Below are positions 1 to 64,000 of a stretch of DNA of 64,000 nucleotides, one piece after another. How positions within the stretch are numbered: the stretch's first letter is position 1; every line of letters begins with the position of its first letter. The notes beneath the pieces are model-generated. The model saw only the letters and a program-made list of their open reading frames with translations, had not been told where the DNA came from and ran no database searches. The stretch is from Gammaproteobacteria bacterium (GTDB lineage: Bacteria > Pseudomonadota > Gammaproteobacteria > UBA6429 > Thiohalophilaceae): NCBI GenBank assembly GCA_024641475.1, contig JAHECZ010000004.1, forward strand, positions 36,019-100,018. Direction: 5' to 3'. Both the position numbers and the translations under genes were made by a program.

Positions 1-39
1 ATCCTGACCGGTCACGATCATTACTGAATATTATTTGGT

Positions 40-330
<291 letters not shown>

Positions 331-338
331 TTACAAGT

Positions 339-842
<504 letters not shown>

Positions 843-1439
843 TTAATTTGCCAGACGTACAGCAAGGTAATAATGCACCTGACCCGCACGTTTATCGCGC
901 AACACTTGCCAATTGGCAGGTAGCTGCTTGAGATTATCGGGATTGGCGGTTTCCAGATAGATCCGTGCGTTGACTGGCAACAAGCCGCGCTGTTCCAGCA
1001 ATTGACACACGGGGACTAATAATTGACTCTCATAGGGCGGATCGACAAACGCGATATCGAAGTGCTCATTGGTATGTTGCAGAAATTCCAATGCATTTGA
1101 TTGTACCACCTGCGCATCCTGGGCTTTAAGCAGGTGCAACTGCTGACGCAGATTATCCGCTGCTTCATGATCGGTCTCGATAAAAACCGCGCTGCCGGCA
1201 CCACGCGACAAGGCCTCGATGCCTAATGCGCCACTGCCGGCAAACAAATCCAGACACCGCGCGCCATCAATGATAGGGCTTAGCCAGTTAAACAAGGTTT
1301 CGCGCACGCGATCTGGCGTCGGACGCAACTGCGCTCGATCCGGGAAGCTGATCTTGCGGCTACGCCACTGACCGCCAATTACGCGCAGCGATTGTCGGCC
1401 AGCATGGCCGATATCACTTTTTGGGTTCGGTCGCTTCAA
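843..1439 (-). CDS. rsmD: 16S rRNA (guanine966-N2)-methyltransferase
   Basis: Methylates G966 of 16S rRNA in the 30S subunit using S-adenosylmethionine. Seen in 198 aa: an RVIGGQWR start typical of RsmD, the RPTPDRVRETLFNWL stretch, a SAM-binding loop DLFAGSGALGIEALSRGA, and catalytic DPPY in FVDPPYES. The N-terminus overlaps the end of the upstream M16 gene by 26 nt, so the two are translationally close. The adjacency to coaD supports the call. Confidence 0.94.
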   Translation of the reverse strand: MKRPNPKSDIGHAGRQSLRVIGGQWRSRKISFPDRAQLRPTPDRVRETLFNWLSPIIDGARCLDLFAGSGALGIEALSRGAGSAVFIETDHEAADNLRQQLHLLKAQDAQVVQSNALEFLQHTNEHFDIAFVDPPYESQLLVPVCQLLEQRGLLPVNARIYLETANPDNLKQLPANWQVLRDKRAGQVHYYLAVRLAN

Positions 1440-2781
1440 ATTTGCCTACCATGACGGTGACCATATTTTGCGGGGTAACGCGGCGACGGTAGGCATCCAT
1501 GATTTGTTCGCGCGTCACGCTTTCAACTTTTTTATTGAAGGTCTGCAGATAATCCAGTGGCATATTATAAAAGCCGATCATCGCCACCTGTTCGAGAATA
1601 TCCTTGTTGCTATCGATACGTAACGGGAACCCGCCGGTGATATTTTTCTTGGCATGTTGTAATTCCTCAGCAGTTGGGCCTTCAGCGATAAATTTGGTGA
1701 GAATCTCCCGTAGCATTTGCAACGCCTGTTCGGCTTGATCGTTACGGGTTTGTAGCGCCAATAAAAGGGGGCCTTTGCGCTGCATCGGCATGAAGTAACT
1801 ATAGCTGCTGTAGGCAAGACCTTTGCCCTCGCGTATTTGATCCACAATCCGCGAACCAAAGCCACTGCCCCCAAGAATGTGATTACCGACATACAAAGGG
1901 AAATAATCCGCGTCACTACGTGTCATGCCAGGTTGTCCTAGCCACACATGAGTTTGCGTAGAGGGATGTTCTTCTTTGATCAGTTTACTGGCGTGTGCGG
2001 CAGGTACTTCCGGTAACAGCGCTGCGGCTTGACCTGCAGGTAAACCACCGGCAACTTGTTCCGCAAGTGCTTCCGCCCTGGAACGATTCACGTCACCGAC
2101 GATCACCACCAGCGCATTGGCACCGACATAGTAATTTTTATAAAAGTTAATAATATCGTCGCGTTTGAATGCCGTGACACTTTCTTCCGTACCCAGGACA
2201 GGTGTGGCATAGGGATGCTGCTCATAGACCGCGCTGTAGAACGCCAGTTCGGCGAGTTGCTCAGGAGATTCACGCTGATTCTGCAGACCAACTAATGTAC
2301 GTTGCCGTTCGCGCTCGAGTTCCGCTGGCTCAAAGCGTGGCGTCTTGAGTATGGCCGCCATGGTATCCATGGCTACCGTTAACAATGGCTTATCCACCAG
2401 ACTGCGCAGCTGTACCACGGCCATATCGCGATGTGCGCTACTGGAAAACTGCGCACCGACACTGTCAAACCGTTCCAGCACTTGCTCCGTATTCCAGTCA
2501 CCGGCGCCATGATCGAGCAATTCGTTTGTCATGCGTGCCAGACCGGGTTTACCGTCATCGCGTGCGGCACCGGCATTAAATACCACGCGCACATCGACCA
2601 TCGGCAATTGTGTCGCGGCGACATAATAAACCCTGGCACCATTCTTCAATGACCAGGTTTCAATTTGAATACCTTCGCGTGCCTGTTGATCGGTGTGCCG
2701 TGGCATAAAGATAATCACCACAACCGCGATCACTGCTAGCAACAGCACCCCGGCTGCCAGAAAATATTTATTCTTCAACAT
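1414..2781 (-). CDS. M16-family peptidase homologue without the zinc motif
   Basis: 455 aa, secreted or membrane-anchored: residues 1-27 form a hydrophobic N-terminal segment. The fold is that of the insulinase/PqqL (M16) family, but where active members carry HxxEH this protein reads LLDHGAGDW, so no inverted zinc-binding motif is visible. It retains the R/Y-containing C-terminal half (GLAYSSYSYF). In this family a catalytic and a non-catalytic subunit commonly act as a pair. The gene directly upstream on the same strand, 24 nt away, encodes the active-type partner, so a heterodimer is a reasonable inference. Substrate unknown. Confidence 0.88.
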   Translation of the reverse strand: MLKNKYFLAAGVLLLAVIAVVVIIFMPRHTDQQAREGIQIETWSLKNGARVYYVAATQLPMVDVRVVFNAGAARDDGKPGLARMTNELLDHGAGDWNTEQVLERFDSVGAQFSSSAHRDMAVVQLRSLVDKPLLTVAMDTMAAILKTPRFEPAELERERQRTLVGLQNQRESPEQLAELAFYSAVYEQHPYATPVLGTEESVTAFKRDDIINFYKNYYVGANALVVIVGDVNRSRAEALAEQVAGGLPAGQAAALLPEVPAAHASKLIKEEHPSTQTHVWLGQPGMTRSDADYFPLYVGNHILGGSGFGSRIVDQIREGKGLAYSSYSYFMPMQRKGPLLLALQTRNDQAEQALQMLREILTKFIAEGPTAEELQHAKKNITGGFPLRIDSNKDILEQVAMIGFYNMPLDYLQTFNKKVESVTREQIMDAYRRRVTPQNMVTVMVGKFEATEPKK

Positions 2782-2805
2782 ATAAGTCGTAGTCCTTGTT
2801 GTTGA

Positions 2806-4206
2806 TTAGTGATGATGTTCACTGTTAAGTGCACGTGGTCGCGCCCGAATCGTGACCTTCTGCGGATCGAGAATAGCCACCGTGAGTTGATCCTCGTTGA
2901 GGTATTTGCGTGCAACTTGCTGTACCTGTTCGGCGGTAACTGCACGTACACGTGGCAGATACTCGGCGGCTTGTTTATAGCCCAAACCAACGGTTTCATA
3001 AATTCCCAATTCCATGCCCTGGTAAAAACTGGAATCCTTCTGATAGACATCATGCGCAACAACCTGGGCCTTGATGCGATCCAGCTCATCCGGTTTGATC
3101 AATTCATTTTTTAATGCAGTCACCTGTTCGCCGACAGCCTGTCTGACTTCATCGACGGTTTTACCATTGGCGGGAGTGGCGTCGATGAGCAGCATATCAG
3201 CCTGCCACGATCCCATGTTGTACTCCACGTCCGTCGATACCGCGATTTGTTTGTCGCGCACCAGGATGCGATCCAGCCGTGAGGTACGACTGCCACCCAG
3301 TACACCGGCGAGCACTTCCAGCGCGTAAGCTTCCCATTGATCTTCTTTCTTGAGTGTTTTCAACACCGGGGTTTTGTAGCCCATCAAGAGATATGGCACC
3401 TGCGCCGGAGCGCGCACGTGCATTTCGCGTAAACCGATCTGTGGAATCTCCGTACGCGGCTTCACCGCTTGAATCGGTTGTGGCGCGATGGCGCCAAAAT
3501 ATTTTTCCGCCAATGCATACACTTCTTTGGGTTGCACATCACCCACCACCACCAGGGTGGCATTATTGGGCGCATACCAACGCTGATACCACTGCCGCAA
3601 ATCATCAACGCTCATCACATCCAGATCGCTCATCCAGCCAATGATTGGATGTTTGTAGGAACTGTTGCTATACGCCACGGAATTAAATTGTTCGCTGGTC
3701 AACGCACGAGGATTATCCTCGGTGCGCATCCGCCGTTCTTCCTTGACCACTTCGAGTTCTTTCTTGAATTCTTCGGCGGATTTTTCACTGAACTTGGGAT
3801 TGGCCAACATCAGATTGCGCATCCGATCCGCTTCCATCTCGAAGCTCACTGACAAACGGCTCTTCTCCAGCATTTGGAAATACGCGGTGTAGTCGTGGCT
3901 GGTAAATGCATTATCCTGCCCGCCGTTCTCGGAGATAATGCGGTTGAACTGCCCTGGTCCGAAGCGCTCGGTGCCCTTGAACATCATGTGTTCCAGCACA
4001 TGCGAAAGACCGGTAATACCGTCGTGTTCATAGGCACTGCCGACTTTGTACCAAATTTGCGATACCACCACAGGAGCGCGATGATCCTGCTTCACCAGGA
4101 GTTTCAAGCCGTTCTTGAGTTGAAACTCGTCGACACTGTTATCCGCGGCAACCAGGTTTGTCACCGGTGCCAGCATCAGCAATAAACTCATCAATCGCCA
4201 CTGCAT
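2806..4206 (-). CDS. M16-family zinc metallopeptidase
   Basis: 466 aa, probably periplasmic: an N-terminal signal-like segment ends near VAAD at residue 22. Seen: the inverted zinc motif HVLEH in GLSHVLEHMMFKGT, with the distal glutamate region EFKKELEVVKEERR about 75 residues on, as in active M16 proteases. It belongs to the PqqL/YhjJ-like bacterial processing peptidases. The last residues are NSEHHH. It is the first gene of the M16 pair and diverges from ftsY; a 35-nt dyad lies in the shared upstream region. Confidence 0.92.
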   Translation of the reverse strand: MQWRLMSLLLMLAPVTNLVAADNSVDEFQLKNGLKLLVKQDHRAPVVVSQIWYKVGSAYEHDGITGLSHVLEHMMFKGTERFGPGQFNRIISENGGQDNAFTSHDYTAYFQMLEKSRLSVSFEMEADRMRNLMLANPKFSEKSAEEFKKELEVVKEERRMRTEDNPRALTSEQFNSVAYSNSSYKHPIIGWMSDLDVMSVDDLRQWYQRWYAPNNATLVVVGDVQPKEVYALAEKYFGAIAPQPIQAVKPRTEIPQIGLREMHVRAPAQVPYLLMGYKTPVLKTLKKEDQWEAYALEVLAGVLGGSRTSRLDRILVRDKQIAVSTDVEYNMGSWQADMLLIDATPANGKTVDEVRQAVGEQVTALKNELIKPDELDRIKAQVVAHDVYQKDSSFYQGMELGIYETVGLGYKQAAEYLPRVRAVTAEQVQQVARKYLNEDQLTVAILDPQKVTIRARPRALNSEHHH

Positions 4207-4242
4207 TTGTTTTCCTTCTGCGGTTCTGGGTCAAGGGGGTTA

Positions 4243-4277
4243 CATCCTAGCTCATCGCTGTGACCGATGGTAGGATG
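4243..4277. promoter_or_regulatory. dyad symmetry between M16 and ftsY genes
   Basis: Outer arms CATCCTA and TAGGATG are perfect complements, and the inner CATCG and CGATG pair again, giving a 12-bp interrupted dyad in 35 nt. It lies in the 100-nt divergent region, about 30 nt before ftsY. No T-run follows in either direction, so it is not a terminator. It could be an operator or an mRNA hairpin; I cannot tell which. Confidence 0.4.
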
Positions 4278-4306
4278 CGGCATTAACAGACAAATATCGT
4301 GGCAAT

Positions 4307-5248
4307 ATGTTCAACGCAAAAAACTCCCCCGCCCCTGTCAAAGAGGGCGGCCTGCTGGCTCGACTGAAGGCTGGATTAGCCCGCACCCGTGTCGGCCTGA
4401 CCACTATCTTTGCCAGTCAAACCACGCTGGATGAAGCTACCCTGGAAACCATCGAAACCGCGTTACTCCAGGCTGATGCAGGCATTGATGCCACCGAACA
4501 AATTCTCTCGCATCTGCGCGACACAGCAAAACGGCAACCATCCACTGATATTCGTACAATCCTCCAGGCGGAAATGCGCCGCATCCTGACACCGGTGAGT
4601 CAACCATTACAAATCCGTGCTGACGCCAAGCCATTCACGATATTAATGGTGGGTGTCAATGGTGTTGGTAAAACCACCACCATCGGCAAACTTGCCAAAC
4701 AATTCCAGCAAGCAGGCCACCAGGTGATGTTGGCGGCTGGTGACACCTTTCGTGCCGCTGCTGTCGAACAGCTCCAGGTCTGGGGGGAACGCAATGATGT
4801 TACCGTGATTGCGCAACCAACCGGGTCAGACAGCGCGGCGGTGATCTTTGATGCCATGCAAGCAGCGCGTGCGCGTCAAATCGATGTCCTGCTAGCCGAC
4901 ACTGCCGGACGTCTGCATACCAAATCGAATCTGATGGAAGAACTCAAAAAAATAAAACGCAGCATGGCACGACTGGATCCTGCCGCGCCACAGGAAGTAC
5001 TGCTCGTGCTGGATGCCGGTACCGGTCAAAACGCGCTGCAACAAGCAGAACAATTCCATGCCGCTGTCGGCGTCACCGGTATTGTGCTGACCAAACTCGA
5101 TGGCACGGCCAAAGGCGGCATTGTGCTGGCCATAGCACAGAAGTTACGGATACCAATTAGATATATTGGTGTTGGGGAAGGCGTGGATGATCTCCGACCA
5201 TTTGTGGTGGAAGAATACATCCAGGCATTGTTAGGTGAATCGTCTTGA
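4307..5248 (+). CDS. ftsY: signal recognition particle receptor FtsY
   Basis: Membrane-associated SRP GTPase that docks ribosome-SRP complexes for co-translational insertion. 313 aa with a short N-terminal A domain, then the four-helix N domain and the GTPase G domain. Seen: P-loop GVNGVGKTTTIGKLA, DTFRAAA, DTAGR and TKLDGTAKGG. The N-terminus is much shorter than in E. coli (which carries a long acidic region). First gene of ftsY-ftsE-ftsX; ftsE follows after 29 nt. Confidence 0.97.
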   Translation: MFNAKNSPAPVKEGGLLARLKAGLARTRVGLTTIFASQTTLDEATLETIETALLQADAGIDATEQILSHLRDTAKRQPSTDIRTILQAEMRRILTPVSQPLQIRADAKPFTILMVGVNGVGKTTTIGKLAKQFQQAGHQVMLAAGDTFRAAAVEQLQVWGERNDVTVIAQPTGSDSAAVIFDAMQAARARQIDVLLADTAGRLHTKSNLMEELKKIKRSMARLDPAAPQEVLLVLDAGTGQNALQQAEQFHAAVGVTGIVLTKLDGTAKGGIVLAIAQKLRIPIRYIGVGEGVDDLRPFVVEEYIQALLGESS

Positions 5249-5277
5249 TCGACGTAGCGTAGGATATTGTTGCTTTG

Positions 5278-5949
5278 ATGATACAGTTTATTGATGCCTG
5301 CAAACGTTATCCTTCGGGATTTGATGCATTGCAGAATGTCAGCCTCGAGATGCAGGAAGGTGAATTTGCCTTTCTTACCGGTCACTCTGGCGCAGGCAAG
5401 AGTACCCTGTTGAAACTCATTGCCCTGCTGGAACGTACCAGTCGCGGTCAGGTCATCGTCAACGGCCAAAATACCGCAAAAGTCTCACGCCGTCGCATCC
5501 CTTACTATCGGCGCAATATCGGTTTTATATTTCAGGACCACCAGTTGTTATTTGATCGGACGGTCTATGACAACGTGGCCTTGCCGCTGATCATTGCCGG
5601 ACTGGCACATCGTGAGATTGGCCGTCGTGTGCGTGCCGCGCTGGATAAAGTTGGCCTGCTGAGCAAGGAAAAAAACTATCCCATCACTTTATCGGGTGGT
5701 GAACAACAACGCGTGGGTATCGCACGGGCGGTCGTGAATAAACCCCCGCTGATTCTCGCTGATGAACCCACCGGTAATCTGGATCCGGAATTATCGTTCG
5801 AAGTCATGTCGATCTTCGAACAGTTCCGCCAGGTCGGCGTCACGGTGCTGATCGCCAGCCACGATTGGGAGTTGATCCGCCGTTTGGGCCATCGGGTGCT
5901 GACCTTGAAAAACGGTAAATTAATTGCCGATAGCCGGAGCACCGCATGA
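5278..5949 (+). CDS. ftsE: cell-division ABC ATPase FtsE
   Basis: ATPase of the FtsEX complex, which controls peptidoglycan hydrolases at the septum. Seen in about 223 aa: Walker [11 protein letters not shown]-loop [12 protein letters not shown] signature LSGGEQQR, Walker [14 protein letters not shown] and the H-loop SHDW. I start it at the ATG at 5278; a TTG immediately before could also be read. It overlaps ftsX by 4 nt (ATGA), which indicates translational coupling. Confidence 0.96.
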
Positions 5950-6929
5950 CACCACGGGATGACACCATTTTTAAAGATAGTGTGACGCGCGATCAACCGG
6001 GTCTACGTACATCACTCAAAACCTGGTTGCTGCGTCATGCACAGGTTTTTTTCTACAGTCTGGGTCAGTTATGGCGCGCGCCCATGTCGTTACTGATGAT
6101 CGCAGCCGTTATTGGTATCGCACTGGCGCTACCCACAGGGTTACATGTATTACTGAAAAATGCACAGCAACTCAGCGGTGGTCTGGATGGTGCAGCGAAA
6201 ATCTCCGTGTTCCTCACTACGAATGCAAGCGAAGCGCAGGCTCACCACTTACAGTCTCAAATCCAGCAAATGCCGGAAGTCAGTACGATACAATTTATCT
6301 CCCGTGAACAGGCCCTTATTGAGTTCAAACAACAATCCGGGTTTGGCGAGGCACTGACTACCTTGCAGGATAATCCACTCCCGCATGTGCTGGTGATCTC
6401 ACCGCAGCGTACGGTCAGTGAACCGGCCAGTCTGGATCAATTCGCGCAACGGTTGCGGGCCTTACCTCAAGTCGATCTGGTACAACTGGATCGGCAGTGG
6501 GTGAAACGACTGTTTGCCATCATGGCTATCATTGCCAGAGGCATCGATGTATTGGGTGGCATGCTGGCACTGGGTGTGATCCTGGTCGTCGGCAATACCA
6601 TCCGCCTGGCAATCCAGAATCGTCGTGAAGAAATCGTCGTGATCAAACTGATCGGCGGCACCGATGCCTTCATCCGCAGACCGTTTCTCTACACCGGTTT
6701 TTGGTACGGCTTGTTTGGTGGGCTGATTGCGCTCTTATTAATAGGCGGCGCCATGAGCCTGCTGGCGGGACCTGTGCAGCAGCTGGCCGGGCTTTATCAA
6801 ACCCCATTCCAACTTCACACCCTCGATTTGATCACGGTTGGCCAGCTAATGGGGATTAGTATTGGACTTGGCTTGGCTGGTTCCTGGCTGGCAGTCGGAC
6901 GCCATCTGCGTGCCATCGAGCCACGCTAA
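5946..6929 (+). CDS. ftsX: cell-division permease-like protein FtsX
   Basis: Inner-membrane partner of FtsE. 327 aa: a cytoplasmic N-terminal tail, a first membrane helix around residues 47-70, a periplasmic loop containing the FtsX extracellular domain, then three helices in the C-terminal half. The [21 protein letters not shown] stretch between helices is a hallmark of FtsX. Last gene of the ftsYEX operon. Confidence 0.95.
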
Positions 6930-7000
6930 GGTTTTTAGCTTTCAGGCCGACTAGAATAGCTATATACCCCTATGACTAGGAATGCTATATCTAGCTGCAC

Positions 7001-8398
7001 ATGAGTGACAAAACCCGAATAATCGTTGTTGATGGCTCGGCCGTATCGCGGGCCATTCTGACCCGTATTCTGCAGGATGAAGTGGCGAATTCCGAGGTCG
7101 AGATGTGCGCGACGGGCGAGGAAGTCCTGGCTTTGCTGCAACAAGGCAAATATGACCTGATTTCCACCGCCTTAATGCTTCCGGATATGGATGGGCTTGA
7201 GCTCAGCCGCAAAGTCCGACAATCTCGCTCACACAGTTACATTCCCATCATCGTGGTCTCAGGTGATGCTGATTCGCGCCTGCTGCGCGAGGGTTTTGAA
7301 GCAGGCGTCACCGACTACTTCGATAAATCCCAGGGATATAAAGTCTTTGGCAGTTTTGTACGTTCTTTCATTCAACGCCACTCTGGATTGATGGGACATA
7401 TCCTGTTTGTGGAAGACAGTGCCACCGCAGCGGCCATGGTGCAAAAGACCCTGGAGCGTCAGGGTCTGAAAGTCACGCATGTCACGGCGGCAGAAGATGC
7501 GCTGGCCTTGATGGATAAGGTACTTGCAGCCCGTGGCTGCCTGACCGATGAATACGACATGGTCATCACCGATTTCTATCTGGTCGGTGAATTAACCGGG
7601 GGCGATTTGCTCTATGCCATTCGCGCCAAGATGCATCTTTCCCAACAGGAAATGCCGGTGTTAGTGCTTACCAGCACCGAAGATCAGCACACCCAGGTTG
7701 AGGCATTTCATGCCGGAGCTAACGATTTTGTTACCAAGCCCATTATTGAAGAAGTATTGATCGCCCGAGTCCGTTCACTGCTGCTGATCAAGCACCAATA
7801 CAATGCCTTGAAAAATCAGGCCGAGGCGATGCGCTGGATTGCTGTCACTGACAGCTTGACGGGCGTCCGCAGTAAACGCTATCTGGTCGATAACGGTGAA
7901 ACTTATATTAACGACCCGAGCCACCAACCGGTTTGGGCAATGTTGATCGATATTGATCACTTCAAACTCATCAATGACACCCTCGGGCATATCACTGGTG
8001 ACCATGTCCTGGCTGAATTAGGCACGACACTCAATGAGACGTTTCCGGATGGCATGGTAGTGCGATTTGGGGGCGAGGAGTTCTGTGTGCTCATGCCCAA
8101 TACTGATACTGAACAGGCGCTGGAACGCGCTGAATTACTGCGCCAGCAAGTCCAGGCATTACGTCCAGCCGATGTGAATATCACCGTAAGTATTGGCCTG
8201 GCGTCGACTATGGACCATCCAGGCGAGACCTTGACACGGTTCCTTGGCCTGGCGGACAAGGCTCTCTATCGATCAAAAGAAAGTGGGCGTAATCGTGTTC
8301 ATCTGTTCTTACCTCAGGGGCCAACCCCCTCGCCGCTGGATAACCCTTCGCTAGAAATGAACACTCCAGAAGAGCTGACACGTCATTCTCGGCTGTAA
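7001..8398 (+). CDS. response regulator: REC-REC-GGDEF diguanylate cyclase
   Basis: 465 aa, soluble. Domain order: receiver 1 (about 1-125), receiver 2 (about 130-265), GGDEF (about 285-450). In receiver 1 the position of the phosphoacceptor Asp in the usual DLxxxDLMLPDMDG pattern is Ala 57 (DLISTALMLPDMDG), so it should not be phosphorylated. Receiver 2 keeps its Asp (MVITDFYL, D191). The cyclase motif is GGEEF at 357-361, an active form, and no RxxD inhibitory site is seen five residues upstream. It probably makes cyclic di-GMP under control of receiver 2. No sensor kinase is adjacent. It lies just before rpoH, 102 nt apart. Confidence 0.93.
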   Translation: MSDKTRIIVVDGSAVSRAILTRILQDEVANSEVEMCATGEEVLALLQQGKYDLISTALMLPDMDGLELSRKVRQSRSHSYIPIIVVSGDADSRLLREGFEAGVTDYFDKSQGYKVFGSFVRSFIQRHSGLMGHILFVEDSATAAAMVQKTLERQGLKVTHVTAAEDALALMDKVLAARGCLTDEYDMVITDFYLVGELTGGDLLYAIRAKMHLSQQEMPVLVLTSTEDQHTQVEAFHAGANDFVTKPIIEEVLIARVRSLLLIKHQYNALKNQAEAMRWIAVTDSLTGVRSKRYLVDNGETYINDPSHQPVWAMLIDIDHFKLINDTLGHITGDHVLAELGTTLNETFPDGMVVRFGGEEFCVLMPNTDTEQALERAELLRQQVQALRPADVNITVSIGLASTMDHPGETLTRFLGLADKALYRSKESGRNRVHLFLPQGPTPSPLDNPSLEMNTPEELTRHSRL

Positions 8399-8442
8399 GT
8401 CTTTGTTTTATGTGTATTAATTAATTTGAACTCTCCTGCCAA

Positions 8443-8469
8443 TTGGCACTCGAAGGTTAGGAGTGCTAA
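8443..8469 (+). promoter_or_regulatory. CIRCE element (HrcA operator) at rpoH
   Basis: TTGGCACTC, nine bases, GAGTGCTAA. The CIRCE consensus is TTAGCACTC-N9-GAGTGCTAA, so 17 of 18 arm bases match with exactly the right spacing. It ends 31 nt before the rpoH start codon and overlaps the predicted promoter. Established knowledge: HrcA represses groE and dnaK operons by binding CIRCE. Inference: HrcA also represses rpoH here. Confidence 0.87.
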
Positions 8470-8472
8470 TAT
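8443..8472 (+). promoter_or_regulatory. predicted sigma-70 promoter of rpoH
   Basis: A -35-like TTGGCA (8443-8448) and a -10-like TAATAT (8467-8472) are separated by 18 bp. The -35 hexamer is the first six bases of the CIRCE left arm, and the -10 begins in its right arm, so a bound repressor would occlude RNA polymerase. Confidence 0.55.
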
Positions 8473-8500
8473 TACAAATACCTGATATAGGGGAGACACC

Positions 8501-9346
8501 ATGACTAAAGCCAAAGCTATCGCCATTCCGGTCCCGACCGGTAGTATCGACGCTTATTTGCAAGCCATACGCAATATCCCGGTGTTAAGTACAGCGGAAG
8601 AACAAGCGCTGGCTATCCGCTTGCGTGATCACGAAGACCTGGATGCTGCCCGTCAATTGGTCATGTCGCACTTACGCTTTGTGGCGCACATTGCCCGCGG
8701 CTATAGCGGCTATGGACTGGCACAAGCCGATTTAATTCAGGAAGGCAATATTGGCCTGATGAAAGCCGTCAAACGCTTCGACCCGACGCAGGGTGTGCGC
8801 CTGGTATCGTTTGCGGTGTACTGGATCCGCGCTGAAATTCATGAATTCATTTTACGTAACTGGCGCATTGTGAAAATCGCCACGACCAAAGCGCAACGTA
8901 AATTATTTTTTAATCTGCGTGGCGCTAAAAAGCATTTAGGCTGGTTCTCGCATGACGAAGTCCAGGCCGTCGCCAAGGATCTGGGTGTTTCAGAAAAAGA
9001 AGTCATGGAAATGGAATCACGCCTGTCGGGTCATGATGTGGCCTTTGATTTACGCAATGACGATGATGACGATGAGATGCCACATCCCGCTGCCTATTTG
9101 CAGGATATGACTCATAACCCCATGCAGCTGACAGAAGAAGCGGAATGGGAAGCACACAACCACGATCGTTTGCAAACGGCATTAACCACACTGGATAGCC
9201 GCAGCAAGGAAATCATTCAGCGTCGTTGGCTGGATGATGACAAGGCTACCTTGCAGGAATTGGCAGATAAATATCAGGTTTCTGCCGAGCGCATTCGCCA
9301 GCTCGAGAATAATGCCATGAAGAAACTACAAAACGTCTTGCAATAA
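8501..9346 (+). CDS. rpoH: heat-shock sigma factor RpoH (sigma-32)
   Basis: Directs RNA polymerase to heat-shock promoters. 281 aa, the family's usual size. Seen: region 2 with [19 protein letters not shown] and [17 protein letters not shown], the RpoH box QRKLFFNLR that separates it from RpoD and RpoS, and a region 4 helix-turn-helix near the C-terminus ([19 protein letters not shown]). A strong Shine-Dalgarno GGGGAG lies 8 nt before the ATG. Upstream is a CIRCE element, which suggests repression by HrcA. A bidirectional terminator follows. Confidence 0.97.
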
Positions 9347-9367
9347 GGTGTATCCATGTTGTGAATT

Positions 9368-9397
9368 AAAAGGCCCCTGACGGGGCCTTTTATTTTT
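9368..9397. terminator. bidirectional Rho-independent terminator
   Basis: Stem AAAAGGCCCC / GGGGCCTTTT with a TGAC loop, followed by ATTTTT on the plus strand and preceded by an A-rich stretch that becomes T-rich on the minus strand. It separates convergent rpoH and the coiled-coil gene, whose stop codon lies inside it. Confidence 0.9.
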
Positions 9398-10097
9398 CTG
9401 AATTACCTGCAGACGCCTGCCCAGCCGGATCCATATCCGGAATTTCCTCCAAATCTGCCTCGGTAGCTTCTTCCACCAGATTTTCTGATATTTTTTGTTT
9501 GAGCTGAGTCAATTCATTCTCGATATGTTTTAGCCCTTCTTTTTTGGCTCCGCCACCGGCATACATCTGCGTGTACTCTTTCAGCATACTTTCCATCGAC
9601 GTCATCGATTCAGCCAGGTCTTTCTCCAGTTTGGCTTTATCATTTTCCAACTGTTTTATTTGCATGCGCAGATGTGCATTCTGTTTTGGATTGTCGCCGC
9701 GTTCAATTACTTTGGTGGACTCAATTGTGTCCACCAGCTTACGGTAGGTACTGGTAATCTGCTCAACATCGCGCTGCACTCTGGATAAGTTATCCCGTTC
9801 ATGGCCAAGAAAAATTTTTAATACGCGATTATAAATTTGCTTTTCGCAACTCAACATGACATCAACGATTTTTTTGGCGTCATCATGATCCAGCTCATTC
9901 GCCTTTTCCATGGACTCCATCAGCACACCCCTGCGGGATTGCTCATGTTTACGCAAAGCGTCGACAAAAGCACGCGCAGCACGTCGATCTTTTTGTGTGC
10001 GGCGTATCATAACCACCGCCGCTATACTGACGAGCAGTGCCAGGAAGCCACCCACCTCGGAGAAAATTACCAATAAGCCAATCAATGAGTCGCTCAC
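9390..10097 (-). CDS. membrane-anchored coiled-coil protein, unknown function
   Basis: 235 aa that I do not recognise. Seen: one N-terminal membrane helix (about residues 5-30) ending in RRTQKDRR, then a long charged, heptad-rich region with predicted coiled coils (roughly 95-215), and an acidic C-terminal tail rich in E and D. The stop codon sits in the terminator shared with rpoH. Its start overlaps the stop of the VWA gene by 4 nt, so the two are translationally coupled and probably work together at the inner membrane. Confidence 0.8.
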   Translation of the reverse strand: MSDSLIGLLVIFSEVGGFLALLVSIAAVVMIRRTQKDRRAARAFVDALRKHEQSRRGVLMESMEKANELDHDDAKKIVDVMLSCEKQIYNRVLKIFLGHERDNLSRVQRDVEQITSTYRKLVDTIESTKVIERGDNPKQNAHLRMQIKQLENDKAKLEKDLAESMTSMESMLKEYTQMYAGGGAKKEGLKHIENELTQLKQKISENLVEEATEADLEEIPDMDPAGQASAGNSEK

Positions 10098-11992
10098 ACC
10101 TGCATCTCCTTGGCGTCTTTCTCAACTTGTTTCTCGCGACCTTTGCGTATACGTCGATATAACAAATACCCGACAGCAAATACAATTACGTTAGTGCCTA
10201 ATACAATACTGCCCACAATTTTCCAATCAAAGCCTTTTTTCTGCTTTTCTTCCGTAGCCCCATTTTCCGGATTTGGGGTTGGTTCAGCATGTTTATCTTC
10301 CTTTTTAGCTGCATGCGGATCTGCATGCGCATCCGGCACAGCCTGTTTTGATTCCGGGGAATGTGCTGGAATCTCAATTTTGATTGCCAATGATTGCGGA
10401 CCTTTTGTCACCGTCAGCAGTTGTTCAAAATCCATTTTAAGCGGATTACCGTCATAGCGCATCGCAGCCATCGTCAAAGTAAATTTCTGATTGGCGAATT
10501 TTACCGGTATTTCAATTACCCATTCCTGCTCATTGATTTGCGCCACCGTTTGGGGCGCTTCATCGTGAAACCGTACTTGCATGGAGACGCTTTCCGGTCG
10601 AATCAAACCAGGGTGAGGCAGGATGCTTATATGAAATGGTTTGTCGGGCGCTTCTTGTGTTATGGCAATGTTGGCCGGGCTGTCATAGACATTCAGGCTA
10701 TGATGCAGCTCGCGTTGAAAGGTCAAGCTCTTAGCCTGCACGATAGCTTCATAGCTACCCGGCTGTTCAATTTTATCCAGCAATACACTGTAGACACCGT
10801 CACCCTTGAGACTGTCCGGCGCCTGCCCATCATCGTGAAGAGCCAGACTTTGCGCCTTCTTTTGCGCATCGACCAGCTTTAATTCGAATTTTGTCTTCTC
10901 GAGCAAGTTGGAATTGGTAATGGTTTTATTATCTTCCAGTAAACGTGCCCGCACATCAAACCGATCGCCTAACAATAGTGTGTTTGGCAATTTATCAAGC
11001 TGCATACGTAAATTGGTCACCACCAGCACGCGATTATCCGGATCGACTTTTGCCTGCAATCCCCACGCACCCGCTTCCGGCGCTTTGATGGTAATCAGGT
11101 CATAGCCTTCTTCATGATGCCATTGGACATTTTCCGGATGTTCTTTCTCTGAGAGCATTTTCTTGTCAGGCTTAATCAAATGGGTAGTCGGACTATCTTT
11201 GGCCAGAAACACCAACACGGTGATATCACTGACATTCTTGTCCACCTGAAACGCATTATTTTCGATCGGCAGACTGTCAGCACCGACGGATTTTTCAAAC
11301 AATTTTAAAAATACCCGTTGTAGATCTTCCGCACTGGTCACTTTTTCAAATGAACCCCGTGTTGCCGATGAAATTGCCTGCAGCAAATCAAAATCCACCT
11401 TATCTGATAGCGCGATGGTATGTACGGTGACATCGGCTTGTTCCAATGCCGGTAATAATTCCTGCAACAATCGTCGCCGTGACTGTGCGTTTAATTGCGG
11501 ATCTTTTCCTATATCCACCATGCCGTCGGTCAACAAGATCATATGACGTCGGTAATGTGGATCGGGTTCTTTCCACCCGGCACTGGCTTTTCTCACCGCA
11601 TCTTCGATATTGGTAAATAAACCACGCGAATGGATTTTTGCAGCTTCGGCTCTTGCCGTATCACGCCAGGTTTTGTCGACATTACCCAGCGGCACCGGCA
11701 TTGCGACAAATTGACCAAAGGTCCAGACGCCGGCACGCGTATCTTTGGGTAGCAATTCCACTAATAAACGTAACGCCGGTGCACGTAAATTTTTTGGATC
11801 ATTTTGCTTCATGCTGCCGGAGACATCGATCAATACCCGAACATCACTTTTGGCATCGGCTCTCCCGGTTACCGGACTACTCAGTAAGCCGATAACGAGC
11901 ATGAAACTGATAAATAGCGTACTGCTCGCAGACGAGATATCTCTCCTCTGCCCGCGCAGCACCGCACCACTGATTTTTCCTTGTGAAATCAT
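10094..11992 (-). CDS. von Willebrand factor A domain membrane protein
   Basis: About 632 aa. Order: a hydrophobic N-terminal segment, a VWA domain with metal site DVSGS (in VLIDVSGSMKQ) and LLTDGMVD, a long beta-rich region with Ig-like character, a low-complexity H/A/E/P stretch, and a C-terminal membrane helix followed by a basic tail (RRIRKGREK). The layout resembles the TIGR03503 family, from memory. An in-frame GTG at 12046 gives a longer version, but a terminator at 12048-12073 lies only 2 nt from it, so a later start is likelier and I use the ATG at 11992. Function unknown; the coiled-coil partner is coupled downstream. Confidence 0.83.
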   Translation of the reverse strand: MISQGKISGAVLRGQRRDISSASSTLFISFMLVIGLLSSPVTGRADAKSDVRVLIDVSGSMKQNDPKNLRAPALRLLVELLPKDTRAGVWTFGQFVAMPVPLGNVDKTWRDTARAEAAKIHSRGLFTNIEDAVRKASAGWKEPDPHYRRHMILLTDGMVDIGKDPQLNAQSRRRLLQELLPALEQADVTVHTIALSDKVDFDLLQAISSATRGSFEKVTSAEDLQRVFLKLFEKSVGADSLPIENNAFQVDKNVSDITVLVFLAKDSPTTHLIKPDKKMLSEKEHPENVQWHHEEGYDLITIKAPEAGAWGLQAKVDPDNRVLVVTNLRMQLDKLPNTLLLGDRFDVRARLLEDNKTITNSNLLEKTKFELKLVDAQKKAQSLALHDDGQAPDSLKGDGVYSVLLDKIEQPGSYEAIVQAKSLTFQRELHHSLNVYDSPANIAITQEAPDKPFHISILPHPGLIRPESVSMQVRFHDEAPQTVAQINEQEWVIEIPVKFANQKFTLTMAAMRYDGNPLKMDFEQLLTVTKGPQSLAIKIEIPAHSPESKQAVPDAHADPHAAKKEDKHAEPTPNPENGATEEKQKKGFDWKIVGSIVLGTNVIVFAVGYLLYRRIRKGREKQVEKDAKEMQV

Positions 11993-12047
11993 GATAGTGA
12001 TAGCGGATGATCCCGCCAGAGCATTAATTTCAGCGGTTATACCCACA

Positions 12048-12073
12048 AATTAAAACGGCCCTTTCGGGCCGTT
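12048..12073 (-). terminator. terminator after the cco assembly genes
   Basis: On the minus strand AACGGCCC, GAAA loop, GGGCCGTT, then TTAATTT. It closes the ccoG-fixH-ccoI-ccoS-small ORF transcript and separates it from the VWA gene. Confidence 0.85.
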
Positions 12074-12099
12074 GAAGTGTAAAACTTACGACTTTACGA

Positions 12100-12201
12100 T
12101 CAATGCGCAATTAATACTGTTATTAACGAAAACCAGCTGAATGCGATTAACGCAATAATGATCGCCATCGGAAAATTCTGGAAGGTAAACAGGTCTTTCA
12201 T
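12100..12201 (-). CDS. 33-aa single-helix membrane protein at the end of the cco cluster
   Basis: A short ORF I translated by hand: start MKDLFTFQNF, then one membrane helix (about residues 11-31, PMAIIIALIAFSWFSLITVL), ending IAH. A Shine-Dalgarno GGAG lies six bases before the ATG. It sits 35 nt downstream of ccoS and upstream of the terminator, so it is on the same transcript. By position and size it could be a small cbb3 oxidase subunit or assembly factor (CcoM in Pseudomonas is similarly small), but I cannot show homology. Confidence 0.55.
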   Translation of the reverse strand: MKDLFTFQNFPMAIIIALIAFSWFSLITVLIAH

Positions 12202-12236
12202 GGGGGTCTCCACAACGTATATAAGGGAATTCTAAT

Positions 12237-12437
12237 TTACTTGTCCGGTCCAGACAAGGGTTGATTTGGTGATTTTTTGTGTTGCGGCACCCGGGGATCG
12301 TCATCATCCATCAGCATACGGTGGGCCGGGCCTTCCATATCCTCAAACTGACCCGATCGGACCGCCCACATAAAAGCCCACAGGGCGATAGCCAGCAGCA
12401 CTAACCCAAGTGGAATAAGCAAATACAGGATATTCAT
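12237..12437 (-). CDS. ccoS: cbb3 oxidase assembly protein CcoS
   Basis: 66 aa: one membrane helix (about residues 4-26), followed by VRSGQFEDMEGPAHRML and an acidic DDDD stretch, the typical CcoS pattern. CcoS is needed for cofactor insertion into cbb3 oxidase. It overlaps the end of ccoI by 4 nt, as is usual in this cluster. Confidence 0.93.
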   Translation of the reverse strand: MNILYLLIPLGLVLLAIALWAFMWAVRSGQFEDMEGPAHRMLMDDDDPRVPQHKKSPNQPLSGPDK

Positions 12438-14872
12438 AAGCGGGAAATGTCCTCGTTTGCCTGCCGTAAACGTAAGGCGTTGAGCACGACCATCAGGGAG
12501 CTGGCCGACATACCAATTCCGGCCATCCAGGGAGCGACCCAGCCCAAGGCCGCAAGTGGCAGTGCCACCAAATTATACAGGATTGCCCAGAGCAGATTCT
12601 GACGAATGACCTTCTGAGTGAACCGCGCCATGCGCATAGCAAATGCAACTGGCAATATGCGCTCGGATAACAACACCATATCACTACTTGCCTGCGCTAA
12701 CTGCGTACCACTGCCCATGGCGATCGAGACCTGAGCTACGGCTAACACCGGCGCATCATTCACACCATCACCCAGCATGGCAACAATCGCACCCGCGGCT
12801 TGCAACTCTTGCACCTTGCGTAATTTATCCTGTGGTAACAACTCACCAAGCCAGCTACTGATACCAAGTTGCTGTGCAACCTGTGCCACCACACTTTGAC
12901 GATCTCCACTAAATAATAAAACTTCGACGCCCAACTCCTGTAATTGCCGAACGGCAGTCTTTGCATCAGACCGCAATTCATCCTGCATATAAAATACGGC
13001 ATGCACCGATGTCGTATCTGCCAGCACAATTGCCGTCTGCTGACGTTGCGTATCCAGTACCAGCAGCTCACCCGCTGGCACCGCAAATTCTGGACGACCT
13101 ATGCGATAACGTGTTGTACCGACCGAGCCTTCCATACCAGCACCCGGCGTAGCAGTACAATCGGTAGCCTGAAGTGTTGCTTCCGAGGCATAGCGGAGAA
13201 TTCCCTGTGCCAGCGGGTGCTCCGAATTTCGCTCCAATGCTGCAGCAATTTGCAAGATTTCCTCGCGTGGCATATTGCTACGCACATCAACTGCATCAAC
13301 ACGTAATTGACCGTATGTCAGTGTGCCGGTTTTATCGAAAACCACATGTGTCACACGCGCCAGCGTTTCCAGCGCGTGACCGCGCGTCGTTAACACACCG
13401 GATTGCATCAAGCGTCCAGTCGCAGCAATCAGTGCCACTGGCGTTGCCAATGACAAGGCACACGGACAAGTCACCACCAAAACCGATATGACAATCCAAA
13501 ATGCATGTAATGGCCCGTTTGACCACCAGAGTGCGCCAACAAGAAATGCCACGATGAACAATGCTGCAACAAAATAACTGGCCACGGTATCTGCCAGCCT
13601 GGCGATATTAGGTTTCTCTGTTTGGGCGCGATCCAACAAGCGTTGAATCGCGGCAAGCACCGTGTCGGCACCAACCTTTTCAATACAGATCGTCAGTGGG
13701 CTGTCAATATTGACGCTACCACCAATCACCTGGTGATCATATTGTTTACGAATCGGTACACTTTCGCCAGTAAGCAATGACTCATCAACACTGCTGGACC
13801 CGGCGTGTACTTTTCCGTCTGCTGGAATGGTTTCGCCAGGTTTGACTAACACATAATCACCCGGGATCAATTCACTCACTGGAATTACTTTGGCCGCCCC
13901 GTTCGTATCCAGGCGTGTTGCCATGGCCGGAATCAGCCGGACCATGGCTTCAGCCGTTTCACCGGCACGGTGCCGTGCTTGCATTTCCAGATAACGCCCC
14001 GTCAATAAAAATAAAACAAACATGGTAATGGAATCAAAATAGACATCCTGCTGTTGCAGGACTGTTGCATAGGCACTTGCTACAAACGCAGCAATAATTG
14101 ATAACGCCACTGGTACATCCATACCCAAACGATGTAAACGCAAATCTCGCCAGGCAGATTGATAAAATGGCAATGCTGCATAGCCTATGACAGGAATCGT
14201 AATGACCAGACTCACCCAACGAAAGAAGTGCGCCAGCGCCGGATCAATACCGTAGTATTCTCCCGCATACATCGCCACCGCCAGCATCATGACTTGCATG
14301 GCGCCTAAACCTGCTACCGCCAGACGCCGCAAGGCCTTGTTACGTTCACGTCGGTGTACCAATTCCTGACGTTGCGCATCCACGGGATGGGCTTGATAAC
14401 CAATGGCGGTGATTGCCTGCAGGATATCGCTCAGTTGAATCTGTTCGTCATTCCATTTTACAGTGGCGCGATGGGTAGTGTAGTTGACACGAAACTCCAT
14501 GACACCGGGTAAGCGGCCAACATGGCGTTCATTCAACCAGACACAGGCGGCGCATACGATGCCTTCCAGGATCAGACTGGCTTCCTTGATAGTGTGTTGT
14601 GCAGAAGTACTGACAAACTGTTGCTGCAGTGTTGGATTATCGAAAATTTTTAATTGTTCCAGTTCTACTGGCACCAGATCCTGGGCGGTGGTCGCCGCAG
14701 CGGTGCGATAGCGGTAATAGTCAGTGAGATGATTATCGACGATGGCTTGTGCGACAGCCTTGCAACCAGGGCAACACATCGGCTGCGACTGTCCATTAAT
14801 AGCCACACGATAGTCAGACTGTGGCGGCACGTCCAGCCCACAGTGATAACATGTTACTTTTGCGTCAGTCAT
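12434..14872 (-). CDS. ccoI: copper-transporting P-type ATPase CcoI
   Basis: 812 aa P1B ATPase that delivers copper for cbb3 oxidase assembly. Seen: N-terminal Cys clusters (CYHCG at 9-13; MCCPGC), a heavy-metal-associated domain with CAAC in VCAACVWLNE, TGES phosphatase motif, the membrane CPC metal site (VTCPCALSLATP), DKTGTLT phosphorylation site, and GDGVNDAP hinge, with eight hydrophobic segments. It overlaps fixH upstream and ccoS downstream, so this is the CcoI (FixI) type rather than a CopA detoxifier. Confidence 0.95.
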   Translation of the reverse strand: MTDAKVTCYHCGLDVPPQSDYRVAINGQSQPMCCPGCKAVAQAIVDNHLTDYYRYRTAAATTAQDLVPVELEQLKIFDNPTLQQQFVSTSAQHTIKEASLILEGIVCAACVWLNERHVGRLPGVMEFRVNYTTHRATVKWNDEQIQLSDILQAITAIGYQAHPVDAQRQELVHRRERNKALRRLAVAGLGAMQVMMLAVAMYAGEYYGIDPALAHFFRWVSLVITIPVIGYAALPFYQSAWRDLRLHRLGMDVPVALSIIAAFVASAYATVLQQQDVYFDSITMFVLFLLTGRYLEMQARHRAGETAEAMVRLIPAMATRLDTNGAAKVIPVSELIPGDYVLVKPGETIPADGKVHAGSSSVDESLLTGESVPIRKQYDHQVIGGSVNIDSPLTICIEKVGADTVLAAIQRLLDRAQTEKPNIARLADTVASYFVAALFIVAFLVGALWWSNGPLHAFWIVISVLVVTCPCALSLATPVALIAATGRLMQSGVLTTRGHALETLARVTHVVFDKTGTLTYGQLRVDAVDVRSNMPREEILQIAAALERNSEHPLAQGILRYASEATLQATDCTATPGAGMEGSVGTTRYRIGRPEFAVPAGELLVLDTQRQQTAIVLADTTSVHAVFYMQDELRSDAKTAVRQLQELGVEVLLFSGDRQSVVAQVAQQLGISSWLGELLPQDKLRKVQELQAAGAIVAMLGDGVNDAPVLAVAQVSIAMGSGTQLAQASSDMVLLSERILPVAFAMRMARFTQKVIRQNLLWAILYNLVALPLAALGWVAPWMAGIGMSASSLMVVLNALRLRQANEDISRL

Positions 14873-15684
14873 TAACCTTTGGGCTTGTCCACATCGGTGG
14901 TAGCACGAATTTCATGTTGCTCATTACCGCGTTGAATATGCAGGACCATATCCCATCGCCCGGCATGCATCAGCATGACTTCCGCCTGATACTTGCCTGC
15001 ACCGCTGGCATGCATAATAAAGCTATTATCCAATCTGCCATCGCCGGGAAAATAGAACATACCCTTCACGGCATCTGCAATAACGGCTTGACCGTGTTTA
15101 TCCTGCACGCTCAACAATAACACAGCGGGTCTCCCGGCAGCAGGCAAATCACGCCAGCCATAGTCGACTTGCCAGCCCCGCTGTTGCTGAATTTCTCGTT
15201 GTTCCTGATAGGCATTAAACTGTTGCTCTTTTTCACGAAAATCATGACTCACATTACCGGTGAACACCGAGTGAATTTCGGCGCCAGCATGTTGCTTTGG
15301 TAATATCCAGCGGCCAATGACACTATCGGTACCATAATCCGCCAATATCACGAAGATCGTATTAACCAGAATCACCACAGCAAAAAAACTCACGATCACA
15401 ACCGGACCCCAGTGTCGCTTCGCAACGCCACCCGCTGCATCCTGCTTTTGTTTCGCCAGCATGGAGGCTATATAAATCGTTAACAAAAATATGGCGATGT
15501 GGATGGCAAAGACATCCAGTCCTGGCCAGGAAACAGCGCCGGCGATACTGACAACAAACATGGTCGCCACACTCACCAGCAAAGCGATTTGCAGAATCGA
15601 CAATCTGATAATGCGTCGTAACAGCATAAACATCAACAGGATTAGTACGATCCCCAGCGGAATAGTCAGCAACAGATTTTGCAT
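14872..15684 (-). CDS. ccoH: FixH/CcoH-like protein with an extended membrane N-terminus
   Basis: 270 aa. The C-terminal 130 residues match the FixH/CcoH pattern, a periplasmic beta domain with SHDFREKEQQFNAYQEQRE and a late GRWDMVLHIQRG. CcoH is required for cbb3 oxidase assembly and stability. Usual CcoH proteins are about 160-170 aa with a single membrane helix; this one has about 100 additional N-terminal residues with three further hydrophobic segments (about 1-22, 28-50, 57-77) before the usual helix at about 92-115. It abuts ccoG and ccoI with 1-nt overlaps. Confidence 0.85.
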   Translation of the reverse strand: MQNLLLTIPLGIVLILLMFMLLRRIIRLSILQIALLVSVATMFVVSIAGAVSWPGLDVFAIHIAIFLLTIYIASMLAKQKQDAAGGVAKRHWGPVVIVSFFAVVILVNTIFVILADYGTDSVIGRWILPKQHAGAEIHSVFTGNVSHDFREKEQQFNAYQEQREIQQQRGWQVDYGWRDLPAAGRPAVLLLSVQDKHGQAVIADAVKGMFYFPGDGRLDNSFIMHASGAGKYQAEVMLMHAGRWDMVLHIQRGNEQHEIRATTDVDKPKG

Positions 15685-17087
15685 TAATGCACCTCGGGGT
15701 TAAAGAAGGTGGCGTCGTGAGTAATGCGGACGCCTTGCATCAGCTCTACGCCGCTCACTACAAAGGTGAAGGATTGTTGAACTTGCGCGCTGATATTTTG
15801 TGGTTGCTTAACCAACACATCCACATTCTGACTCTGTTCAGGTAACAAGGTAATCACCTTGTCAGGCCGGGCGATCCATTCTGCCTGCATCCCCTGCAAA
15901 TCAATGGTGTAACTGACTGTCTGGCTCGTCTTGTTATTTAATTTTAAAATATAGTGATTCTGCACGTGTCCGTCGCTGAGCATGACATATAATGGCTGGC
16001 GGACCTGCTCCACACCTAATTCGATTGGCTTACGATTTGCAACACTCCACACCAGCAGAATACTCGCAACCAGCAAGGCCAGTCCGTACGCCATATTTTT
16101 AGGTTGCAACCAGATAGACCGTTTAGCCGGTGTCTGGGCCGTATAACGGATCAGGTTTGGTGGGAAATGAACCGCGTCCATAATACTGTTACACGCATCG
16201 ATGCATAATGCGCACGAGATACATTGATACTGTAAACCATTTCTGATATCTATCCCGGTCGGGCAGACCTGTACACAATAACCGCAATCGATACAATCAC
16301 CATAACCAATCTGTTGGCGCTGTTCACGTTGCAGCACCGTCTTATCCGGTTTATGTCGACCCTGTGTTGCTTCACCACGTTGCGTGTCATAGGCAACGAT
16401 CAAGGTATGCTCATCAAACATAACTGCCTGAAAGCGGGCATAAGGACACATATAAGTACAAACTTGTTCTCTCGCCAGACCAGCCATGACAAATGTACTG
16501 GCTGTCAAGAACAAGGTGGTGGCGTAGGCCGGAAATGGCGCTGCACCAGTAAAAAACGCAATAAATAGCTGCGGGGCTCTACCCCAGTACAAGACGAATG
16601 AGAATCCGGTTACGAAAGCCACCAGCAACCACAGCAACCATGTCACTGACATCAAACTTATTTTACGTGCATTCCATGCACCACAGGCTAATTTAATGCG
16701 TGCATTGCGTTCGCCTTGCACCAAACGTTCAATAAACTGAAAGACATCGGTCCATAATGTCTGGAAACAAAAATATCCGCAGAAAACTCGCCCGGCGATA
16801 CCGGTAACAAAAAACAATAACAACGCGCCAATAATCAACAAACCTGCCAGCCAGAAAATATCCTGCGCGTAAACAACCAGATCGAACAGATAAAATCGAC
16901 GATTGATCAAATCGAATATGACAGCCTGACCTGGGCCATGCTCCCTCGCCCAAGGCAACCAGGGCAACAGAAAATACACCCCGTAAGCCAATAGCAAGAT
17001 AGCGTATTTAATTGAGCGATAACGACCCTTAACCGATCTTGGAAAGATCGGCTCACGTGGTACATACGGATCGCTCGTTACATTCAT
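15684..17087 (-). CDS. ccoG: cytochrome c oxidase accessory protein CcoG
   Basis: 467 aa polyferredoxin, implicated in copper reduction during cbb3 assembly. Seen: several membrane helices in the first 220 residues, two ferredoxin-type clusters (CIDCGYCVQVCP and CISCALCIDAC) near residues 265-300, further Cys in the membrane part (CGYFCFQTLW, CTYMCPYARFQ), another helix, then an Ig-like C-terminal domain. First gene after the ccoNOQP terminator. Confidence 0.95.
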   Translation of the reverse strand: MNVTSDPYVPREPIFPRSVKGRYRSIKYAILLLAYGVYFLLPWLPWAREHGPGQAVIFDLINRRFYLFDLVVYAQDIFWLAGLLIIGALLLFFVTGIAGRVFCGYFCFQTLWTDVFQFIERLVQGERNARIKLACGAWNARKISLMSVTWLLWLLVAFVTGFSFVLYWGRAPQLFIAFFTGAAPFPAYATTLFLTASTFVMAGLAREQVCTYMCPYARFQAVMFDEHTLIVAYDTQRGEATQGRHKPDKTVLQREQRQQIGYGDCIDCGYCVQVCPTGIDIRNGLQYQCISCALCIDACNSIMDAVHFPPNLIRYTAQTPAKRSIWLQPKNMAYGLALLVASILLVWSVANRKPIELGVEQVRQPLYVMLSDGHVQNHYILKLNNKTSQTVSYTIDLQGMQAEWIARPDKVITLLPEQSQNVDVLVKQPQNISAQVQQSFTFVVSGVELMQGVRITHDATFFNPEVH

Positions 17088-17115
17088 TGTGCTTTAGTCA
17101 CTTGCCCTGTAAAAA

Positions 17116-17150
17116 GCAAAAAGGGTGCACGCCTTGTGGCCGCACCCTTT
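17116..17150 (-). terminator. terminator after ccoNOQP
   Basis: On the minus strand AAAGGGTGC, a 13-nt loop, GCACCCTTT followed by TTGCTTTTT. It lies between ccoP and ccoG, so the assembly genes may depend on read-through or their own promoter. Confidence 0.8.
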
Positions 17151-17180
17151 GATTGCCGACAATTCGAAAGCAGTGCCGCT

Positions 17181-18095
17181 TTACTTACCGCCACCTAATT
17201 CATGTACATAAATAGCCAGCATTTTGATTTCAGTTGGTGACAACCGCTCTTTCCAGGTTGGCATCTTGCGTGTCACGCCGTTCAACACCACCTGATGAAT
17301 GGCGGCACGTTTGGCCAATGCGGTTTTTGCAGCAGATACATCGGCAATCGTCCAGATTTTATCGGTGAGATTTGCCGAGCCCATGGCAATGTTACCAGTA
17401 CCTTTTTGGGTATGACACGATATGCAGCCGCCTTCCCCTTCGAAAATCTGTCTACCGCGCTGACTCATTTTGGCATCACTGGACTGCCCTGAAAGGGTTA
17501 GAACATATTCAGCAACCGCATCAATCTGCGCATCATCAAGACGACCTTTAAAACCCGGCATCATACCGGTGTGACCTTCCTTGATGGTGTTTTGAATTTG
17601 TTCAAAACTGCCGCCCCATAGCCAATCGTCATCGGCCAGATTCGGATATTTACCAATAATTCCGGCACCGCCGGCCTGATGACATGCCTGACAATTATCG
17701 GCATATAATACTTTGGCCATCGATTTGGCAAACTTGAGCTTCTCGGCATCCTTGAGAATATCCGCATAGCTGGTCTGATCCAACGCTTTCAGCAAAGGTG
17801 CTTGTGCAGCGCGTGCTGCCTGCATGTCTTGTTCATACAAGGCACGCGTATTCCAATGTGTGACAACATGTTTACCTTGTGCAGTCGTGTATTCAACCGT
17901 ATTCATCACGCCTTTTGTATAGGACTTGCCTATCGGCCAGGCCGGATAAAATACCCAATATATCAGTGCAAATACAACCGTGGCATAGAATGACCATAAC
18001 CACCAACGTGGCAATGGATTATTAAACTCCTGCAAATCACCGTCCCAGGCATGGCCGGTGGTTTGTGTTGATTGTGGTTTTTTATCAGTGCTCAT
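17181..18095 (-). CDS. ccoP: cbb3-type cytochrome c oxidase subunit III (di-heme)
   Basis: 304 aa diheme cytochrome c that passes electrons to CcoO/CcoN. Seen: N-terminal WDGDLQEFNNPLPRWW typical of CcoP, one membrane helix, then two heme c sites CQACH and CISCH, each with a distal Met candidate (TGMMPGF and TRKMPTW). The frame is open for 44 more codons upstream, but the ATG at 18095 is the usual start and overlaps the end of ccoQ by 11 nt. Confidence 0.96.
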   Translation of the reverse strand: MSTDKKPQSTQTTGHAWDGDLQEFNNPLPRWWLWSFYATVVFALIYWVFYPAWPIGKSYTKGVMNTVEYTTAQGKHVVTHWNTRALYEQDMQAARAAQAPLLKALDQTSYADILKDAEKLKFAKSMAKVLYADNCQACHQAGGAGIIGKYPNLADDDWLWGGSFEQIQNTIKEGHTGMMPGFKGRLDDAQIDAVAEYVLTLSGQSSDAKMSQRGRQIFEGEGGCISCHTQKGTGNIAMGSANLTDKIWTIADVSAAKTALAKRAAIHQVVLNGVTRKMPTWKERLSPTEIKMLAIYVHELGGGK

Positions 18096-18294
18096 GATGT
18101 TTACCTGCGGGTTGTTCATCAGACGTCGACTCATCATCGTCCAATGGAATATATTTGTATGATTCGAGACGCTTGGCGCGTTTCCGGTTGCTGTACACAT
18201 ACAGAACGATGCCAACAAAGGTGACAAACAGCAGCACCAGTGACAACGGCTTGCTATGTTCCATATGGGTAAACCATTCTAATAATTCGCGCAT
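18085..18294 (-). CDS. ccoQ: cbb3-type oxidase subunit IV CcoQ
   Basis: 69 aa: one membrane helix (about residues 17-35), followed by YSNRKRAKRLESYKYIPLDDDE, a basic-then-acidic tail typical of CcoQ, which stabilises the cbb3 complex. It lies between ccoO and ccoP with 14 nt and an 11-nt overlap. Confidence 0.93.
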   Translation of the reverse strand: MRELLEWFTHMEHSKPLSLVLLFVTFVGIVLYVYSNRKRAKRLESYKYIPLDDDESTSDEQPAGKHHEH

Positions 18295-18308
18295 AGGATC
18301 TAAATTAT

Positions 18309-19058
18309 TTATCGGAACTTGGTAAAGTGGCCATCTTCAAATTTACTGAAATCCACCATCGTACCTAATACCTGCAAATAGGCGACAAGCGCATCCATTT
18401 CGCTGATATTGTCACGCTCACCATCATAATTTTTGGACTCAGCCTGCGCGATCAGGTTATCTTCGGCAGCATTAATATCCAGTTCTTGTGCAATTTCTTT
18501 ACCAAAACGTTTGACGTTGTTATCAAATTCCTGCCTGGTAGCAGAATATGGTACGCCCACTTTTTTCAGAGCCCGCATTTTGTCCGCGATATCGATGTAT
18601 TCCAGATCTGTTTTAACCAGCCATGGATAGTTCGGCATGATTGATTCTTTTACGACTGAGCGTGGCGCAGTCAGATGTTGCACATGCCATTCATTGGAAT
18701 ACTTGCCACCGACACGTGCCAAATCCGGCCCGGTACGCTTGGAACCCCACTGGAAAGGATGATCATACTTTGATTCTGCTGCCAGCGAATAATGACCATA
18801 GCGCAACTTCTCATCACGAAATGGCCGAATCATTTGTGAATGGCATAAGTAACAGCCTTCACGTTGATAGATATCGCGACCAGCTAATTCCAGTGGCGTA
18901 TACGGGCGTACCGTTTCCTTGCCGTCAACTTCGACTTTTTCCACGGTGTCATCAATAAAATATAACGGCACAATTTCTACCAGCCCGGCGACACTGATAA
19001 CCAGCAGCGTCAACACAATTAACCAACCGGCATTGGTTTCTATGGTTTCATGTTTCAT
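18309..19058 (-). CDS. ccoO: cbb3-type oxidase subunit II (mono-heme)
   Basis: 249 aa membrane-anchored cytochrome c. Seen: N-terminal helix (about 13-33), heme site CYLCHSQ preceded by GRDIYQREG, the segment [23 protein letters not shown], and [13 protein letters not shown] near the end, all CcoO hallmarks. It lies 23 nt after ccoN. Confidence 0.96.
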
Positions 19059-19081
19059 AAAATTATTTTCTCCTTAACCGA

Positions 19082-20536
19082 TCAGGCGTTGGCCAGCTTG
19101 GCGGCCAATTTGGCATCCAGCATTGCGCGTTCACGATAGCCTTGGCGAATAGTCATCGCCACATTGAATGCCATTAAGATCATGCCTGATACAAAGAATA
19201 CGCCACCCAATCCGCGTACTACATATGGCATAAACAGGAACTGCACAGACTCTACGAAGGTGTAAGCCAAATTGCCGTAATCATCAAAGGCACGCAGCAT
19301 CAAGCCTTGTCCTATTCCTGCTACCCACATTGAACTGATGTACAAGACGATCCCAAAGGTCGCCAACCAGAAGTGAATAAATACCAGTCTTGTGCTCCAC
19401 AATTTGGTTTCCCACAACCGCGGTATAAGGTGATAGAACGAACCAATGGAAATCATCGCAACCCAACCCAGCGCTCCTGAGTGCACATGACCAATTGTCC
19501 AGTCCGTATAATGCGACAGTGCATTCACACTCTTGAGCGACATGAGCGGTCCTTCAAATGTCGACATACCATAAAATGATAAAGCCACGATCAAGAAACG
19601 GATAACCGGATCAGTGCGTAATTTGTCCCATGCACCTGACAGCGTCATGATGCCGTTGATCATGCCACCCCAGGATGGCAGCAGCAGCATGATTGAAAAT
19701 GTCGCCGCTAATGTCGATGTCCAGTCAGGTAACGCTGTCCAGTGTAAATGGTGCGCACCGACCCACATGTATAAAAAGATGAGTGCCCAGAAATGGATGA
19801 TCGACAAACGATAGGAATAAACGGGCCGGCCTGCCTGTTTGGGTACGAAGTAATACATCATTCCCAGAAATGCCGCCGTCAGGAAAAAGCCTACCGCATT
19901 GTGTCCGTACCACCACTGTGTCATCGCATCCTGCACACCGGCATGCAAACTGTAGGATTTCAGGCTAAACAGGCTTATCGGCACTTCCATATTGTTAAAG
20001 ATATGCAGTATTGCGGTAGCCAGAATAAACGCGACGAAAAACCAGTTGGCAACATAGATGTGTGGTTGGCTGCGTTGCCGCAGAGTCATCACATAGACGA
20101 TGAGATAGGTTACCCAGGTGATGGCAATCAATAAATCCACTGGCCAGACCATTTCGGCATATTCACGTGCCTGGGTGAATCCATTCATATAGCCGATAAC
20201 GGAGACGGCCACGGCAACTTGCCATCCCCAAAAGGTAAAGTCCGCCATCACATCGCTGAACAGCCGTACCTGACAGGTACGCTGCACTACATAATAGGAG
20301 GTGGCGAACAGTGCGCTGCCGCCAAAGCCAAAGATCACCAATGAGGTATGCACCGGCCGCAGTCGGCCAAACGTGATTTGCGGGATATCCAGATTCAGTG
20401 CGGGCCAGGCCAGCTCGAAACCGATATAGACTCCGGTGAGCATACCCAACACACCCCACAACAGGGCCATGATGACAAACTTCTTAATAATCGCGTAGTT
20501 ATATTGTTCCTGCGTAGCAAGTCCTGCAATCGCCAT
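19082..20536 (-). CDS. ccoN: cbb3-type cytochrome c oxidase catalytic subunit I
   Basis: 484 aa heme-copper oxidase subunit with about twelve membrane helices. Seen: [17 protein letters not shown] with the low-spin heme His, [24 protein letters not shown] with the Cu-B His and the Tyr region, [13 protein letters not shown] with the His pair, and [16 protein letters not shown]. Oxygen reductase with high affinity, used under low oxygen. First gene of ccoNOQP; a sigma-70-like promoter lies about 85 nt upstream. Confidence 0.97.
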
Positions 20537-20619
20537 GGCGACTCCTAATGTTCATGTAAATCAATAAGGTAGTAGACGATATCCGAGCATACTAGTACAG
20601 TATATTAGGATATTCTTAT

Positions 20620-20649
20620 ATTATAAAAAGAATAGGGTTATATGATCAA
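20620..20649 (-). promoter_or_regulatory. predicted promoter of ccoNOQP
   Basis: On the minus strand TTGATC (20649-20644) and a perfect TATAAT (20625-20620), with 18 bp between. It lies within the 169-nt AT-rich gap between ctaB and ccoN. No convincing FNR box sits at the -41.5 position. Confidence 0.5.
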
Positions 20650-20705
20650 CTCTTGACCATAACAATTTAGTGATAGATAGGCGATTTTAGAAGATTAGAG
20701 TAGGT

Positions 20706-21611
20706 CTAAATACGAATATAATGATCGATCAGCAATGCAGCAAACATCAACATCAGGTAAAGAATCGAAAACCCGAACGTCTTCATCGCATAACCGGTGT
20801 GTTCTTCACGCTGCATGCGAATGGCAAAGTACATAAACACGGCATCGAGCACTACCGTTGTAGCCAGATAGATCAAACCACACATGCCAGTCAGATAGGG
20901 CAGCAGTGATACGATGATAAGCACGATGGTATAGAGTAAAACATGCAACCGCGTAAATGCCACACCATGTGTTACCGGCAACATCGGAATATCGACTTTG
21001 GCGTATTCATCGCGACGATGAATTGCCAACGCCCAGAAATGTGGTGGTGTCCAGGCAAAGATAATCAGAAACAGCAATAAACTGTTTGGATCAATAGTAC
21101 CCGTTACCGCTGCCCAACCCAGCACCGGCGGCGCCGCACCGGCGGCACCACCGATGACAATATTTTGAGGTGTGGCACGCTTGAGGAATACGGTGTAAAT
21201 CACGGCGTACCCGATCAGCGAAGCAAACGTCAACAAGGCCGTTAACAAATTTACCAACACGATCAGAATTGCCATGGCAATGATACCAATGATACTGGCA
21301 AAAATAATTGCCTGACGGTTGCTTAAATTCCCGGTGGGGATTGGCCGTTTACTGGTTCGCCCCATAATGGAATCGGCTTGCTGATCGACAACTTGATTGA
21401 TAGCGGCGGCAGATGCGGCAGCCAGAGCAATTCCCAATGTACCGAAAATTAACGGTTGCCATGGCACCATGCCTGGTACAGCCAGAAACATACCGACAAT
21501 CGCAGTGAAGACGATTAAAGCTACGACACGTGGTTTGCACAGCTCGTAGTAATCACGCCAGTGATATTGGCCTGTTTGCGCTTTAATCGTTTCCTGCATA
21601 GTCGTACCCAT
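20706..21611 (-). CDS. ctaB: protoheme IX farnesyltransferase (heme O synthase)
   Basis: 301 aa UbiA-superfamily membrane enzyme converting heme B to heme O. Seen: about nine helices, [23 protein letters not shown] (first Asp-rich motif) and the loop [19 protein letters not shown]. It lies 79 nt after the SCO-like gene in the cta assembly group. The heme A synthase that normally follows or precedes it is not here. An ATG at 21599 is an alternative start. Confidence 0.95.
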
Positions 21612-21690
21612 AATAAATACTCTGCTAGTTTAACATTCTGGTGCGGCAACCGTCGCCTGCAATGATAAAAGGTATGTGTATCAGATTGAT

Positions 21691-22290
21691 TTAACGCACT
21701 TTTAATATTAATTCCAGGTCCTTAATCATGCCCTTCGGTGCAAAATCCTCTGCATAGGTCATCATGACACGTTTATCCGGATCGACCAGATATATCGATG
21801 CCGATGTTGTTGATTGTTGGGTTTTACTTTCCTGAAATACTGCCAGTAATTTATTTTGTTCATCGGGTGCACCCTTAATGACAATCATGTCAGGGTGATC
21901 TGTAATAATTTTGGCGTCTGGCATCACTCCAGTCGCCAGGTAAATATATTGTACCTTGTCAACATTGGCAGCCTGCGCCAGACGCGACTGACGAATATTA
22001 TAGAGCGCATGGGTACAGTTCGTGTCGCATGTGGAATTCCGCAAATAAACGATACTCCATTTCTTTTCAAATTGTATTTTTGTGAATGGACTACCATGCC
22101 CATCCTGCAAAATAAAATCGGGTACATCGCGCATGGGCCTCACAAATTCACCATGATTTTTTTTGCCAGGCAGCCATTCCGGGTGTTGCGAAAATATGCC
22201 GGCAACTAAAATTGGCAGCACAAAAACGAGCAATAGTAAAATAAAAGTAATGCGACTTTTTCTGATTTGCGACTCTGTTATCTCGTTCAT
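21691..22290 (-). CDS. SCO1/SenC-like oxidase assembly protein
   Basis: 199 aa with one N-terminal membrane helix (about 13-34) and a thioredoxin-like periplasmic domain. The metal/redox motif is CDTNC (CxxxC) in RNSTCDTNCTHAL, as in SCO proteins that build the Cu-A centre. The C-terminal His of canonical SCO1 is not evident, so this is the divergent version found between SURF1 and heme-synthesis genes in gammaproteobacteria. It overlaps the SURF1 gene by 4 nt. Confidence 0.82.
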   Translation of the reverse strand: MNEITESQIRKSRITFILLLLVFVLPILVAGIFSQHPEWLPGKKNHGEFVRPMRDVPDFILQDGHGSPFTKIQFEKKWSIVYLRNSTCDTNCTHALYNIRQSRLAQAANVDKVQYIYLATGVMPDAKIITDHPDMIVIKGAPDEQNKLLAVFQESKTQQSTTSASIYLVDPDKRVMMTYAEDFAPKGMIKDLELILKVR

Positions 22291-23033
22291 TCTTCCTGAC
22301 CTGATTTATGAATACGTTTTAAATTTAATTTAACCCACAACAACAAAACTATTCCCGCAAAAGTGAACCACTGCATGGCATAGGCATAGTTCTTATCCGG
22401 CGAATCACTGATTAATTGCCAGTCACGAACCAGACCATCAGTCTGTGTCGACTGCTCCAGAATTATATAGGGCTTGAGTGGCAAACCACTCTCAGCCGCC
22501 AGCGCCAGCACATCCGTCCAGCGGTACAACGCAGGCCAACCTGCATTACTTCTGTTGCTTGCGCCAAAACTACTCACATCCTTACTGGGTAACTGCAACA
22601 TTCCTTGCACGGTGGATACTCCCGCAGGTATGGCAATTTTTGGCAGCTCTGCCCGGGAAGGACCCATTGCCACCCAGCCTCGATTCACTAATACATAGGC
22701 ACTGGTGCCTGCAATTCGTAGCGGGATAACAACCTGATAGCCGACACGCCCCTGATGTATTTTATTATCCAAATACATCGTATAGCGAGTTTCATAACTA
22801 CCAGTAACCCTTACAGTGCGATAGCGCACCGATTTCAAATCCATAGGTGCGCCACTCAGTTCCATTGCGGGTAGTAATTGCTGCTGCTGAGCGCTTGCCA
22901 CTATAGCGGACTTGTAATCACCTCGACGGATTTGCCAAAAGCCCAATGCAGTAAAGACTGCCAGCAACAATACGGCAGCAACAGTTGGCCACACCATGGG
23001 CTTGAATTCAAATACTCCAAATTGCATACTCAC
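22287..23033 (-). CDS. SURF1 family oxidase assembly protein
   Basis: 248 aa with a membrane helix at each end (about 14-32 and 220-236) flanking a periplasmic domain, the SURF1 layout. Seen: LGFWQIRRGDYK, VLVNRGWVAMG and YAMQWFTFAG, all family signatures. SURF1 proteins are involved in heme a insertion into oxidase subunit I. First gene of the SURF1-SCO-like-ctaB transcript. Confidence 0.92.
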   Translation of the reverse strand: MSMQFGVFEFKPMVWPTVAAVLLLAVFTALGFWQIRRGDYKSAIVASAQQQQLLPAMELSGAPMDLKSVRYRTVRVTGSYETRYTMYLDNKIHQGRVGYQVVIPLRIAGTSAYVLVNRGWVAMGPSRAELPKIAIPAGVSTVQGMLQLPSKDVSSFGASNRSNAGWPALYRWTDVLALAAESGLPLKPYIILEQSTQTDGLVRDWQLISDSPDKNYAYAMQWFTFAGIVLLLWVKLNLKRIHKSGQEE

Positions 23034-23111
23034 TCACTGGCACAGCTGCTGTTAAAACATGTTTAATCACGTATACTCAGACTTCAATTACATCCACAGT
23101 CGGGGTGGGTT

Positions 23112-23312
23112 ATGAAATACGTCGTCATTGGATTCTTGATTTTGATACTCGTCAGTCTTGGTACTGCCTTGTTCGCTTTGGTCAAAGACCGCGGCCAAAG
23201 TACTCGCACCGTAAGAGCACTGAGTATGCGCATCGCGTTATCGATCGCGCTCATCATACTACTGATGATTAGCTATAAAGCCGGTCTCATCAAGCCACAT
23301 AGTGGTTTCTGA
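23112..23312 (+). CDS. small twin-transmembrane protein, DUF2909 type
   Basis: 66 aa: two membrane helices (about residues 4-24 and 41-60) separated by a basic loop KDRGQSTRTVRALSMR. This is the DUF2909 family often found on the opposite strand between cta structural and assembly genes, as here. Function unknown, presumably oxidase biogenesis by context. Confidence 0.85.
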   Translation: MKYVVIGFLILILVSLGTALFALVKDRGQSTRTVRALSMRIALSIALIILLMISYKAGLIKPHSGF

Positions 23313-23364
23313 TTTATCGTTACACCGATACTTGAGATTCTCTACCAGCATGTTATTTCTCTAC

Positions 23365-23400
23365 AAATAAAAAAGGGTGCCGAAATGACGCGGCACCCTT
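23365..23400. terminator. terminator after the ctaCDGE genes
   Basis: Stem AAGGGTGCCG / CGGCACCCTT with an 8-nt loop; on the minus strand it is followed by TTTTTATTTG. It closes the ctaC-D-G-E transcript and may also stop the convergent DUF2909 gene. Confidence 0.88.
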
Positions 23401-23421
23401 CCATTGCCTCAGGCTGATAAC

Positions 23422-24318
23422 TTACAGCCAATAGACAAAGATAAACAAACCTAACCAAACGACGTCCACAAAATGCCAATACCAGGCGGCAGCTTCGAAC
23501 GCGAAGTGATGTTCTGGAGTAAAGTGGCCTTTAATGGCGCGGAATAACATGATCAACAGCATGGTGGCACCAATCGTTACATGCAAACCATGGAAGCCAG
23601 TCAACATAAAGAATGTTGTGCCGTAAATACCTGAGCTCAATTTCAGATTCAGGTGCTTATAGGCCTCACCATATTCACCCGCTTGCAACGTAACGAATAA
23701 GAAGCCCAACACGACCGTGGCCAGCAACCAGAATATCAGCGCGCTACGATTTTGTTTCTTGAGTGCCCAATGTGCAAATGTGACAGTGACACCAGAGGTC
23801 AGCAGGATAAGGGTGTTATAGAAAGGTACACCCCAAGCGCCAATGACATCTTTGGCTTTGGCAAAAGTCAATTCCGCTTCGGGCTTCACCGCCATTTCTG
23901 GTGTGCTCAGTAAAGGCCAGCTTTTTTCAAAGCCTTTCCACAATAATTCATTGGTTCCCGGATCTGCACCAGCCAGCCAAGGTACCGACAATTGCCGTGC
24001 GTAGAACAAGGCACCGAAGAATGCCGCAAAGAACATGACTTCGGAGAAAATGAACCACATCATACCCATGCGGAATGACATATCCACTTGCGCATTGTAT
24101 TTCCCGCTTTCGCTTTCACGTATAACAGTACTGAACCAGCCAAACAGCATGTATGCCAGAATAGCCATGCCGATGTACATCATCGCCAGACTACCGATAG
24201 GATCACCTGATTTGCTAGGCAACGCCATCGCAAAACCAAACGTGGTAGTAAATAATCCCACTGACCCGACGAGCGGCCAATGGCTCGGTTGTGGTAGATA
24301 ATATTTTTGTTCTGCCAT
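23422..24318 (-). CDS. ctaE: cytochrome c oxidase subunit III
   Basis: 298 aa with seven membrane helices. Seen: MGMMWFIFSEVMFFAAFFGALFYAR, TFFMLTGFHGLHVTIGA, and the C-terminal WYWHFVDVVWLGLFIFVYWL, all subunit III signatures. Last gene of the aa3-type structural cluster. Confidence 0.96.
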   Translation of the reverse strand: MAEQKYYLPQPSHWPLVGSVGLFTTTFGFAMALPSKSGDPIGSLAMMYIGMAILAYMLFGWFSTVIRESESGKYNAQVDMSFRMGMMWFIFSEVMFFAAFFGALFYARQLSVPWLAGADPGTNELLWKGFEKSWPLLSTPEMAVKPEAELTFAKAKDVIGAWGVPFYNTLILLTSGVTVTFAHWALKKQNRSALIFWLLATVVLGFLFVTLQAGEYGEAYKHLNLKLSSGIYGTTFFMLTGFHGLHVTIGATMLLIMLFRAIKGHFTPEHHFAFEAAAWYWHFVDVVWLGLFIFVYWL

Positions 24319-24381
24319 GTTTACCTCTCTCTGGATTTTTAAGTCTAGTGAATCTTGTTTATGTTGCGTAATCGTTGTATT

Positions 24382-24987
24382 TCAGCCAGGCGGTGCGGCT
24401 GGTTGAACAGCTTTTACATCCGCCATGGATTCAGCGCTTAACTTGGTATCAAAAAAAGTATATGCCTGGGTTAACCGTTGGATTTTTTTAGGCAAATTCC
24501 GGTTAACAATAAAAATTAACGGCATCTCTTTCACTTCACCCGGTTTAAAAACCTGGTTGTTGAAGCAGAAGCATTCCATCTTGGTAAAATACTTCACACC
24601 TTCGCTGGGTCGCATGCTCGGAACTGCACGAGCAACCACGGTTCTATCACTTAAATTCTTTGCGTAAAATTTAACCTGAGTAACTTCACCAGGATGCACG
24701 TCTATCGATCCGGTCATTGGATGAAATTCCCAGGGTAGATCCTGGTTTTCACTCGCAACGAACTGTACGGTCACGGTACGAGTTTTATCGACACCTTCCT
24801 TAAGTACTCGCGCCGCTTCTGCACGTGGATTGTAGGTGCCGTTATCGATTGCTTCATTACGGCCGTTAAATCCAAACACATTACAAAACACATTGTAGAG
24901 TGGTACCAGTGCGTAACCAAAACCAAACATCAACAAAGCAATGGTTGAAAACAATATAACCGTGCGTTGATGTGGCTTGCTTTGCAT
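24382..24987 (-). CDS. ctaG: cytochrome c oxidase assembly protein CtaG/Cox11
   Basis: 201 aa. One N-terminal membrane helix (about 10-31), then a periplasmic immunoglobulin-like domain with copper-binding CFCF in MECFCFNNQVFKPGE. Cox11/CtaG delivers copper to the Cu-B site of subunit I. Start is 5 nt after the stop of a 34-aa ORF and 63 nt before ctaE. Confidence 0.95.
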   Translation of the reverse strand: MQSKPHQRTVILFSTIALLMFGFGYALVPLYNVFCNVFGFNGRNEAIDNGTYNPRAEAARVLKEGVDKTRTVTVQFVASENQDLPWEFHPMTGSIDVHPGEVTQVKFYAKNLSDRTVVARAVPSMRPSEGVKYFTKMECFCFNNQVFKPGEVKEMPLIFIVNRNLPKKIQRLTQAYTFFDTKLSAESMADVKAVQPAAPPG

Positions 24988-24992
24988 TGAGC

Positions 24993-25097
24993 TTAACCCT
25001 GCTGCAAAAACGTCATAACATAAAAGAACAACGCCAACATGCCAACAACGAGCACCACGATCATGTTAGCGCGATTGGTTTTGGCGTTTCGTTCCAT
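24993..25097 (-). CDS. 34-aa membrane protein, cytochrome oxidase small assembly protein
   Basis: Translated by hand: MERNAKTNRANMIVVLVVG, continuing with a helix to about residue 28 and ending TFLQQG. One membrane helix with a positively charged N-terminus. A small protein of this kind is known between ctaD and ctaG in many proteobacteria and is usually missed by gene callers. AAGG lies 8 nt before the ATG. The stop is 5 nt before ctaG, so the two are probably coupled. Confidence 0.72.
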   Translation of the reverse strand: MERNAKTNRANMIVVLVVGMLALFFYVMTFLQQG

Positions 25098-25122
25098 TAT
25101 CAATACCTTTAGTGTAATAACC

Positions 25123-25153
25123 AGGAAGGGTTTACCTGAGGTAAACCCTTCCT
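25123..25153 (-). other. 14-bp perfect hairpin between ctaD and the small ORF
   Basis: Arms AGGAAGGGTTTACC and GGTAAACCCTTCCT pair perfectly around a 3-nt loop, 7 nt after the ctaD stop. No T-run follows on the minus strand. It may protect or process the ctaCD message, or weaken expression of the downstream genes. Confidence 0.75.
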
Positions 25154-25159
25154 GTGGAA

Positions 25160-26731
25160 TTACTTAATTGCAGGTGGATTTTCAAAAGTGTGGTATGGCG
25201 CCGGTGATGCCACCGTCCACTCCAGACCTTCTGCACCTTCCCAAACCTGACTCGTAGCCTTGGCACCGCCACGGATCGTTTTGATCACGATGAACAGGAA
25301 CAGGATTTGTGATGCACCGAAGACGAAACCACCAATCGAAGACACAAAGTTCCAATCCGCAAACATCGGGTTGTAATCAGGGATACGCCGTGGCATGCCT
25401 TCCAGACCCAGGAAGTGTTGTGGGAAGAACAACACGTTCACGGAAATGGTCGACATCCAGAAGTGCAACTTTGATAATTTCTCGTCGTACATGTGACCAG
25501 TCCACTTCGGCAACCAGTAATACACCGCACCGATGATGGCAAACAGTGCGCCGGTTACCAATACGTAGTGGAAGTGTGCAACCACAAAGTAGGTATCCTG
25601 ATACTGGAAGTCAGACGTTGCCACACCCAGCATCAAGCCGGTGAAACCACCGATCGTGAAGAGAATGACAAACGCAATTGCCCACAGCATCGGAGTCTCG
25701 AAGGTCATCGCACCTTTCCACATAGTAGCGGTCCAGTTGAATACCTTTACTGCAGTTGGTACGGCAATCATTACCGTCGCATAGGTGAAGTACAACTCAC
25801 CGGCAACCGGCATGCCTACCGTGAACATGTGGTGCGCCCACACGATGAACGACAGGAAGGCAATCGCAGCGGTGGCATACACCATCGACGCATAACCAAA
25901 CAACTTCTTGCGCGCAAAGGTCGGGATGATCTGCGACACGATACCAAATGCCGGCAGAATCATGATGTAAACCTCGGGATGACCGAAGAACCAGAATACA
26001 TGCTGGAACAATACCGGATCACCACCGCCCGCGGCGTTGAAGAAGCTGGTACCGAAATATTTATCGGTCAACATCATTGTCACTGCGCCAGCCAGAACCG
26101 GCATCACCGCAATCAACAGGAAGGCGGTAATTAACCAGGTCCAGACGAACATCGGCATTTTCATCAAGGTCATGCCGGGGGCACGCATGTTGAGAATGGT
26201 GGCGATAATGTTGATTGAGCCCATGATGGAGGAAATACCCAACAAATGCACCGCGAACACGAAGAACGCCAGCTTGTCGTTTTGACCGGACAGCGGTTCG
26301 TAGAATGTCCAACCGAAGGCGGGACCTTGGCCAGACATGAAATGTCCGCCCATGAACATGGGTGCGACCAGCATGGTTGCCGCAAACGGCAGAATCCAGA
26401 AGCTCCAGTTATTCATACGAGGCAGTGCCATATCCGGTGCGCCGATCATCATCGGAATACACCAGTTGGCCAGACCTACTGTTGAAGGCATGATGGCGCC
26501 GAACACCATGACAAGACCATGCATGGTCGTCATCATGTTAAAGAAGTTCGGATCCACAATTTGCATGCCCGGATACATCAGCTCGGCACGGATGACCATT
26601 GCAAATGCACCGCCGATGAGCAGCATGATGAAAGAAAACCACAGGTATAAGGTACCGATATCCTTATGGTTGGTCGTAAACAACCAACGTTTGATACCTG
26701 TTGGATGGTCGTGATGATGATTATCGCTCAT
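25160..26731 (-). CDS. ctaD: cytochrome c oxidase subunit I, aa3 type
   Basis: 523 aa with twelve membrane helices; catalytic subunit with low-spin heme and the heme-Cu-B site. Seen: [32 protein letters not shown] (low-spin heme His), [17 protein letters not shown] (Cu-B His and cross-linked Tyr), [11 protein letters not shown] (His pair), [15 protein letters not shown]. It lies 18 nt after ctaC. Confidence 0.97.
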
Positions 26732-26749
26732 TGTCTACGTCCTCCGCAC

Positions 26750-27931
26750 TTAGCGTGCTGCTTTAATTTGAGAAGGTTGTGCCATATCGCCCATATCGTT
26801 GCCCCATGAATTACGTTCATAGGTAATAACTGCGGCGATATCCGCATCGTTTAGCATAGCGCCAAAGGGTGCCATTGCCGTACCGGGTTTGCCCTTCACG
26901 ACAATATTGATATGTCCTGCGATTGGGCCTTTGGCAATTTTGCTGCCTTTGAGTGCCGGGAATGGTCCCATGCCTTCACCGCCAGGCTGGTGACAGGCTG
27001 CGCAGTTCTTGGCATAGACTTCAGCACCGTGCTTGATCAACTCGTCTTTGGTCCAGACTTTACCCGAATCTACAGCAGATGCTGCAGCTGCGCTCTTTTG
27101 TGCGCTAACCCAGGCTTTATATTTATCTTCCGAGACAACCTTAACCACAATGGGCATAAAGCCGTGATCCTTACCGCATAATTCGGCACATTGACCACGG
27201 AAAATGGCTTCGCCATCTTTCTGAACTTTATCCCAATCAGCTTGCTCGACTTTGAATTGGCTTTCATTGATAAAACCAGGGATTGCATCGCGCTTGACAC
27301 CCAGTTCAGGCACCCACCAGGCATGAATAACGTCTTTACCTGTGGTGAGGATACGAACTTTTTTGCCAACGGGAACCACCAAAGGATTGTCCACATTCAA
27401 CAGGTAATGATCGATCTTGGTAACATCGACATTAGATTTAAGTTGGCGAGCATCATTGCTTTCTTTATCCAATTGGCTAAAGAACTTCACACCATTGCTA
27501 TCAGTGATCTTGTCACCAATATATTCATATTCCCATTTCCACTGCCAGCCGGTAGCTTTGATATCGATGTCGGTATTCGACATGTCTTCATAACGCAGCA
27601 ACGATGTGGTGGTTGGAACCGCAATTGATACCAGGATAACAAATGGGATTACGGTCCAGATAACTTCTACTGTGGTGCTTTCATGGAACGTGGCGGGGGT
27701 AACGCCTTTGGACTTGCGGTGATTGATAAGCGAATAAATGATCACACCAAACACAGCAATACCGGCTACAACACATATCCACAACACCAGCATATGCAAG
27801 TCATACATATCATGGCTGTTAACTGTAACACCACGATGCATATTGAGCCCTGCCATTGCCAGCGCCGGCCCGCACAGCAATGCCGCTGCAAACAGGCTAC
27901 GGAGTATTTTAGTTGTCTTTGTTACTGACAT
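26750..27931 (-). CDS. ctaC: cytochrome c oxidase subunit II with fused cytochrome c (caa3 type)
   Basis: 393 aa. A signal-like N-terminus, two membrane helices (about 45-70 and 88-108), a Cu-A domain with VIHAWWVPELGVKRDAIPG and GQCAELCGKDHGFMP, then a C-terminal cytochrome c domain with CAACHQPGGEGMGP and an axial Met candidate (GTAMAPF). The fusion makes this a caa3-type oxidase. Start chosen at the ATG at 27931, six bases after a GAGG site; a GTG lies two codons further up. Confidence 0.95.
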   Translation of the reverse strand: MSVTKTTKILRSLFAAALLCGPALAMAGLNMHRGVTVNSHDMYDLHMLVLWICVVAGIAVFGVIIYSLINHRKSKGVTPATFHESTTVEVIWTVIPFVILVSIAVPTTTSLLRYEDMSNTDIDIKATGWQWKWEYEYIGDKITDSNGVKFFSQLDKESNDARQLKSNVDVTKIDHYLLNVDNPLVVPVGKKVRILTTGKDVIHAWWVPELGVKRDAIPGFINESQFKVEQADWDKVQKDGEAIFRGQCAELCGKDHGFMPIVVKVVSEDKYKAWVSAQKSAAAASAVDSGKVWTKDELIKHGAEVYAKNCAACHQPGGEGMGPFPALKGSKIAKGPIAGHINIVVKGKPGTAMAPFGAMLNDADIAAVITYERNSWGNDMGDMAQPSQIKAAR

Positions 27932-27937
27932 ACTCAC

Positions 27938-28296
27938 CTCTTAGGTTGGGAACTTTAAGAAAATTAAACTGAAAATCTGCATGAATTCTGCCTGCTGGAT
28001 GCTGGAGGTATCGCAGGTATCTTCTCCCGTTTTATCTATTTTATTGTGCATTAAAAAAACCGGTTAAATTTACCGCTTTTTTCGTGTTACTCGCGCGGCG
28101 GCATGCTATAGCATGCGACAACCTGCCGCAATAAAAAAGTATGATATACGTCTATAATTTGCCGATATAGAAGTAATTGCTAATATTCTTATCGACTTAA
28201 CTTACTTTTTTTGTGTTTGTTAGCGCCGTACAAAACATACAAAATTCGCGTGAATTTGCCAAGTGCTTGTTTCAAAAATAGAAACTGACTAAACCG
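27938..28296. other. 359-nt intergenic region upstream of ctaC
   Basis: No gene is visible. It is AT-rich and holds the ctaC promoter region and the end of the bio transcript. The main structure is a perfect 16-bp palindrome, GCATGCTATAGCATGC, at 28101-28116, flanked by GCGGC (28095-28099) and GCCGC (28125-28129), which could pair around it. No terminator of the usual stem-plus-T-run kind follows bioD; a weak AAATTC/GAATTT hairpin occurs near 28247-28262. Confidence 0.5.
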
Positions 28297-28980
28297 TTAA
28301 ACTTCTCGATGCGGCACAATGGTGTGCAGCATGAACTCATTGTGCACAATATTTTCTGCTGCGTTGTGCGTTATGCAACCCAAAAAAGGTGCATGGATCT
28401 GCGTACGCAGATACGTAATGGATTCGATAACAACGCTATAACCCGGATCAATGTTGTTAGCAATCCACCCTGCCAACTCACAACCACTCGCCACGATTGC
28501 ATTTGCGCTCAATAACGCATGGCTCATACAACCCAGGCGTAATCCCACTACCAACAGCACAGGTAACTGCAACTGCTGCGCGAGATCGGCAACTGTCATA
28601 TCGTTATATAATGGCGCGTGCCAGCCACCAACTCCTTCAACCAGTACAAAATCAGCCAGTGACTGCACTTGCGACACTTGTGTTGTAATTTTTGCCAAAT
28701 CAATTGTTATTTTTTGTTGGCTTGCGGCAATATGCGGAGGCAATGGTAGTGCGAAACAATATGGATTGACCTCTGCATAGCTGAGTTCGACATTACTGGC
28801 GGCCTGCAATTGCAACGCATCATCATTGCGTAATTCACCTGCAACCTGATTCGCACCGCTCGCCACCGGCTTGAGGGCTGCAACACGATAACCTTGTGCA
28901 ATTAATTGTTGCGTCAGCAACACCGTTGCATAGGTTTTACCAATGCCGGTATCGGTGCCGGTGATAAAAAATCCATTCAT
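28297..28980 (-). CDS. bioD: dethiobiotin synthetase
   Basis: ATP-dependent carboxylation of 7,8-diaminopelargonate to dethiobiotin. About 227 aa from the ATG at 28980. Seen: P-loop GTDTGIGKTYATVLL at the N-terminus, KPVASG, and VEGVGGWHAPL, all BioD hallmarks. The frame is open 27 codons further upstream, but homologues begin at MNGFFITGTDTG. Last gene of bioB-F-H-C-D; 4 nt after bioC. Confidence 0.94.
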   Translation of the reverse strand: MNGFFITGTDTGIGKTYATVLLTQQLIAQGYRVAALKPVASGANQVAGELRNDDALQLQAASNVELSYAEVNPYCFALPLPPHIAASQQKITIDLAKITTQVSQVQSLADFVLVEGVGGWHAPLYNDMTVADLAQQLQLPVLLVVGLRLGCMSHALLSANAIVASGCELAGWIANNIDPGYSVVIESITYLRTQIHAPFLGCITHNAAENIVHNEFMLHTIVPHREV

Positions 28981-28984
28981 AGAA

Positions 28985-29800
28985 TCACTGCACTTTCCAT
29001 GCATGGCCATAGACGACCTCATAGGTTGCAGGTAACACACCATCAATTCGAAATTGTTCATAGGCTTGTTGCAACTGTTGCAGTTGCTGGCGGCCGGTCA
29101 ACCCTCGCGGGCGTTGCGCAGTGACATTGTGCGCGCCTATTTGCTTGAGATCACGCATCAACTTCATGATCTCTGTATAAGTTACCGTCAGTTGCTCAGA
29201 ATCCATAATCGGTTCGACAAGCCGGCTCGATAACAACATATCACCCACATCATGCATATCGATAAACGTATTCACATGTGAGTAGCCGTTTACCTGGCTC
29301 CAACTTGCACGCAGCTCACGCAAGGTATCCGGGCCGAAAGTTGTAAAGAACAACGCACCGCCAGGCGTCAGCACCCGTTCGAATTCGGCAAACGCCGCCG
29401 GCAGATCATTACACCACTGCAACGTCAGGTTAGAAATAATCATATCAACACTGTTGCTGGCTAAAGGCAAACGCTCCACATCACCGACAATAAATTTGCA
29501 CCGACCACGCCAGCGTTGCCAGAAAGACAACCGTTGTTGTGCACGTACCAACATGGCTTGCGCCATATCGATCGCGACAATTTCTGCCTGTGAATAATCG
29601 CTTAATAGCTTCAGGGTACAGTAACCCGTGCCTGCTCCCACATCCAGAATACGTTTGGGTCGCAAGCGAATAAATTGCAGTCGTTCCAACAATCGATCCG
29701 CGATCTCACGTTGTAAAAAAGCCGCATCATCATAATGCGCGGCCGCCTGCTCAAAGGATCGCCGTGCCAGACGTTTATTGATCGGAAGTAAATTCAGCAT
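28985..29800 (-). CDS. bioC: malonyl-ACP O-methyltransferase
   Basis: SAM-dependent methyltransferase that starts pimeloyl synthesis by methylating malonyl-ACP. 271 aa. Seen: SFEQAAAHYDDAAFLQREIADRLLERL, SAM motif ILDVGAGTGYCT, and ISNLTLQWCNDLPAAFAEFERVL, all typical of BioC. Start at 29800 overlaps the end of bioH by 7 nt. Confidence 0.94.
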   Translation of the reverse strand: MLNLLPINKRLARRSFEQAAAHYDDAAFLQREIADRLLERLQFIRLRPKRILDVGAGTGYCTLKLLSDYSQAEIVAIDMAQAMLVRAQQRLSFWQRWRGRCKFIVGDVERLPLASNSVDMIISNLTLQWCNDLPAAFAEFERVLTPGGALFFTTFGPDTLRELRASWSQVNGYSHVNTFIDMHDVGDMLLSSRLVEPIMDSEQLTVTYTEIMKLMRDLKQIGAHNVTAQRPRGLTGRQQLQQLQQAYEQFRIDGVLPATYEVVYGHAWKVQ

Positions 29801-30570
29801 AGTAAAAATTCCTGCAGCCACCGCCGACAGGCAGTCGCATGTGTCATAAAAGGCAAGTGTGCGGCGCCGTGAAGAATGACGGCTTGCGCATGTGGCATCT
29901 GCTCTGCGAGTGAACGTGCTGCCAGCGTCGGCACCAGACTATCGCGATCACCATTCAGTATCAGTGTGGGGGTGGTAATTGTTGCCAGTTGCTGGCGCAA
30001 ATCAGTTGTGGCCAGCATCTCCAGCCCCTGCTGCAATGCAGTCGAATCAGGGGCGACCTCACCGGCTAGCAGAGTTTTTATCTGGCGAATTGTTTCGCGT
30101 GCCGCCGGTAGATTTTTTAATTGCAATTGTAAAAATCGATTCATTGCCTTGGTGTAATCACCTGATAATTCTTCGGCGACCTGCGCTAATGCAGCTTGCG
30201 TCACCCCATGCAACCAATTCGCCGAGCTCATAAAACAGGGCGTTGCAGTAAACAAAACCAGTTTGACAATACCTTGCGGAAATTCAGCTGCTAATTGCAA
30301 TGCTGTGACAGCACCGAGTGACCAACCCACCAATATATAGGATTCGTTAGTCGGTAAATGTTCTGCCAAAAATTTTGCCAACACCTGTATATCGTCGGCC
30401 CTGGCTAACGCATCACTCTGTCCGTAGCCAGGCAGATCCACCAGCCATATCGTATGCTGTGTTGCAAACTCCTGCGCAAACCCACGTAACAAACTGCGCG
30501 GCATACCCCAGCCATGCAGAAACACCATGGGTATGCCGTTACCAAATCGCTCAATATATAGATTCGGCAT
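29794..30570 (-). CDS. bioH: pimeloyl-ACP methyl ester carboxylesterase
   Basis: Alpha/beta hydrolase that ends pimeloyl synthesis by removing the methyl group. 258 aa. Seen: FLHGWGMPRSLL (oxyanion region), nucleophile GWSLGA, acid GDRDSLVP and His in HGAAHLPFMTH. It lies between bioF and bioC, which separates it from other hydrolases. Confidence 0.94.
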   Translation of the reverse strand: MPNLYIERFGNGIPMVFLHGWGMPRSLLRGFAQEFATQHTIWLVDLPGYGQSDALARADDIQVLAKFLAEHLPTNESYILVGWSLGAVTALQLAAEFPQGIVKLVLFTATPCFMSSANWLHGVTQAALAQVAEELSGDYTKAMNRFLQLQLKNLPAARETIRQIKTLLAGEVAPDSTALQQGLEMLATTDLRQQLATITTPTLILNGDRDSLVPTLAARSLAEQMPHAQAVILHGAAHLPFMTHATACRRWLQEFLLC

Positions 30571-30572
30571 TG

Positions 30573-31733
30573 TTATGCTTTACACACATGCTGCAGCTCA
30601 TCGATCAAACGATCGATATGCGCTGATTCATGCAAGCTGCTTAATGTAATACGCAATCGTGCAGTTCCTTCCGGTACCGTCGGTGGTCGTATTGCACTAA
30701 TTAAAATTCCACGTTGGCGTAATTGCACACTTGCAGCCACGGTACGTCCAACTTCACCCAACATGACAGGTTGGATTGCTGTCTGCGAATCCATCAATGG
30801 CAAACCAGCCGAACTGGCCAGTTGACGAAAGCGCTGAATATTCTGCTGTAATTTTTCGCGACGCCAGGCTTCGGTTGTAAGCAGACGTAAACTGACCCGG
30901 GTTGCTTCGGCAATGGCGGCAGGCATGGCGGTGGTATAAATATAACTGCGTGCACGTTGAATCAGCGTTTCAATCAATTCTTCACTGCCCGCGATAAATG
31001 CGCCAAAAGTCCCGATGGCTTTACCGAGTGTACCCATCAGAATGGGAACATCGTCTGGCGTTAACTGCTGTGCTTCGAGCGTACCACGGCCACTTTTGCC
31101 GAGCACACCAAATCCGTGCGCATCATCGATCATTAACCACGCTGCATGCTGATGACATACCTGCGCAAGTTGACTAACCGCGGCAATATCGCCATCCATG
31201 CTAAACACACCATCGCTGGCAACCAGTTTGGTGTGCGCCTGGCTTGCCGCCAGCTTGCCATGTAATGCTTGTGCATCATTGTGCGCATAGCGCTGTAAAC
31301 GTGCTTGTGATAATAAACCACCATCAAGCAGCGAGGCATGATTAAGGCGATCTTCAAACACATGGTCGCCTTTTTCCAACAATGCAGTCATCACCCCGAG
31401 GTTAGCCATGTAGCCGGTGGAAAATAACAAGGCGCGCGGACGTTGCACGAACTCCGCCAGCTCTTCTTCCAAGGCGTGATGTGCCGATGAATGCCCGTTA
31501 ATTAAATGCGATGCGCCGCTGCCAACACCGTATTGATCCGCACCACGTTGCAGCGCGGTAATTAAATCCGGATGTGCGGCCAGCCCCAGATAATCATTAC
31601 TGCAAAAATTCAGATGTGCTTTATTCGCAATTGAAACGGTGACACCTTGTGGACCTTCCACCACAAGACGCGATCGATAGCGTTGCTGTTGTTGCAGCTG
31701 TGCCAGATAACTCGCTAACTGATCCGCGCGCAT
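30573..31733 (-). CDS. bioF: 8-amino-7-oxononanoate synthase
   Basis: PLP enzyme condensing pimeloyl-ACP with alanine. 386 aa. Seen: NFCSNDYLGLAAHP, SHLINGHSSAHHALEEELAEF, DDAHGFGVLGKSGRG, and the PLP-lysine region GTLGKAIGTFGAFIAGS. It follows bioB by 6 nt. Confidence 0.96.
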   Translation of the reverse strand: MRADQLASYLAQLQQQQRYRSRLVVEGPQGVTVSIANKAHLNFCSNDYLGLAAHPDLITALQRGADQYGVGSGASHLINGHSSAHHALEEELAEFVQRPRALLFSTGYMANLGVMTALLEKGDHVFEDRLNHASLLDGGLLSQARLQRYAHNDAQALHGKLAASQAHTKLVASDGVFSMDGDIAAVSQLAQVCHQHAAWLMIDDAHGFGVLGKSGRGTLEAQQLTPDDVPILMGTLGKAIGTFGAFIAGSEELIETLIQRARSYIYTTAMPAAIAEATRVSLRLLTTEAWRREKLQQNIQRFRQLASSAGLPLMDSQTAIQPVMLGEVGRTVAASVQLRQRGILISAIRPPTVPEGTARLRITLSSLHESAHIDRLIDELQHVCKA

Positions 31734-31739
31734 CCGGGT

Positions 31740-32705
31740 TTACTGCGCGTGGATTCCCAGTTTGGCAAACAGATGACGATCACGATCCGTCGCCGGGTTT
31801 GGTGTGGTCAGGAGTTTCTCACCATAGAAAATCGAATTCGCACCGGCAAGAAAACATAGCGCCTGCATCTCCTCGCTCATGCCTTCGCGGCCTGCCGATA
31901 ACCGCACATGCGATTGCGGCATCAGTATGCGCGCCACCGCAATGGTACGCACAAATTCAATCGCATCGAAAGCTTGCGCTTCTGCCAGGGGTGTTCCTTC
32001 AACACGCACCAGCATGTTGATTGGCACGCTCTCGGGATGCGGTTGCTGATTGGCAAGTTCCTGTAACAATCCCAGGCGATCATCACGTGACTCACCCATG
32101 CCCAGAATCCCGCCGCAACACACATGCATACCGGCATCGCGCACATGCGCCAGCGTGTCACGCCGATCCTGATAGGTACGCGTACTGATGATCTCCGGAT
32201 AAAATTCCGGTGAGGTATCCAGATTATGATTGTAGTAATCCAGCCCGGCGGCCTGTAAACGTTGCGCCTGCGGTTTGGTCAACATTCCGAGTGTTAGACA
32301 GGTTTCCAATCCTTCGGCTTTGACAGCCGTGACCATTTCGATCACCCGATCGATATCCTTGTCTTTGGGACTGCGCCAGGCCGCGCCCATGCAAAAGCGT
32401 GAGGATCCGTTTTGTTTGGCCTGTCTGGCTGAAGCAATCACGGCTGCGAGCGGCAGCAATTCTTCACTTTCCAGACCGGTATCAAAGCGCACACTCTGCG
32501 GACAATAGGCGCAGTCTTCCGGACAGCGGCCGGTCTTGATACTCAGCAACGTACTGACCTGTACCTGATTCGGATCAAAATGCGCACGATGTACCTGCTG
32601 CGCCGCAAACATCAGATCGGCAAATGGTAGTGTAAATAATTTATCTATCTCGGCACGTTGCCAGTCATAGCGTAATGCGGTGGATTTATCAGACGCAGCG
32701 TTCAT
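31740..32705 (-). CDS. bioB: biotin synthase
   Basis: Radical SAM enzyme inserting sulfur into dethiobiotin. 321 aa. Seen: the radical SAM motif [27 protein letters not shown], and [15 protein letters not shown]. It overlaps the upstream small membrane protein gene by 4 nt. Confidence 0.97.
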
Positions 32706-33103
32706 AGGTGAGATTCCTCATTGGTAAAAGTGACGTCTTGCCAGAGTTCTTTTTGAATCTGCCACAGATCCCAAAGTGTCCAGGGCAACAGGATCAGTGC
32801 AACGATGGCCCAGGTGATCAGCCAGGTCTTCAAACCCGTGGCAAAGAAAGCGCCGATCGCCACCACAAATCCCACCACACCGTAAAATCGGTAGGCAGCA
32901 TGTTGGGTGTAATGCCCTACACGGGGATTGGGATGGTGCTTGTTCATCGCATACACCACCATCGAGGCACCGAACCATAAGATACCCAGCGGCACTGGCA
33001 ACAACACTGCAATCAAATTGCCGAAATTAAAATAACGCGCCGCCGCCCGCGAAGCGTGTGCTGGAATGACGCGAGAACTTGTTGGACTATCGGGCTGGGA
33101 CAT
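32702..33103 (-). CDS. small membrane protein upstream of bioB, unknown
   Basis: About 133 aa from the ATG at 33103 ([12 protein letters not shown]). Three hydrophobic segments, about residues 27-50, 72-91 and 92-112, with a [20 protein letters not shown] linker. I do not recognise the family. It is coupled to bioB by an ATGA overlap and diverges from comF. A longer frame begins with a TTG at 33175, which would overlap the comF start. Confidence 0.7.
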
Positions 33104-33174
33104 ATACTTGGATTCTGGGGAAACATGGTCAGGGAACGGCCGCGTAGCATACCTGTCAACCGAAAGGGAATTCA

Positions 33175-33891
33175 ATGGTTAACCAATGGTTACTTTCCGC
33201 TCTTGGCCAACTGCTGCCATCGAGCTGCCCACTCTGTGATGTTCCCTTACCTATTGGAGAACATCTGTGTAAATCCTGTCATAACGCACTGCCCTTGCTG
33301 GACCGACCCTGCCCCCAATGTGGTTTAGTCTTACCAGTCGAGGCACCCAGCGAGCAGTGCTGCGGCAGCTGTCAAACCGATCCACCCGATTTTGATCGAC
33401 TGATCGCCACCAGTCAGTATGCGCCACCGATGTCACAGTTGATCATGGGGTTTAAATTCCATCGACAATTGCAGTACGCGCGTTTATTCGCACAGCTACT
33501 GGCCAATGCGGTACAGCAATCAGGGCACGGCCTGCCCGAAATCATTTTGCCGGTGCCGTTGCATGCATCACGACAGCGTCAACGCGGTTATAACCAGGCA
33601 TTGGAAATTGCGCGGCTGTTATCACGCTGGCTGGATATCCCGGTAGCAGGCAATGTATTGCAACGAATTCGCGCAACCGCAGCACAATCGGATCTCGATG
33701 CAGCCGCACGAATTGAAAATGTGCGCGGTGCCTTTAAATTGCGCCAGGCTTTGCCTTACCGCCACGTCGCCTTGCTGGATGATGTCGTTACCACGGGTAA
33801 CACCGTCAATGAAATAACCCGGGTCTTAAAAAAATCCGGGGTGCAGCGCGTCGATGTCTGGTGTATAGCGCGGGTGGTTGAAGCGAATTAA
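33175..33891 (+). CDS. comF: ComF family phosphoribosyltransferase-like protein
   Basis: 238 aa. Seen: N-terminal zinc-ribbon Cys pairs (CPLC, CKSC, CPQC, CGSC) and a C-terminal phosphoribosyltransferase motif VALLDDVVTTGNTV. ComF (GntX in E. coli) takes part in DNA uptake and use. It diverges from the bio operon, its usual neighbour in gammaproteobacteria. Confidence 0.93.
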   Translation: MVNQWLLSALGQLLPSSCPLCDVPLPIGEHLCKSCHNALPLLDRPCPQCGLVLPVEAPSEQCCGSCQTDPPDFDRLIATSQYAPPMSQLIMGFKFHRQLQYARLFAQLLANAVQQSGHGLPEIILPVPLHASRQRQRGYNQALEIARLLSRWLDIPVAGNVLQRIRATAAQSDLDAAARIENVRGAFKLRQALPYRHVALLDDVVTTGNTVNEITRVLKKSGVQRVDVWCIARVVEAN

Positions 33892-33904
33892 CGATAAGCA
33901 GTTA

Positions 33905-34432
33905 TTATTTTCTGCCCAGCAAAGCGGTAATCCTGGCACCCAGTTTCATCAATTTGAGCAAGGTGGGTTGCGGCACCGTACGCATCTGCTCATACCAGCC
34001 CGTCAGTGTTTCCATAAATTCCAGGCTTGCACTGATGCGTTGTTTGATCTCAGCTGGAGTTTGTTTATCCGCTTCACCCTCCAACACACAACTGCGCAAC
34101 ATGGTTAAGGTCGGATCGATCTCGCGTTGCTTGCGTTGCTCAACGATGACCATAAACATTTCCCACATGTCCTTTACCGACTCGAAATGATCACGTCGAT
34201 CACCCATCACATGCACAATCTTCACCAAATGCCAGCCCTGCAACTCCTTGAGGCTGGTGCTGACGTTGGAGCGCGCCACTTCCAGCGTCTCGACGATCTC
34301 CTCGGCATGCAGCGGCTGCGGTGACAGATACAACAAGGCATGGATCTGTGCCACGGTGCGATTGACGCCCCAACGGGTGCCCATCTCGCCCCAGTGGAGA
34401 ATGAATTTCTGCATAATCGGGGTCAGTTTCAT
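33905..34432 (-). CDS. GbsR/MarR family transcriptional regulator
   Basis: 175 aa. Seen: a winged helix-turn-helix, with GTRWGVNRTVAQIHALLYLSPQPLHAEEIVETLEVARSNVSTSLKELQGW matching the GbsR pattern, then a helical dimerisation region. A perfect 9-bp-arm palindrome lies 12 nt upstream of its start, so autoregulation is likely. Ligand unknown. It converges on comF, with 13 nt between the two stops. Confidence 0.87.
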   Translation of the reverse strand: MKLTPIMQKFILHWGEMGTRWGVNRTVAQIHALLYLSPQPLHAEEIVETLEVARSNVSTSLKELQGWHLVKIVHVMGDRRDHFESVKDMWEMFMVIVEQRKQREIDPTLTMLRSCVLEGEADKQTPAEIKQRISASLEFMETLTGWYEQMRTVPQPTLLKLMKLGARITALLGRK

Positions 34433-34444
34433 GATGGCTTCGAA

Positions 34445-34466
34445 ATTTTCTGTACAGACAGAAAAT
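34445..34466. promoter_or_regulatory. palindromic operator upstream of the GbsR-like gene
   Basis: ATTTTCTGT, four bases, ACAGAAAAT: a perfect 22-bp dyad starting 12 nt before the regulator's start codon. The spacing and symmetry fit a dimeric winged-helix repressor. Confidence 0.7.
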
Positions 34467-34562
34467 AATGACTGCCTGGCATTTCGTCAAGCTAAATCGC
34501 GGTGAAGCATGCTTGCCTGAGTGACTACAGACACCAGAATATAGTGCAGAGAGAAAGCGGGT

Positions 34563-35129
34563 TTAGAACCGCCAGAAGAAATCGACAAACGGACCTTTAT
34601 TCTCAAATCGGCCTTTCGCTTCCTGACCGGCATCGAGATCGAGTTGCTGATATTTCCAGCCACCTTGCAGGCCGATACCACTGTCAAAGGAATAGACTAA
34701 TTTGGCCCGATAGTCATAAGCACGCCATTGATCGTACTCCATATGACTACCGACCAGACTGGCCTTGAGTCCGTTATAAGGTAATTTAAATTGAGCACTG
34801 GCATAGAACATCGGCACAGTTGTGTTGATAGCCTGGGAGCTGGTATCCACATTGGCGCGGATATCACCTTCAATAAACCGCAGATTCATACCAAGACCCA
34901 GACTGACCGCATCATTACGCCAGGGGTAACTGATGGTGGCGTTATACTGGTTTACCCGCGCAGCAGTGCTGTGTTGCCGATCCAATAGCGGTGCTGACTC
35001 GTCATTTCCCAGCTGTTTCTGAAATTCAAACGCAGGTTGCCACAGATAATCCGATCCATTGGAGCTGCCACCCGCCAGAGCAAGGTTGCTGCAAATCACA
35101 AAGCCAATAATGAGTAGAGTACGAAACAT
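34563..35129 (-). CDS. outer-membrane beta-barrel protein, TIGR04219-like
   Basis: 188 aa with an N-terminal signal peptide ending near LALAG. The rest is a series of amphipathic strands (for example VSLGLGMNLRFIEGDI, AKLVYSFDSGIGLQGGWKYQQL) and the last residue is Phe in FVDFFWRF, the outer-membrane assembly signal. The pattern resembles the TIGR04219 family; function unknown. Confidence 0.8.
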   Translation of the reverse strand: MFRTLLIIGFVICSNLALAGGSSNGSDYLWQPAFEFQKQLGNDESAPLLDRQHSTAARVNQYNATISYPWRNDAVSLGLGMNLRFIEGDIRANVDTSSQAINTTVPMFYASAQFKLPYNGLKASLVGSHMEYDQWRAYDYRAKLVYSFDSGIGLQGGWKYQQLDLDAGQEAKGRFENKGPFVDFFWRF

Positions 35130-35288
35130 TCTGTCACATCTAAAAATTGATAAGTGATCCTAAAAAAAACCGGCAGAAGAGTAAGTATCCTCTTCGATAT
35201 ACCCGAATTTACAGTCTAGACCACTGGGCGCCGTTGTCAGCCCAATATGTCACAGTTTTCGCCGGAAATATTCCCGTGATCTGGAATG

Positions 35289-36173
35289 TCATTTGCCCGC
35301 GTAACTCAACACCAGACCCGCAAACACCGCCAGGCCTAACCAATGATTATTTAAAAATGCCTCAAAACAACCCTTGGGATCACGCCGACGAATAAGGTAT
35401 TGCTGGTAACCCGCCAATACCGCTGCCACACCGATACCGGCAGAATACGGCCACGGTAACTCGGCCTGATGCCCCAGTAACCAAAGCGCCATCAACATCA
35501 GGCCCTGCAATATTGCCAGAATAATGCGATCCGCATCGCCAAACAGAATCGCGGTGGATTTCACCCCGATTTTCAGATCATCTTCACGATCAACCATGGC
35601 ATACATGGTGTCGTAGATCACCGCCCACACCACGGTGATCACATAGATCAGCCAGGTCTGTTTGGTGATCGTGCCGGTTTGCGCGGCATAAGCCATCGGA
35701 ATCGCCCAGGCGAAGGCCATACCGAGTACCACCTGCGGCAGATGGGTGTAGCGTTTACTAAATGGGTATACAGCAGCAAGTAGTGCACCGCCAAACGACA
35801 GATATATCGTCAGGGCATTGGTAAACAATACCAATATGAATGACACCAAACACAGTGCCACAAACAAAAGTACCGCTTCGCGAGGTGTAACTTTGCCGGT
35901 GGCGATGGGTCGCTCGCGCGTACGTGTTACATATGAATCAATATTCCGATCAGCGTAATCATTGATCACACACCCGGCCGAGCGCATCAATATCGTGCCC
36001 AATACAAATATGAACACCACTCCCGGCGCAGGCTTGCCCGCGCCGGCAATCCACAAGGCCCATAACATCGGCCAGAGTAGTAAAAAGATCCCGATGGGTT
36101 TATGCAGACGTGTCAGATAATAATATTGGCGCAAGCGGTCGCGAACATGTGGAGATAACAGAGGCTTTTTCAT
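35289..36173 (-). CDS. ubiA: 4-hydroxybenzoate polyprenyltransferase
   Basis: Membrane enzyme that prenylates 4-hydroxybenzoate in ubiquinone synthesis. 294 aa with about eight helices. Seen: two Asp-rich motifs, NDYADRNID and DREDD in [16 protein letters not shown]. Overlaps ubiC by 4 nt. Confidence 0.96.
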
Positions 36174-36733
36174 GATGCGCTTACTTTACACCGTGCCACC
36201 GTCGGTAAAAAGATCTCATTAACCAGCAGTGGCTTGGCGCCAAGATAAAACACCGAGCGACGCGCCCAGATATCACTTGCGGCATCGGGTGATCTTAGCA
36301 TTGCCTTATGAAACAATTGCTGCCTCATACTCAGATGGGTAACTTCCATTGGATCACGGTGCATATGTGGATCGGCGAATAACACGGCACCCAACGGGCG
36401 CGCGCCCAGGTGGGCAAGAAATTTCTGTCGGCCGGTTAACGTGCGCTGCGGCATGATCGTACGCGCAAACACCCACGGGATTGCATCACAACATAGATAC
36501 ACTTCGCGGATCAGCGCACGCTCATGCAAAGTCATATGCAAGCGCTGCGCCTCATCGACACTGGCACGCTGCCAGGATTGCGACAATACTTCCACATGAA
36601 AGCGTCCCGGGCAGGCTGCGATTACCCGCGCCGTCAACGAACCTGGATCAAACAACCAACAGGCAATGGCTGCCGGAATTGCTGTGGCAAACATTTGTTG
36701 CTGAGTACGCCAGACTGGAAATGTAAATTGCAT
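36170..36733 (-). CDS. ubiC: chorismate pyruvate-lyase
   Basis: Removes pyruvate from chorismate to give 4-hydroxybenzoate, the first step of ubiquinone synthesis. 187 aa. Seen: [26 protein letters not shown] with the active-site Arg, [10 protein letters not shown], and [22 protein letters not shown]. Translationally coupled to ubiA downstream. Confidence 0.94.
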
Positions 36734-36765
36734 AAGATATTGGTTACTGCCACGGCCTTAGGTGT

Positions 36766-38841
36766 TTATACATCAGCAAAGCGCGTCCCCTCGCCAACCC
36801 AGCGTTGAATCAACGCGGCAACTTCACCGGGATGTTCCACTATAAATTTCTCGGTCCAGCGATTCACCGCCGGTAACAAACGTTGATGTTTGAGTAAATC
36901 CGCAACGCGTAACTGCATCAAGCCGGTCTGCTTGGTGCCAAGCACTTCACCTGGTCCACGAATTTCCAAATCACGCCGTGCTATTTCAAAACCGTCATTC
37001 GTTTCGCGCATTGCCTTTAAGCGTTCCCGTGCCAATTGCGACAGGCTGCCATGATACAACAGCACACAGACGCTGTCCTGCGTACCCCGCCCGACACGGC
37101 CGCGCAATTGATGCAGCTGCGCCAGGCCAAACCGTTCAGCGTTTTCAATGATCATTAAACTGGCATTGGGCACGTCCACACCAACTTCTATCACGGTGGT
37201 AGCAACCAGCAGATCCAGCTGATGCTGCTTGAATTGCTGCATCACCTGCTCTTTTTGAGCTGTCACCAGACGGCCATGTAACAGTCCTATACGCAACTGT
37301 GGTAATGCTTCAGCCAAATCGCGTGCCGTATCCTCCGCCGCCTGACACTGCAACACTTCGGACTCTTCGATCAAGGCGCACACCCAATAGACTTGTCGTC
37401 CCTGCTGACAGGCCTGCGCAACCCGTTGCACGATTTCGCTGCGACGCGACTCCGGCACTACTACGGTTTCCACCGGTTTACGTCCCGGCGGTAACGCATC
37501 GATGACCGACACATCCAGATCCGCATAGATCGTCATGGCCAGAGTACGTGGAATCGGTGTCGCCGTCATGATCAATTGATGCGGATGTAGTTGTGCTTTA
37601 ACTCCCTTATTACGTAAAGCCAGACGTTGATGCACACCAAACCGGTGTTGTTCATCAATAATCACCAGGGCCAGCCTGGCAAATTCCACATCTTCCTGAA
37701 ACAAGGCATGCGTACCGACACAAACCTGCACCGTACCTGCGGTGAGCGCGGCTACGGTCTCGCGACGTGATTTTCCCTTCAATTTACCGGATATCCATGC
37801 GATTGAAATATTTAACGGCGTTAACCAGCGCAATAAATTTTGATAGTGCTGCTCGGCCAGAATTTCGGTCGGCGCCATCAAAGCGACTTGATAACCCGCT
37901 TCCACGGTTTGTAATGCCGCCAAGACTGCCACGATAGTTTTACCTGACCCGACATCGCCTTGCACCAGACGTTGCATCGGTTCGGCCTTGTGCAAATCGG
38001 CACGGATCTCGGCAAACACACGTTGTTGTGCATCCGTTAATTTAAACGGTAACTGCGCCTGTAATTGCGTCGTGTATTTGTCCGCGCAGTTAAGTGCCGG
38101 GGCCTGCTCGCGGTGGGCGCGCATACGACGTTGCCGCAAACTTACTGCCTGTGCCAATAATTCTTCAAACGCCAGGCGCAACTGCATCGGATGATTGCGC
38201 TCTTCTAACAATTCCAGTGCCACATCCGGCGGTGGCTGATGCAAATATTGCACAGCGGCACTTAATTCCGGATAGTGCATCTCCTCCAGCAATGCGGCTG
38301 GCAATAATTCCTGCAAATGCAATTTGCCCTGTGCCAGTTGTTCCAATGCACGGCGCGTCAGCTGCCGCAAGGAAAGTTGATGTAATTGTTCGGTAGTGGG
38401 ATATACCGGCGTCAGATGTTCATCGACATTGGGAATTTCCTCCGGGTCCACGACGATGCGGTACTCCGGATGCACCATCTCCAGTGACTTGGGACCGGCG
38501 CGCACTTCACCAAAGCAACGCACCCTGACACCACGGGCCAGGGCTTCTTTTTGTTGTGCATTGAAATAAAAGAATCGCAACAAGATCATGCCGGTGCCAT
38601 CCGTGACATGCACCAACAACATACGTTTTTTACCGAATTTGATTTGGGCTAACTCGACCGTGCCCTGAATAACCGCCTCATCACCGGCCCGCAAGCTGCC
38701 GACAGGCACCAGGCGAGTACGATCCTCATAGCGAAACGGTAAATGGAACAGCAGGTCTTCGATAAAAAAAACATTCAATCGCGTCAGGCGCTCAGCCAAA
38801 CGCGCGCCAACACCTTTTAGCTCGGTTATCGGAGTTAGCAT
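36766..38841 (-). CDS. recG: ATP-dependent DNA helicase RecG
   Basis: Remodels stalled forks and branched DNA. 691 aa. Order: N-terminal wedge/OB domain, then helicase core with Walker A GDVGSGKT, DEQH box (VIIDEQHRFGVHQR), motif III TATPIPRTLA, and the C-terminal QLHQLRGRVGRG motif and TRG region. Normal length. Confidence 0.97.
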   Translation of the reverse strand: MLTPITELKGVGARLAERLTRLNVFFIEDLLFHLPFRYEDRTRLVPVGSLRAGDEAVIQGTVELAQIKFGKKRMLLVHVTDGTGMILLRFFYFNAQQKEALARGVRVRCFGEVRAGPKSLEMVHPEYRIVVDPEEIPNVDEHLTPVYPTTEQLHQLSLRQLTRRALEQLAQGKLHLQELLPAALLEEMHYPELSAAVQYLHQPPPDVALELLEERNHPMQLRLAFEELLAQAVSLRQRRMRAHREQAPALNCADKYTTQLQAQLPFKLTDAQQRVFAEIRADLHKAEPMQRLVQGDVGSGKTIVAVLAALQTVEAGYQVALMAPTEILAEQHYQNLLRWLTPLNISIAWISGKLKGKSRRETVAALTAGTVQVCVGTHALFQEDVEFARLALVIIDEQHRFGVHQRLALRNKGVKAQLHPHQLIMTATPIPRTLAMTIYADLDVSVIDALPPGRKPVETVVVPESRRSEIVQRVAQACQQGRQVYWVCALIEESEVLQCQAAEDTARDLAEALPQLRIGLLHGRLVTAQKEQVMQQFKQHQLDLLVATTVIEVGVDVPNASLMIIENAERFGLAQLHQLRGRVGRGTQDSVCVLLYHGSLSQLARERLKAMRETNDGFEIARRDLEIRGPGEVLGTKQTGLMQLRVADLLKHQRLLPAVNRWTEKFIVEHPGEVAALIQRWVGEGTRFADV

Positions 38842-38848
38842 AAATACA

Positions 38849-38916
38849 GTGACAAGTAACGAGTAACGCGATACGCGGGTCTAAACACTCGTCGCTCGTC
38901 CCTGGTTACTTGTCAC
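38849..38916. repeat. inverted repeat in the recG-ridA junction
   Basis: GTGACAAGTAAC at 38849-38860 and its exact complement GTTACTTGTCAC at 38905-38916. The right arm forms the last codons of ridA. The inside is rich in ACTCGTCGCTCGT-like words, which recur near 54522-54546 downstream of the cupin remnant. Confidence 0.7.
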
Positions 38917-39288
38917 CAAGATCGCATCCATCTCAACGCTCGCGCCTTTCGGTAACGAGGCGACACCAACCGCAGCGCGCGCCGGATATGGTTGCTGAAA
39001 ATATTCCGCCATGATTTGGTTCACCTTGGCGAAATTATTCAGATCGATCAGGAACACATTAAGTTTCACCACATCCTTCAGATCGCCACCGGCAGCCTGG
39101 GCCACTGCACGCAGATTATCGAATACACGTCGGATATGGACTTCGATGTCACCACTGACCATTTCCATGCTGGTGGGATCCAGTGGAATCTGCCCGGACA
39201 AATACACCGTATTGTCCACTTTGACTGCTTGTGAATAAGTGCCAATGGCTTTGGGGGCCTTGTCGCTGTGAATGATAGTACGTGCCAT
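38881..39288 (-). CDS. ridA: RidA family reactive intermediate deaminase
   Basis: Hydrolyses 2-aminoacrylate and related enamines. About 135 aa from the ATG at 39288, which has AAGGA six bases ahead; an in-frame upstream start at 39315 is less likely. Seen: [36 protein letters not shown], and [24 protein letters not shown], the RidA signature. The last residues SNQGRATSV come from the inverted-repeat sequence at the junction, beyond where RidA proteins usually end. It lies between spoT and recG, a conserved order. Confidence 0.94.
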
Positions 39289-39458
39289 ATTTTTTCCTTG
39301 TCGAGGTTTTACCAAAGATGAGATGAATTATATCCAGCGGTTGTGGCAATACCAGCAGAGAGTTGGGTAAGCTGTACTATCATCAAGCGGTCTACTAACT
39401 ATACAATCCGCCTGGACATACCGTATGTTGACGATAACCAGGATAAATTCCTGCAAAC

Positions 39459-40262
39459 ATGAATCGAGTTAGCCGGACCCTCGGCCGAGCATTGGCAAAT
39501 TACCTGGATAAACCCGTCCAGCAGTACACCCCGTTTGCGGTTTCTGATCCGGCGACTTTACAAGCATGCCTGCGTCCGGGCGATGTGCTGTTGGTAGAAG
39601 GGAATCATCGCATCAGCACGGCAATCAAATATCTGACGCAATCCACCTGGTCGCATGCAACATTGTATGTTGGCGATTTGTTGCGCCAGGAAAATCCACA
39701 GGAACCTGCCGCAGCTTTAATCGAAGCGGATTTGCAACACGGTGTCATCGCGGTACCACTGGGTAAATACGCCGGATTTAATACCCGCATCTGTCGCCCG
39801 GTTGGTTTATCACGCGACGATTGCCACCGGGTGGTTAACTTTATGATTAGCAGCCTGGGTATGGCGTATGATTTAAAAAATATCTTTGATTTGCTGCGCT
39901 ACCTGTTACCGCAACCACCGGTTCCAATGCGATGGCGTCGTCGCATGCTGGCGCTGGGTTCAGGTGATCCCACTCGTGCTATCTGTTCTACCCTGATTGC
40001 CCAGGCCTTTCAGGAAGTACGCTATCCGATACTGCCATTGATCAGTACGGTCTTCGCTGCACCCAATAACCAGGGTGAGCATTTACTGAAAGAGATCCTG
40101 CACATTCGTCACCACAGTCTGTTCACTCCGCGCGACTTTGATATCTCGCCGTATTTCAAGATCATCAAACCGACCATCGAAACCGGTTTTAATTATCAAT
40201 CCCTGGAATGGGCACAGACAGCCAATCCCGCCACTGAACAAGTTTTTGAAACATCGAATTAA
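39459..40262 (+). CDS. YiiX-like permuted papain-fold (NlpC/P60 superfamily) hydrolase
   Basis: 267 aa, no clear signal peptide. Seen in the permuted order of this group: His in WSHATLYVGD (about residue 67), acid in LIEADLQHG, and Cys in AICSTLIAQAF (about residue 174). The N-terminal RPGDVLLVEG is also typical. YiiX/YebB-like proteins are suggested to cleave amide or thioester bonds of lipids or peptides; the substrate here is unknown. Convergent with spoT. Confidence 0.82.
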   Translation: MNRVSRTLGRALANYLDKPVQQYTPFAVSDPATLQACLRPGDVLLVEGNHRISTAIKYLTQSTWSHATLYVGDLLRQENPQEPAAALIEADLQHGVIAVPLGKYAGFNTRICRPVGLSRDDCHRVVNFMISSLGMAYDLKNIFDLLRYLLPQPPVPMRWRRRMLALGSGDPTRAICSTLIAQAFQEVRYPILPLISTVFAAPNNQGEHLLKEILHIRHHSLFTPRDFDISPYFKIIKPTIETGFNYQSLEWAQTANPATEQVFETSN

Positions 40263-40276
40263 TAACCAAATAACTG

Positions 40277-42412
40277 TCACTTGGTGACACGGTATATCCG
40301 CATCACCTTTTCCAGATGCCGCAGACGGCGCATGACGCGGGCAAGGTGGACACGATTCTTGACGGTGACAGTAAAGCGTAATTCGGATTGCGAACCATCG
40401 CGTTCGTCGATACTGACGCTTTCAATATTGGATTCGGTTTCGGCAATAACGGCAGCGACCGTGGCCAATACGCCGCGCTGATTTTGCACCAGCAAGCGCA
40501 ATTCCACCGGGAAGTCGCCTTCCACCTTATCTTCCCATTCCACATCGATCCATTTTTCCGGTCGATTGCGGTATTCCGCCACGTTCTTGCAAGTCTGCGA
40601 GTGAATCACAATACCACGGCCGGAACTGACGAACCCAAGGATCGGATCACCGGGAATCGGTCGGCAGCATTTCGCATACGTCACCACCGCACCTTCCGTA
40701 CCCTTGATCGCCAGTGGTCGCGGCCGTTCCTTTTCACCGACCGTACTGCTACGTTCTTCCTCACCGTACATGAAAGCTCGCGCAATCACGATCGACATCT
40801 GATTACCCAGACCAATTTCTTCCAGCAGATTATCGAGACTGGCCAGATTAAATTCCTTGAGCACCTTGGTAATGCGTAATTCGTCGAGTTTGTCCACGTC
40901 AAACTCGTAAGGCTCCAGGCTCTTATTGAGCAGATGTCGCCCCAGACGCACCGCTTCATCCTGTTTGAGATTCTTCAGGTAATTGCGGATATTCGACCGC
41001 GCTTTCACCGTTTGCACGAAATTGAGCCAGGCAGGATTAGGTCGTGCGCCCGGTGAAGTAATGATCTCCACCGTCTGACCATTATGCAACTCCGTACGCA
41101 ATGGCGTCAGGCGTCGATCGATCTTCACGGCGACACAACGGTTACCGACATCGGTATGCACGGCATAAGCAAAATCAATTGCGGTGGCACCACTGGGTAA
41201 TACCCGGATCTCGCCCTTGGGGGTGAACACATAGACTTCATCCGGAAACAAATCGATCTTGACGTTCTCAAGAAACTCCACCGAGTTACCGGCGTGCTGT
41301 TGAATTTCCAACACATTGTGTAACCATTGCCGCGCGCGCGCGGCAGCATTGCTACCAGCCTCATCACCACTCTTGTATAACCAGTGTGCCGCAATACCAC
41401 CCTCGGCAACCTTATGCATGTCTTCGGTGCGGATCTGTACTTCAATCGGCACACCATACGGACTGAACAACACGGTGTGCAATGACTGATAGCCATTGGC
41501 TTTGGGGATCGCTATATAATCCTTGAATTTGCCCGGCACGGGTTTATACAGATTATGCACCGCGCCGAGCACGCGATAACACATGTCGACGCTATCCACG
41601 ATAATTCGAAACGCATACACATCCGTCACTTCATTGAAGGACAAATGTTTGCCACTCATCTTCTGATAGATGCTGTTTAAATGCTTTTCACGGCCTATCA
41701 CCACGCTTTGCAGATTTTCCTGCCGCAGACGTTCGGTGAGCGATTGTTCGATTTTTTTAACAATCTCCTTGCGATTACCGCGCACCTTGCGAATATGATC
41801 TGCCAGCACTCTGGAACGGAGTGGATACAATGCGGCGAACCCAAGATCTTCGAGTTCCAGGCGCACCTGATTCATGCCGAGACGATTGGCAATCGGCGCA
41901 TAAATTTCCAGTGTCTCGTGAGCGATGCGACGGCGTTTCTCCAATGACATCGACGTCAGCGTACGCATATTATGCAGGCGATCGGCAAGCTTGATTAAGA
42001 TGACACGGATATCCTTGGTCATCGCCAGCATCATCTTGCGAAAATTTTCTGCCTGCGCTTCACGGCGGCTGCCGAATTCGATATGGGTAAGTTTGCTGAC
42101 GCCATCAACCAGTTCGGCGACTTCGCTGCCAAACAGACTGACGAGTTGTTCTTTGGCGGTTGGGGTATCTTCAATGACATCGTGGAGGATTGCGGCGATG
42201 ATGCTCTTGTGATCCATGCGCATCTCCACCAGGATGCGCGCTACCGCGAGTGGATGATAGATGTAAGGCTCACCGCTGTTGCGATGCTGACCATCATGCA
42301 TTTCCGCGCCAAATAAATAAGCCCGATAAACCTCAGCGATTTGATCGGGCTCCAGATATTTTTCCAGCATTTCGCATAGATGACTGATGCGAAACGCAGT
42401 AGGGTCATTCAC
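40277..42412 (-). CDS. spoT: bifunctional (p)ppGpp synthetase/hydrolase SpoT
   Basis: 711 aa. Order: N-terminal hydrolase HD domain ([11 protein letters not shown]), synthetase domain ([18 protein letters not shown] and [25 protein letters not shown]), TGS domain ([30 protein letters not shown]), then a zinc-finger-like region (CCRPIPGD) and C-terminal ACT. The intact HD motif and the RelSpo motif indicate both activities. It lies 39 nt downstream of rpoZ, the classic gmk-rpoZ-spoT order. Confidence 0.96.
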   Translation of the reverse strand: [711 protein letters not shown]

Positions 42413-42451
42413 CCCCAGCTCTGTCAGTGGCGTGGCAATTGCCAGACCGCC

Positions 42452-42802
42452 TTAAATGCTGTCCTCGTCGGACTCGGGTGCAGCGGCGGCAGGTGCTTCA
42501 ATGACCGGGGCCTTTTCGATCTGTACACCCGGTACATTTTCAATATCTTCCTGCAGGATATCGCTATGCGCAGCACGTTCCTGAGTCGGCATGGGAAGTT
42601 CATCCGGCAAATCCAGAATCGCCACATCGACCAGACCTTCGGCGATTTCACGTAACGCCAGCACGGTGGGCTTGTCGTTTTCCCAGGGCAGTGCGGATTC
42701 CTTGCCATAGGCAAGCTGACGGGCACGTTTACTGGCCAGCAGTACCAGTTCAAAACGGTTTTTTACATGATCTAAACAATCTTCAATGGTCACGCGTGCC
42801 AT
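42452..42802 (-). CDS. rpoZ: RNA polymerase omega subunit
   Basis: 116 aa. Seen: [30 protein letters not shown], the invariant omega N-terminus, and [16 protein letters not shown]. coli omega is 91 aa; this one has a longer C-terminal tail rich in Ala, Pro and Glu. Omega stabilises beta-prime and helps bind ppGpp; it sits directly upstream of spoT. Confidence 0.95.
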
Positions 42803-42875
42803 GCTTTACTCCGGGATATATATAAAAGGATAGGAACCGCCTACTCGAGGTGGGCGAAATTATACATGATTGTGG

Positions 42876-43499
42876 TCAGTCCGCCAGCAACTCCGCCAAA
42901 ACACCGTCTAAAGCCTGGCTTTGGCGGGACAAACGCAGGCGCTGACTGGTCACAATAGCCTGTAATTCCATCACCGCGGCGGCAAAATCGGCGTTAACCA
43001 GCACGTAATCGTATTCAGCGTAATGGCGCATTTCCGCGACCGCATCCCGCATACGCCGGGCGATGATCTCGTCACTGTCGGTTTGCCGACCCTGCAAGCG
43101 CTGCAGTAAGGCCGCCCGTGACGGCGGCAGAATAAAAACACCTACCGCATCGGCGCGCCAGCGACGGATCTGCCGTGCCCCCTGCCAGTCGATTTCCAGA
43201 ATCACATCCTGGCCTTTAGCCAGTTGCGTTTCCACCGCTGCCTTGGATGTACCGTAGTAGTTATCGAACACCTTGGCGTGTTCTACAAAGGCGGATTGCG
43301 CAACCATTTTTTCAAAGTTGGGAATATCGATGAAATGATAATTCACCCCATCTAGTTCACCGGGTCGCGGCTTACGTGTGGTGTGCGACACCGATACACC
43401 GATGCCGGCAGTCTGTTGCAGCAACGCCTTCACCAGCGAAGTCTTGCCGGCGCCCGATGGCGCCGAGAATATATAGAGTGTGCCGTTAGCCTGTGTCAT
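42876..43499 (-). CDS. gmk: guanylate kinase
   Basis: GMP to GDP. 207 aa. Seen: P-loop SAPSGAGKTSLV, SVSHTTRKPRPGELDGVNYHF for GMP binding, and EIDWQGARQI. Follows yicC by 15 nt and precedes rpoZ. Confidence 0.96.
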   Translation of the reverse strand: MTQANGTLYIFSAPSGAGKTSLVKALLQQTAGIGVSVSHTTRKPRPGELDGVNYHFIDIPNFEKMVAQSAFVEHAKVFDNYYGTSKAAVETQLAKGQDVILEIDWQGARQIRRWRADAVGVFILPPSRAALLQRLQGRQTDSDEIIARRMRDAVAEMRHYAEYDYVLVNADFAAAVMELQAIVTSQRLRLSRQSQALDGVLAELLAD

Positions 43500-43514
43500 G
43501 GTGATTGCTCGTGT

Positions 43515-44381
43515 CTATTCGATATTCTGTACTTGTTCACGGATCTGTTCGATCAGTACCTTGAGATCCACCGATGCGTTGGTGGTACGGATATCCACCG
43601 ACTTGGAACCGAGCGTATTGGCTTCGCGATTGAGTTCCTGCATCAGAAAATCCAGACGCCGCCCGACGGGTTCCTTGCTTTGTAACACATGACGGATCTC
43701 GCTGATATGCGTGGTGAGACGATCCAGCTCCTCATCGACATCCATTTTCTGCGCCAGCAACACCAGTTCCTGTTCAAAACGTTCGGTGTTGAAATCAATT
43801 TTCAGATCCTGCAGACGCGCCAGTAATTTTTCCCGATACAGTTGTCGAATCTCGGGCAATACCGCGCGCACTTGCGTGACGATCTCGTGCATGGCATCAA
43901 GCCGCGTCAAAATTAATTGTTTGAGTTTGTCACCCTCGCGTTGCCGCATTGACAACATTTCCTGCAACGCCTTGTTCACCAGTTTCATCAGGGCTTGTTG
44001 CAACTCATCCGGATCCACTTGCGGTGCTTGTAATATTTCCGGCCAGCGCAATACTTCCAAAGCACTGACGGCACGATGTTCTTTAAATACGGTATGGATC
44101 TGCTCACAGGCCCTGGCGAGTTCCTGTACCAATTGCTGATTTACCTGCAGGCCTTTGGCATCGACACCTGCCGGTTGATAACGCACAGTGCAGTCCACTT
44201 TGCCGCGTTGCAACAGTTGCTGGATCAATTCGCGTAAACGACCTTCGTGCGGTCGCAACTCATCGGGCAAACGAAATGATGTTTCCAGATAGCGGTGGTT
44301 CACTGAACGCAACTCCAGGGTTAATGTTCCCCACGGGTTGGTCGACTCACTGCGTGCAAAAGCGGTCATGCTGCGTATCAT
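43515..44381 (-). CDS. yicC: YicC family endoribonuclease
   Basis: 288 aa. Begins MIRSMTAFARSE, the YicC signature, and ends with RLDFLMQELNREANTLGSKS and an EQIREQVQNIE terminus. YicC proteins are reported as RNA endonucleases; the acidic residues near the C-terminus (QELNRE) are the likely active site. First gene of yicC-gmk-rpoZ-spoT. Confidence 0.93.
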   Translation of the reverse strand: MIRSMTAFARSESTNPWGTLTLELRSVNHRYLETSFRLPDELRPHEGRLRELIQQLLQRGKVDCTVRYQPAGVDAKGLQVNQQLVQELARACEQIHTVFKEHRAVSALEVLRWPEILQAPQVDPDELQQALMKLVNKALQEMLSMRQREGDKLKQLILTRLDAMHEIVTQVRAVLPEIRQLYREKLLARLQDLKIDFNTERFEQELVLLAQKMDVDEELDRLTTHISEIRHVLQSKEPVGRRLDFLMQELNREANTLGSKSVDIRTTNASVDLKVLIEQIREQVQNIE

Positions 44382-44424
44382 GGCTGGTTCCCCGGTTGCG
44401 TGTTCGGTTCACATTTTAAATGGT

Positions 44425-44454
44425 TTGCAGCCTCGTGGGGTGCCTGCTTATAAA
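44425..44454 (+). promoter_or_regulatory. predicted promoter of the kinase operon
   Basis: TTGCAG (44425-44430) and TATAAA (44449-44454) with 18 bp between, 48 nt upstream of the kinase start, in the gap between divergent yicC and the kinase. Confidence 0.45.
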
Positions 44455-44502
44455 TAGTTGTGCTACCCTTGGCTTGATTGCGTGAGTCCATGATTTCATT
44501 TT

Positions 44503-45414
44503 ATGAATAATACGTCCGAATTTGCCCTGCCACCTGGTACCACCGTGGATGAGTACGTCCTTGAGCAAGTTCTCGGCGGGGGCGGCTTCAGCCTTGTGTA
44601 CCTTGCCAAATCCAATCGCACCAATCAATTGGTGGTAATAAAAGAATACATGCCCAGCAGCCTGGCCATGCGTGCCCCCAATATGGCGGTGGTGTGCCGT
44701 GAAGAGAAAAATAACGATCGTTTTACCCACGGCCGACGCCTGTTCTTTCAGGAAGCCAATACGCTCACCACGCTCAAACACCCGAATATTGTTAATGTGA
44801 TTAACTTCTTCCGCGCCAACGATACAGTCTACATCGTGATGGAGTACGAGGAAGGCGTTAATCTGCAGACGTATATAAAGAAGCATAAAGGCAATCTCAG
44901 CGAGCCCTTCATCAAGGCGGTGTTTCTGCCACTGCTGGAAGGTTTAAAAGTCATTCATAGTCAGGGGCTGTTACACCTGGACATCAAACCCGGCAACATC
45001 CATTTACGCTCCGGCGCCAATCCCTTGTTGCTGGATTTCGGTGCGGTGCATGAAATCATGCAAACCCGTCAGTTCCAGCCCAATCAGGTCGTGACGCCGG
45101 GCTTTTCACCGATTGAACAACTTGATCCCGGTGGTTATGTGGGTCCCTGGACCGATCTCTATGCAATGGGCGCGACCATGCGTGCTTCCATTGAAGGGAC
45201 AGCTCCGCCGCCTTCGCCCGAACGCCGTGAGAAAGACATGTTAAAACCGGCCGCCAGTGCCTTTAAAAAACGCTATTCATCCCACTTGCTGGAAGCCATC
45301 GATTGGGCAATGGAAGTTGATCCGTTATTACGCCCGCAAACTGTCGATGAGTTGATCAATGCCTTAAATGGCAAGTCGCCGCGACAAGACAAGAAACGTT
45401 TATTTAACTTTTAA
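44503..45414 (+). CDS. eukaryotic-like serine/threonine protein kinase
   Basis: 303 aa, soluble, kinase domain only. Seen: glycine loop GGGGFS (25-30), ATP lysine K47 in VVIKEYMP, catalytic HLDIKPGNI (D160), DFG at 178-180, and PGFSPIEQLD in the activation loop with GPWTDLYAMGATM after it. No sensor or membrane domain follows. Two nt separate it from a PP2C phosphatase, so the pair forms a reversible phosphorylation module. It resembles the kinase lobe of PpkA-type enzymes, but no type VI secretion gene is nearby. Confidence 0.93.
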   Translation: MNNTSEFALPPGTTVDEYVLEQVLGGGGFSLVYLAKSNRTNQLVVIKEYMPSSLAMRAPNMAVVCREEKNNDRFTHGRRLFFQEANTLTTLKHPNIVNVINFFRANDTVYIVMEYEEGVNLQTYIKKHKGNLSEPFIKAVFLPLLEGLKVIHSQGLLHLDIKPGNIHLRSGANPLLLDFGAVHEIMQTRQFQPNQVVTPGFSPIEQLDPGGYVGPWTDLYAMGATMRASIEGTAPPPSPERREKDMLKPAASAFKKRYSSHLLEAIDWAMEVDPLLRPQTVDELINALNGKSPRQDKKRLFNF

Positions 45415-45416
45415 CT

Positions 45417-46295
45417 ATGCAATACATTATTGGCCGCACATCACGTTTAGGTAACCGCACCATCAATCAGGATCGGGTGGCGGTGCTTGAGCGCGACAAT
45501 ACCGTGTTACTGGGCATCGGTGATGGCCTCGGTGGCAAAGTCGGCGGTGAAATTGCTGCGCAAACGCTGATTAATGTCCTCGCCAAGGAATTCAAGGATG
45601 TCCAACTGCCGATCGCCGATCCCAAGCAGTTTCTCACTCATGTTCTGCATAAAGCCCACTTTGCGGTGATCGATGCCGGACGTTTCCAGAATCCACCGAT
45701 CAATCCGGGCACAACCGCGGTAGTGTGTCTGATTCAGGAAGGTGTTGCCTGGTGGGCGCATGTCGGTGACAGCCGTCTGTATTTATTCCGCGGCGGCGTA
45801 CCGATTTATCGCACCCGCGATCATTCCGTGGTGGAAAGCCTGTACGAGAAAGGCCGCATCAGTATGCGCAAGCGCGATTCGCATCCGATGAAAAATTATA
45901 TGACGCGTTGCATCGGCCTCACCACCGAAGTACCCGAAGTCACCGTCAGCAATGAAGTACAATTACACGTCGGCGATATCCTGATGCTCTGCTCCGATGG
46001 CTTATGGGAACCGCTGGATGACATGTTGATGGGATCCATATTAATGGAAGGCAAATTCAGTGATGCGTTGAACAAAGCCGCCGAACGCGCCGAAGAAAAA
46101 AGTTATCCCAACTCTGACAACATCACCGCCGCCGCCATCCAGATACTATCGCTGCAATTGGTCGGCAAGGCGCTGAACGAATCGTACGATAAACAGGTGG
46201 TACGTGCCGACCCGGTGCAGACCGCAATCGACGTGATCGAGGAAACCTTCAAGATCTACGAAGATGAGATGGGCAAAAATATGCGCGGTAAATAA
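45417..46295 (+). CDS. PP2C family serine/threonine phosphatase
   Basis: 292 aa. Seen: metal and active-site motifs NQDR (17-20), IGDGLGGK (34-41), WAHVGDSRLYLFR, MLCSDGLWE and NSDNITAA, all in PP2C order. Expected to reverse the kinase encoded just upstream. The last 50 residues are a charged extension. Confidence 0.94.
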   Translation: MQYIIGRTSRLGNRTINQDRVAVLERDNTVLLGIGDGLGGKVGGEIAAQTLINVLAKEFKDVQLPIADPKQFLTHVLHKAHFAVIDAGRFQNPPINPGTTAVVCLIQEGVAWWAHVGDSRLYLFRGGVPIYRTRDHSVVESLYEKGRISMRKRDSHPMKNYMTRCIGLTTEVPEVTVSNEVQLHVGDILMLCSDGLWEPLDDMLMGSILMEGKFSDALNKAAERAEEKSYPNSDNITAAAIQILSLQLVGKALNESYDKQVVRADPVQTAIDVIEETFKIYEDEMGKNMRGK

Positions 46296-46383
46296 CCCGG
46301 TCGCTTGAATCGAACGTTTCAACGCCAGATACCATCTCACCCGGCCAGGATTGAAAAAAACAGTTAATTAAACGGAGGCACCC

Positions 46384-46977
46384 ATGACAGGCGCAATAAT
46401 ATTTCTGGTTATACTTCTCGTTATCGTCTTTTACGTAGTCAGTATTTTCAATAACCTGGTCGCACTGCGTAATCGCTTTAAGAATGCCTTTGCGCAGATC
46501 GAAGTGCAGCTCAAGCGCCGTTATGATCTGATTCCCAATCTGGTGGAAACCGCCAAGGGTTACCTCAAACACGAACGCGAAACTCTGGAAGCGGTGATTG
46601 CCGCCAGAAATACCGCGCTCGCGGGTTTGCAGGCTCTCAAACAAGATCCGGGCAACGCCCAGGCCGTGGCGCAACTCTCCGGGGCCGAAGCTTCGCTGGG
46701 TCAGGCCCTGGGTAAACTCAATGTGGTGATGGAGGCCTATCCGGATTTGAAGGCCAACCAGAACATGATGCAGTTATCCGAAGAACTCACCAGCACCGAA
46801 AACAAGGTGTCCTTTGCACGCCAGGCATTTAACGACGCGGTCATGGCCTACAACAATTTCAAACAATCCTTCCCGCCGATTATCTTTGCCGGCATGTTTG
46901 GTCATGGACCGGATGCCAGCTTGCTGGAATTTGAAGATCATCAGGCGATTCAGGCGGCGCCCAAAGTCAGCTTCTAA
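46384..46977 (+). CDS. lemA: LemA family membrane protein
   Basis: 197 aa. One N-terminal helix (about 5-25), then the LemA core VALRNRFKNAFAQIEVQLKRRYDLIPNLVETAKGYL and a helical bundle, with LSEELTSTENKVSFARQAFNDAVMAYN. Normal length. GGAGG lies before the ATG. It is 11 nt upstream of an M48 protease gene, a common pairing. Confidence 0.94.
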   Translation: MTGAIIFLVILLVIVFYVVSIFNNLVALRNRFKNAFAQIEVQLKRRYDLIPNLVETAKGYLKHERETLEAVIAARNTALAGLQALKQDPGNAQAVAQLSGAEASLGQALGKLNVVMEAYPDLKANQNMMQLSEELTSTENKVSFARQAFNDAVMAYNNFKQSFPPIIFAGMFGHGPDASLLEFEDHQAIQAAPKVSF

Positions 46978-46988
46978 TAATCCGTTAA

Positions 46989-48884
46989 ATGGATTTTTTC
47001 AGTCAGCAACAGCAGGCGCGGGTGCATACCCGCAAGCTGGTGGTTTATCTGACATTGGCGATCATCAGCTTGCTGGCGATAACGCATAGTATCTTTTATT
47101 TCGTGTTTGCCTTCAGCCAGAGCAGCACGCGACATGGACGACGGGTAACGCATATCGTGGCGGATCCCGTCAGCTATGTTAATTCCAAATTATTCTGGTT
47201 CATCACGCTCGCCATTATTGGCATCGTTATTTTTTCCACCTTGTATAAATGGCTGACACTGCGCGCCGGTGGTGCCGTGATTGCTGAACATCTGGGGGGA
47301 CGATTGATCTCCAACACAACCGGTAACTTTCAGGAAAAACGCCTGTTGAATGTCGTGCAGGAAATGGCCTTGGCCTCCGGCACGCCTATTCCACCGGTAT
47401 ATCTCCTCGAAGAAAACGCAATCAATGCCTTTGCTGCAGGTTATAGCCCCGCCGACGCGGTGATCGTTATCACACGCGGAGCGCTTACCCGACTCAGTCG
47501 CGATCAACTGCAAGGCGTGATTGCCCATGAATTCAGCCATATTTTTAATGGCGACGCCCGTTTGAATTTAAATTTGATTGCCATTCTGCACGGCATCCTG
47601 GTTATCGGCTTACTCGGTTACTATGCGATGCGCGGTGCACGGCATGCCGATGGACGTGCAGCCGCCGGATTATTTGGTATTGGTCTGGGGCTGGTGATAT
47701 TAGGTTACGGCGGAATCTTTTTTGGTAATTTGATCAAGGCCGCGATTTCACGCCAACGTGAATTTCTGGCTGACGCAGCTGCAGTACAATTTACACGTAA
47801 TCCGGACGGCATTGCTGATGCACTGAAAATCATTGGCGGCACCAGCGGCAGCCTGTTGGAAAACGTCCATGTCGATGAAGTTACCCATTTATTATTTGCC
47901 GAAGGCAAACACTACGCGGCAAGTTGGTGGGCAACACATCCACCACTGGAAATCCGGATAAAACGGATTGAGCCGCGCTGGGATGGAAAATTTATTACCC
48001 ATGTTGAACCAACGTCTGAAAATGAATCCGATACAATCAAGCCCGGTGCGCCACCGCCGCCTGGCGAAAACATGGTGAAAGCCGCTGCCGTCCTCGCCGG
48101 TATTGCACATATCGGTACCATTGATACAGAGCATCTTGGTTATACCCAGCAATTGATGCAAACCATGCCGTTGCCACTCATTGATACTTCACGCACACCG
48201 GAGGGCGCCGCACAAATTCTGTTAGCGCTGGTGCTATCACAAACCAGCCTGTCTGCCACACTGCATCCCACCGCACAGCAGGCCATCAAAAACAAACGCG
48301 CTGAACACAGCACGATTTTACCCATACTCGAAACATTACCAGAGCGGTTGCGTTTACCGCTGATTGATATTTGCGTTGGCAGCCTCAAACAAGGCTCAGC
48401 TGACGCTGCCGATGCATTTTTACGACAACTGGATGAATACATCGCTCTAGATAAAAAGACCAGCCTGTTTGAATGGTGTTTAAAACGGATTATCAATCAT
48501 CAGGTCGCGACATTTTTCCATCGCAGCGCTACCACGCACACCTTAACCCGAATCAGCAACTGCAGTGATGATCTCAGCATAGTGTTGTCCATGTTTGCCC
48601 AGCTCGACTCCGGGCAGGGGCAACAATCCCTCATCAAAACAATTGCCGACAAATTTCTGCTTAACGGCGTGAGTTATTTACCGCCCGACAAAATCACTGC
48701 CAATACCTTTCAACAAGCTGTCGACCGTTTACAATCATTGCGGCCGCTGGATAAACCCATTGCGATCAAAGCCTGCGCCCAAGTCATTAGCCACGACGCA
48801 ATCGTCGCTGTCAAAGAAGTTGAATTATTACGTGCCTTATCGGCAAGCTGGGATTGCCCGATGCCGCCGCTGCTGGTCAGTTAA
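46989..48884 (+). CDS. M48 family membrane metalloprotease with a long C-terminal domain
   Basis: 631 aa. Two N-terminal helices (about 18-42 and 68-88), zinc site HEFSH at 180-184 with the third ligand in REFLADAAAVQF, and two helices between. About 280 residues follow the protease domain with no motif I know. Resembles HtpX-like quality-control proteases in the inner membrane, but about twice as long. Coupled to lemA. Confidence 0.9.
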   Translation: MDFFSQQQQARVHTRKLVVYLTLAIISLLAITHSIFYFVFAFSQSSTRHGRRVTHIVADPVSYVNSKLFWFITLAIIGIVIFSTLYKWLTLRAGGAVIAEHLGGRLISNTTGNFQEKRLLNVVQEMALASGTPIPPVYLLEENAINAFAAGYSPADAVIVITRGALTRLSRDQLQGVIAHEFSHIFNGDARLNLNLIAILHGILVIGLLGYYAMRGARHADGRAAAGLFGIGLGLVILGYGGIFFGNLIKAAISRQREFLADAAAVQFTRNPDGIADALKIIGGTSGSLLENVHVDEVTHLLFAEGKHYAASWWATHPPLEIRIKRIEPRWDGKFITHVEPTSENESDTIKPGAPPPPGENMVKAAAVLAGIAHIGTIDTEHLGYTQQLMQTMPLPLIDTSRTPEGAAQILLALVLSQTSLSATLHPTAQQAIKNKRAEHSTILPILETLPERLRLPLIDICVGSLKQGSADAADAFLRQLDEYIALDKKTSLFEWCLKRIINHQVATFFHRSATTHTLTRISNCSDDLSIVLSMFAQLDSGQGQQSLIKTIADKFLLNGVSYLPPDKITANTFQQAVDRLQSLRPLDKPIAIKACAQVISHDAIVAVKEVELLRALSASWDCPMPPLLVS

Positions 48885-48968
48885 TTTAGCCAATACGTCT
48901 ATGTGTGGTTCGAGTTAACCACGTTATTTGATATACTCCGCTTTCATTTATTTCTTAAGGTAAACATC

Positions 48969-49685
48969 ATGCGTCCCAGCGGTCGAACCCCTGAGCAAAT
49001 CCGTCCTGTCAAACTCACGCGCCGTTATACCAAACATGCTGAAGGCGCCGTATTAGTTGAATTTGGCGATACCCAGGTGATCTGTACCGCCAGCGCCAGT
49101 ACAGGCGTACCGGGATTTCTCAAAGGCAGCGGCACCGGCTGGATCACAGCCGAATACGGCATGTTGCCGCGCTCTACCGGTTCGCGCATGAGCCGCGAGG
49201 CAGCCAAAGGCAAACAAGGTGGTCGCACCATGGAAATTCAGCGTTTAATTGGTCGTTCACTGCGTGCCGCCGTGGATCTGCAGGCGTTGGGGGAAAACAC
49301 CATCGTGATCGATTGCGATGTGATCCAGGCTGATGGCGGCACACGCACCGCATCGATCACCGGCGGCTTTGTTGCACTCGCGGATGCGATTGCACACTTA
49401 CGTGCTAAAAATAATCTTACTACCAACCCGCTCAAACATCACATCGCGTCGATTTCCGTCGGTGTATTTAACGGTGTTGCGGTTGCCGATCTGGATTACG
49501 CCGAAGATTCAGAATGTGACACCGACATGAATATTGTCATGAACGACGCCGGCGGATTCATTGAGATTCAAGGCACCGCCGAAGATGGTGCGTTTTCAGA
49601 AATTCAATTGCAGCAAATGTTGGCCTTGGGTAAAAATTCCATCGCACAATTAATTACCAAACAACGTGAAGTTCTGTCCACATGA
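48969..49685 (+). CDS. rph: ribonuclease PH
   Basis: Phosphorolytic 3'-to-5' exoribonuclease that trims tRNA 3' ends. 238 aa from the ATG at 48969 ([20 protein letters not shown]). Seen: [31 protein letters not shown] and [34 protein letters not shown]. Overlaps rdgB by 4 nt. Confidence 0.97.
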
Positions 49686-50278
49686 AAAAGATTGTCCTGG
49701 CCAGCAACAATCCCGGCAAGACTCGCGAATTCAATCAATTGCTGGCCAATGCCGGTTTTGAGGTTGTATCACAGGCTGCATTTGATGTGCCGGAAGTCGA
49801 AGAAACCGGTTTGACCTTTGTCGAGAATGCGATCATCAAGGCGCGGCATGCGTCGCAACTTACCGGCTTGCCGGCGATTGCCGATGATTCGGGAATCGAA
49901 GTCGATGCATTAAATGGCGCACCGGGTATTTATTCGGCGCGCTATGCGGGTCAAGGTGCCGGCGATACCGCAAACCTGCAAAAATTATTAATGGCACTGC
50001 GCAATAGTGATACCTACGATCGCGCGGCGCGCTTTCAGTGTTTATTGGTCTATATGCGACATGGCAACGATCCCACGCCGTTGATCTGTCAGGGCACCTG
50101 GGAAGGCACGATTATCGACACGCCGCGCGGTAGCAATGGCTTTGGTTACGATCCGATTTTTTTTATTGCCAGCGAAAACTGCACCAGCGCCGAACTACCG
50201 CCCGACCGCAAAAATGACTTGAGTCACCGTGGCCAGGCGCTGGCCTGTCTGTTGCAAAAACTCCGCGCTACTCCATAA
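49682..50278 (+). CDS. rdgB: XTP/dITP diphosphatase
   Basis: House-cleaning pyrophosphatase that removes ITP and XTP. 198 aa. Seen: [47 protein letters not shown], and [11 protein letters not shown]. Overlaps rph, a typical pair. Confidence 0.96.
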
Positions 50279-50290
50279 TAGCTAATACTC

Positions 50291-51562
50291 ATGCGCTCAC
50301 GTTTATTCCATCGCTTATTTCAATCAAGTGCGTTTTTTATATGCCTGCTTGTCAGCAGTGCATACAGCCAGGCGGTTGAAACTCAAACGATCTTTAGCCA
50401 CTACAAAGATCGGTTATTGCAAATTCGCATTGTCGATACCTCGACCAATGCGCAATCCACGCTGGGTAGCGGATTTTTTGTCGACAAGCTCGGTACCATC
50501 GTCACGAATTACCACGTCGTCTCCAAACACATCTTTGATCCAAAACAATATCGTATCGAGTACGTCATGCACGATGGCAAGGTGCATCCCGCCAGACTGG
50601 ATAACATCGATGTCATTCATGATTTGGCCGTTCTCGACGGTCAAATCCAATCCACTCCGCATCTGGAACTTGCCAGCAACGACATCAACAAAGGTGAACG
50701 TATCTATACGTTAGGCAATCCACTGGACCTGGGGATGACGATTGTTGAGAGCACCTACAATGGTCTTACCGATGACACCATGCACGAGCGCATCCTGCTC
50801 GCCGGTGCACTCAATCCGGGCATGAGCGGTGGTCCATCGTTGACGCAAACCGGGATGGTTGTTGGTGTGAATGTGGCTGCGACGGGCAACAATATCGGTT
50901 TTCTGGTGCCGGTTAAATTTTTGAAAAAATTACTCGATGCCCACATCAAAACCACCAACACGGATTTGCTGGCCGAGGTTCGCCGGCAGTTGCTGGCCAA
51001 TCAGGATGAATACATGCACGCCCTGCTTGCCAAACCGTTCGCGCGCAAACAATTGGGTGATTATACCGTGCCGGACAAACTCGCTGCCTATCTGAACTGT
51101 TGGGGTGATTCCAATCAGGAAAACAAACCCTATCGCGGTTCCAGTACATTTTGTTCAATCAAAAATGATATTTTTCTGAATCAACGCTTTGCTACCGGCG
51201 AAATCCGTTATAGCCATCATTACTTCACCGGCGAAAACATGAATTCCTTCCGTTTCTATCAGGTCCTGCAACAACATTTTGCCAATCCTGGCGTGGTGCT
51301 CAGTGGCGGCAAGGAAGATGTGACGGAATATAATTGTCACAGTGATTTTGTCACGCATAAATCTGTGCGCCTCAAGACGGCGTTTTGTCTGCGCGAATAC
51401 AAACAATTTCGCGGTATTTACGACGCGGTACTCACTGCGGTAACACTGACGGAAGATCATCAGGGGCTGGTAACCACTCTGGTACTGGGCGGTGTCAGTT
51501 ATGACAATGCCGTCAACTTTGGCAAAACCTATCTGGAATCGCTGGCATGGAACCACCCATAA
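50291..51562 (+). CDS. secreted trypsin-like serine protease
   Basis: 423 aa with a signal peptide (about residues 1-28). Protease domain of the S1C/DegP kind: GSGFFVDKLGTIVTNYHVV with His75, HDLAVL with Asp111, and NPGMSGGP with Ser179. No PDZ domain; about 200 C-terminal residues have no motif I recognise and contain several Cys (NCWG, FCSIK, NCH, FCLRE). Its end overlaps the FHA gene by 16 nt, so the two are coupled. Confidence 0.9.
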   Translation: MRSRLFHRLFQSSAFFICLLVSSAYSQAVETQTIFSHYKDRLLQIRIVDTSTNAQSTLGSGFFVDKLGTIVTNYHVVSKHIFDPKQYRIEYVMHDGKVHPARLDNIDVIHDLAVLDGQIQSTPHLELASNDINKGERIYTLGNPLDLGMTIVESTYNGLTDDTMHERILLAGALNPGMSGGPSLTQTGMVVGVNVAATGNNIGFLVPVKFLKKLLDAHIKTTNTDLLAEVRRQLLANQDEYMHALLAKPFARKQLGDYTVPDKLAAYLNCWGDSNQENKPYRGSSTFCSIKNDIFLNQRFATGEIRYSHHYFTGENMNSFRFYQVLQQHFANPGVVLSGGKEDVTEYNCHSDFVTHKSVRLKTAFCLREYKQFRGIYDAVLTAVTLTEDHQGLVTTLVLGGVSYDNAVNFGKTYLESLAWNHP

Positions 51563-52527
51563 TCATCGAAGTTCTGGATCGCTTCGGTAAAATCCGCGAG
51601 CGTCATCGTGTCGGTGAATTTCCCTGCCGCATCGGCCGCGGCTACCACAATGAGATCATTCTGGACGATCCCTACGTATCCATAAGTCACGCCGAACTAA
51701 TTCTCGACGGTAACAACAATATCATTCTCAATGATACCGCCAGCGACAATGGTGTCTATAACACTCACCCGGTGGAACGCATCGACACCGTCATGGTGCA
51801 GGAAAATCAACGCGTCCGTATTGGTCATACCGATCTGCGCTTTCGCACGCCGCAATTTGCCGTCAAAGAGACGATCAAGGATCGCAGCAAACCACACGGT
51901 GCAACGGCGCGCCTTGGCCAGATGTTGCTGTTACCGCTTGTCTGGCTCGCCGTTAGCAGTCTGTTGTTATGGAATACCTATCTCGAGCAAGCCATTATTG
52001 ATGTTACCTTTGGCCAGGTCTTGTATAAGACTTTGCCGTTTCTGATCTTTCTGCCAGTGTGGGCCTTTGTCTGGTCGATCGTCAGCAAAATTGTCACGCA
52101 CCGTTTTTATTACCGGCAACATGCCATTTGGATAAGCGGCTTATTCATCATCATTTATGTTTTTGAACTGGCGCTGCAATACGTGGAATTCGCCACGGCA
52201 ATTGATTTCCTGTCGGACCGCGTCACCCTGGTCAGCGATGTGTTCTTCGTTGCCATCCTGTTTTATGGCCATTTGAATTACAGCACGACCTATAGCCGGC
52301 GCAAGGCGGCGGTCATTGGTACAGTCGTTGGCATACTGCTGACTTTTACCATTCAGCTCACCAGTTTCCTTGCCCAGCCGGACTTCAATAACACGCCACA
52401 ATATTCCGGCATCCTCAAACCACCGGCGTTCGTATTGCAACAAGGCAAAAGCATCGACACCTTTTTTAGCGACAGCGCTGCATTAAAAGACTTTGATTAC
52501 TCCCGTGATGCCAGCACCAGCGAATAA
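51547..52527 (+). CDS. FHA-domain membrane protein
   Basis: 326 aa. N-terminal FHA domain (about 1-95): CRIGRGYHNEIILDDPYVSISHAEL and DTASDNGVY hold the GR, SxxH and N residues that bind phosphothreonine. Then about five membrane helices (about 128-290), with the C-terminal tail outside the fold. FHA domains read Ser/Thr kinase products; a kinase and phosphatase are encoded 6-7 kb upstream on the same strand. Coupled to the trypsin-like protease. Confidence 0.88.
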   Translation: MEPPIIIEVLDRFGKIRERHRVGEFPCRIGRGYHNEIILDDPYVSISHAELILDGNNNIILNDTASDNGVYNTHPVERIDTVMVQENQRVRIGHTDLRFRTPQFAVKETIKDRSKPHGATARLGQMLLLPLVWLAVSSLLLWNTYLEQAIIDVTFGQVLYKTLPFLIFLPVWAFVWSIVSKIVTHRFYYRQHAIWISGLFIIIYVFELALQYVEFATAIDFLSDRVTLVSDVFFVAILFYGHLNYSTTYSRRKAAVIGTVVGILLTFTIQLTSFLAQPDFNNTPQYSGILKPPAFVLQQGKSIDTFFSDSAALKDFDYSRDASTSE

Positions 52528-53680
52528 GCTGTTGCAGTTACAGGCACCGCCACTGGCTTTATATGTGCACTTTCCCTGGTGCGTGCGCAAATGCCCTTAT
52601 TGTGATTTTAACTCCCATGAACTCAAGCAGGAATTACCGGAACAAGCCTATGTGCAAGCGCTGTTAGCCGAGCTCGAGCAACATCTGCCTTCGATCTGGG
52701 GACGACCGATCCGCAGTATTTTTATGGGCGGCGGTACCCCGAGTTTATTTTCTGCGAGCGCGCTTGATGAGTTACTCAGTCAATTACGCGCACGCCTGGG
52801 TTTTGCCAGTACCATTGAAATAACCCTGGAAGCCAATCCCGGTACGTTTGAACAGGAAAAATTCCGCGCCTATCGTGAAATCGGTATCAATCGTTTGTCG
52901 ATCGGCATCCAGAGTTTTGCGCCCGCACAGTTAACCAAACTCGGACGAATTCATGACCGCGATCAGGCTATCGCCGCTGTCGCCACCGCACAACAGGCGG
53001 GCTTTGACAATATCAATCTCGATTTGATGTATGCCCTGCCCGGGCAATCAATTGCAGAGGCCCTGGCGGATATTGATCTGGCCATCCAGCTCGGGCCGAC
53101 GCATTTATCCCACTACCAACTCACCATTGAACCCAACACCGTGTTTGCGCAACAACCGCCCACTCTGCCGCCCGATGATTCCGTGGTTGATATGGAACTC
53201 GCATGCCGGGCGCATCTGGCCGACGCGGGCTATACTCAGTATGAGATCTCGGCGTTTGCACACTCCGCTCGGCAATGTGCACACAACCGCAATTACTGGC
53301 AGTTTGGTGATTATCTGGGATTAGGTGCAGGAGCTCACAGTAAACTGACATACGTTGCACAACAACAGATCACTCGCCACTGGAATTGCAAACACCCACG
53401 TGATTATCTGCAGCAGGCCAACACCCAACAAATCATGGCGGGACAACGTACCCTCACCACACAGGACCGCATTGTGGAATTCATGATGAACAGCTTGCGT
53501 TTACACGAAGGATTTACTGCCGCCTTATTTGGCGAGCGCACCGGACTGGAAATGGCCCAGGTGCAACCACAACTGGACATGGCCATGGCACGAGGATTAC
53601 TGGAGTTGCGTGAGGATCATTTCCGTCCTACCGAACCGGGACGACGGTTTTTAAATGATCTGCTGGGGATTTTTGTTTGA
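52508..53680 (+). CDS. hemW: radical SAM heme chaperone HemW
   Basis: 390 aa from the ATG at 52508, which overlaps the FHA gene by 20 nt. Seen: radical SAM site CVRKCPYCDFNSH, FMGGGTPSLFS, EANPGTFE, GINRLSIGIQSF and the HemW C-terminal domain. Related to coproporphyrinogen dehydrogenase HemN, but HemW proteins lack the N-terminal extension and are thought to insert heme into respiratory enzymes. Placement with rdgB is conserved. Confidence 0.93.
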   Translation: MPAPANKLLQLQAPPLALYVHFPWCVRKCPYCDFNSHELKQELPEQAYVQALLAELEQHLPSIWGRPIRSIFMGGGTPSLFSASALDELLSQLRARLGFASTIEITLEANPGTFEQEKFRAYREIGINRLSIGIQSFAPAQLTKLGRIHDRDQAIAAVATAQQAGFDNINLDLMYALPGQSIAEALADIDLAIQLGPTHLSHYQLTIEPNTVFAQQPPTLPPDDSVVDMELACRAHLADAGYTQYEISAFAHSARQCAHNRNYWQFGDYLGLGAGAHSKLTYVAQQQITRHWNCKHPRDYLQQANTQQIMAGQRTLTTQDRIVEFMMNSLRLHEGFTAALFGERTGLEMAQVQPQLDMAMARGLLELREDHFRPTEPGRRFLNDLLGIFV

Positions 53681-53681
53681 T

Positions 53682-53945
53682 ATGAGCGACGATAACGAAA
53701 CCTACACACCAATCAACTGTGACTTGCACAGTCAGTATGAATTGGCGATCATGCACCATACGCCGTTGCAAGTAGCATGGCGTGATGCGACAGGAATGCA
53801 GCATGTATGCACCCTGCTGCCATTGGATTTGCAAACTGCGCATGGCGAAGAATTTTTACTTGGGCAGGATCATTCCGGCCAGTCAGTACGACTACGCCTG
53901 GATCGTATCAGCAGCGCGCGTCCAACTACCATGGTACCCAAATGA
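53682..53945 (+). CDS. rof: Rho-binding antiterminator Rof
   Basis: 87 aa. YTPINCDLHSQYELAIMHH and RLRLDRISSARP match the Rof (YaeO) Sm-like fold that binds and inhibits transcription termination factor Rho. Start at 53682, just after hemW. Ends within the start of the PrcB-like gene (ATGA). Confidence 0.85.
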   Translation: MSDDNETYTPINCDLHSQYELAIMHHTPLQVAWRDATGMQHVCTLLPLDLQTAHGEEFLLGQDHSGQSVRLRLDRISSARPTTMVPK

Positions 53946-54418
53946 AACTATTTTATTCTTTGTTAATGTTGACCTGGTTCGGTCTGCAAACCAGCGCATG
54001 CAGCAGTCCGCCGCCAGACCCACAACTGGAATTGCACCCGGCATATACCATTGTGGATCAAGGCACGCAGAGTGGTCTGACTTTGACCAAACAATTGTTA
54101 ATCGGCAACGCGGCTGATTGGCAGGAATTATGGGGCGTGCATCAATCCAATCGTCGACCGCCGCGATTATTGCCGCCGATCGACTTCAGCAAGGACATGC
54201 TCATCGCCGTATTTCTGGGTGAACAACCTACCGGTGGCCATCGCGTCACGATTCATGATTTGGTTAAAACGCCCACGCATTTGCAGGTGAATATCAAAAT
54301 CGCTGCGCCCGATAAAGATGCCATGGTGACGATGGCACTGACACAACCGTACGTCATTATCAAAACGCTGCGGACTAACCTGCCGGTGCAATTTGAGCTC
54401 TATACCGCGGATCAATGA
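53942..54418 (+). CDS. PrcB-domain lipoprotein
   Basis: 158 aa. Lipoprotein signal with lipobox LQTSAC. The domain ADWQELWGVHQSNRRPPR ... DFSKDMLIAVFLGEQPTGGH resembles the C-terminal domain of the Treponema protease-complex protein PrcB, which is widespread in bacterial lipoproteins. Function unknown. Coupled to rof and overlapping a cupin remnant at its stop. Confidence 0.78.
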   Translation: MKLFYSLLMLTWFGLQTSACSSPPPDPQLELHPAYTIVDQGTQSGLTLTKQLLIGNAADWQELWGVHQSNRRPPRLLPPIDFSKDMLIAVFLGEQPTGGHRVTIHDLVKTPTHLQVNIKIAAPDKDAMVTMALTQPYVIIKTLRTNLPVQFELYTADQ

Positions 54419-54537
54419 TGCGTACACAGTATCGCGATCGAAACGCCTATATCACCAAAGACGGTTCCAGCATCCGGGAATTGCTCCACTGGAATAATTT
54501 TCGCAATTGTGTTTTCCTAACCACTCGTCACTCGTAA
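54418..54537 (+). pseudogene. truncated cupin-domain protein remnant
   Basis: 39 codons from an ATG sharing its A with the PrcB stop. NAYITKDGSSIRELLH matches, from memory, the conserved start of a cupin family that continues with a His-rich barrel; here the reading diverges after RELLH and soon stops at ACTCGTCACTCG, a repeat-like sequence. The cupin barrel is absent. Probably a deletion remnant. Confidence 0.6.
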
Positions 54538-54555
54538 CCAGCGACTGTTGTTATC

Positions 54556-55458
54556 ATGCGTATCGGAATTGATTTAGGCGGCACGAAAATTGAAATTATC
54601 GCTCTGGATGATCACGGTCAGGAGATTTTTCGTGAGCGTGTGCCGACACCACAGGCCGACTACAGCGCCATTCTGCACGCGATCACCGGCCTGGTGCAGC
54701 GCAGCGAGCAACACACGCAATTAACCGGCAGCGTCGGCGTGGGCATTCCCGGCACGATCTCACCGGCAACCGGCCTGGTCAAAAATGCCAACACCACCAG
54801 CTTAATCGGCAATCCATTACAGAAAGATCTCGCGCAATTGTTATCGCGCGAAGTACGCGTGAGCAACGATGCCAATTGTTTTGCAGTATCCGAAGCTACC
54901 GATGGCGCTGCCAAAGACGGACAGGTGGTGTTTGGCGTCATCGTCGGCACCGGCACCGGTGGTGGCGTAGTGGTAAATAAACAGGTCATCACCGGCATCA
55001 ATGCCATTGCCGGTGAGTGGGGCCACAATCCGTTGCCCTGGCCACAAGCCGATGAACTCCCCGGGCCAGCATGTTATTGCGGTAAACATGGCTGTATTGA
55101 AACGTTTTTATCCGGTCCCGGCTTTCGCCGTGATCATCTTGCCCATCAAGGCCAGGATGAAACGCCCCGCGATATCGTGCAACGCGCGCAACAAGGTGAT
55201 GCACAGGCTGAAGCCAGCTTACAACGCTATGAAGATCGCATGGCGCGCGCCTTAGCCACCATCATCAATGTGCTGGACCCGGATGTGATCGTGTTGGGTG
55301 GCGGCATGTCGAACGTGGCACGGCTCTACGACAACGTACCCAAACGGTGGGGACAATATGCGTTCTCCGATCGTGTGGACACTTTGCTGGTTGCGCCGAT
55401 GCATGGCGATTCCAGTGGCGTACGCGGGGCAGCCTGGCTCTGGCCACAACATCCATAA
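54556..55458 (+). CDS. mak: ROK family sugar kinase
   Basis: 300 aa. Seen: N-terminal ATP-binding DLGGTKIEIIALD, GVGIPGTISPATG, NDANCFAVSEA, GVIVGTGTGGGVVV, the ROK GEWGHNPLPWP and zinc motif CYCGKHGCIE. Closest by pattern to Mak/NagK hexokinases (fructose, mannose or GlcNAc); the exact sugar is uncertain. Confidence 0.85.
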   Translation: MRIGIDLGGTKIEIIALDDHGQEIFRERVPTPQADYSAILHAITGLVQRSEQHTQLTGSVGVGIPGTISPATGLVKNANTTSLIGNPLQKDLAQLLSREVRVSNDANCFAVSEATDGAAKDGQVVFGVIVGTGTGGGVVVNKQVITGINAIAGEWGHNPLPWPQADELPGPACYCGKHGCIETFLSGPGFRRDHLAHQGQDETPRDIVQRAQQGDAQAEASLQRYEDRMARALATIINVLDPDVIVLGGGMSNVARLYDNVPKRWGQYAFSDRVDTLLVAPMHGDSSGVRGAAWLWPQHP

Positions 55459-55561
55459 GTCCACGCCCGGCAAGGGCCAGGCGCTTTTCAAACCGATCAA
55501 CCCCACATTTTTCGTGATCCCGCTATAAAGCTTCGGTCCTCGCTGGCCGATATGTTGAACT

Positions 55562-56293
55562 ATGCAGCGAACCCCCGAACATGAAAAAGCCATCCGCGTC
55601 CCGGCGCGGTCCATCGAACGCTTCCTGTCTTATTGCACCCAGCGCAAGATCCCCAAAAAGGGCCTGATCCTGCGCGCCGGTGGCCCGACAGATCGCCTGT
55701 ACTATCTGGTACAAGGTTCCGCCTCGGTCATCGACAGCGATGAAGACGGTAACGAGATTATCCTGGCTTATATGAACGCCGGTGATTTTATCGGTGAAAT
55801 CGGCTTGTTCTACAAACTCAAGGCGCACACGGCGAATATCCGTGCCCGCACGGCCTGTGTGTTGGCTGAAATCGAATACGACAAACTGCATACGTTGTTT
55901 GCACATGAACTCCGCGAAGAGCATTCGCATATTTTGCAAGCAGTGGGCTTACAACTCTCGCAACGTCTGTTGCAAACCAGCCGCCGTGTCACGCGCATGG
56001 CATTTATGGATGTGGCTGGCCGGATCGCCCGTACCTTGATCGAACTCTGCAATGAACCCGATGCCCAAACCCATGACAAGGGCGTGCAATTGCATGTCTC
56101 GCGTCAGGAGATTGCGCGCATTGTCGGTTGTAAACGTGAAACCGTCGGCCGCGTCTTCAAGAACATGGAAGAAGAGAAATTAATCGAAACCAACGGCATG
56201 GATGTCATTGTGTTGCAGAGTATGTTCCAACGTGATGAGTCCATGGCGGCTGAACATCAGAGCGGAACACCGCCGCAAGCGGCCAGTGGTTGA
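55562..56293 (+). CDS. Crp/Fnr family regulator, CRP/Clp-like
   Basis: 243 aa. Cyclic-nucleotide domain with GDFIGEIGLF, central helix, and helix-turn-helix VSRQEIARIVGCKRETVGRVFKNME. E79 matches E72 of E. coli CRP, but the phosphate-binding R82-S83 pair is H89-T90 here. The dimer-helix stretch VGLQLSQRLLQTSRRVTRMAF resembles Xanthomonas Clp, which binds cyclic di-GMP, so the ligand may not be cAMP. No FNR-type N-terminal Cys cluster. Confidence 0.87.
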   Translation: MQRTPEHEKAIRVPARSIERFLSYCTQRKIPKKGLILRAGGPTDRLYYLVQGSASVIDSDEDGNEIILAYMNAGDFIGEIGLFYKLKAHTANIRARTACVLAEIEYDKLHTLFAHELREEHSHILQAVGLQLSQRLLQTSRRVTRMAFMDVAGRIARTLIELCNEPDAQTHDKGVQLHVSRQEIARIVGCKRETVGRVFKNMEEEKLIETNGMDVIVLQSMFQRDESMAAEHQSGTPPQAASG

Positions 56294-56304
56294 TACGCTG
56301 TCAG

Positions 56305-56994
56305 TTAGATTTTTTGAAATAACAAATCCCGCACCACATGACCTTTACGGTGACCGCGTTGCTCGTATTTGGTTAGTGGTCGCCACTCGGGCCGGGCACT
56401 GAATTGCCCATCTCCAGCCTGATTCTGCAGTGCCGGATTGAGTTCGATCACTTTCAGCATTTGCTGCGCATAGTCTTCCCAGTCCGTCGCCAGATGCAAC
56501 ACCCCCAGATTACGTAGTTTACGTGCCAGCACCGCCACAAAATTCGGCTGAATCAAGCGACGTTTGCGATGTTTTTGCTTGGGCCAGGGGTCCGGAAAGA
56601 AAATATAAATGGCGTCCAGACATGCATCCGGCAATTGCTGTTCCAGTACTTCACTGACATCCGCGTTAATCACGCGTACATTCCGGAGTTGCCATTCCTG
56701 CGCCTGCAGGAACACGTTGGCAATCCCCGGTCGATGCACTTCCACGCCGAGAAAATCCTGCTGTGGATGTAGTTTGGCCATCTCGACAAAACCCGCACCA
56801 TTACCAAAACCGATTTCCAATACACGTGGTGCCGTGCGGCCATATACGGCGGTTAAATCCAGTTGTTGTGCGGCAACCGGCAGTTCGTACTCACTGGCGA
56901 TCGTGGCAAGCGCCTGCTGCTGTGCCAGCGACATGCGTCCCTGGCGCCGCACAAAACTTCGTATGGCGCGTTTGGGTAAATCGGTTTTATTCAT
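56305..56994 (-). CDS. trmB: tRNA (guanine46-N7)-methyltransferase
   Basis: SAM-dependent methylation of G46 in tRNA. 229 aa from the ATG at 56994. Seen: RSFVRRQGRM, SAM motif VLEIGFGNG, NVRVINADVSEVL, and the signature FFPDPWPKQKHRKRRLIQPNFV. Converges on the crp-like gene and diverges from mscS. Confidence 0.95.
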   Translation of the reverse strand: MNKTDLPKRAIRSFVRRQGRMSLAQQQALATIASEYELPVAAQQLDLTAVYGRTAPRVLEIGFGNGAGFVEMAKLHPQQDFLGVEVHRPGIANVFLQAQEWQLRNVRVINADVSEVLEQQLPDACLDAIYIFFPDPWPKQKHRKRRLIQPNFVAVLARKLRNLGVLHLATDWEDYAQQMLKVIELNPALQNQAGDGQFSARPEWRPLTKYEQRGHRKGHVVRDLLFQKI

Positions 56995-57074
56995 TGTGAA
57001 CCACGCGGATTGACTTTCACACAGCAGACGTTTATAGATGTGCCAGCGCCCCTCTTTGGCAAGCAGCCAGTCTG

Positions 57075-58376
57075 ATGAACAGAATAACATATTTATTTGA
57101 TCGATTCGGCGATTACCTTGGCGCGTTGAATACCGCTGAGAATTGGCGACAAATTGCCATTATTATGGTGACGCTGGCAGTCACCTGGTTGGCAACACGT
57201 TTCTTCGGCCGGGTACATACCCGACGGCGTGGCGGTATGCGCCCCCTGGCCACCCGACAAACCCAACGGATGGTATTTCCACTGCTGGCATTGCTCGTAC
57301 TGTTGAGCAGCTACATCCCCCTGCAATTTATTCAACTGCCGGTGCAGTTGCTAAGGATGGCGATCATTCTGTTACTCACCCTCGCCGCGGTGCGTATATT
57401 GGTGGCAAGCATGCGTCGGCATTTTGCGCCGACCCCAACCTTGAATATCTGGGTAAAAATTCTCAGCACGCTTATCTGGTTTGCCGTGTTGATGTACCTG
57501 TCGGAATTATTACCACCGATTCTGACCTTCCTGGATAAAGTCGCCATTACGATTGGTGACACCCGCCTGTCATTATTATCGGCGATTAACTTTTTAATTC
57601 TCACCGCCGTCTTATTCTCTATCGCTATCTGGGTATCGTCTTATCTGGAACGGCGTCTGAATGAAAGCATGCATCTGTCTGCGGGAATTCGTCTGGCGCT
57701 GGTTAAAGTGACACGCATCATTCTGGTTATCCTTGCAGTAGTTATCGCATTAGACGCGGCCGGAATTGGTCTGACCACCTTGGCCGTCTTCAGTGGCGCG
57801 ATCGGTGTTGGTATTGGTTTTGGTTTGCAGCGCACCGCCAGCAATTTCATCACCGGCTTCTTGCTGTTGTTCGATCGTTCGGTGCGACCTGGTGATCTGA
57901 TCAAAGTCGGTGAGCGCATGGGCCAGGTCCTGGAGCTGCGTGCACGTTACATTGTGCTCAAGGATTTTGACGGCGTTTCTACCTTAATCCCCAACGAACA
58001 CCTGATTACCAGCGAAGTCGTCAACTGGAGCTATGGCGATCATACTAACCGGGTGCGCGTGCCAGTAGACATTAGTTATGAAGATGATCCGGAAAAAGCC
58101 CGGCTGCTGTTATTACAAATCGCTAAACAGCATCCACGCGTACTGACCGATCCGCCACCGGAAGCACAATTACTCAGCTTTGGTGATAATGGCCTGAAAC
58201 TCGAACTGCTGGTATGGATCGATGATCCGGAAAAAGGCATGGCCAATCTGCGTTCGGATATTAATTTGCACATCTGGCGCGAATTCATTGCCAACAATAT
58301 CCACTTCCCTTATCCGCAGCACGATATTCACGTCAAGGCATTCCCTGATGGCATTGCGATCAACCCGGTGAAATAA
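57075..58376 (+). CDS. MscS-family mechanosensitive channel
   Basis: 433 aa. About five to six membrane helices in the first 250 residues, ending in the pore helix AIGVGIGFGLQRTASNFITGFLLLFDRSVRPGD, and then the MscS beta domain (DGVSTLIPNEHLITSEVVNWS) and cytoplasmic vestibule. Longer at the N-terminus than E. coli MscS. Next to a K+/Na+ antiporter, both for ion and osmotic balance. Confidence 0.93.
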   Translation: MNRITYLFDRFGDYLGALNTAENWRQIAIIMVTLAVTWLATRFFGRVHTRRRGGMRPLATRQTQRMVFPLLALLVLLSSYIPLQFIQLPVQLLRMAIILLLTLAAVRILVASMRRHFAPTPTLNIWVKILSTLIWFAVLMYLSELLPPILTFLDKVAITIGDTRLSLLSAINFLILTAVLFSIAIWVSSYLERRLNESMHLSAGIRLALVKVTRIILVILAVVIALDAAGIGLTTLAVFSGAIGVGIGFGLQRTASNFITGFLLLFDRSVRPGDLIKVGERMGQVLELRARYIVLKDFDGVSTLIPNEHLITSEVVNWSYGDHTNRVRVPVDISYEDDPEKARLLLLQIAKQHPRVLTDPPPEAQLLSFGDNGLKLELLVWIDDPEKGMANLRSDINLHIWREFIANNIHFPYPQHDIHVKAFPDGIAINPVK

Positions 58377-58380
58377 CTCC

Positions 58381-60255
58381 ATGTCCGGCATCATTCTATA
58401 TAAACTTGCGCTGATCGGTGCCCTGGGCATTCTTTGCCAATGGTTAGCGTGGCGTCTGAAATTACCTGCGATTCTGTTTTTGTTGCTTGCCGGGATTTTC
58501 TTTGGTCCGGTCACCGGTGTGTTACACCCGGATCAATTATTCGGTGATCTGTTGTTTCCGATGATCTCTCTGGCCGTGGCGGTGATCCTGTTTGAAGGCA
58601 GCCTGACCTTGCGTCTGGATGAAATCCGCGGTCTGGAAAAAGTAGTACAACGTATGGTTACCACCGGCTTGCTGATCACCTGGACGGTGACATCACTCGC
58701 GACCTATTTCTTTTTGAATTTCTCCGGCGAGTTGGCCATTTTGTTCGGTGCCATGACCGTGGTGACAGGACCAACCGTCATCGTACCGATGTTACGTACG
58801 GTACGACCTACCGCGCACATTGCCAACATTCTGCGTTGGGAAGGCATAGTGATCGATCCCATCGGCGCATTACTCGCGGTGCTGGTCTTCGAATACATCG
58901 TCGCCAGTCATGCCGGCAGTGCCGCCACCTGGCACACCTTGCTGAGTTTCAGCTGGCAAATTCTGGTCGGTACGGGCTTGGGGATCGCCGCCGGGCAATT
59001 TATGGGAACGGTACTGCGTAAACACTGGTTACCCAGTTATCTGCACAATCTGGGATCGCTCAGTTATGTCTGCGCGGTATTTGCACTGGCCAATGCCTTC
59101 GCGGCTGAATCCGGTTTGTTAACCGTCACCGTCATGGGCATGTGGCTGGCGAATATGAAGCATGTCGAGATAGCCGAGATCATCGACTTCAAGGAAAGTC
59201 TCAGTCTGTTATTTATCTCGGCGTTATTCATCATTCTCGCCGCTCGTCTGGACTTCGGCCAAATTCAGTTATTGGGTTGGTCAGCGGTAGGTGTCCTGCT
59301 GGTAATGCAATTTATCGCTCGGCCGTTGAAAATTTCCGTGTCATCCTGGGGATCCAAACTCTCCTGGCGTGAGCGTCTGTTGCTATCGTGGATTGCGCCG
59401 CGTGGCATCGTCGCCGCCGCCGTTGCAGCCATTTTTTCCTTTCAGCTGGAAAAAGCCGGACTGCCACAGGCCAGTCTGCTGGTTCCCCTGACATTCGTTA
59501 TCATCATCGGCACTGTCTTGTTACAAGGCACCACTGCGCGTGCCATTGCGCTCGGTTTAAAAGTGGCCGAACCTGAACCGCGCGGCTATTTAATTCTCGG
59601 CGCAAACCCGCTGGCACGCAATATTGCCGCAGTGTTGCATAAACACGGTTTGCGCGTTGTTGTCGCCGACACCAACTGGGAACACATTCGCAATGCGGCC
59701 ATGCAAAACCTGCCGACATTTTATGGCAACGTAATGTCGGAACAAGCCGACCGTCGCCTGGACCTCGTGGGCATCGGTCATCTCCTGACATTATCGCCAC
59801 AAGTGGATCAAAATGATCTGGCAGCGGTTGGTTATCGCACGGAGTTTGGCCGCGAACACATCTATCAACTACGTACTGAACGCGATGCCACCGGCAAGCT
59901 ATTGCCAGTAAAAAATAAACCCAACATCGGCGAATATGCCTTTGGTGACGACATCAGCTATGAATCATTATCGGAGGTGCTCGCTCAGGGTGGCGAGATC
60001 CACAGCACCCCCTTGAGCAAGGAATTTAATTTCGATGCTTTTTATCAAAAACATTATAAACGTGCGGTGTTGTTATTCACGATTGATCCTCGCGGCAATC
60101 TGCATGTCTATACGTCACATAATGAACCCAATCCGCAACCCGGCTGGATCATTATCAGTCTGATGCAACCCGTTAAAGAACCGGTTGAACCCGTGATAAA
60201 AAAACCAACACCGCAAGAACCCCCGCCAACAGGGGATAGTAGTAATACTAAATAA
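58381..60255 (+). CDS. CPA1-type cation:proton antiporter with TrkA-N domain
   Basis: 624 aa. About twelve membrane helices in the first 390 residues (GAMTVVTGPTVIVPMLRTVRP and GIVIDPIGALLAVLVFEY are the antiporter core), then a Rossmann TrkA-N domain (GYLILGANPLARNIAAVLHKHGLRVVVAD) and a C-terminal domain. Likely a NhaP2-like K+ or Na+/H+ antiporter gated by nucleotide binding. A Pro-rich tail ends the protein. It follows mscS by 4 nt. Confidence 0.92.
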   Translation: MSGIILYKLALIGALGILCQWLAWRLKLPAILFLLLAGIFFGPVTGVLHPDQLFGDLLFPMISLAVAVILFEGSLTLRLDEIRGLEKVVQRMVTTGLLITWTVTSLATYFFLNFSGELAILFGAMTVVTGPTVIVPMLRTVRPTAHIANILRWEGIVIDPIGALLAVLVFEYIVASHAGSAATWHTLLSFSWQILVGTGLGIAAGQFMGTVLRKHWLPSYLHNLGSLSYVCAVFALANAFAAESGLLTVTVMGMWLANMKHVEIAEIIDFKESLSLLFISALFIILAARLDFGQIQLLGWSAVGVLLVMQFIARPLKISVSSWGSKLSWRERLLLSWIAPRGIVAAAVAAIFSFQLEKAGLPQASLLVPLTFVIIIGTVLLQGTTARAIALGLKVAEPEPRGYLILGANPLARNIAAVLHKHGLRVVVADTNWEHIRNAAMQNLPTFYGNVMSEQADRRLDLVGIGHLLTLSPQVDQNDLAAVGYRTEFGREHIYQLRTERDATGKLLPVKNKPNIGEYAFGDDISYESLSEVLAQGGEIHSTPLSKEFNFDAFYQKHYKRAVLLFTIDPRGNLHVYTSHNEPNPQPGWIIISLMQPVKEPVEPVIKKPTPQEPPPTGDSSNTK

Positions 60256-60268
60256 TCCGTCTATTGGA

Positions 60269-60697
60269 TCATTCTATTTTGAACACAGCCGCGAGATTTT
60301 TTGTATCTATTACTTCGCCGTTCCGAATAATGGCAATTTGCGCACCGACACGATAGCTACCCTTATGCAGTGGTTTTAAGACGCGTGTTTGCGTATTAGG
60401 CAGTGTACTACCATATTTAATCGGGAACTTTACAAAATTTTCCTCGATTAAATTCAGATTACTATCAGCAGGTCTTACCATCTCCCAAGTAACACAATCT
60501 TTTTCACAGTCATTGGTAGTCACGACATCAATTACATTCACCATGAATTTTGTGTCGATAGATCCCAGATCAGCATCTGGCAATGTGAAAGCCACATCAT
60601 CTCCATTAACCAATACAATAATCTTGTCAAATTTATAACAGGCAGTTAGCACTAATACACAAATTATAATGGCACAAAGACGCGTCGCCTGTTTCAT
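60269..60697 (-). CDS. small lipoprotein, unknown
   Basis: 142 aa from the ATG at 60697. Lipoprotein signal with lipobox VLTAC. The mature part is beta-rich and has a CEKDC pair; no known family comes to mind. It overlaps the HExxH gene by 4 nt (ATGA), so the two are coupled. A periplasmic lipoprotein coupled to a Rhs/Vgr-like metallopeptidase may be its inhibitor or immunity protein, but this is inference only. Confidence 0.72.
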   Translation of the reverse strand: MKQATRLCAIIICVLVLTACYKFDKIIVLVNGDDVAFTLPDADLGSIDTKFMVNVIDVVTTNDCEKDCVTWEMVRPADSNLNLIEENFVKFPIKYGSTLPNTQTRVLKPLHKGSYRVGAQIAIIRNGEVIDTKNLAAVFKIE

Positions 60698-61212
60698 TGT
60701 GCGAATCTCCTTGTGCACGTCACACTGCGACTAGCAGGTGGCCCATACAAATCTTTCTCACATTTAGTGACATGGCGAGCATAACCGGGATTGGCCATGA
60801 ATCGAGCGAGAACTTGTGAGTAAAGCGGTTGATAACTTGCCTGGGATCCTGGATTTTTCACGCGCTTGATCAATGGCGCAGTCCCTTCACGGAATAACAG
60901 GTAGTTGTCTTCGATAATTTGTGCCTGTTGCTCAATACGATACTTCAGTAAATCTTTTCCTGCCTCCAGCTCGTATTGATACGCCTTGGCATAATCGAAG
61001 AGGTTGCGGATGGACTCCCCAATGGCGGCAGCAACGGGGCTCAGAATATTAAGTTGGTATTGCCAGACATGGACCATTTCATGGATAAAAAAAGCCTTCA
61101 AAGTCGGGCCTTGTAATGAATAGTCGTTAAAATAGGTAGTTGCCCCGACTGCATAAATCTCCCCGTTGGGAGTCATGCCACTTTCATCCGGCTGGAAAAA
61201 GGCGTATTTCAC
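60694..61212 (-). CDS. HExxH metallopeptidase-like protein, Rhs/Vgr-associated type, 5'-frameshifted
   Basis: 172 aa in the open frame, from a GTG at 61212. Seen: FFQPDESGMTPNGEIY, then a zinc motif HEMVHVWQYQ at residues 44-53. This matches, from memory, small proteins annotated as Rhs- or Vgr-related. Those begin about 30 residues earlier, and the missing part is found directly upstream in another frame (61213-61304), so this is probably the body of a frameshifted gene. The C-terminal half is helical, with CEKDLYGPP near the end. Confidence 0.75.
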   Translation of the reverse strand: MKYAFFQPDESGMTPNGEIYAVGATTYFNDYSLQGPTLKAFFIHEMVHVWQYQLNILSPVAAAIGESIRNLFDYAKAYQYELEAGKDLLKYRIEQQAQIIEDNYLLFREGTAPLIKRVKNPGSQASYQPLYSQVLARFMANPGYARHVTKCEKDLYGPPASRSVTCTRRFAQ

Positions 61213-61304
61213 ATTATGGATTTTAACTGTGGTGTAATTAATGGAATCCTTGAAAACACTTTTGCGATGTTGATTTCCCCCGAAGTCAATGCGCGTTCGC
61301 CCAT
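61213..61304 (-). pseudogene. out-of-frame N-terminus of the HExxH protein
   Basis: From the ATG at 61304 the translation is MGERALTSGEINIAK, as expected for the family's N-terminus. After a run of four A residues (minus strand, 61263-61260) the matching frame moves by one, giving KSVFKDSINYTTVKIHNVKY, which runs straight into the annotated body. A fifth A would restore one frame. AGGGA precedes the ATG. Either a homopolymer sequencing error or a real frameshift. Confidence 0.7.
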
Positions 61305-61416
61305 GATGACATTCCCTGTTGAGTTGATACGAAGATGAATTTACTGTTTACTGACACATGATACAAGACTGAGTGGCCATAACCTGGTTCAATTGGAAAT
61401 TCAAACAAATTCCGGA

Positions 61417-61445
61417 CAGTTCATCCCCACGCGTGTGGGGAACAC
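61417..61445 (-). repeat. solitary type I-E-like CRISPR repeat
   Basis: 29 nt. On the minus strand it reads GTGTTCCCCACACG then CGTGGGGATGAACTG, one base from the common I-E repeat ending in GAACCG. Neither side has another repeat at I-E spacing (61 nt). Its translation, VFPTRVGMN, is the well-known artefact of I-E repeats. Confidence 0.82.
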
Positions 61446-61705
61446 GCCATTGAACAGGTACAGCTTGAATTCGGTGAAAATCCAGCTGGCGAATTCAAAG
61501 TCCATGTCATTCTGCGCAAAGGTACCACCATAGCACCCGGCCTTAGAGATGAGACCGACGACCGCCGTTTGCTCAATCCATTGCTTGGGAGTCAGGGTAA
61601 AGCTGTTCAGACCCGCCTGTTTTTAAACCCGTCGAATTCGATGGGTTTAAAATCCGGGTTATTGAGCTGTTCCCAAATTCACAGGAACTCATTCGAACAG
61701 GCGCT
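61446..61705 (-). pseudogene. decayed KilA-N domain protein
   Basis: Minus-strand translation gives WEQLNNPDFKPIEFDGFKN, then after a one-base frameshift near 61617 QAGLNSFTLTPKQWIEQT and GLISKAGCYGGTFAQNDMDF, continuing EFASWIFTEFKLYLFNG. From memory this matches the KilA-N domain proteins (phage and mobile-element DNA-binding domain) almost word for word. There is also a stop (NEFL*IWEQ) before it, and the C-terminus ends exactly at the I-E-like repeat instead of the usual KEFQRLK. No functional gene. Confidence 0.8.
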
Positions 61706-61742
61706 ATGATCTCACGCGTGGGGCAAGCGTAGCGAGTAAGGC

Positions 61743-61780
61743 GTTTCAACGCCTCACCCGTTCAATTGAACGGGTGCAAC
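61743..61780 (-). repeat. degenerate leader-distal terminal repeat
   Basis: Its 5' part reads GTTTCAACGCCT instead of GTTTCAATCCT, one base longer with changes, while the palindrome and CAAC end are intact. Typical for the oldest end of an array. Confidence 0.9.
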
Positions 61781-61957
61781 CTTCCCTGCATTGTCTGGAT
61801 TACCACATTCATCACGTTTCAATCCTCACCCGTTCAATTGAACGGGTGCAACATTTAAAATTGGATGTTGCTGCATCCGTTACACTGTTTCAATCCTCAC
61901 CCGTTCAATTGAACGGGTGCAACTTACCGCCTCATCGTAGTTTGCTTTGTTTTGGAC

Positions 61958-61994
61958 GTTTCAATCCTCACACGTTCAATTGAACGGGTGCAAC
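61958..61994 (-). repeat. repeat 4 with a C-to-A change in the palindrome
   Basis: Reads CACACGTTCAA in the left arm instead of CACCCGTTCAA, breaking one base pair of the stem. It is the only internal repeat with a change that I found, and sits near the old end. Confidence 0.9.
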
Positions 61995-64000
61995 TTGAAT
62001 TGTCAGGTCAAGAGATGCTGATAACAAGTTTCAATCCTCACCCGTTCAATTGAACGGGTGCAACGATATGCGTACTGGCAAGATTCTTTCCTCCCGTATG
62101 TTTCAATCCTCACCCGTTCAATTGAACGGGTGCAACCTTAATCCCGGCGTTAAAGATTCGCTTTCGGCGGTGTTTCAATCCTCACCCGTTCAATTGAACG
62201 GGTGCAACAATCATCACCAGCGGCACGTCCGAATTATTTTTAGTTTCAATCCTCACCCGTTCAATTGAACGGGTGCAACTCCGGGCTAATATCGCCTCTA
62301 CGTCGGTATTATCTGTTTCAATCCTCACCCGTTCAATTGAACGGGTGCAACAATGTTGTTGATAACAGGGTAGCCGGATCGAGAGGTTTCAATCCTCACC
62401 CGTTCAATTGAACGGGTGCAACGATTTGCATTGGTAGCACACGCGCTACTAACGCCAGGTTTCAATCCTCACCCGTTCAATTGAACGGGTGCAACCCATG
62501 GCGCGGATACACTCTAGGTGGTGTGTTGTGTTTCAATCCTCACCCGTTCAATTGAACGGGTGCAACAATCTATTATCTTCTTCTACTACTGAGGAAACAA
62601 GGTTTCAATCCTCACCCGTTCAATTGAACGGGTGCAACTCACAGGGCTGTATTCAGGCCCACGCACTGGCCGGTTTCAATCCTCACCCGTTCAATTGAAC
62701 GGGTGCAACGAGCACGATCATCACGTTTGCAGGTTCAATTCAGGTTTCAATCCTCACCCGTTCAATTGAACGGGTGCAACCCGACAACTCATCATCGGTG
62801 ATCGTGCTACCAAAGTTTCAATCCTCACCCGTTCAATTGAACGGGTGCAACCCACTGTGGCTTGTTTTAGAGCTGGCTCATTGTATTGTTTCAATCCTCA
62901 CCCGTTCAATTGAACGGGTGCAACGTATCCTTGTATCCTTGTTTCCTTAGTAGTAGAAGTTTCAATCCTCACCCGTTCAATTGAACGGGTGCAACAGCTC
63001 ATGATTGCACCTCCTCGATCGAGTTATACGTTTCAATCCTCACCCGTTCAATTGAACGGGTGCAACTTTGGTGTGGATGTACTCAGTGCCATGGCGTTGG
63101 GGTTTCAATCCTCACCCGTTCAATTGAACGGGTGCAACCTGCGGCAACAGTTAAGTGATTGAAATGTAAAGAGTTTCAATCCTCACCCGTTCAATTGAAC
63201 GGGTGCAACACCGCACAGCGGGTTTGACCATTGCTACTGGTTCGTTTCAATCCTCACCCGTTCAATTGAACGGGTGCAACTTTGGCGCACAATCGGATAT
63301 TGAATACTTTGAGTCTGTTTCAATCCTCACCCGTTCAATTGAACGGGTGCAACGTCTACGGTTGAATTGGTAGCGTCAATCCAAAAAGTTTCAATCCTCA
63401 CCCGTTCAATTGAACGGGTGCAACTACAGGAAGGGGTAAACCGCAACAGTTTCAAGAAGTTTCAATCCTCACCCGTTCAATTGAACGGGTGCAACGGTGG
63501 CCATGTTGACTAAACCACGTCCCATACGGGTTTCAATCCTCACCCGTTCAATTGAACGGGTGCAACCACTCGACGGGTTGTATGACCCGTTAGGACATAT
63601 TGTTTCAATCCTCACCCGTTCAATTGAACGGGTGCAACTTTCCTGCAAGTCTTCCATGATCATAGCTTTGGTTGTTTCAATCCTCACCCGTTCAATTGAA
63701 CGGGTGCAACACGAATTTGGGACGAAATGGCGAGACTGATCGCGGTTTCAATCCTCACCCGTTCAATTGAACGGGTGCAACAGCCGGGGATCGGTGATGT
63801 TTTTCGTTTTTTATCAGTTTCAATCCTCACCCGTTCAATTGAACGGGTGCAACGGGGGTAGTTGTATGAACATCCAAGTTAAATCCAGTTTCAATCCTCA
63901 CCCGTTCAATTGAACGGGTGCAACTCAATACCAAAATGCAAAATAGTGATAAAATAGTGTTTCAATCCTCACCCGTTCAATTGAACGGGTGCAACCTGTT

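Follow-up and report, generated by a model that had tools for sequence, protein, structure and literature searches.

Upstream of rpoH, the gene of sigma-32, this gammaproteobacterium carries a CIRCE operator that shares bases with a predicted sigma-E-class promoter and with a predicted sigma-70-class promoter. From this arrangement and from its conservation in relatives, we consider it very likely that HrcA represses rpoH through CIRCE by occluding both the sigma-E and the housekeeping promoters.

Results

The sequence at 8443-8469 of the window (the whole stretch of 64,000 nucleotides that was analysed) reads TTGGCACTC-GAAGGTTAG-GAGTGCTAA. It has the layout of the CIRCE dyad, TTAGCACTC-N9-GAGTGCTAA, and matches 17 of the 18 arm positions, the sole mismatch being a change of A to G at position 3 of the left arm. 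Shuffling gives an expectation of 0.01 CIRCE matches with up to three mismatches per window, and the site ahead of rpoH is the only one present. Counted from its first base, CIRCE lies 58 bases ahead of the rpoH start (Table 1). The initial annotation had placed the element over the rpoH promoter, and this was borne out: the operator takes in all six bases of the sigma-70-type -35 hexamer and the first three of the -10 hexamer.

Table 1. Features of the rpoH region (window coordinates)
Feature	Position	Strand	Basis or remark
Upstream gene, receiver domains and GGDEF	7001..8398	+	Pfam; between ftsX and rpoH
Sigma-E-type -35, GAACTC	8428..8433	+	GAAC at -15 from CIRCE in 35/35 family loci
CIRCE operator (predicted HrcA site)	arms 8443-8451 and 8461-8469, spacer 9	.	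dyad match
Sigma-70-type -35, TTGGCA	8443..8448	+	first six CIRCE bases; G at CIRCE position 3
Sigma-E-type -10, TCGAA	8450..8454	+	TC closes the CIRCE left arm; GAA in the CIRCE spacer
Sigma-70-type -10, TAATAT	8467..8472	+	TG at 8464-8465; first three bases inside the CIRCE right arm
Probable ribosome-binding site, GGGGAG	8490..8495	+	by inspection
rpoH, sigma-32, 281 aa	8501..9346	+	TIGR02392 equivalog, 418.5 bits (cut-off 323.1)

The order ftsE-ftsX-rpoH is the customary neighbourhood of the gene. The GGDEF gene found between ftsX and rpoH here has a PleD-like layout, and the gene order is kept in the sister species (L181). Downstream of rpoH, at 9390-10097 on the minus strand, a 235-aa protein without a Pfam match is encoded, adjoining a VWA-domain protein (10094-12046); in the sister species, a homologue (L181, 336-1043) is likewise a neighbour of rpoH. 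The RpoH protein itself contains, by inspection, the RpoH-box-like motif QRKLFFNLR, so post-translational control of sigma-32 probably persists.

The genome assembly is a draft of 3.16 Mb in 131 contigs and is 97% complete; its gene sequences and its relatives point to a gammaproteobacterium. The initial annotation had called for a search for hrcA and for further CIRCE sites, and both were found. hrcA is present on contig C27 (7058-7720; PF01628, E 2.2e-66), with the C-terminal and the DNA-binding Pfam domains. With up to three mismatches allowed, the whole assembly holds only three CIRCE sites, at groES, rpoH and hrcA; the site at groES-groEL is perfect and the one at hrcA-grpE is degraded, with 2 mismatches. 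The classical HrcA targets, groESL and the hrcA operon, carry CIRCE in this genome.

For the family, 40 genomes of 18 genera were sampled; 30 rpoH loci were read, and five further ones besides. These loci are related, and the counts taken from them are not independent. CIRCE (up to three mismatches) was found upstream of rpoH in all 35 family genomes in which this DNA could be read, its distance to rpoH ranging from 55 to 76 bases in the set of 30. With these 30 loci aligned on CIRCE, variation between -60 and +67 was at background level outside a few conserved blocks, namely T-GAAC-TT at -16 to -10 (GAAC in 30/30), the two CIRCE arms, A11-A12 and A29-T30. The A is found at position 11 in 27 and at position 12 in 25 of the loci, A29 in 29, and T30 in every one. 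The five additional loci match this footprint.

The left arm starts with TTGGCA rather than the canonical TTAGCA in 29 of the 30 family rpoH loci. This G at position 3 is found in only 1 of 20 groES loci, the other 19 having A. The groES sites of the same family (n=20) mostly present T at positions 11 and 12, and neither the conserved GAAC nor the conserved AT at 29-30 was found in them. A symmetric repressor site leaves such one-sided, gene-specific conservation unexplained; therefore, we read the conserved bases as promoter elements.

The sigma-70-type promoter, TTGGCA-N18-TAATAT at 8443-8472, agrees with TTGACA-16..18-TATAAT at 9 of 12 positions, has TG ahead of the -10, and is the only sigma-70-like promoter in a scan of 8380-8510. 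The match is weak by itself because shuffles give 0.4. However, positions 25, 26, 29 and 30, counted from the start of CIRCE, are invariant or almost so in the 30 relatives, and TAnnAT at 25-30 is kept in 38 of the 44 named proteobacterial loci with CIRCE (see below), including ones without GAAC. TTGGCA is a closer match to the sigma-70 -35 than the canonical TTAGCA, and TAnnAT is the predicted -10 core.

The other promoter, missing from the initial annotation, is GAACTC-N16-TCGAA at 8428-8454. It fits the sigma-E class (GAACTT-like -35, spacing of 16, TCNNA as -10) and is conserved in relatives. This genome has rpoE (303.9 bits, above the curated cut-off), followed by rseA, and GAACTC-N16-TCTTA is found upstream of its own rpoE. 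In the family, rpoE scores above the curated cut-off in 39 of 40 genomes, and GAACTN-N16-TC stands ahead of it in 30/30, this genome included. Among the 44 named loci with CIRCE, GAAC lies at -15 in 19 and at -16 in 6, and at any other offset twice at most. The GAAC box is missing from many Burkholderiales and other betaproteobacterial CIRCE-rpoH loci, in which CIRCE and the sigma-70 -10 are retained; therefore, the sigma-E part is not universal.

GAAC sits at one fixed offset, its spacing of 16 is that of sigma-E promoters, and TCNNA is conserved, all of which speaks against the alternative that HrcA acts on rpoH via CIRCE with the sigma-70 promoter alone being real and the GAAC block serving, for example, as an upstream contact. 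The identical layout ahead of rpoE in the 30 genomes and the groES CIRCE sites devoid of GAAC speak against it too. We regard this explanation as unlikely, even though the hexamers with their TG and the retention of TAnnAT in loci without GAAC are in line with it.

The composite of CIRCE with a sigma-E promoter, as our preferred reading has it, was also searched for in the class, using the pattern GAAC-N11/12-CIRCE on 274 sampled genomes (221 genera) and the reversed pattern as a control. The exact composite was found in 93 of the 274 genomes and in 72 of the 221 genera, and the reversed pattern in none of the 274 genomes. In the 30 sites inspected, the composite was always ahead of rpoH. At the third position of the spacer, left unspecified in the pattern and corresponding to the fifth base of the sigma-E -10, A is present in 82 of the 93 composites, against 0 of 20 groES sites.

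Of 78 named proteobacterial loci whose upstream DNA could be read, 44 have a CIRCE-like dyad ahead of rpoH, 41 of them with no more than two mismatches. Among the hrcA-bearing genomes with the element at rpoH are a Uliginosibacterium and a Dyella (L078 and L021). Co-occurrence was counted on named loci only, L071 and L079 being excluded because in both the contig breaks off shortly before rpoH. Both hrcA and CIRCE are present in 41 loci, hrcA only in 5, CIRCE only in 3 (all of them metagenome assemblies of uncertain completeness) and neither in 29; the Fisher p of 5e-13 ignores kinship, and the pattern follows clades. An independent-pairs test on the RpoH tree, which took hrcA as present in family members beyond those searched for it, yielded too few supported pairs for significance. 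In the Enterobacterales, Vibrionales, Pasteurellales and Aeromonadales loci searched, neither hrcA nor CIRCE was found. The dyad is thus kept in relatives, a point on which the initial annotation had let its reading depend. Taken with the presence of hrcA and the scarcity of the dyad where hrcA is missing, this supports the view that rpoH stands under HrcA, which would bind the operator.

Some loci depart from the common pattern. Pseudoalteromonas presents a perfect CIRCE at rpoH within a clade otherwise without hrcA among the loci examined; in L179 (Pseudoalteromonas luteoviolacea), a strongly diverged HrcA (2208-3152, 45 bits) is encoded between nadK and grpE, and its DNA-binding domain gave no Pfam match. 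Four Xanthomonad-type loci (L012, L015, L037 and L040) have an altered dyad upstream of rpoH, TTAGCAGTC-N9-GACTGCTAA or near it, and the matching changes in both arms of some of these dyads suggest an altered HrcA specificity. In L007, which bears hrcA, the CIRCE upstream of rpoH is decayed; TTGGCA and GAGTGCTAT are retained with a shifted spacing, and the promoter is still sigma-70-like.

It could also be thought that the operator is an inherited relic without present regulatory weight, as the mismatch at rpoH and the degraded site at hrcA might indicate. This is very improbable, since the site is kept in all the readable family genomes while its flanks diverged to background, and it is mostly missing from genomes without hrcA. 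Finally, we give hardly any credit to CIRCE as a hairpin of the rpoH mRNA that sets stability or translation instead of a DNA operator: a stem could form if transcription ran through the dyad, as in read-through from the GGDEF gene, but the predicted starts (about 8460 for sigma-E and 8479 for sigma-70) allow no more than the right arm to be transcribed, and hence no intact dyad, the distribution of the dyad tracks hrcA, and the first 262 nt from the predicted sigma-70 start fold like shuffles (z 0.13, a single fold and a poor test, also for an RNA thermometer).

Discussion

Since the model organism E. coli has no HrcA, textbooks present repression by HrcA, activation by sigma-32 and sigma-E as circuits that run in parallel. 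In the present case, all three probably converge on a single switch of 45 bases, since the CIRCE at rpoH is conserved across many related bacteria and interlocks with a sigma-E promoter at the level of single bases. As the conserved promoter signature includes the sigma-E element, HrcA probably gates the sigma-E input in addition to the housekeeping one.

The dependence of HrcA on GroE is established for Bacillus and others. We propose that active HrcA on CIRCE would block both forms of RNA polymerase at rpoH, and this exclusion of the two holoenzymes would place rpoH, like groESL and hrcA-grpE, under a repressor that senses GroE. When unfolded protein titrates GroEL, HrcA would become inactive and sigma-70 would transcribe rpoH at a basal rate; envelope stress would free sigma-E and give stronger transcription when HrcA is off. 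The new sigma-32 would then raise the chaperones, GroE included, so that HrcA would be restored and the loop closed. In several relatives, sigma-32-like elements were seen, by pattern only, in the groE upstream regions, which suggests a feed-forward loop with HrcA acting on both rpoH and groE, closed by the action of GroE on HrcA.

Within the same genome, groESL has the same operator. At groES, the operator follows a promoter resembling TTGACA-N16/17-TATnAT and lies near the start site, whereas the rpoH operator overlies the promoter elements themselves.

HrcA control of rpoH had already been predicted in Geobacter sulfurreducens, with CIRCE upstream of the gene (Genome Biol 2004, PMC545781, Table 8). 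In that bacterium, CIRCE lies 51 bases before rpoH (here 58) and is also present at groESL and hrcA-grpE-dnaK-dnaJ, the same three targets as here. However, that prediction concerns one deltaproteobacterium, and an overlap with a sigma-E promoter is not described there. The link between HrcA and rpoH proposed in the initial annotation consequently stands in an amended form: it is not unique to this organism, and its signature includes a sigma-E element as well. A CIRCE fused with a sigma-E promoter was not described in the literature searched, the survey of Permina and Gelfand 2003 lying outside that search, and the fusion predicted here is apparently unreported.

A sigma-E-class promoter directly upstream of rpoH is in itself a known arrangement, as P3 is driven by sigma-E in E. 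coli (PMC8103513) and by AlgU in Pseudomonas aeruginosa (PMC13104619). In the Enterobacterales loci without CIRCE we found GAACTT-N16-TCTGA ahead of rpoH, which is taken to be P3. The difference is that the Enterobacterales genomes searched have neither hrcA nor CIRCE, whereas the -10 of the present element forms part of CIRCE.

A broader proposal, to which we would give an even chance, is that the sigma-E/CIRCE fusion at rpoH is old and widespread in beta- and gammaproteobacteria. It would work as a two-compartment gate, in which envelope stress raises rpoH only once the cytoplasmic chaperonin signal removes HrcA, and P3 of E. coli would be a remnant left after the loss of hrcA.

Conclusions

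The HrcA, sigma-32 and sigma-E circuits share one short DNA element in roughly one third of the class genomes that were sampled. For the bacteria that carry this composite, the prediction is that rpoH would be controlled at the level of transcription via GroE and HrcA.

Follow-up and report, generated by a model that had tools for sequence, protein, structure and literature searches.

A CRISPR array with a palindromic variant of the type I-C-linked 37-nt repeat family in a gammaproteobacterial genome

Background

In type I-C CRISPR-Cas systems, the role of Cas6 is taken by Cas5d, which leaves a 5' handle of 11 nt, as reported for Bacillus halodurans (PMC5965380), and a short stem with a tetraloop is sufficient for recognition (PMC7064716). 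Repeats of 37 nt are found in type I-C (Dvulg) loci of Moorella, Geobacillus, Clostridia and Dehalococcoidia (L048, L030, L083 and L078) and in CRISPR3 of Geobacter metallireducens (GTAGCGCCCGCCTACATAGGCGGGCGAGGATTGAAAC; PMC2700814). The CRISPR array analyzed here shares with the four I-C loci the flanks GTTTCAATCCTC and CAAC, the six outer stem pairs, the 11-nt tag AGGATTGAAAC and a comparable repeat spacing; in contrast, the loops in these loci are not self-complementary, and their cas operon is visible, whereas that of the present array is off the contig. The Geobacter repeat has the identical 11-nt tag and the identical stem layout but differs in the inner stem and the loop; a search of published text for the exact repeat stem of our array turned up this Geobacter relative alone. 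A genome of the same genus (G006) carries the canonical 32-nt I-C repeat GTCGCGCTCTACACGAGCGCGTGGATTGAAAC, in which a hairpin is likewise followed by a GGATTGAAAC-type tag; this repeat, however, differs from the 37-nt one in length and in its stem, and the present repeat is absent from G006 at up to 3 mismatches.

Results and discussion

Organization of the array

The window, that is, the entire analyzed stretch of 64,000 nucleotides, corresponds to positions 36019-100018 of contig C50 in a genome assembled into 131 contigs. Its right end (61743-64000) is a CRISPR array with 32 repeats wholly inside, 30 of which are exact copies of the 37-nt sequence GTTTCAATCCTCACCCGTTCAATTGAACGGGTGCAAC, with spacers of 33-36 nt; the array, its coordinates and the repeat count had all been correctly recorded in the first-pass annotation. 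To the right of the window, the array extends for another ~1.4 kb, up to the end of the contig (C50:101427), and comprises at least 51 full repeats and one cut copy. Among the 51 full repeats, 49 are identical, and the 50 spacers between them are unique and of similar size, with no 14-mer common to any two. The array is real, well built and ordinary, and belongs to a known, widespread repeat family.

The leader-distal, oldest end consists of a degenerate 38-nt repeat (61743-61780, minus strand), in which the part corresponding to the crRNA tag is altered and the palindrome is intact, followed by the oldest spacer, spacer 1 (61781-61815, minus strand). Next come another 31 repeats, each of 37 nt, alternating with 30 spacers 33-36 nt in length (61816-63995, with the crRNA on the minus strand) and the beginning of spacer 32 (63996-64000, minus strand), from which the array goes on rightwards. 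Other than one single-base change, degeneration is confined to the leader-distal copy. The first-pass annotation placed a 22-bp perfect palindrome in every repeat, a slightly too strong wording: 31 of the 32 repeats within the window preserve the palindrome (CACCCGTTCAATTGAACGGGTG), and a single copy (61958-61994, minus strand) has a mismatch in one arm (CACACGTTC).

About 300 bp to the left of the array, there is a solitary repeat, GTTCATCCCCACGCGTGTGGGGAACACG (61419-61446), which is present in a single copy genome-wide at up to 3 mismatches. We take it to be a type I-E-like repeat, which may be left over from an I-E array. An open frame of ~85-90 codons between this repeat and the array (61440-61712) resembles a gene fragment and has no match in Pfam.

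The repeat family

Read in the crRNA direction, the repeat has the order GTTG-CACCCGTTC-AATT-GAACGGGTG-AGGATTGAAAC. The comparison with classified repeat families that had been proposed at the outset yielded a full-length match to the Rfam family CRISPR-DR9 (RF01322): all full repeats in the tested stretch match this 37-nt model on the minus strand, over 37 of its 37 positions. The standard copies score 43.5 bits (E = 2e-8), which is 1.5 bits short of the gathering score of 45, and differ from the family in the A/T-rich inner stem and the AATT loop; the degenerate leader-distal copy scores 28.4 bits.

A scan of the whole collection with a degenerate pattern, constrained chiefly at the flanks and at the six outer pairs of the stem, identified 69 stretches that share this repeat architecture, from many phyla, including Firmicutes, Chloroflexi, Armatimonadetes, Nitrospirae and Proteobacteria. 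The repeat itself, at up to 3 mismatches, is absent from 39 other members of the bacterial family and from 368 other sampled genomes of the class, and the repeat pattern had no match in IMG/VR. The array adds a fully palindromic variant, with a firm orientation, to a widespread, I-C-linked family of 37-nt repeats.

The repeat is predicted to fold into a 9-bp stem capped by a 4-nt loop (-16.0 kcal/mol). The first-pass annotation considered this stem to be at the long end, but it is no peculiarity, given that the relatives adopt this fold more often than any other. At the three inner positions of the stem, left free in the search pattern, pairing persists in 41, 40 and 35 of the 48 distinct related repeats; it is kept through several different pair types, and therefore it is the RNA structure that is conserved.

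Association with type I-C cas genes

All 69 stretches were oriented like the window and queried with the seven Cas proteins encoded at locus L083. Genes for Cas proteins were detected in 30 of these, in each case on the right-hand side of the array and on the minus strand, that is, in the crRNA direction; the queries are I-C proteins, such that cas genes of other types would escape detection. In the order from the array, cas2 (mostly ~150-260 bp off the last repeat) is followed by cas1, cas4, cas7, cas8, cas5 and, often, cas3. Many of the 39 stretches without detected cas genes stop near the right end of the array. For L083 and for the tested proteins of L078 and L084, NCBIfam and PADLOC identify Cas1c, Cas4, Cas7/Csd2, Cas8c/Csd1, Cas5c and Cas3c, the components of type I-C, with the scores of the tested Cas1c, Cas7/Csd2, Cas8c/Csd1 and Cas5c proteins well above the cut-offs. 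The link of the repeat family to I-C operons is thus seen in all 30 cas-bearing related loci through matches to the I-C queries, and in three loci through HMM calls.

Because the cas genes lie on the right-hand side in all 30 informative relatives, a leader on this side is expected as well, in line with the first-pass argument from the degenerate left repeat. The placement of the leader, the newest spacers and the cas genes on this side, as the first-pass annotation had it, is strongly supported by these homologous loci together with the minus-strand Rfam match; the contig of the host ends inside the array, so that the leader and the cas genes would lie outside the assembly. Searches of the host bin (estimated completeness of 97.4%) for Cas1, Cas2 and Cas8c gave no match. 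Given this result and the end of the contig within the array, the type I-C assignment is borrowed from the relatives, and the array itself is probably of this subtype. Matches to the Cas3 core in the genome are all below the cut-off, and we read them as ordinary helicases. The Cas10 palm also produced sub-cut-off matches alone (~20 bits) in the bin, which is incomplete at the array locus. Other members of the bacterial family possess cas loci, and their Cas1 loci were considered as the source of the missing operon and rejected: the adjoining arrays bear different repeats, including the usual 32-nt I-C repeat in the same-genus genome. The antiporter gene in the left flank of the array was not found in the sister genome in a synteny comparison.

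Predicted crRNA processing

In the crRNA strand, the stem is followed by exactly 11 nt (AGGATTGAAAC), equal to the length of the Cas5d handle. The predicted crRNA tag is accordingly this 11-nt sequence; the 8-nt tag ATTGAAAC favored in the first-pass annotation is probably wrong, considering that the relatives are of type I-C and that the Cas5d handle is 11 nt long (PMC5965380). In the proposed mechanism, transcription would start from a leader at the right and proceed along the minus strand, and the precursor RNA is predicted to form, at each repeat, a hairpin of 9 bp closed by an AAUU loop. This structure would be recognized by Cas5c/Cas5d and cleaved at the 3' base, so that every 33-36-nt spacer is preceded by the handle AGGAUUGAAAC; loaded with the crRNA, a Cascade of Cas5c, Cas8c and Cas7c would locate invading DNA for Cas3. 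Transcription, processing and an intact cas operon in the host organism are inferred, whereas the array, its repeat family, the predicted hairpin, the signals of orientation and the linkage of the relatives to I-C genes are directly observed.

Alternative explanations

Taken jointly, the most plausible scenario, in which we have high although not complete confidence, is a type I-C-like array of a known repeat family, with the crRNA on the minus strand, the leader on the right, processing by Cas5d, and the palindrome as a by-product. The array could also be an orphan or in decay, having lost its cas operon and with it spacer acquisition and interference, as might be suggested by the lack of Cas1, Cas2 and Cas8c matches in a bin that is estimated to be nearly complete. 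We find this unlikely: the identity of nearly all full repeats, with degeneration limited, save for one base, to the leader-distal copy, suggests recent activity, and, as the contig breaks exactly within the array, an absent operon is to be expected from assembly or binning failure. We attribute the missing operon primarily to the contig break and to binning, with its loss as a less likely cause. The ending ATTGAAAC is common to many type I and type III repeats, and for this reason the array might serve a type III or another type I system, with Cas6 cutting to leave the 8-nt tag. This is very improbable in view of the 30 homologous cas-bearing loci, all of which matched the I-C queries (these being I-C proteins only, other types would be missed), and of the Cas10 palm matches in the bin that fall under the family cut-off.

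The palindrome invites a further alternative, namely, that it is selected as DNA, in the form of a cruciform or a protein-binding site, or for pairing between repeat RNAs. A perfect 22-bp palindrome that occurs 31 times at ~71-bp spacing is not chance; it is kept in 50 of the 51 full copies, and when two strands of the repeat RNA are folded together, a 22-bp duplex is predicted at -43.2 kcal/mol, compared to -16.0 kcal/mol for the single hairpin. However, copies of any CRISPR repeat are identical, each being duplicated from its neighbor, and self-complementary loops are absent from all 48 related repeats, in which the longest perfect palindromes span 2-8 bp. Furthermore, for a 9-bp stem whose loop has 4 nt, the chance of a full palindrome is 1 in 16; the loop happens to be AATT, and hence the perfect palindrome needs no further explanation. 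Selection on the palindrome thus appears most improbable, and a cruciform function, raised in the first-pass annotation, was rejected, with nothing to indicate its relevance and the DNA palindrome not kept by the relatives. Instead, the palindrome looks like a chance by-product of a self-complementary AATT loop that was copied by ordinary repeat duplication. More generally, what is conserved in repeat hairpins is the RNA structure, and full palindromy at the DNA level may merely reflect a self-complementary tetraloop. With a repeat core that reads the same on either strand, a cleavable hairpin might form in transcripts of both, or repeat RNAs might pair in trans, with altered processing or spacer orientation in this lineage as the outcome; we attach very little probability to this idea. 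Outside the array, no perfect palindrome in the window exceeds 18 bp, the length of TGCCGCGCGCGCGCGGCA at 41328-41345.

Spacers

No protospacers of the 50 spacers were found in phages and plasmids, and exact cores of eight spacers, including the 21-nt stretch common to spacers 12 and 17, had no match in IMG/VR; for an environmental genome, missing targets in such collections say little. When 30 spacers were compared with the genome itself and with those of the bacterial family, the array itself alone was matched. Spacers 12 (62567-62601) and 17 (62925-62958) share a 21-nt stretch, which lies on opposite strands in the two and contains one mismatch (TTCTACTACTRAGGAAACAAG); therefore, both likely derive from the same or related invaders.

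What the first reader, a model, noticed from the sequence alone, without database searches (positions are those of the whole stretch)
62567..62958. Two spacers overlap by 21 nt in opposite orientation with one mismatch
Bases 62581-62601 of the spacer after repeat 12 read TTCTACTACTGAGGAAACAA plus G. The reverse complement of 62938-62958, in the spacer after repeat 17, is the same except A for G at position 11: 20 of 21 match. A chance match this long is very unlikely. They appear to come from opposite strands of one locus, or of two related mobile elements, acquired at different times: the one nearer the leader (right) is younger. This fits repeated or primed uptake against a variable element.
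Basis: partly seen in the sequence, partly recalled or inferred. Interest (0 to 1): 0.72.

Follow-up and report, generated by a model that had tools for sequence, protein, structure and literature searches.

The report
CRISPR spacers sharing one target site
Two entries in a bacterial immune memory (a CRISPR array) look as if they were taken at different times from opposite strands of one site on an unidentified mobile element; this is a clear but ordinary sign of repeated encounters with a changing invader.

Summary
Spacer 12 (62567-62601) and the reverse complement of spacer 17 (62925-62958) share 20 of 21 bases. Chance expectation over all pairs of the 51 spacers is about 8e-6. The same repeat family in other genomes sits beside type I-C cas genes. 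Its PAM, measured here on Geobacillus phages, is 5'-TTC in 11 of 11 placements with at most 3 mismatches. The two spacers overlap at their PAM-proximal ends, so each shows the other's flank: TTC beside the younger spacer 17, ATC beside the older spacer 12. That supports one site sampled on both strands from two sequence variants, and permits the reading that the younger variant had lost spacer 12's TTC. No target of either spacer was found in phages, plasmids, viral contigs, genome contigs, the own genome or 369 genomes of its class, so priming is unproven. Overlapping I-C spacers of different age are published for Legionella (PMC5071653), so this is a new instance of a known kind. Cas1 was not found in the assembly, which ends inside the array.

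The parts
61743..64000 (-). CRISPR array, 37-nt repeats, inferred crRNA strand minus. It continues past the window to the end of its contig (C50:101427); 50 repeats with at most 2 mismatches, plus the degenerate first repeat and a cut last one, with 51 spacers.
61743..61780 (-). degenerate terminal repeat (trailer end)
   Evidence: read directly
62567..62601 (-). spacer 12, the older of the pair (further from the inferred leader)
62925..62958 (-). spacer 17, the younger of the pair
62581..62601 (+). shared 21 nt, G variant
62938..62958 (-). shared 21 nt, A variant, opposite orientation
62578..62580 (+). TTC inside spacer 12, the inferred 5' flank (PAM) of spacer 17's protospacer
   Evidence: PAM of the repeat family TTC
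62935..62937 (+). ATC inside spacer 17, the inferred 5' flank of spacer 12's protospacer in the younger variant
62925..62948 (+). three 8-nt units (GTATCCTT, GTATCCTT, GTTTCCTT) in spacer 17, a short tandem repeat in the target site
   Evidence: read directly

Best explanation
A type I-C array holds two guides from the two strands of one 48-bp site on an unidentified mobile element. Shown: the overlap, its orientation, the one-base difference, and TTC as PAM of this repeat family in Geobacillus. Inferred: type I-C, the crRNA strand and age order (from relatives); that the older guide (spacer 12) was taken when the site carried G at the middle position; and that a later variant with A there, and ATC instead of TTC beside the spacer 12 protospacer, yielded spacer 17 from the other strand. 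The likeliest way (about even odds against plain re-sampling) is primed uptake: the spacer 12 complex still bound the variant imperfectly, and Cas3 with the adaptation proteins supplied new fragments from nearby. The confidence given is for one site on two strands; the priming step alone stands at about 0.4.
For: Overlap far above chance. Repeat family beside I-C cas genes in 6 of the 7 stretches (of 33 found) whose proteins were scanned. TTC at 11 of 11 placements with at most 3 mismatches (10 distinct spacers) for Geobacillus arrays of the same repeat family. Both mutual flanks end in TC and one is exactly TTC; chance of this about 0.0017 if all bases are equally likely. Each match runs one base into the repeat, a C on the guide strand, as expected if the last repeat base comes from the PAM, which one survey suggests for I-C repeats with TTC PAMs (PMC8482600, passages read). 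Published parallel in another I-C array (PMC5071653, section 12 read). Unbiased sampling of a 40-kb element would give 0.015 such opposite-strand pairs for 10 spacers on it and 0.064 for 20.
Against: No protospacer was found, so target, flanks and variants are read only from the spacers themselves. The spacer 12 flank is ATC, not TTC. Only 1 pair among 51 spacers overlaps. The Legionella I-C study reports, for its limited laboratory set, no enrichment of new spacers near the priming site and a mild preference for the same strand (passage), which does not favour priming here. In another array of the repeat family (L024) the flanks readable from opposite-strand pairs were GCA and ACG, not TTC (2 of 10 pairs readable). 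No Cas1 match and no cas3_core match over the cut-off in the assembly.
Confidence: 0.82

Rival explanations
1. Plain re-sampling: the same element, met often or small in size, gave two spacers by unprimed uptake, and the overlap is a coincidence among many spacers from one element. It shares the one-site reading and differs only in the last step.
For: With 20 spacers on a 10-kb element 0.26 such pairs are expected, and 1.7 if all 51 came from one 10-kb element. One pair only, so no excess needs explaining.
Against: Needs a large share of the array to target one small element, for which there is no evidence. Spacer 46 reads as a DnaB-type helicase motif, which suggests a larger element for that spacer at least.
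Confidence: 0.4
2. The shared 21 nt is a repeated sequence present in inverted copies within one element (for instance around a plasmid partition or origin site with short iterated units), so the two spacers come from two places.
For: Spacer 17 holds 8-nt tandem units. Lactobacillus-type plasmids carry ATACAAGG iterons beside an AAA family ATPase gene, and match 22 of 23 bases there.
Against: E-value 0.8, a repetitive match in distant Gram-positive plasmids, and it covers only positions 26-48 of the 48-nt site. The mutual flanks agree with NTC at both ends, as one site would give.
Confidence: 0.12
3. Spacer 17 was copied from the host's own array (capture or recombination involving spacer 12).
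For: The 21 nt occur nowhere else in the assembly with up to 3 mismatches.
Against: Beyond the shared 21 nt plus one base each side, spacer 17 continues with sequence that is not the repeat, and it carries a mismatch.
Confidence: 0.01
4. Chance or low-complexity likeness of unrelated targets.
For: No target known. The stretch has a short TTC TTC TAC TAC run.
Against: Expected number 8.4e-6; best score in 300 simulated arrays 14 against 18 observed; flank agreement.
Confidence: 0.01

Closest known systems
Overlapping spacer pairs against LME-1 in the type I-C array of Legionella pneumophila Toronto-2005 (PMC5071653)
   Same: Type I-C. Two pairs of spacers of different age on overlapping target sites; the older one mismatches the later element at the PAM or seed; read there as possible escape followed by primed uptake (section 12).
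   Different: There the target element is known and the mismatches are read against it. Here the target is unknown, and the older spacer's flank is read only from the younger spacer. Whether the Legionella pairs lie on opposite strands is not stated in what I read.
Type I-C arrays with repeat GTTGCACCCG(N10)CGGGTGAGGATTGAAAC (Geobacillus, Moorella, Desulfofundulus, Chloroflexi and others)
   Same: Repeat stem, repeat length 37, similar spacer lengths.
   Different: The ten middle bases differ: 6-10 differences from the window repeat; the window repeat has a perfect 22-nt palindrome.
Overlapping de novo protospacers of Sulfolobus solfataricus on pMGB1 (PMC4390879, passages)
   Same: One region of an element sampled repeatedly.
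   Different: Archaeal system with a CCN PAM; new spacers from infected clones, not an array's history.

Membership tests
CRISPR-Cas type I-C array | repeat of a family associated with I-C cas genes | tested here: met
   33 stretches share the repeat frame. Proteins of 7 of the 33 were scanned: I-C proteins in 6 (L022, L023, L025, L034, L045, L048), none for the one protein taken from L021.
CRISPR-Cas type I-C array | own Cas8c, Cas7c, Cas5c, Cas3, Cas1c beside the array | tested here: inconclusive
   Contig ends inside the array. Cas1: 0 matches in the own genome. cas3_core: 4 matches, 0 over the cut-off. Cas8c, Cas7c and Cas5c were not searched in this genome.
CRISPR-Cas type I-C array | 5'-TTC PAM | tested here: inconclusive
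   TTC in 11 of 11 placements with at most 3 mismatches and 5 of 11 with 4-8 mismatches, all from Geobacillus spacers. In the window only the mutual flanks TTC and ATC and, for spacer 46, ATC in 5, GTC in 4 and GAG in 1 of 10 DnaB-like homologues, which are not its true target.
Primed adaptation | older spacer imperfectly matches the element that gave the younger one | tested here: inconclusive
   One mismatch at position 11 and an ATC flank, read from the spacers only.
Primed adaptation | uptake depends on the older spacer and on Cas3 | not testable with these tools
   Needs an experiment.
Primed adaptation | several new spacers cluster around the priming site | tested here: inconclusive
   Only this pair overlaps among 51 spacers. 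Clustering without overlap cannot be seen without the target.

The most novel reading that the evidence does not exclude
The array itself records an escape event: the older guide's TTC PAM had become ATC in the element variant that gave the younger guide from the opposite strand. Pairs that overlap head to head at their PAM ends could then be used to read PAMs and PAM escape directly from arrays whose targets are unknown. A side effect would be two guides whose first 21 bases pair with each other at 20 positions (-29.1 kcal/mol, the strongest of 1275 pairs), which might hinder each other.
Probability: 0.25. Interest if true: 0.38.

Novelty: new member of a known kind. Interest (0 to 1): 0.22.

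Why it matters
It is a clean fossil of repeated encounters between a bacterium and a changing mobile element. It shows that a head-to-head overlap between two spacers gives both PAM flanks without any target sequence. The biology itself, overlapping I-C spacers of different age, is already published (PMC5071653).

Tried and rejected
Target searches that gave nothing above chance for spacers 12 and 17: 21-mer with G or A in viral contigs and genome contigs, 0 stretches each; two 24-mers and a 22-mer in viral contigs, 0; codon-wobble patterns for the three open frames of the 48-nt site, 0; BLAST against phages of all 51 spacers, of each of the two, and of the 48-nt site, best E 0.2 for any spacer and 0.4 for these two; all 51 spacers against plasmids, none; the 48-nt site against plasmids, best listed E 0.8; 369 genomes drawn from the class, own included, no match for spacers 12 or 17 outside the array; 40 genomes of the family, own included, with 15 of the 51 spacers (12 to 26), one weak match outside the array, E 0.037, to spacer 19. 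For another spacer: a 26-mer of spacer 46 in viral contigs, 0. These pattern scans demand exact matches, so a target that differs by a few bases would be missed. Metagenome contigs was not searched (cap zero). All 8 viral and both genome-contig scans are used.

Rejected ideas: array self-capture (flanking bases) and chance or low complexity. Overlap as a common feature of these arrays: across 33 stretches and 548 spacers, opposite-strand overlaps with score 14 or more were seen only in L024 (9 pairs) and L039 (1 pair), two stretches of one contig; 0 pairs within the other 31 stretches, which hold 398 spacers.

Flaws of my own: spacer 1 carried two repeat bases, because I set the first repeat two bases short. 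One search missed the repeat with one mismatch, so it compared two spacers as one piece and left out the first and the last spacer. One search repeats the pair comparison with all 51 spacers corrected, and the result is the same.

Full report
The observation. The window ends inside a CRISPR array of 37-nt repeats that starts at 61743 with a degenerate copy and runs to the end of its contig. Spacer 12 (62567-62601) and the reverse complement of spacer 17 (62925-62958) share 21 nt with one difference, G or A at position 11. Over all 1275 pairs of the 51 spacers and both orientations 8.4e-6 such windows are expected. With +1 per match and -2 per mismatch the pair scores 18; the next best of 2550 comparisons scores 11, and 300 simulated arrays give best scores of 9-14. 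The exact-word measure alone does not show the excess: the longest exact shared word is 11 nt, because the mismatch sits in the middle, and simulated arrays gave 9-15.

Type and direction. The own assembly has no Cas1 match and no cas3_core match over the cut-off, and the contig ends in the array. The repeat itself, with up to 3 mismatches, is in 1 of 58 genomes searched, the own one. The looser repeat frame GTTGCACCCG(N10)CGGGTGAGGATTGAAAC was found in 33 stretches of genome contigs, with 6-10 differences from the window repeat, all in the ten middle bases. Neighbouring proteins in 6 of 7 scanned stretches match type I-C proteins; L048 alone shows Cas3, Cas5c, Cas8c, Cas7c, Cas4 and Cas1c in a row, with a repeat downstream of cas1 in the repeat's reading direction. 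Carried over, the crRNA strand of the window array is minus, the leader is on the right beyond the contig end, and spacer 17 is younger than spacer 12. This is inference from relatives and from the degenerate left repeat; no leader was seen.

PAM test. To learn the PAM of this repeat family I searched part of the Geobacillus spacers of L025 and L026 against phages, fetched the three phages D6E, phiOH2 and E2, and mapped 591 distinct spacers, the window's included, to them. Of 22 placements with at most 8 mismatches, the 11 with at most 3 mismatches (10 distinct spacers) all have TTC directly 5'; of the 11 with 4-8 mismatches 5 have TTC. All are Geobacillus spacers; none is from the window. The literature calls TTC the more canonical I-C PAM and lists Geobacillus for it, beside other I-C PAMs (PMC8482600, passages read).

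What the pair shows. The overlap lies at the 5' ends of both guides, so each spacer contains the base triplet that flanks the other's protospacer: TTC for spacer 17 and ATC for spacer 12. The match also runs one base into the repeat on each side, which is a C on the guide strand both times and fits a PAM-derived last repeat base. Both flanks NTC with at least one TTC has a chance of about 0.0017 for equal bases. This internal test favours a single site sampled on both strands. The ATC is either a tolerated variant or a change in the later variant of the element. A further spacer bears on this weakly: spacer 46 (64990-65023 in window numbering, beyond the window) reads as a DnaB motif (motif recalled; the homologues translate as SGAIEQDAD or SGSIEQDAD). 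In the 10 DnaB-like places found in genomes of the class the flank is ATC in 5, GTC in 4 and GAG in 1; the 2 other rows were not DnaB-like and came from other spacers. The true target's flank is unknown.

Target. Nothing above chance was found for either spacer. The mismatch is silent in one of the three open frames of the site; no frame could be chosen. Spacer 17 contains 8-nt tandem units. Similar ATACAAGG units lie beside an AAA family ATPase gene on a Lactiplantibacillus plasmid, a weak lead only, E 0.8.

Priming or re-sampling. Among random spacers on a 40-kb element an opposite-strand overlap of 21 nt or more is expected 0.015 times for 10 spacers and 0.064 for 20; for a 10-kb element with 20 spacers 0.26. 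So the pair is not extraordinary if much of the array targets one small element, and priming is an interpretation. In the Legionella I-C array two overlapping pairs, the older spacer mismatched at PAM or seed, were read as one possible sign of naturally primed uptake (PMC5071653: section 12 and passages read); the same paper found no enrichment near the priming site in its limited laboratory set. In the control arrays here, opposite-strand overlaps were confined to one contig, L024 and L039. Flanks could be read for 2 of those 10 pairs and were GCA and ACG, so the flank reading does not give TTC there; that genome may use another PAM, or the pairs may come from repeated sequence. I did not test which.

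Verdict. Observation confirmed, one-site reading well supported, variable element likely, primed uptake possible and unproven, target unknown. A new instance of a known pattern.

Noticed in passing
window 61419-61445 (minus): A lone type I-E-like repeat (GTGTTCCCCACACGCGTGGGGATGAAC; type recalled, not tested), about 300 nt left of the array; the only copy in the assembly with up to 3 mismatches.
   Followed up: partly
window array repeats, for example 62530-62566: The core of the repeat, CACCCGTTCAATTGAACGGGTG, is a perfect 22-nt palindrome; relatives keep the outer stem but vary the middle ten bases.
   Followed up: partly
L009, spacer 46 (64990-65023 in window numbering): This spacer reads as a conserved DnaB helicase motif (recalled) and matches dnaB-like places in 10 of 369 genomes of the class at 26-31 of its 34 nt; no such match in the own genome outside the array at E 0.01.
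   Followed up: partly
L024 and L039: One metagenome-assembled genome (LSA4.bin17) has 150 spacers in two stretches of one contig, with 10 opposite-strand and many same-strand overlapping or repeated spacers.
   Followed up: partly
spacers 12 and 17: The two guides would pair with each other over 20 of 21 bases, -29.1 kcal/mol, the lowest of 1275 pairs (mean -11.2).
   Followed up: no
L081 531-724: 8-bp iterons (ATACAAGG) beside an AAA family ATPase gene (a ParA-type partition gene is my guess) on Lactiplantibacillus plasmid pWCFS103, similar to the tandem units in spacer 17.
   Followed up: no
window 44503-46295: Two adjacent open frames on the + strand that look, from memory, like a Ser/Thr protein kinase and a PP2C-type phosphatase.
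   Followed up: no
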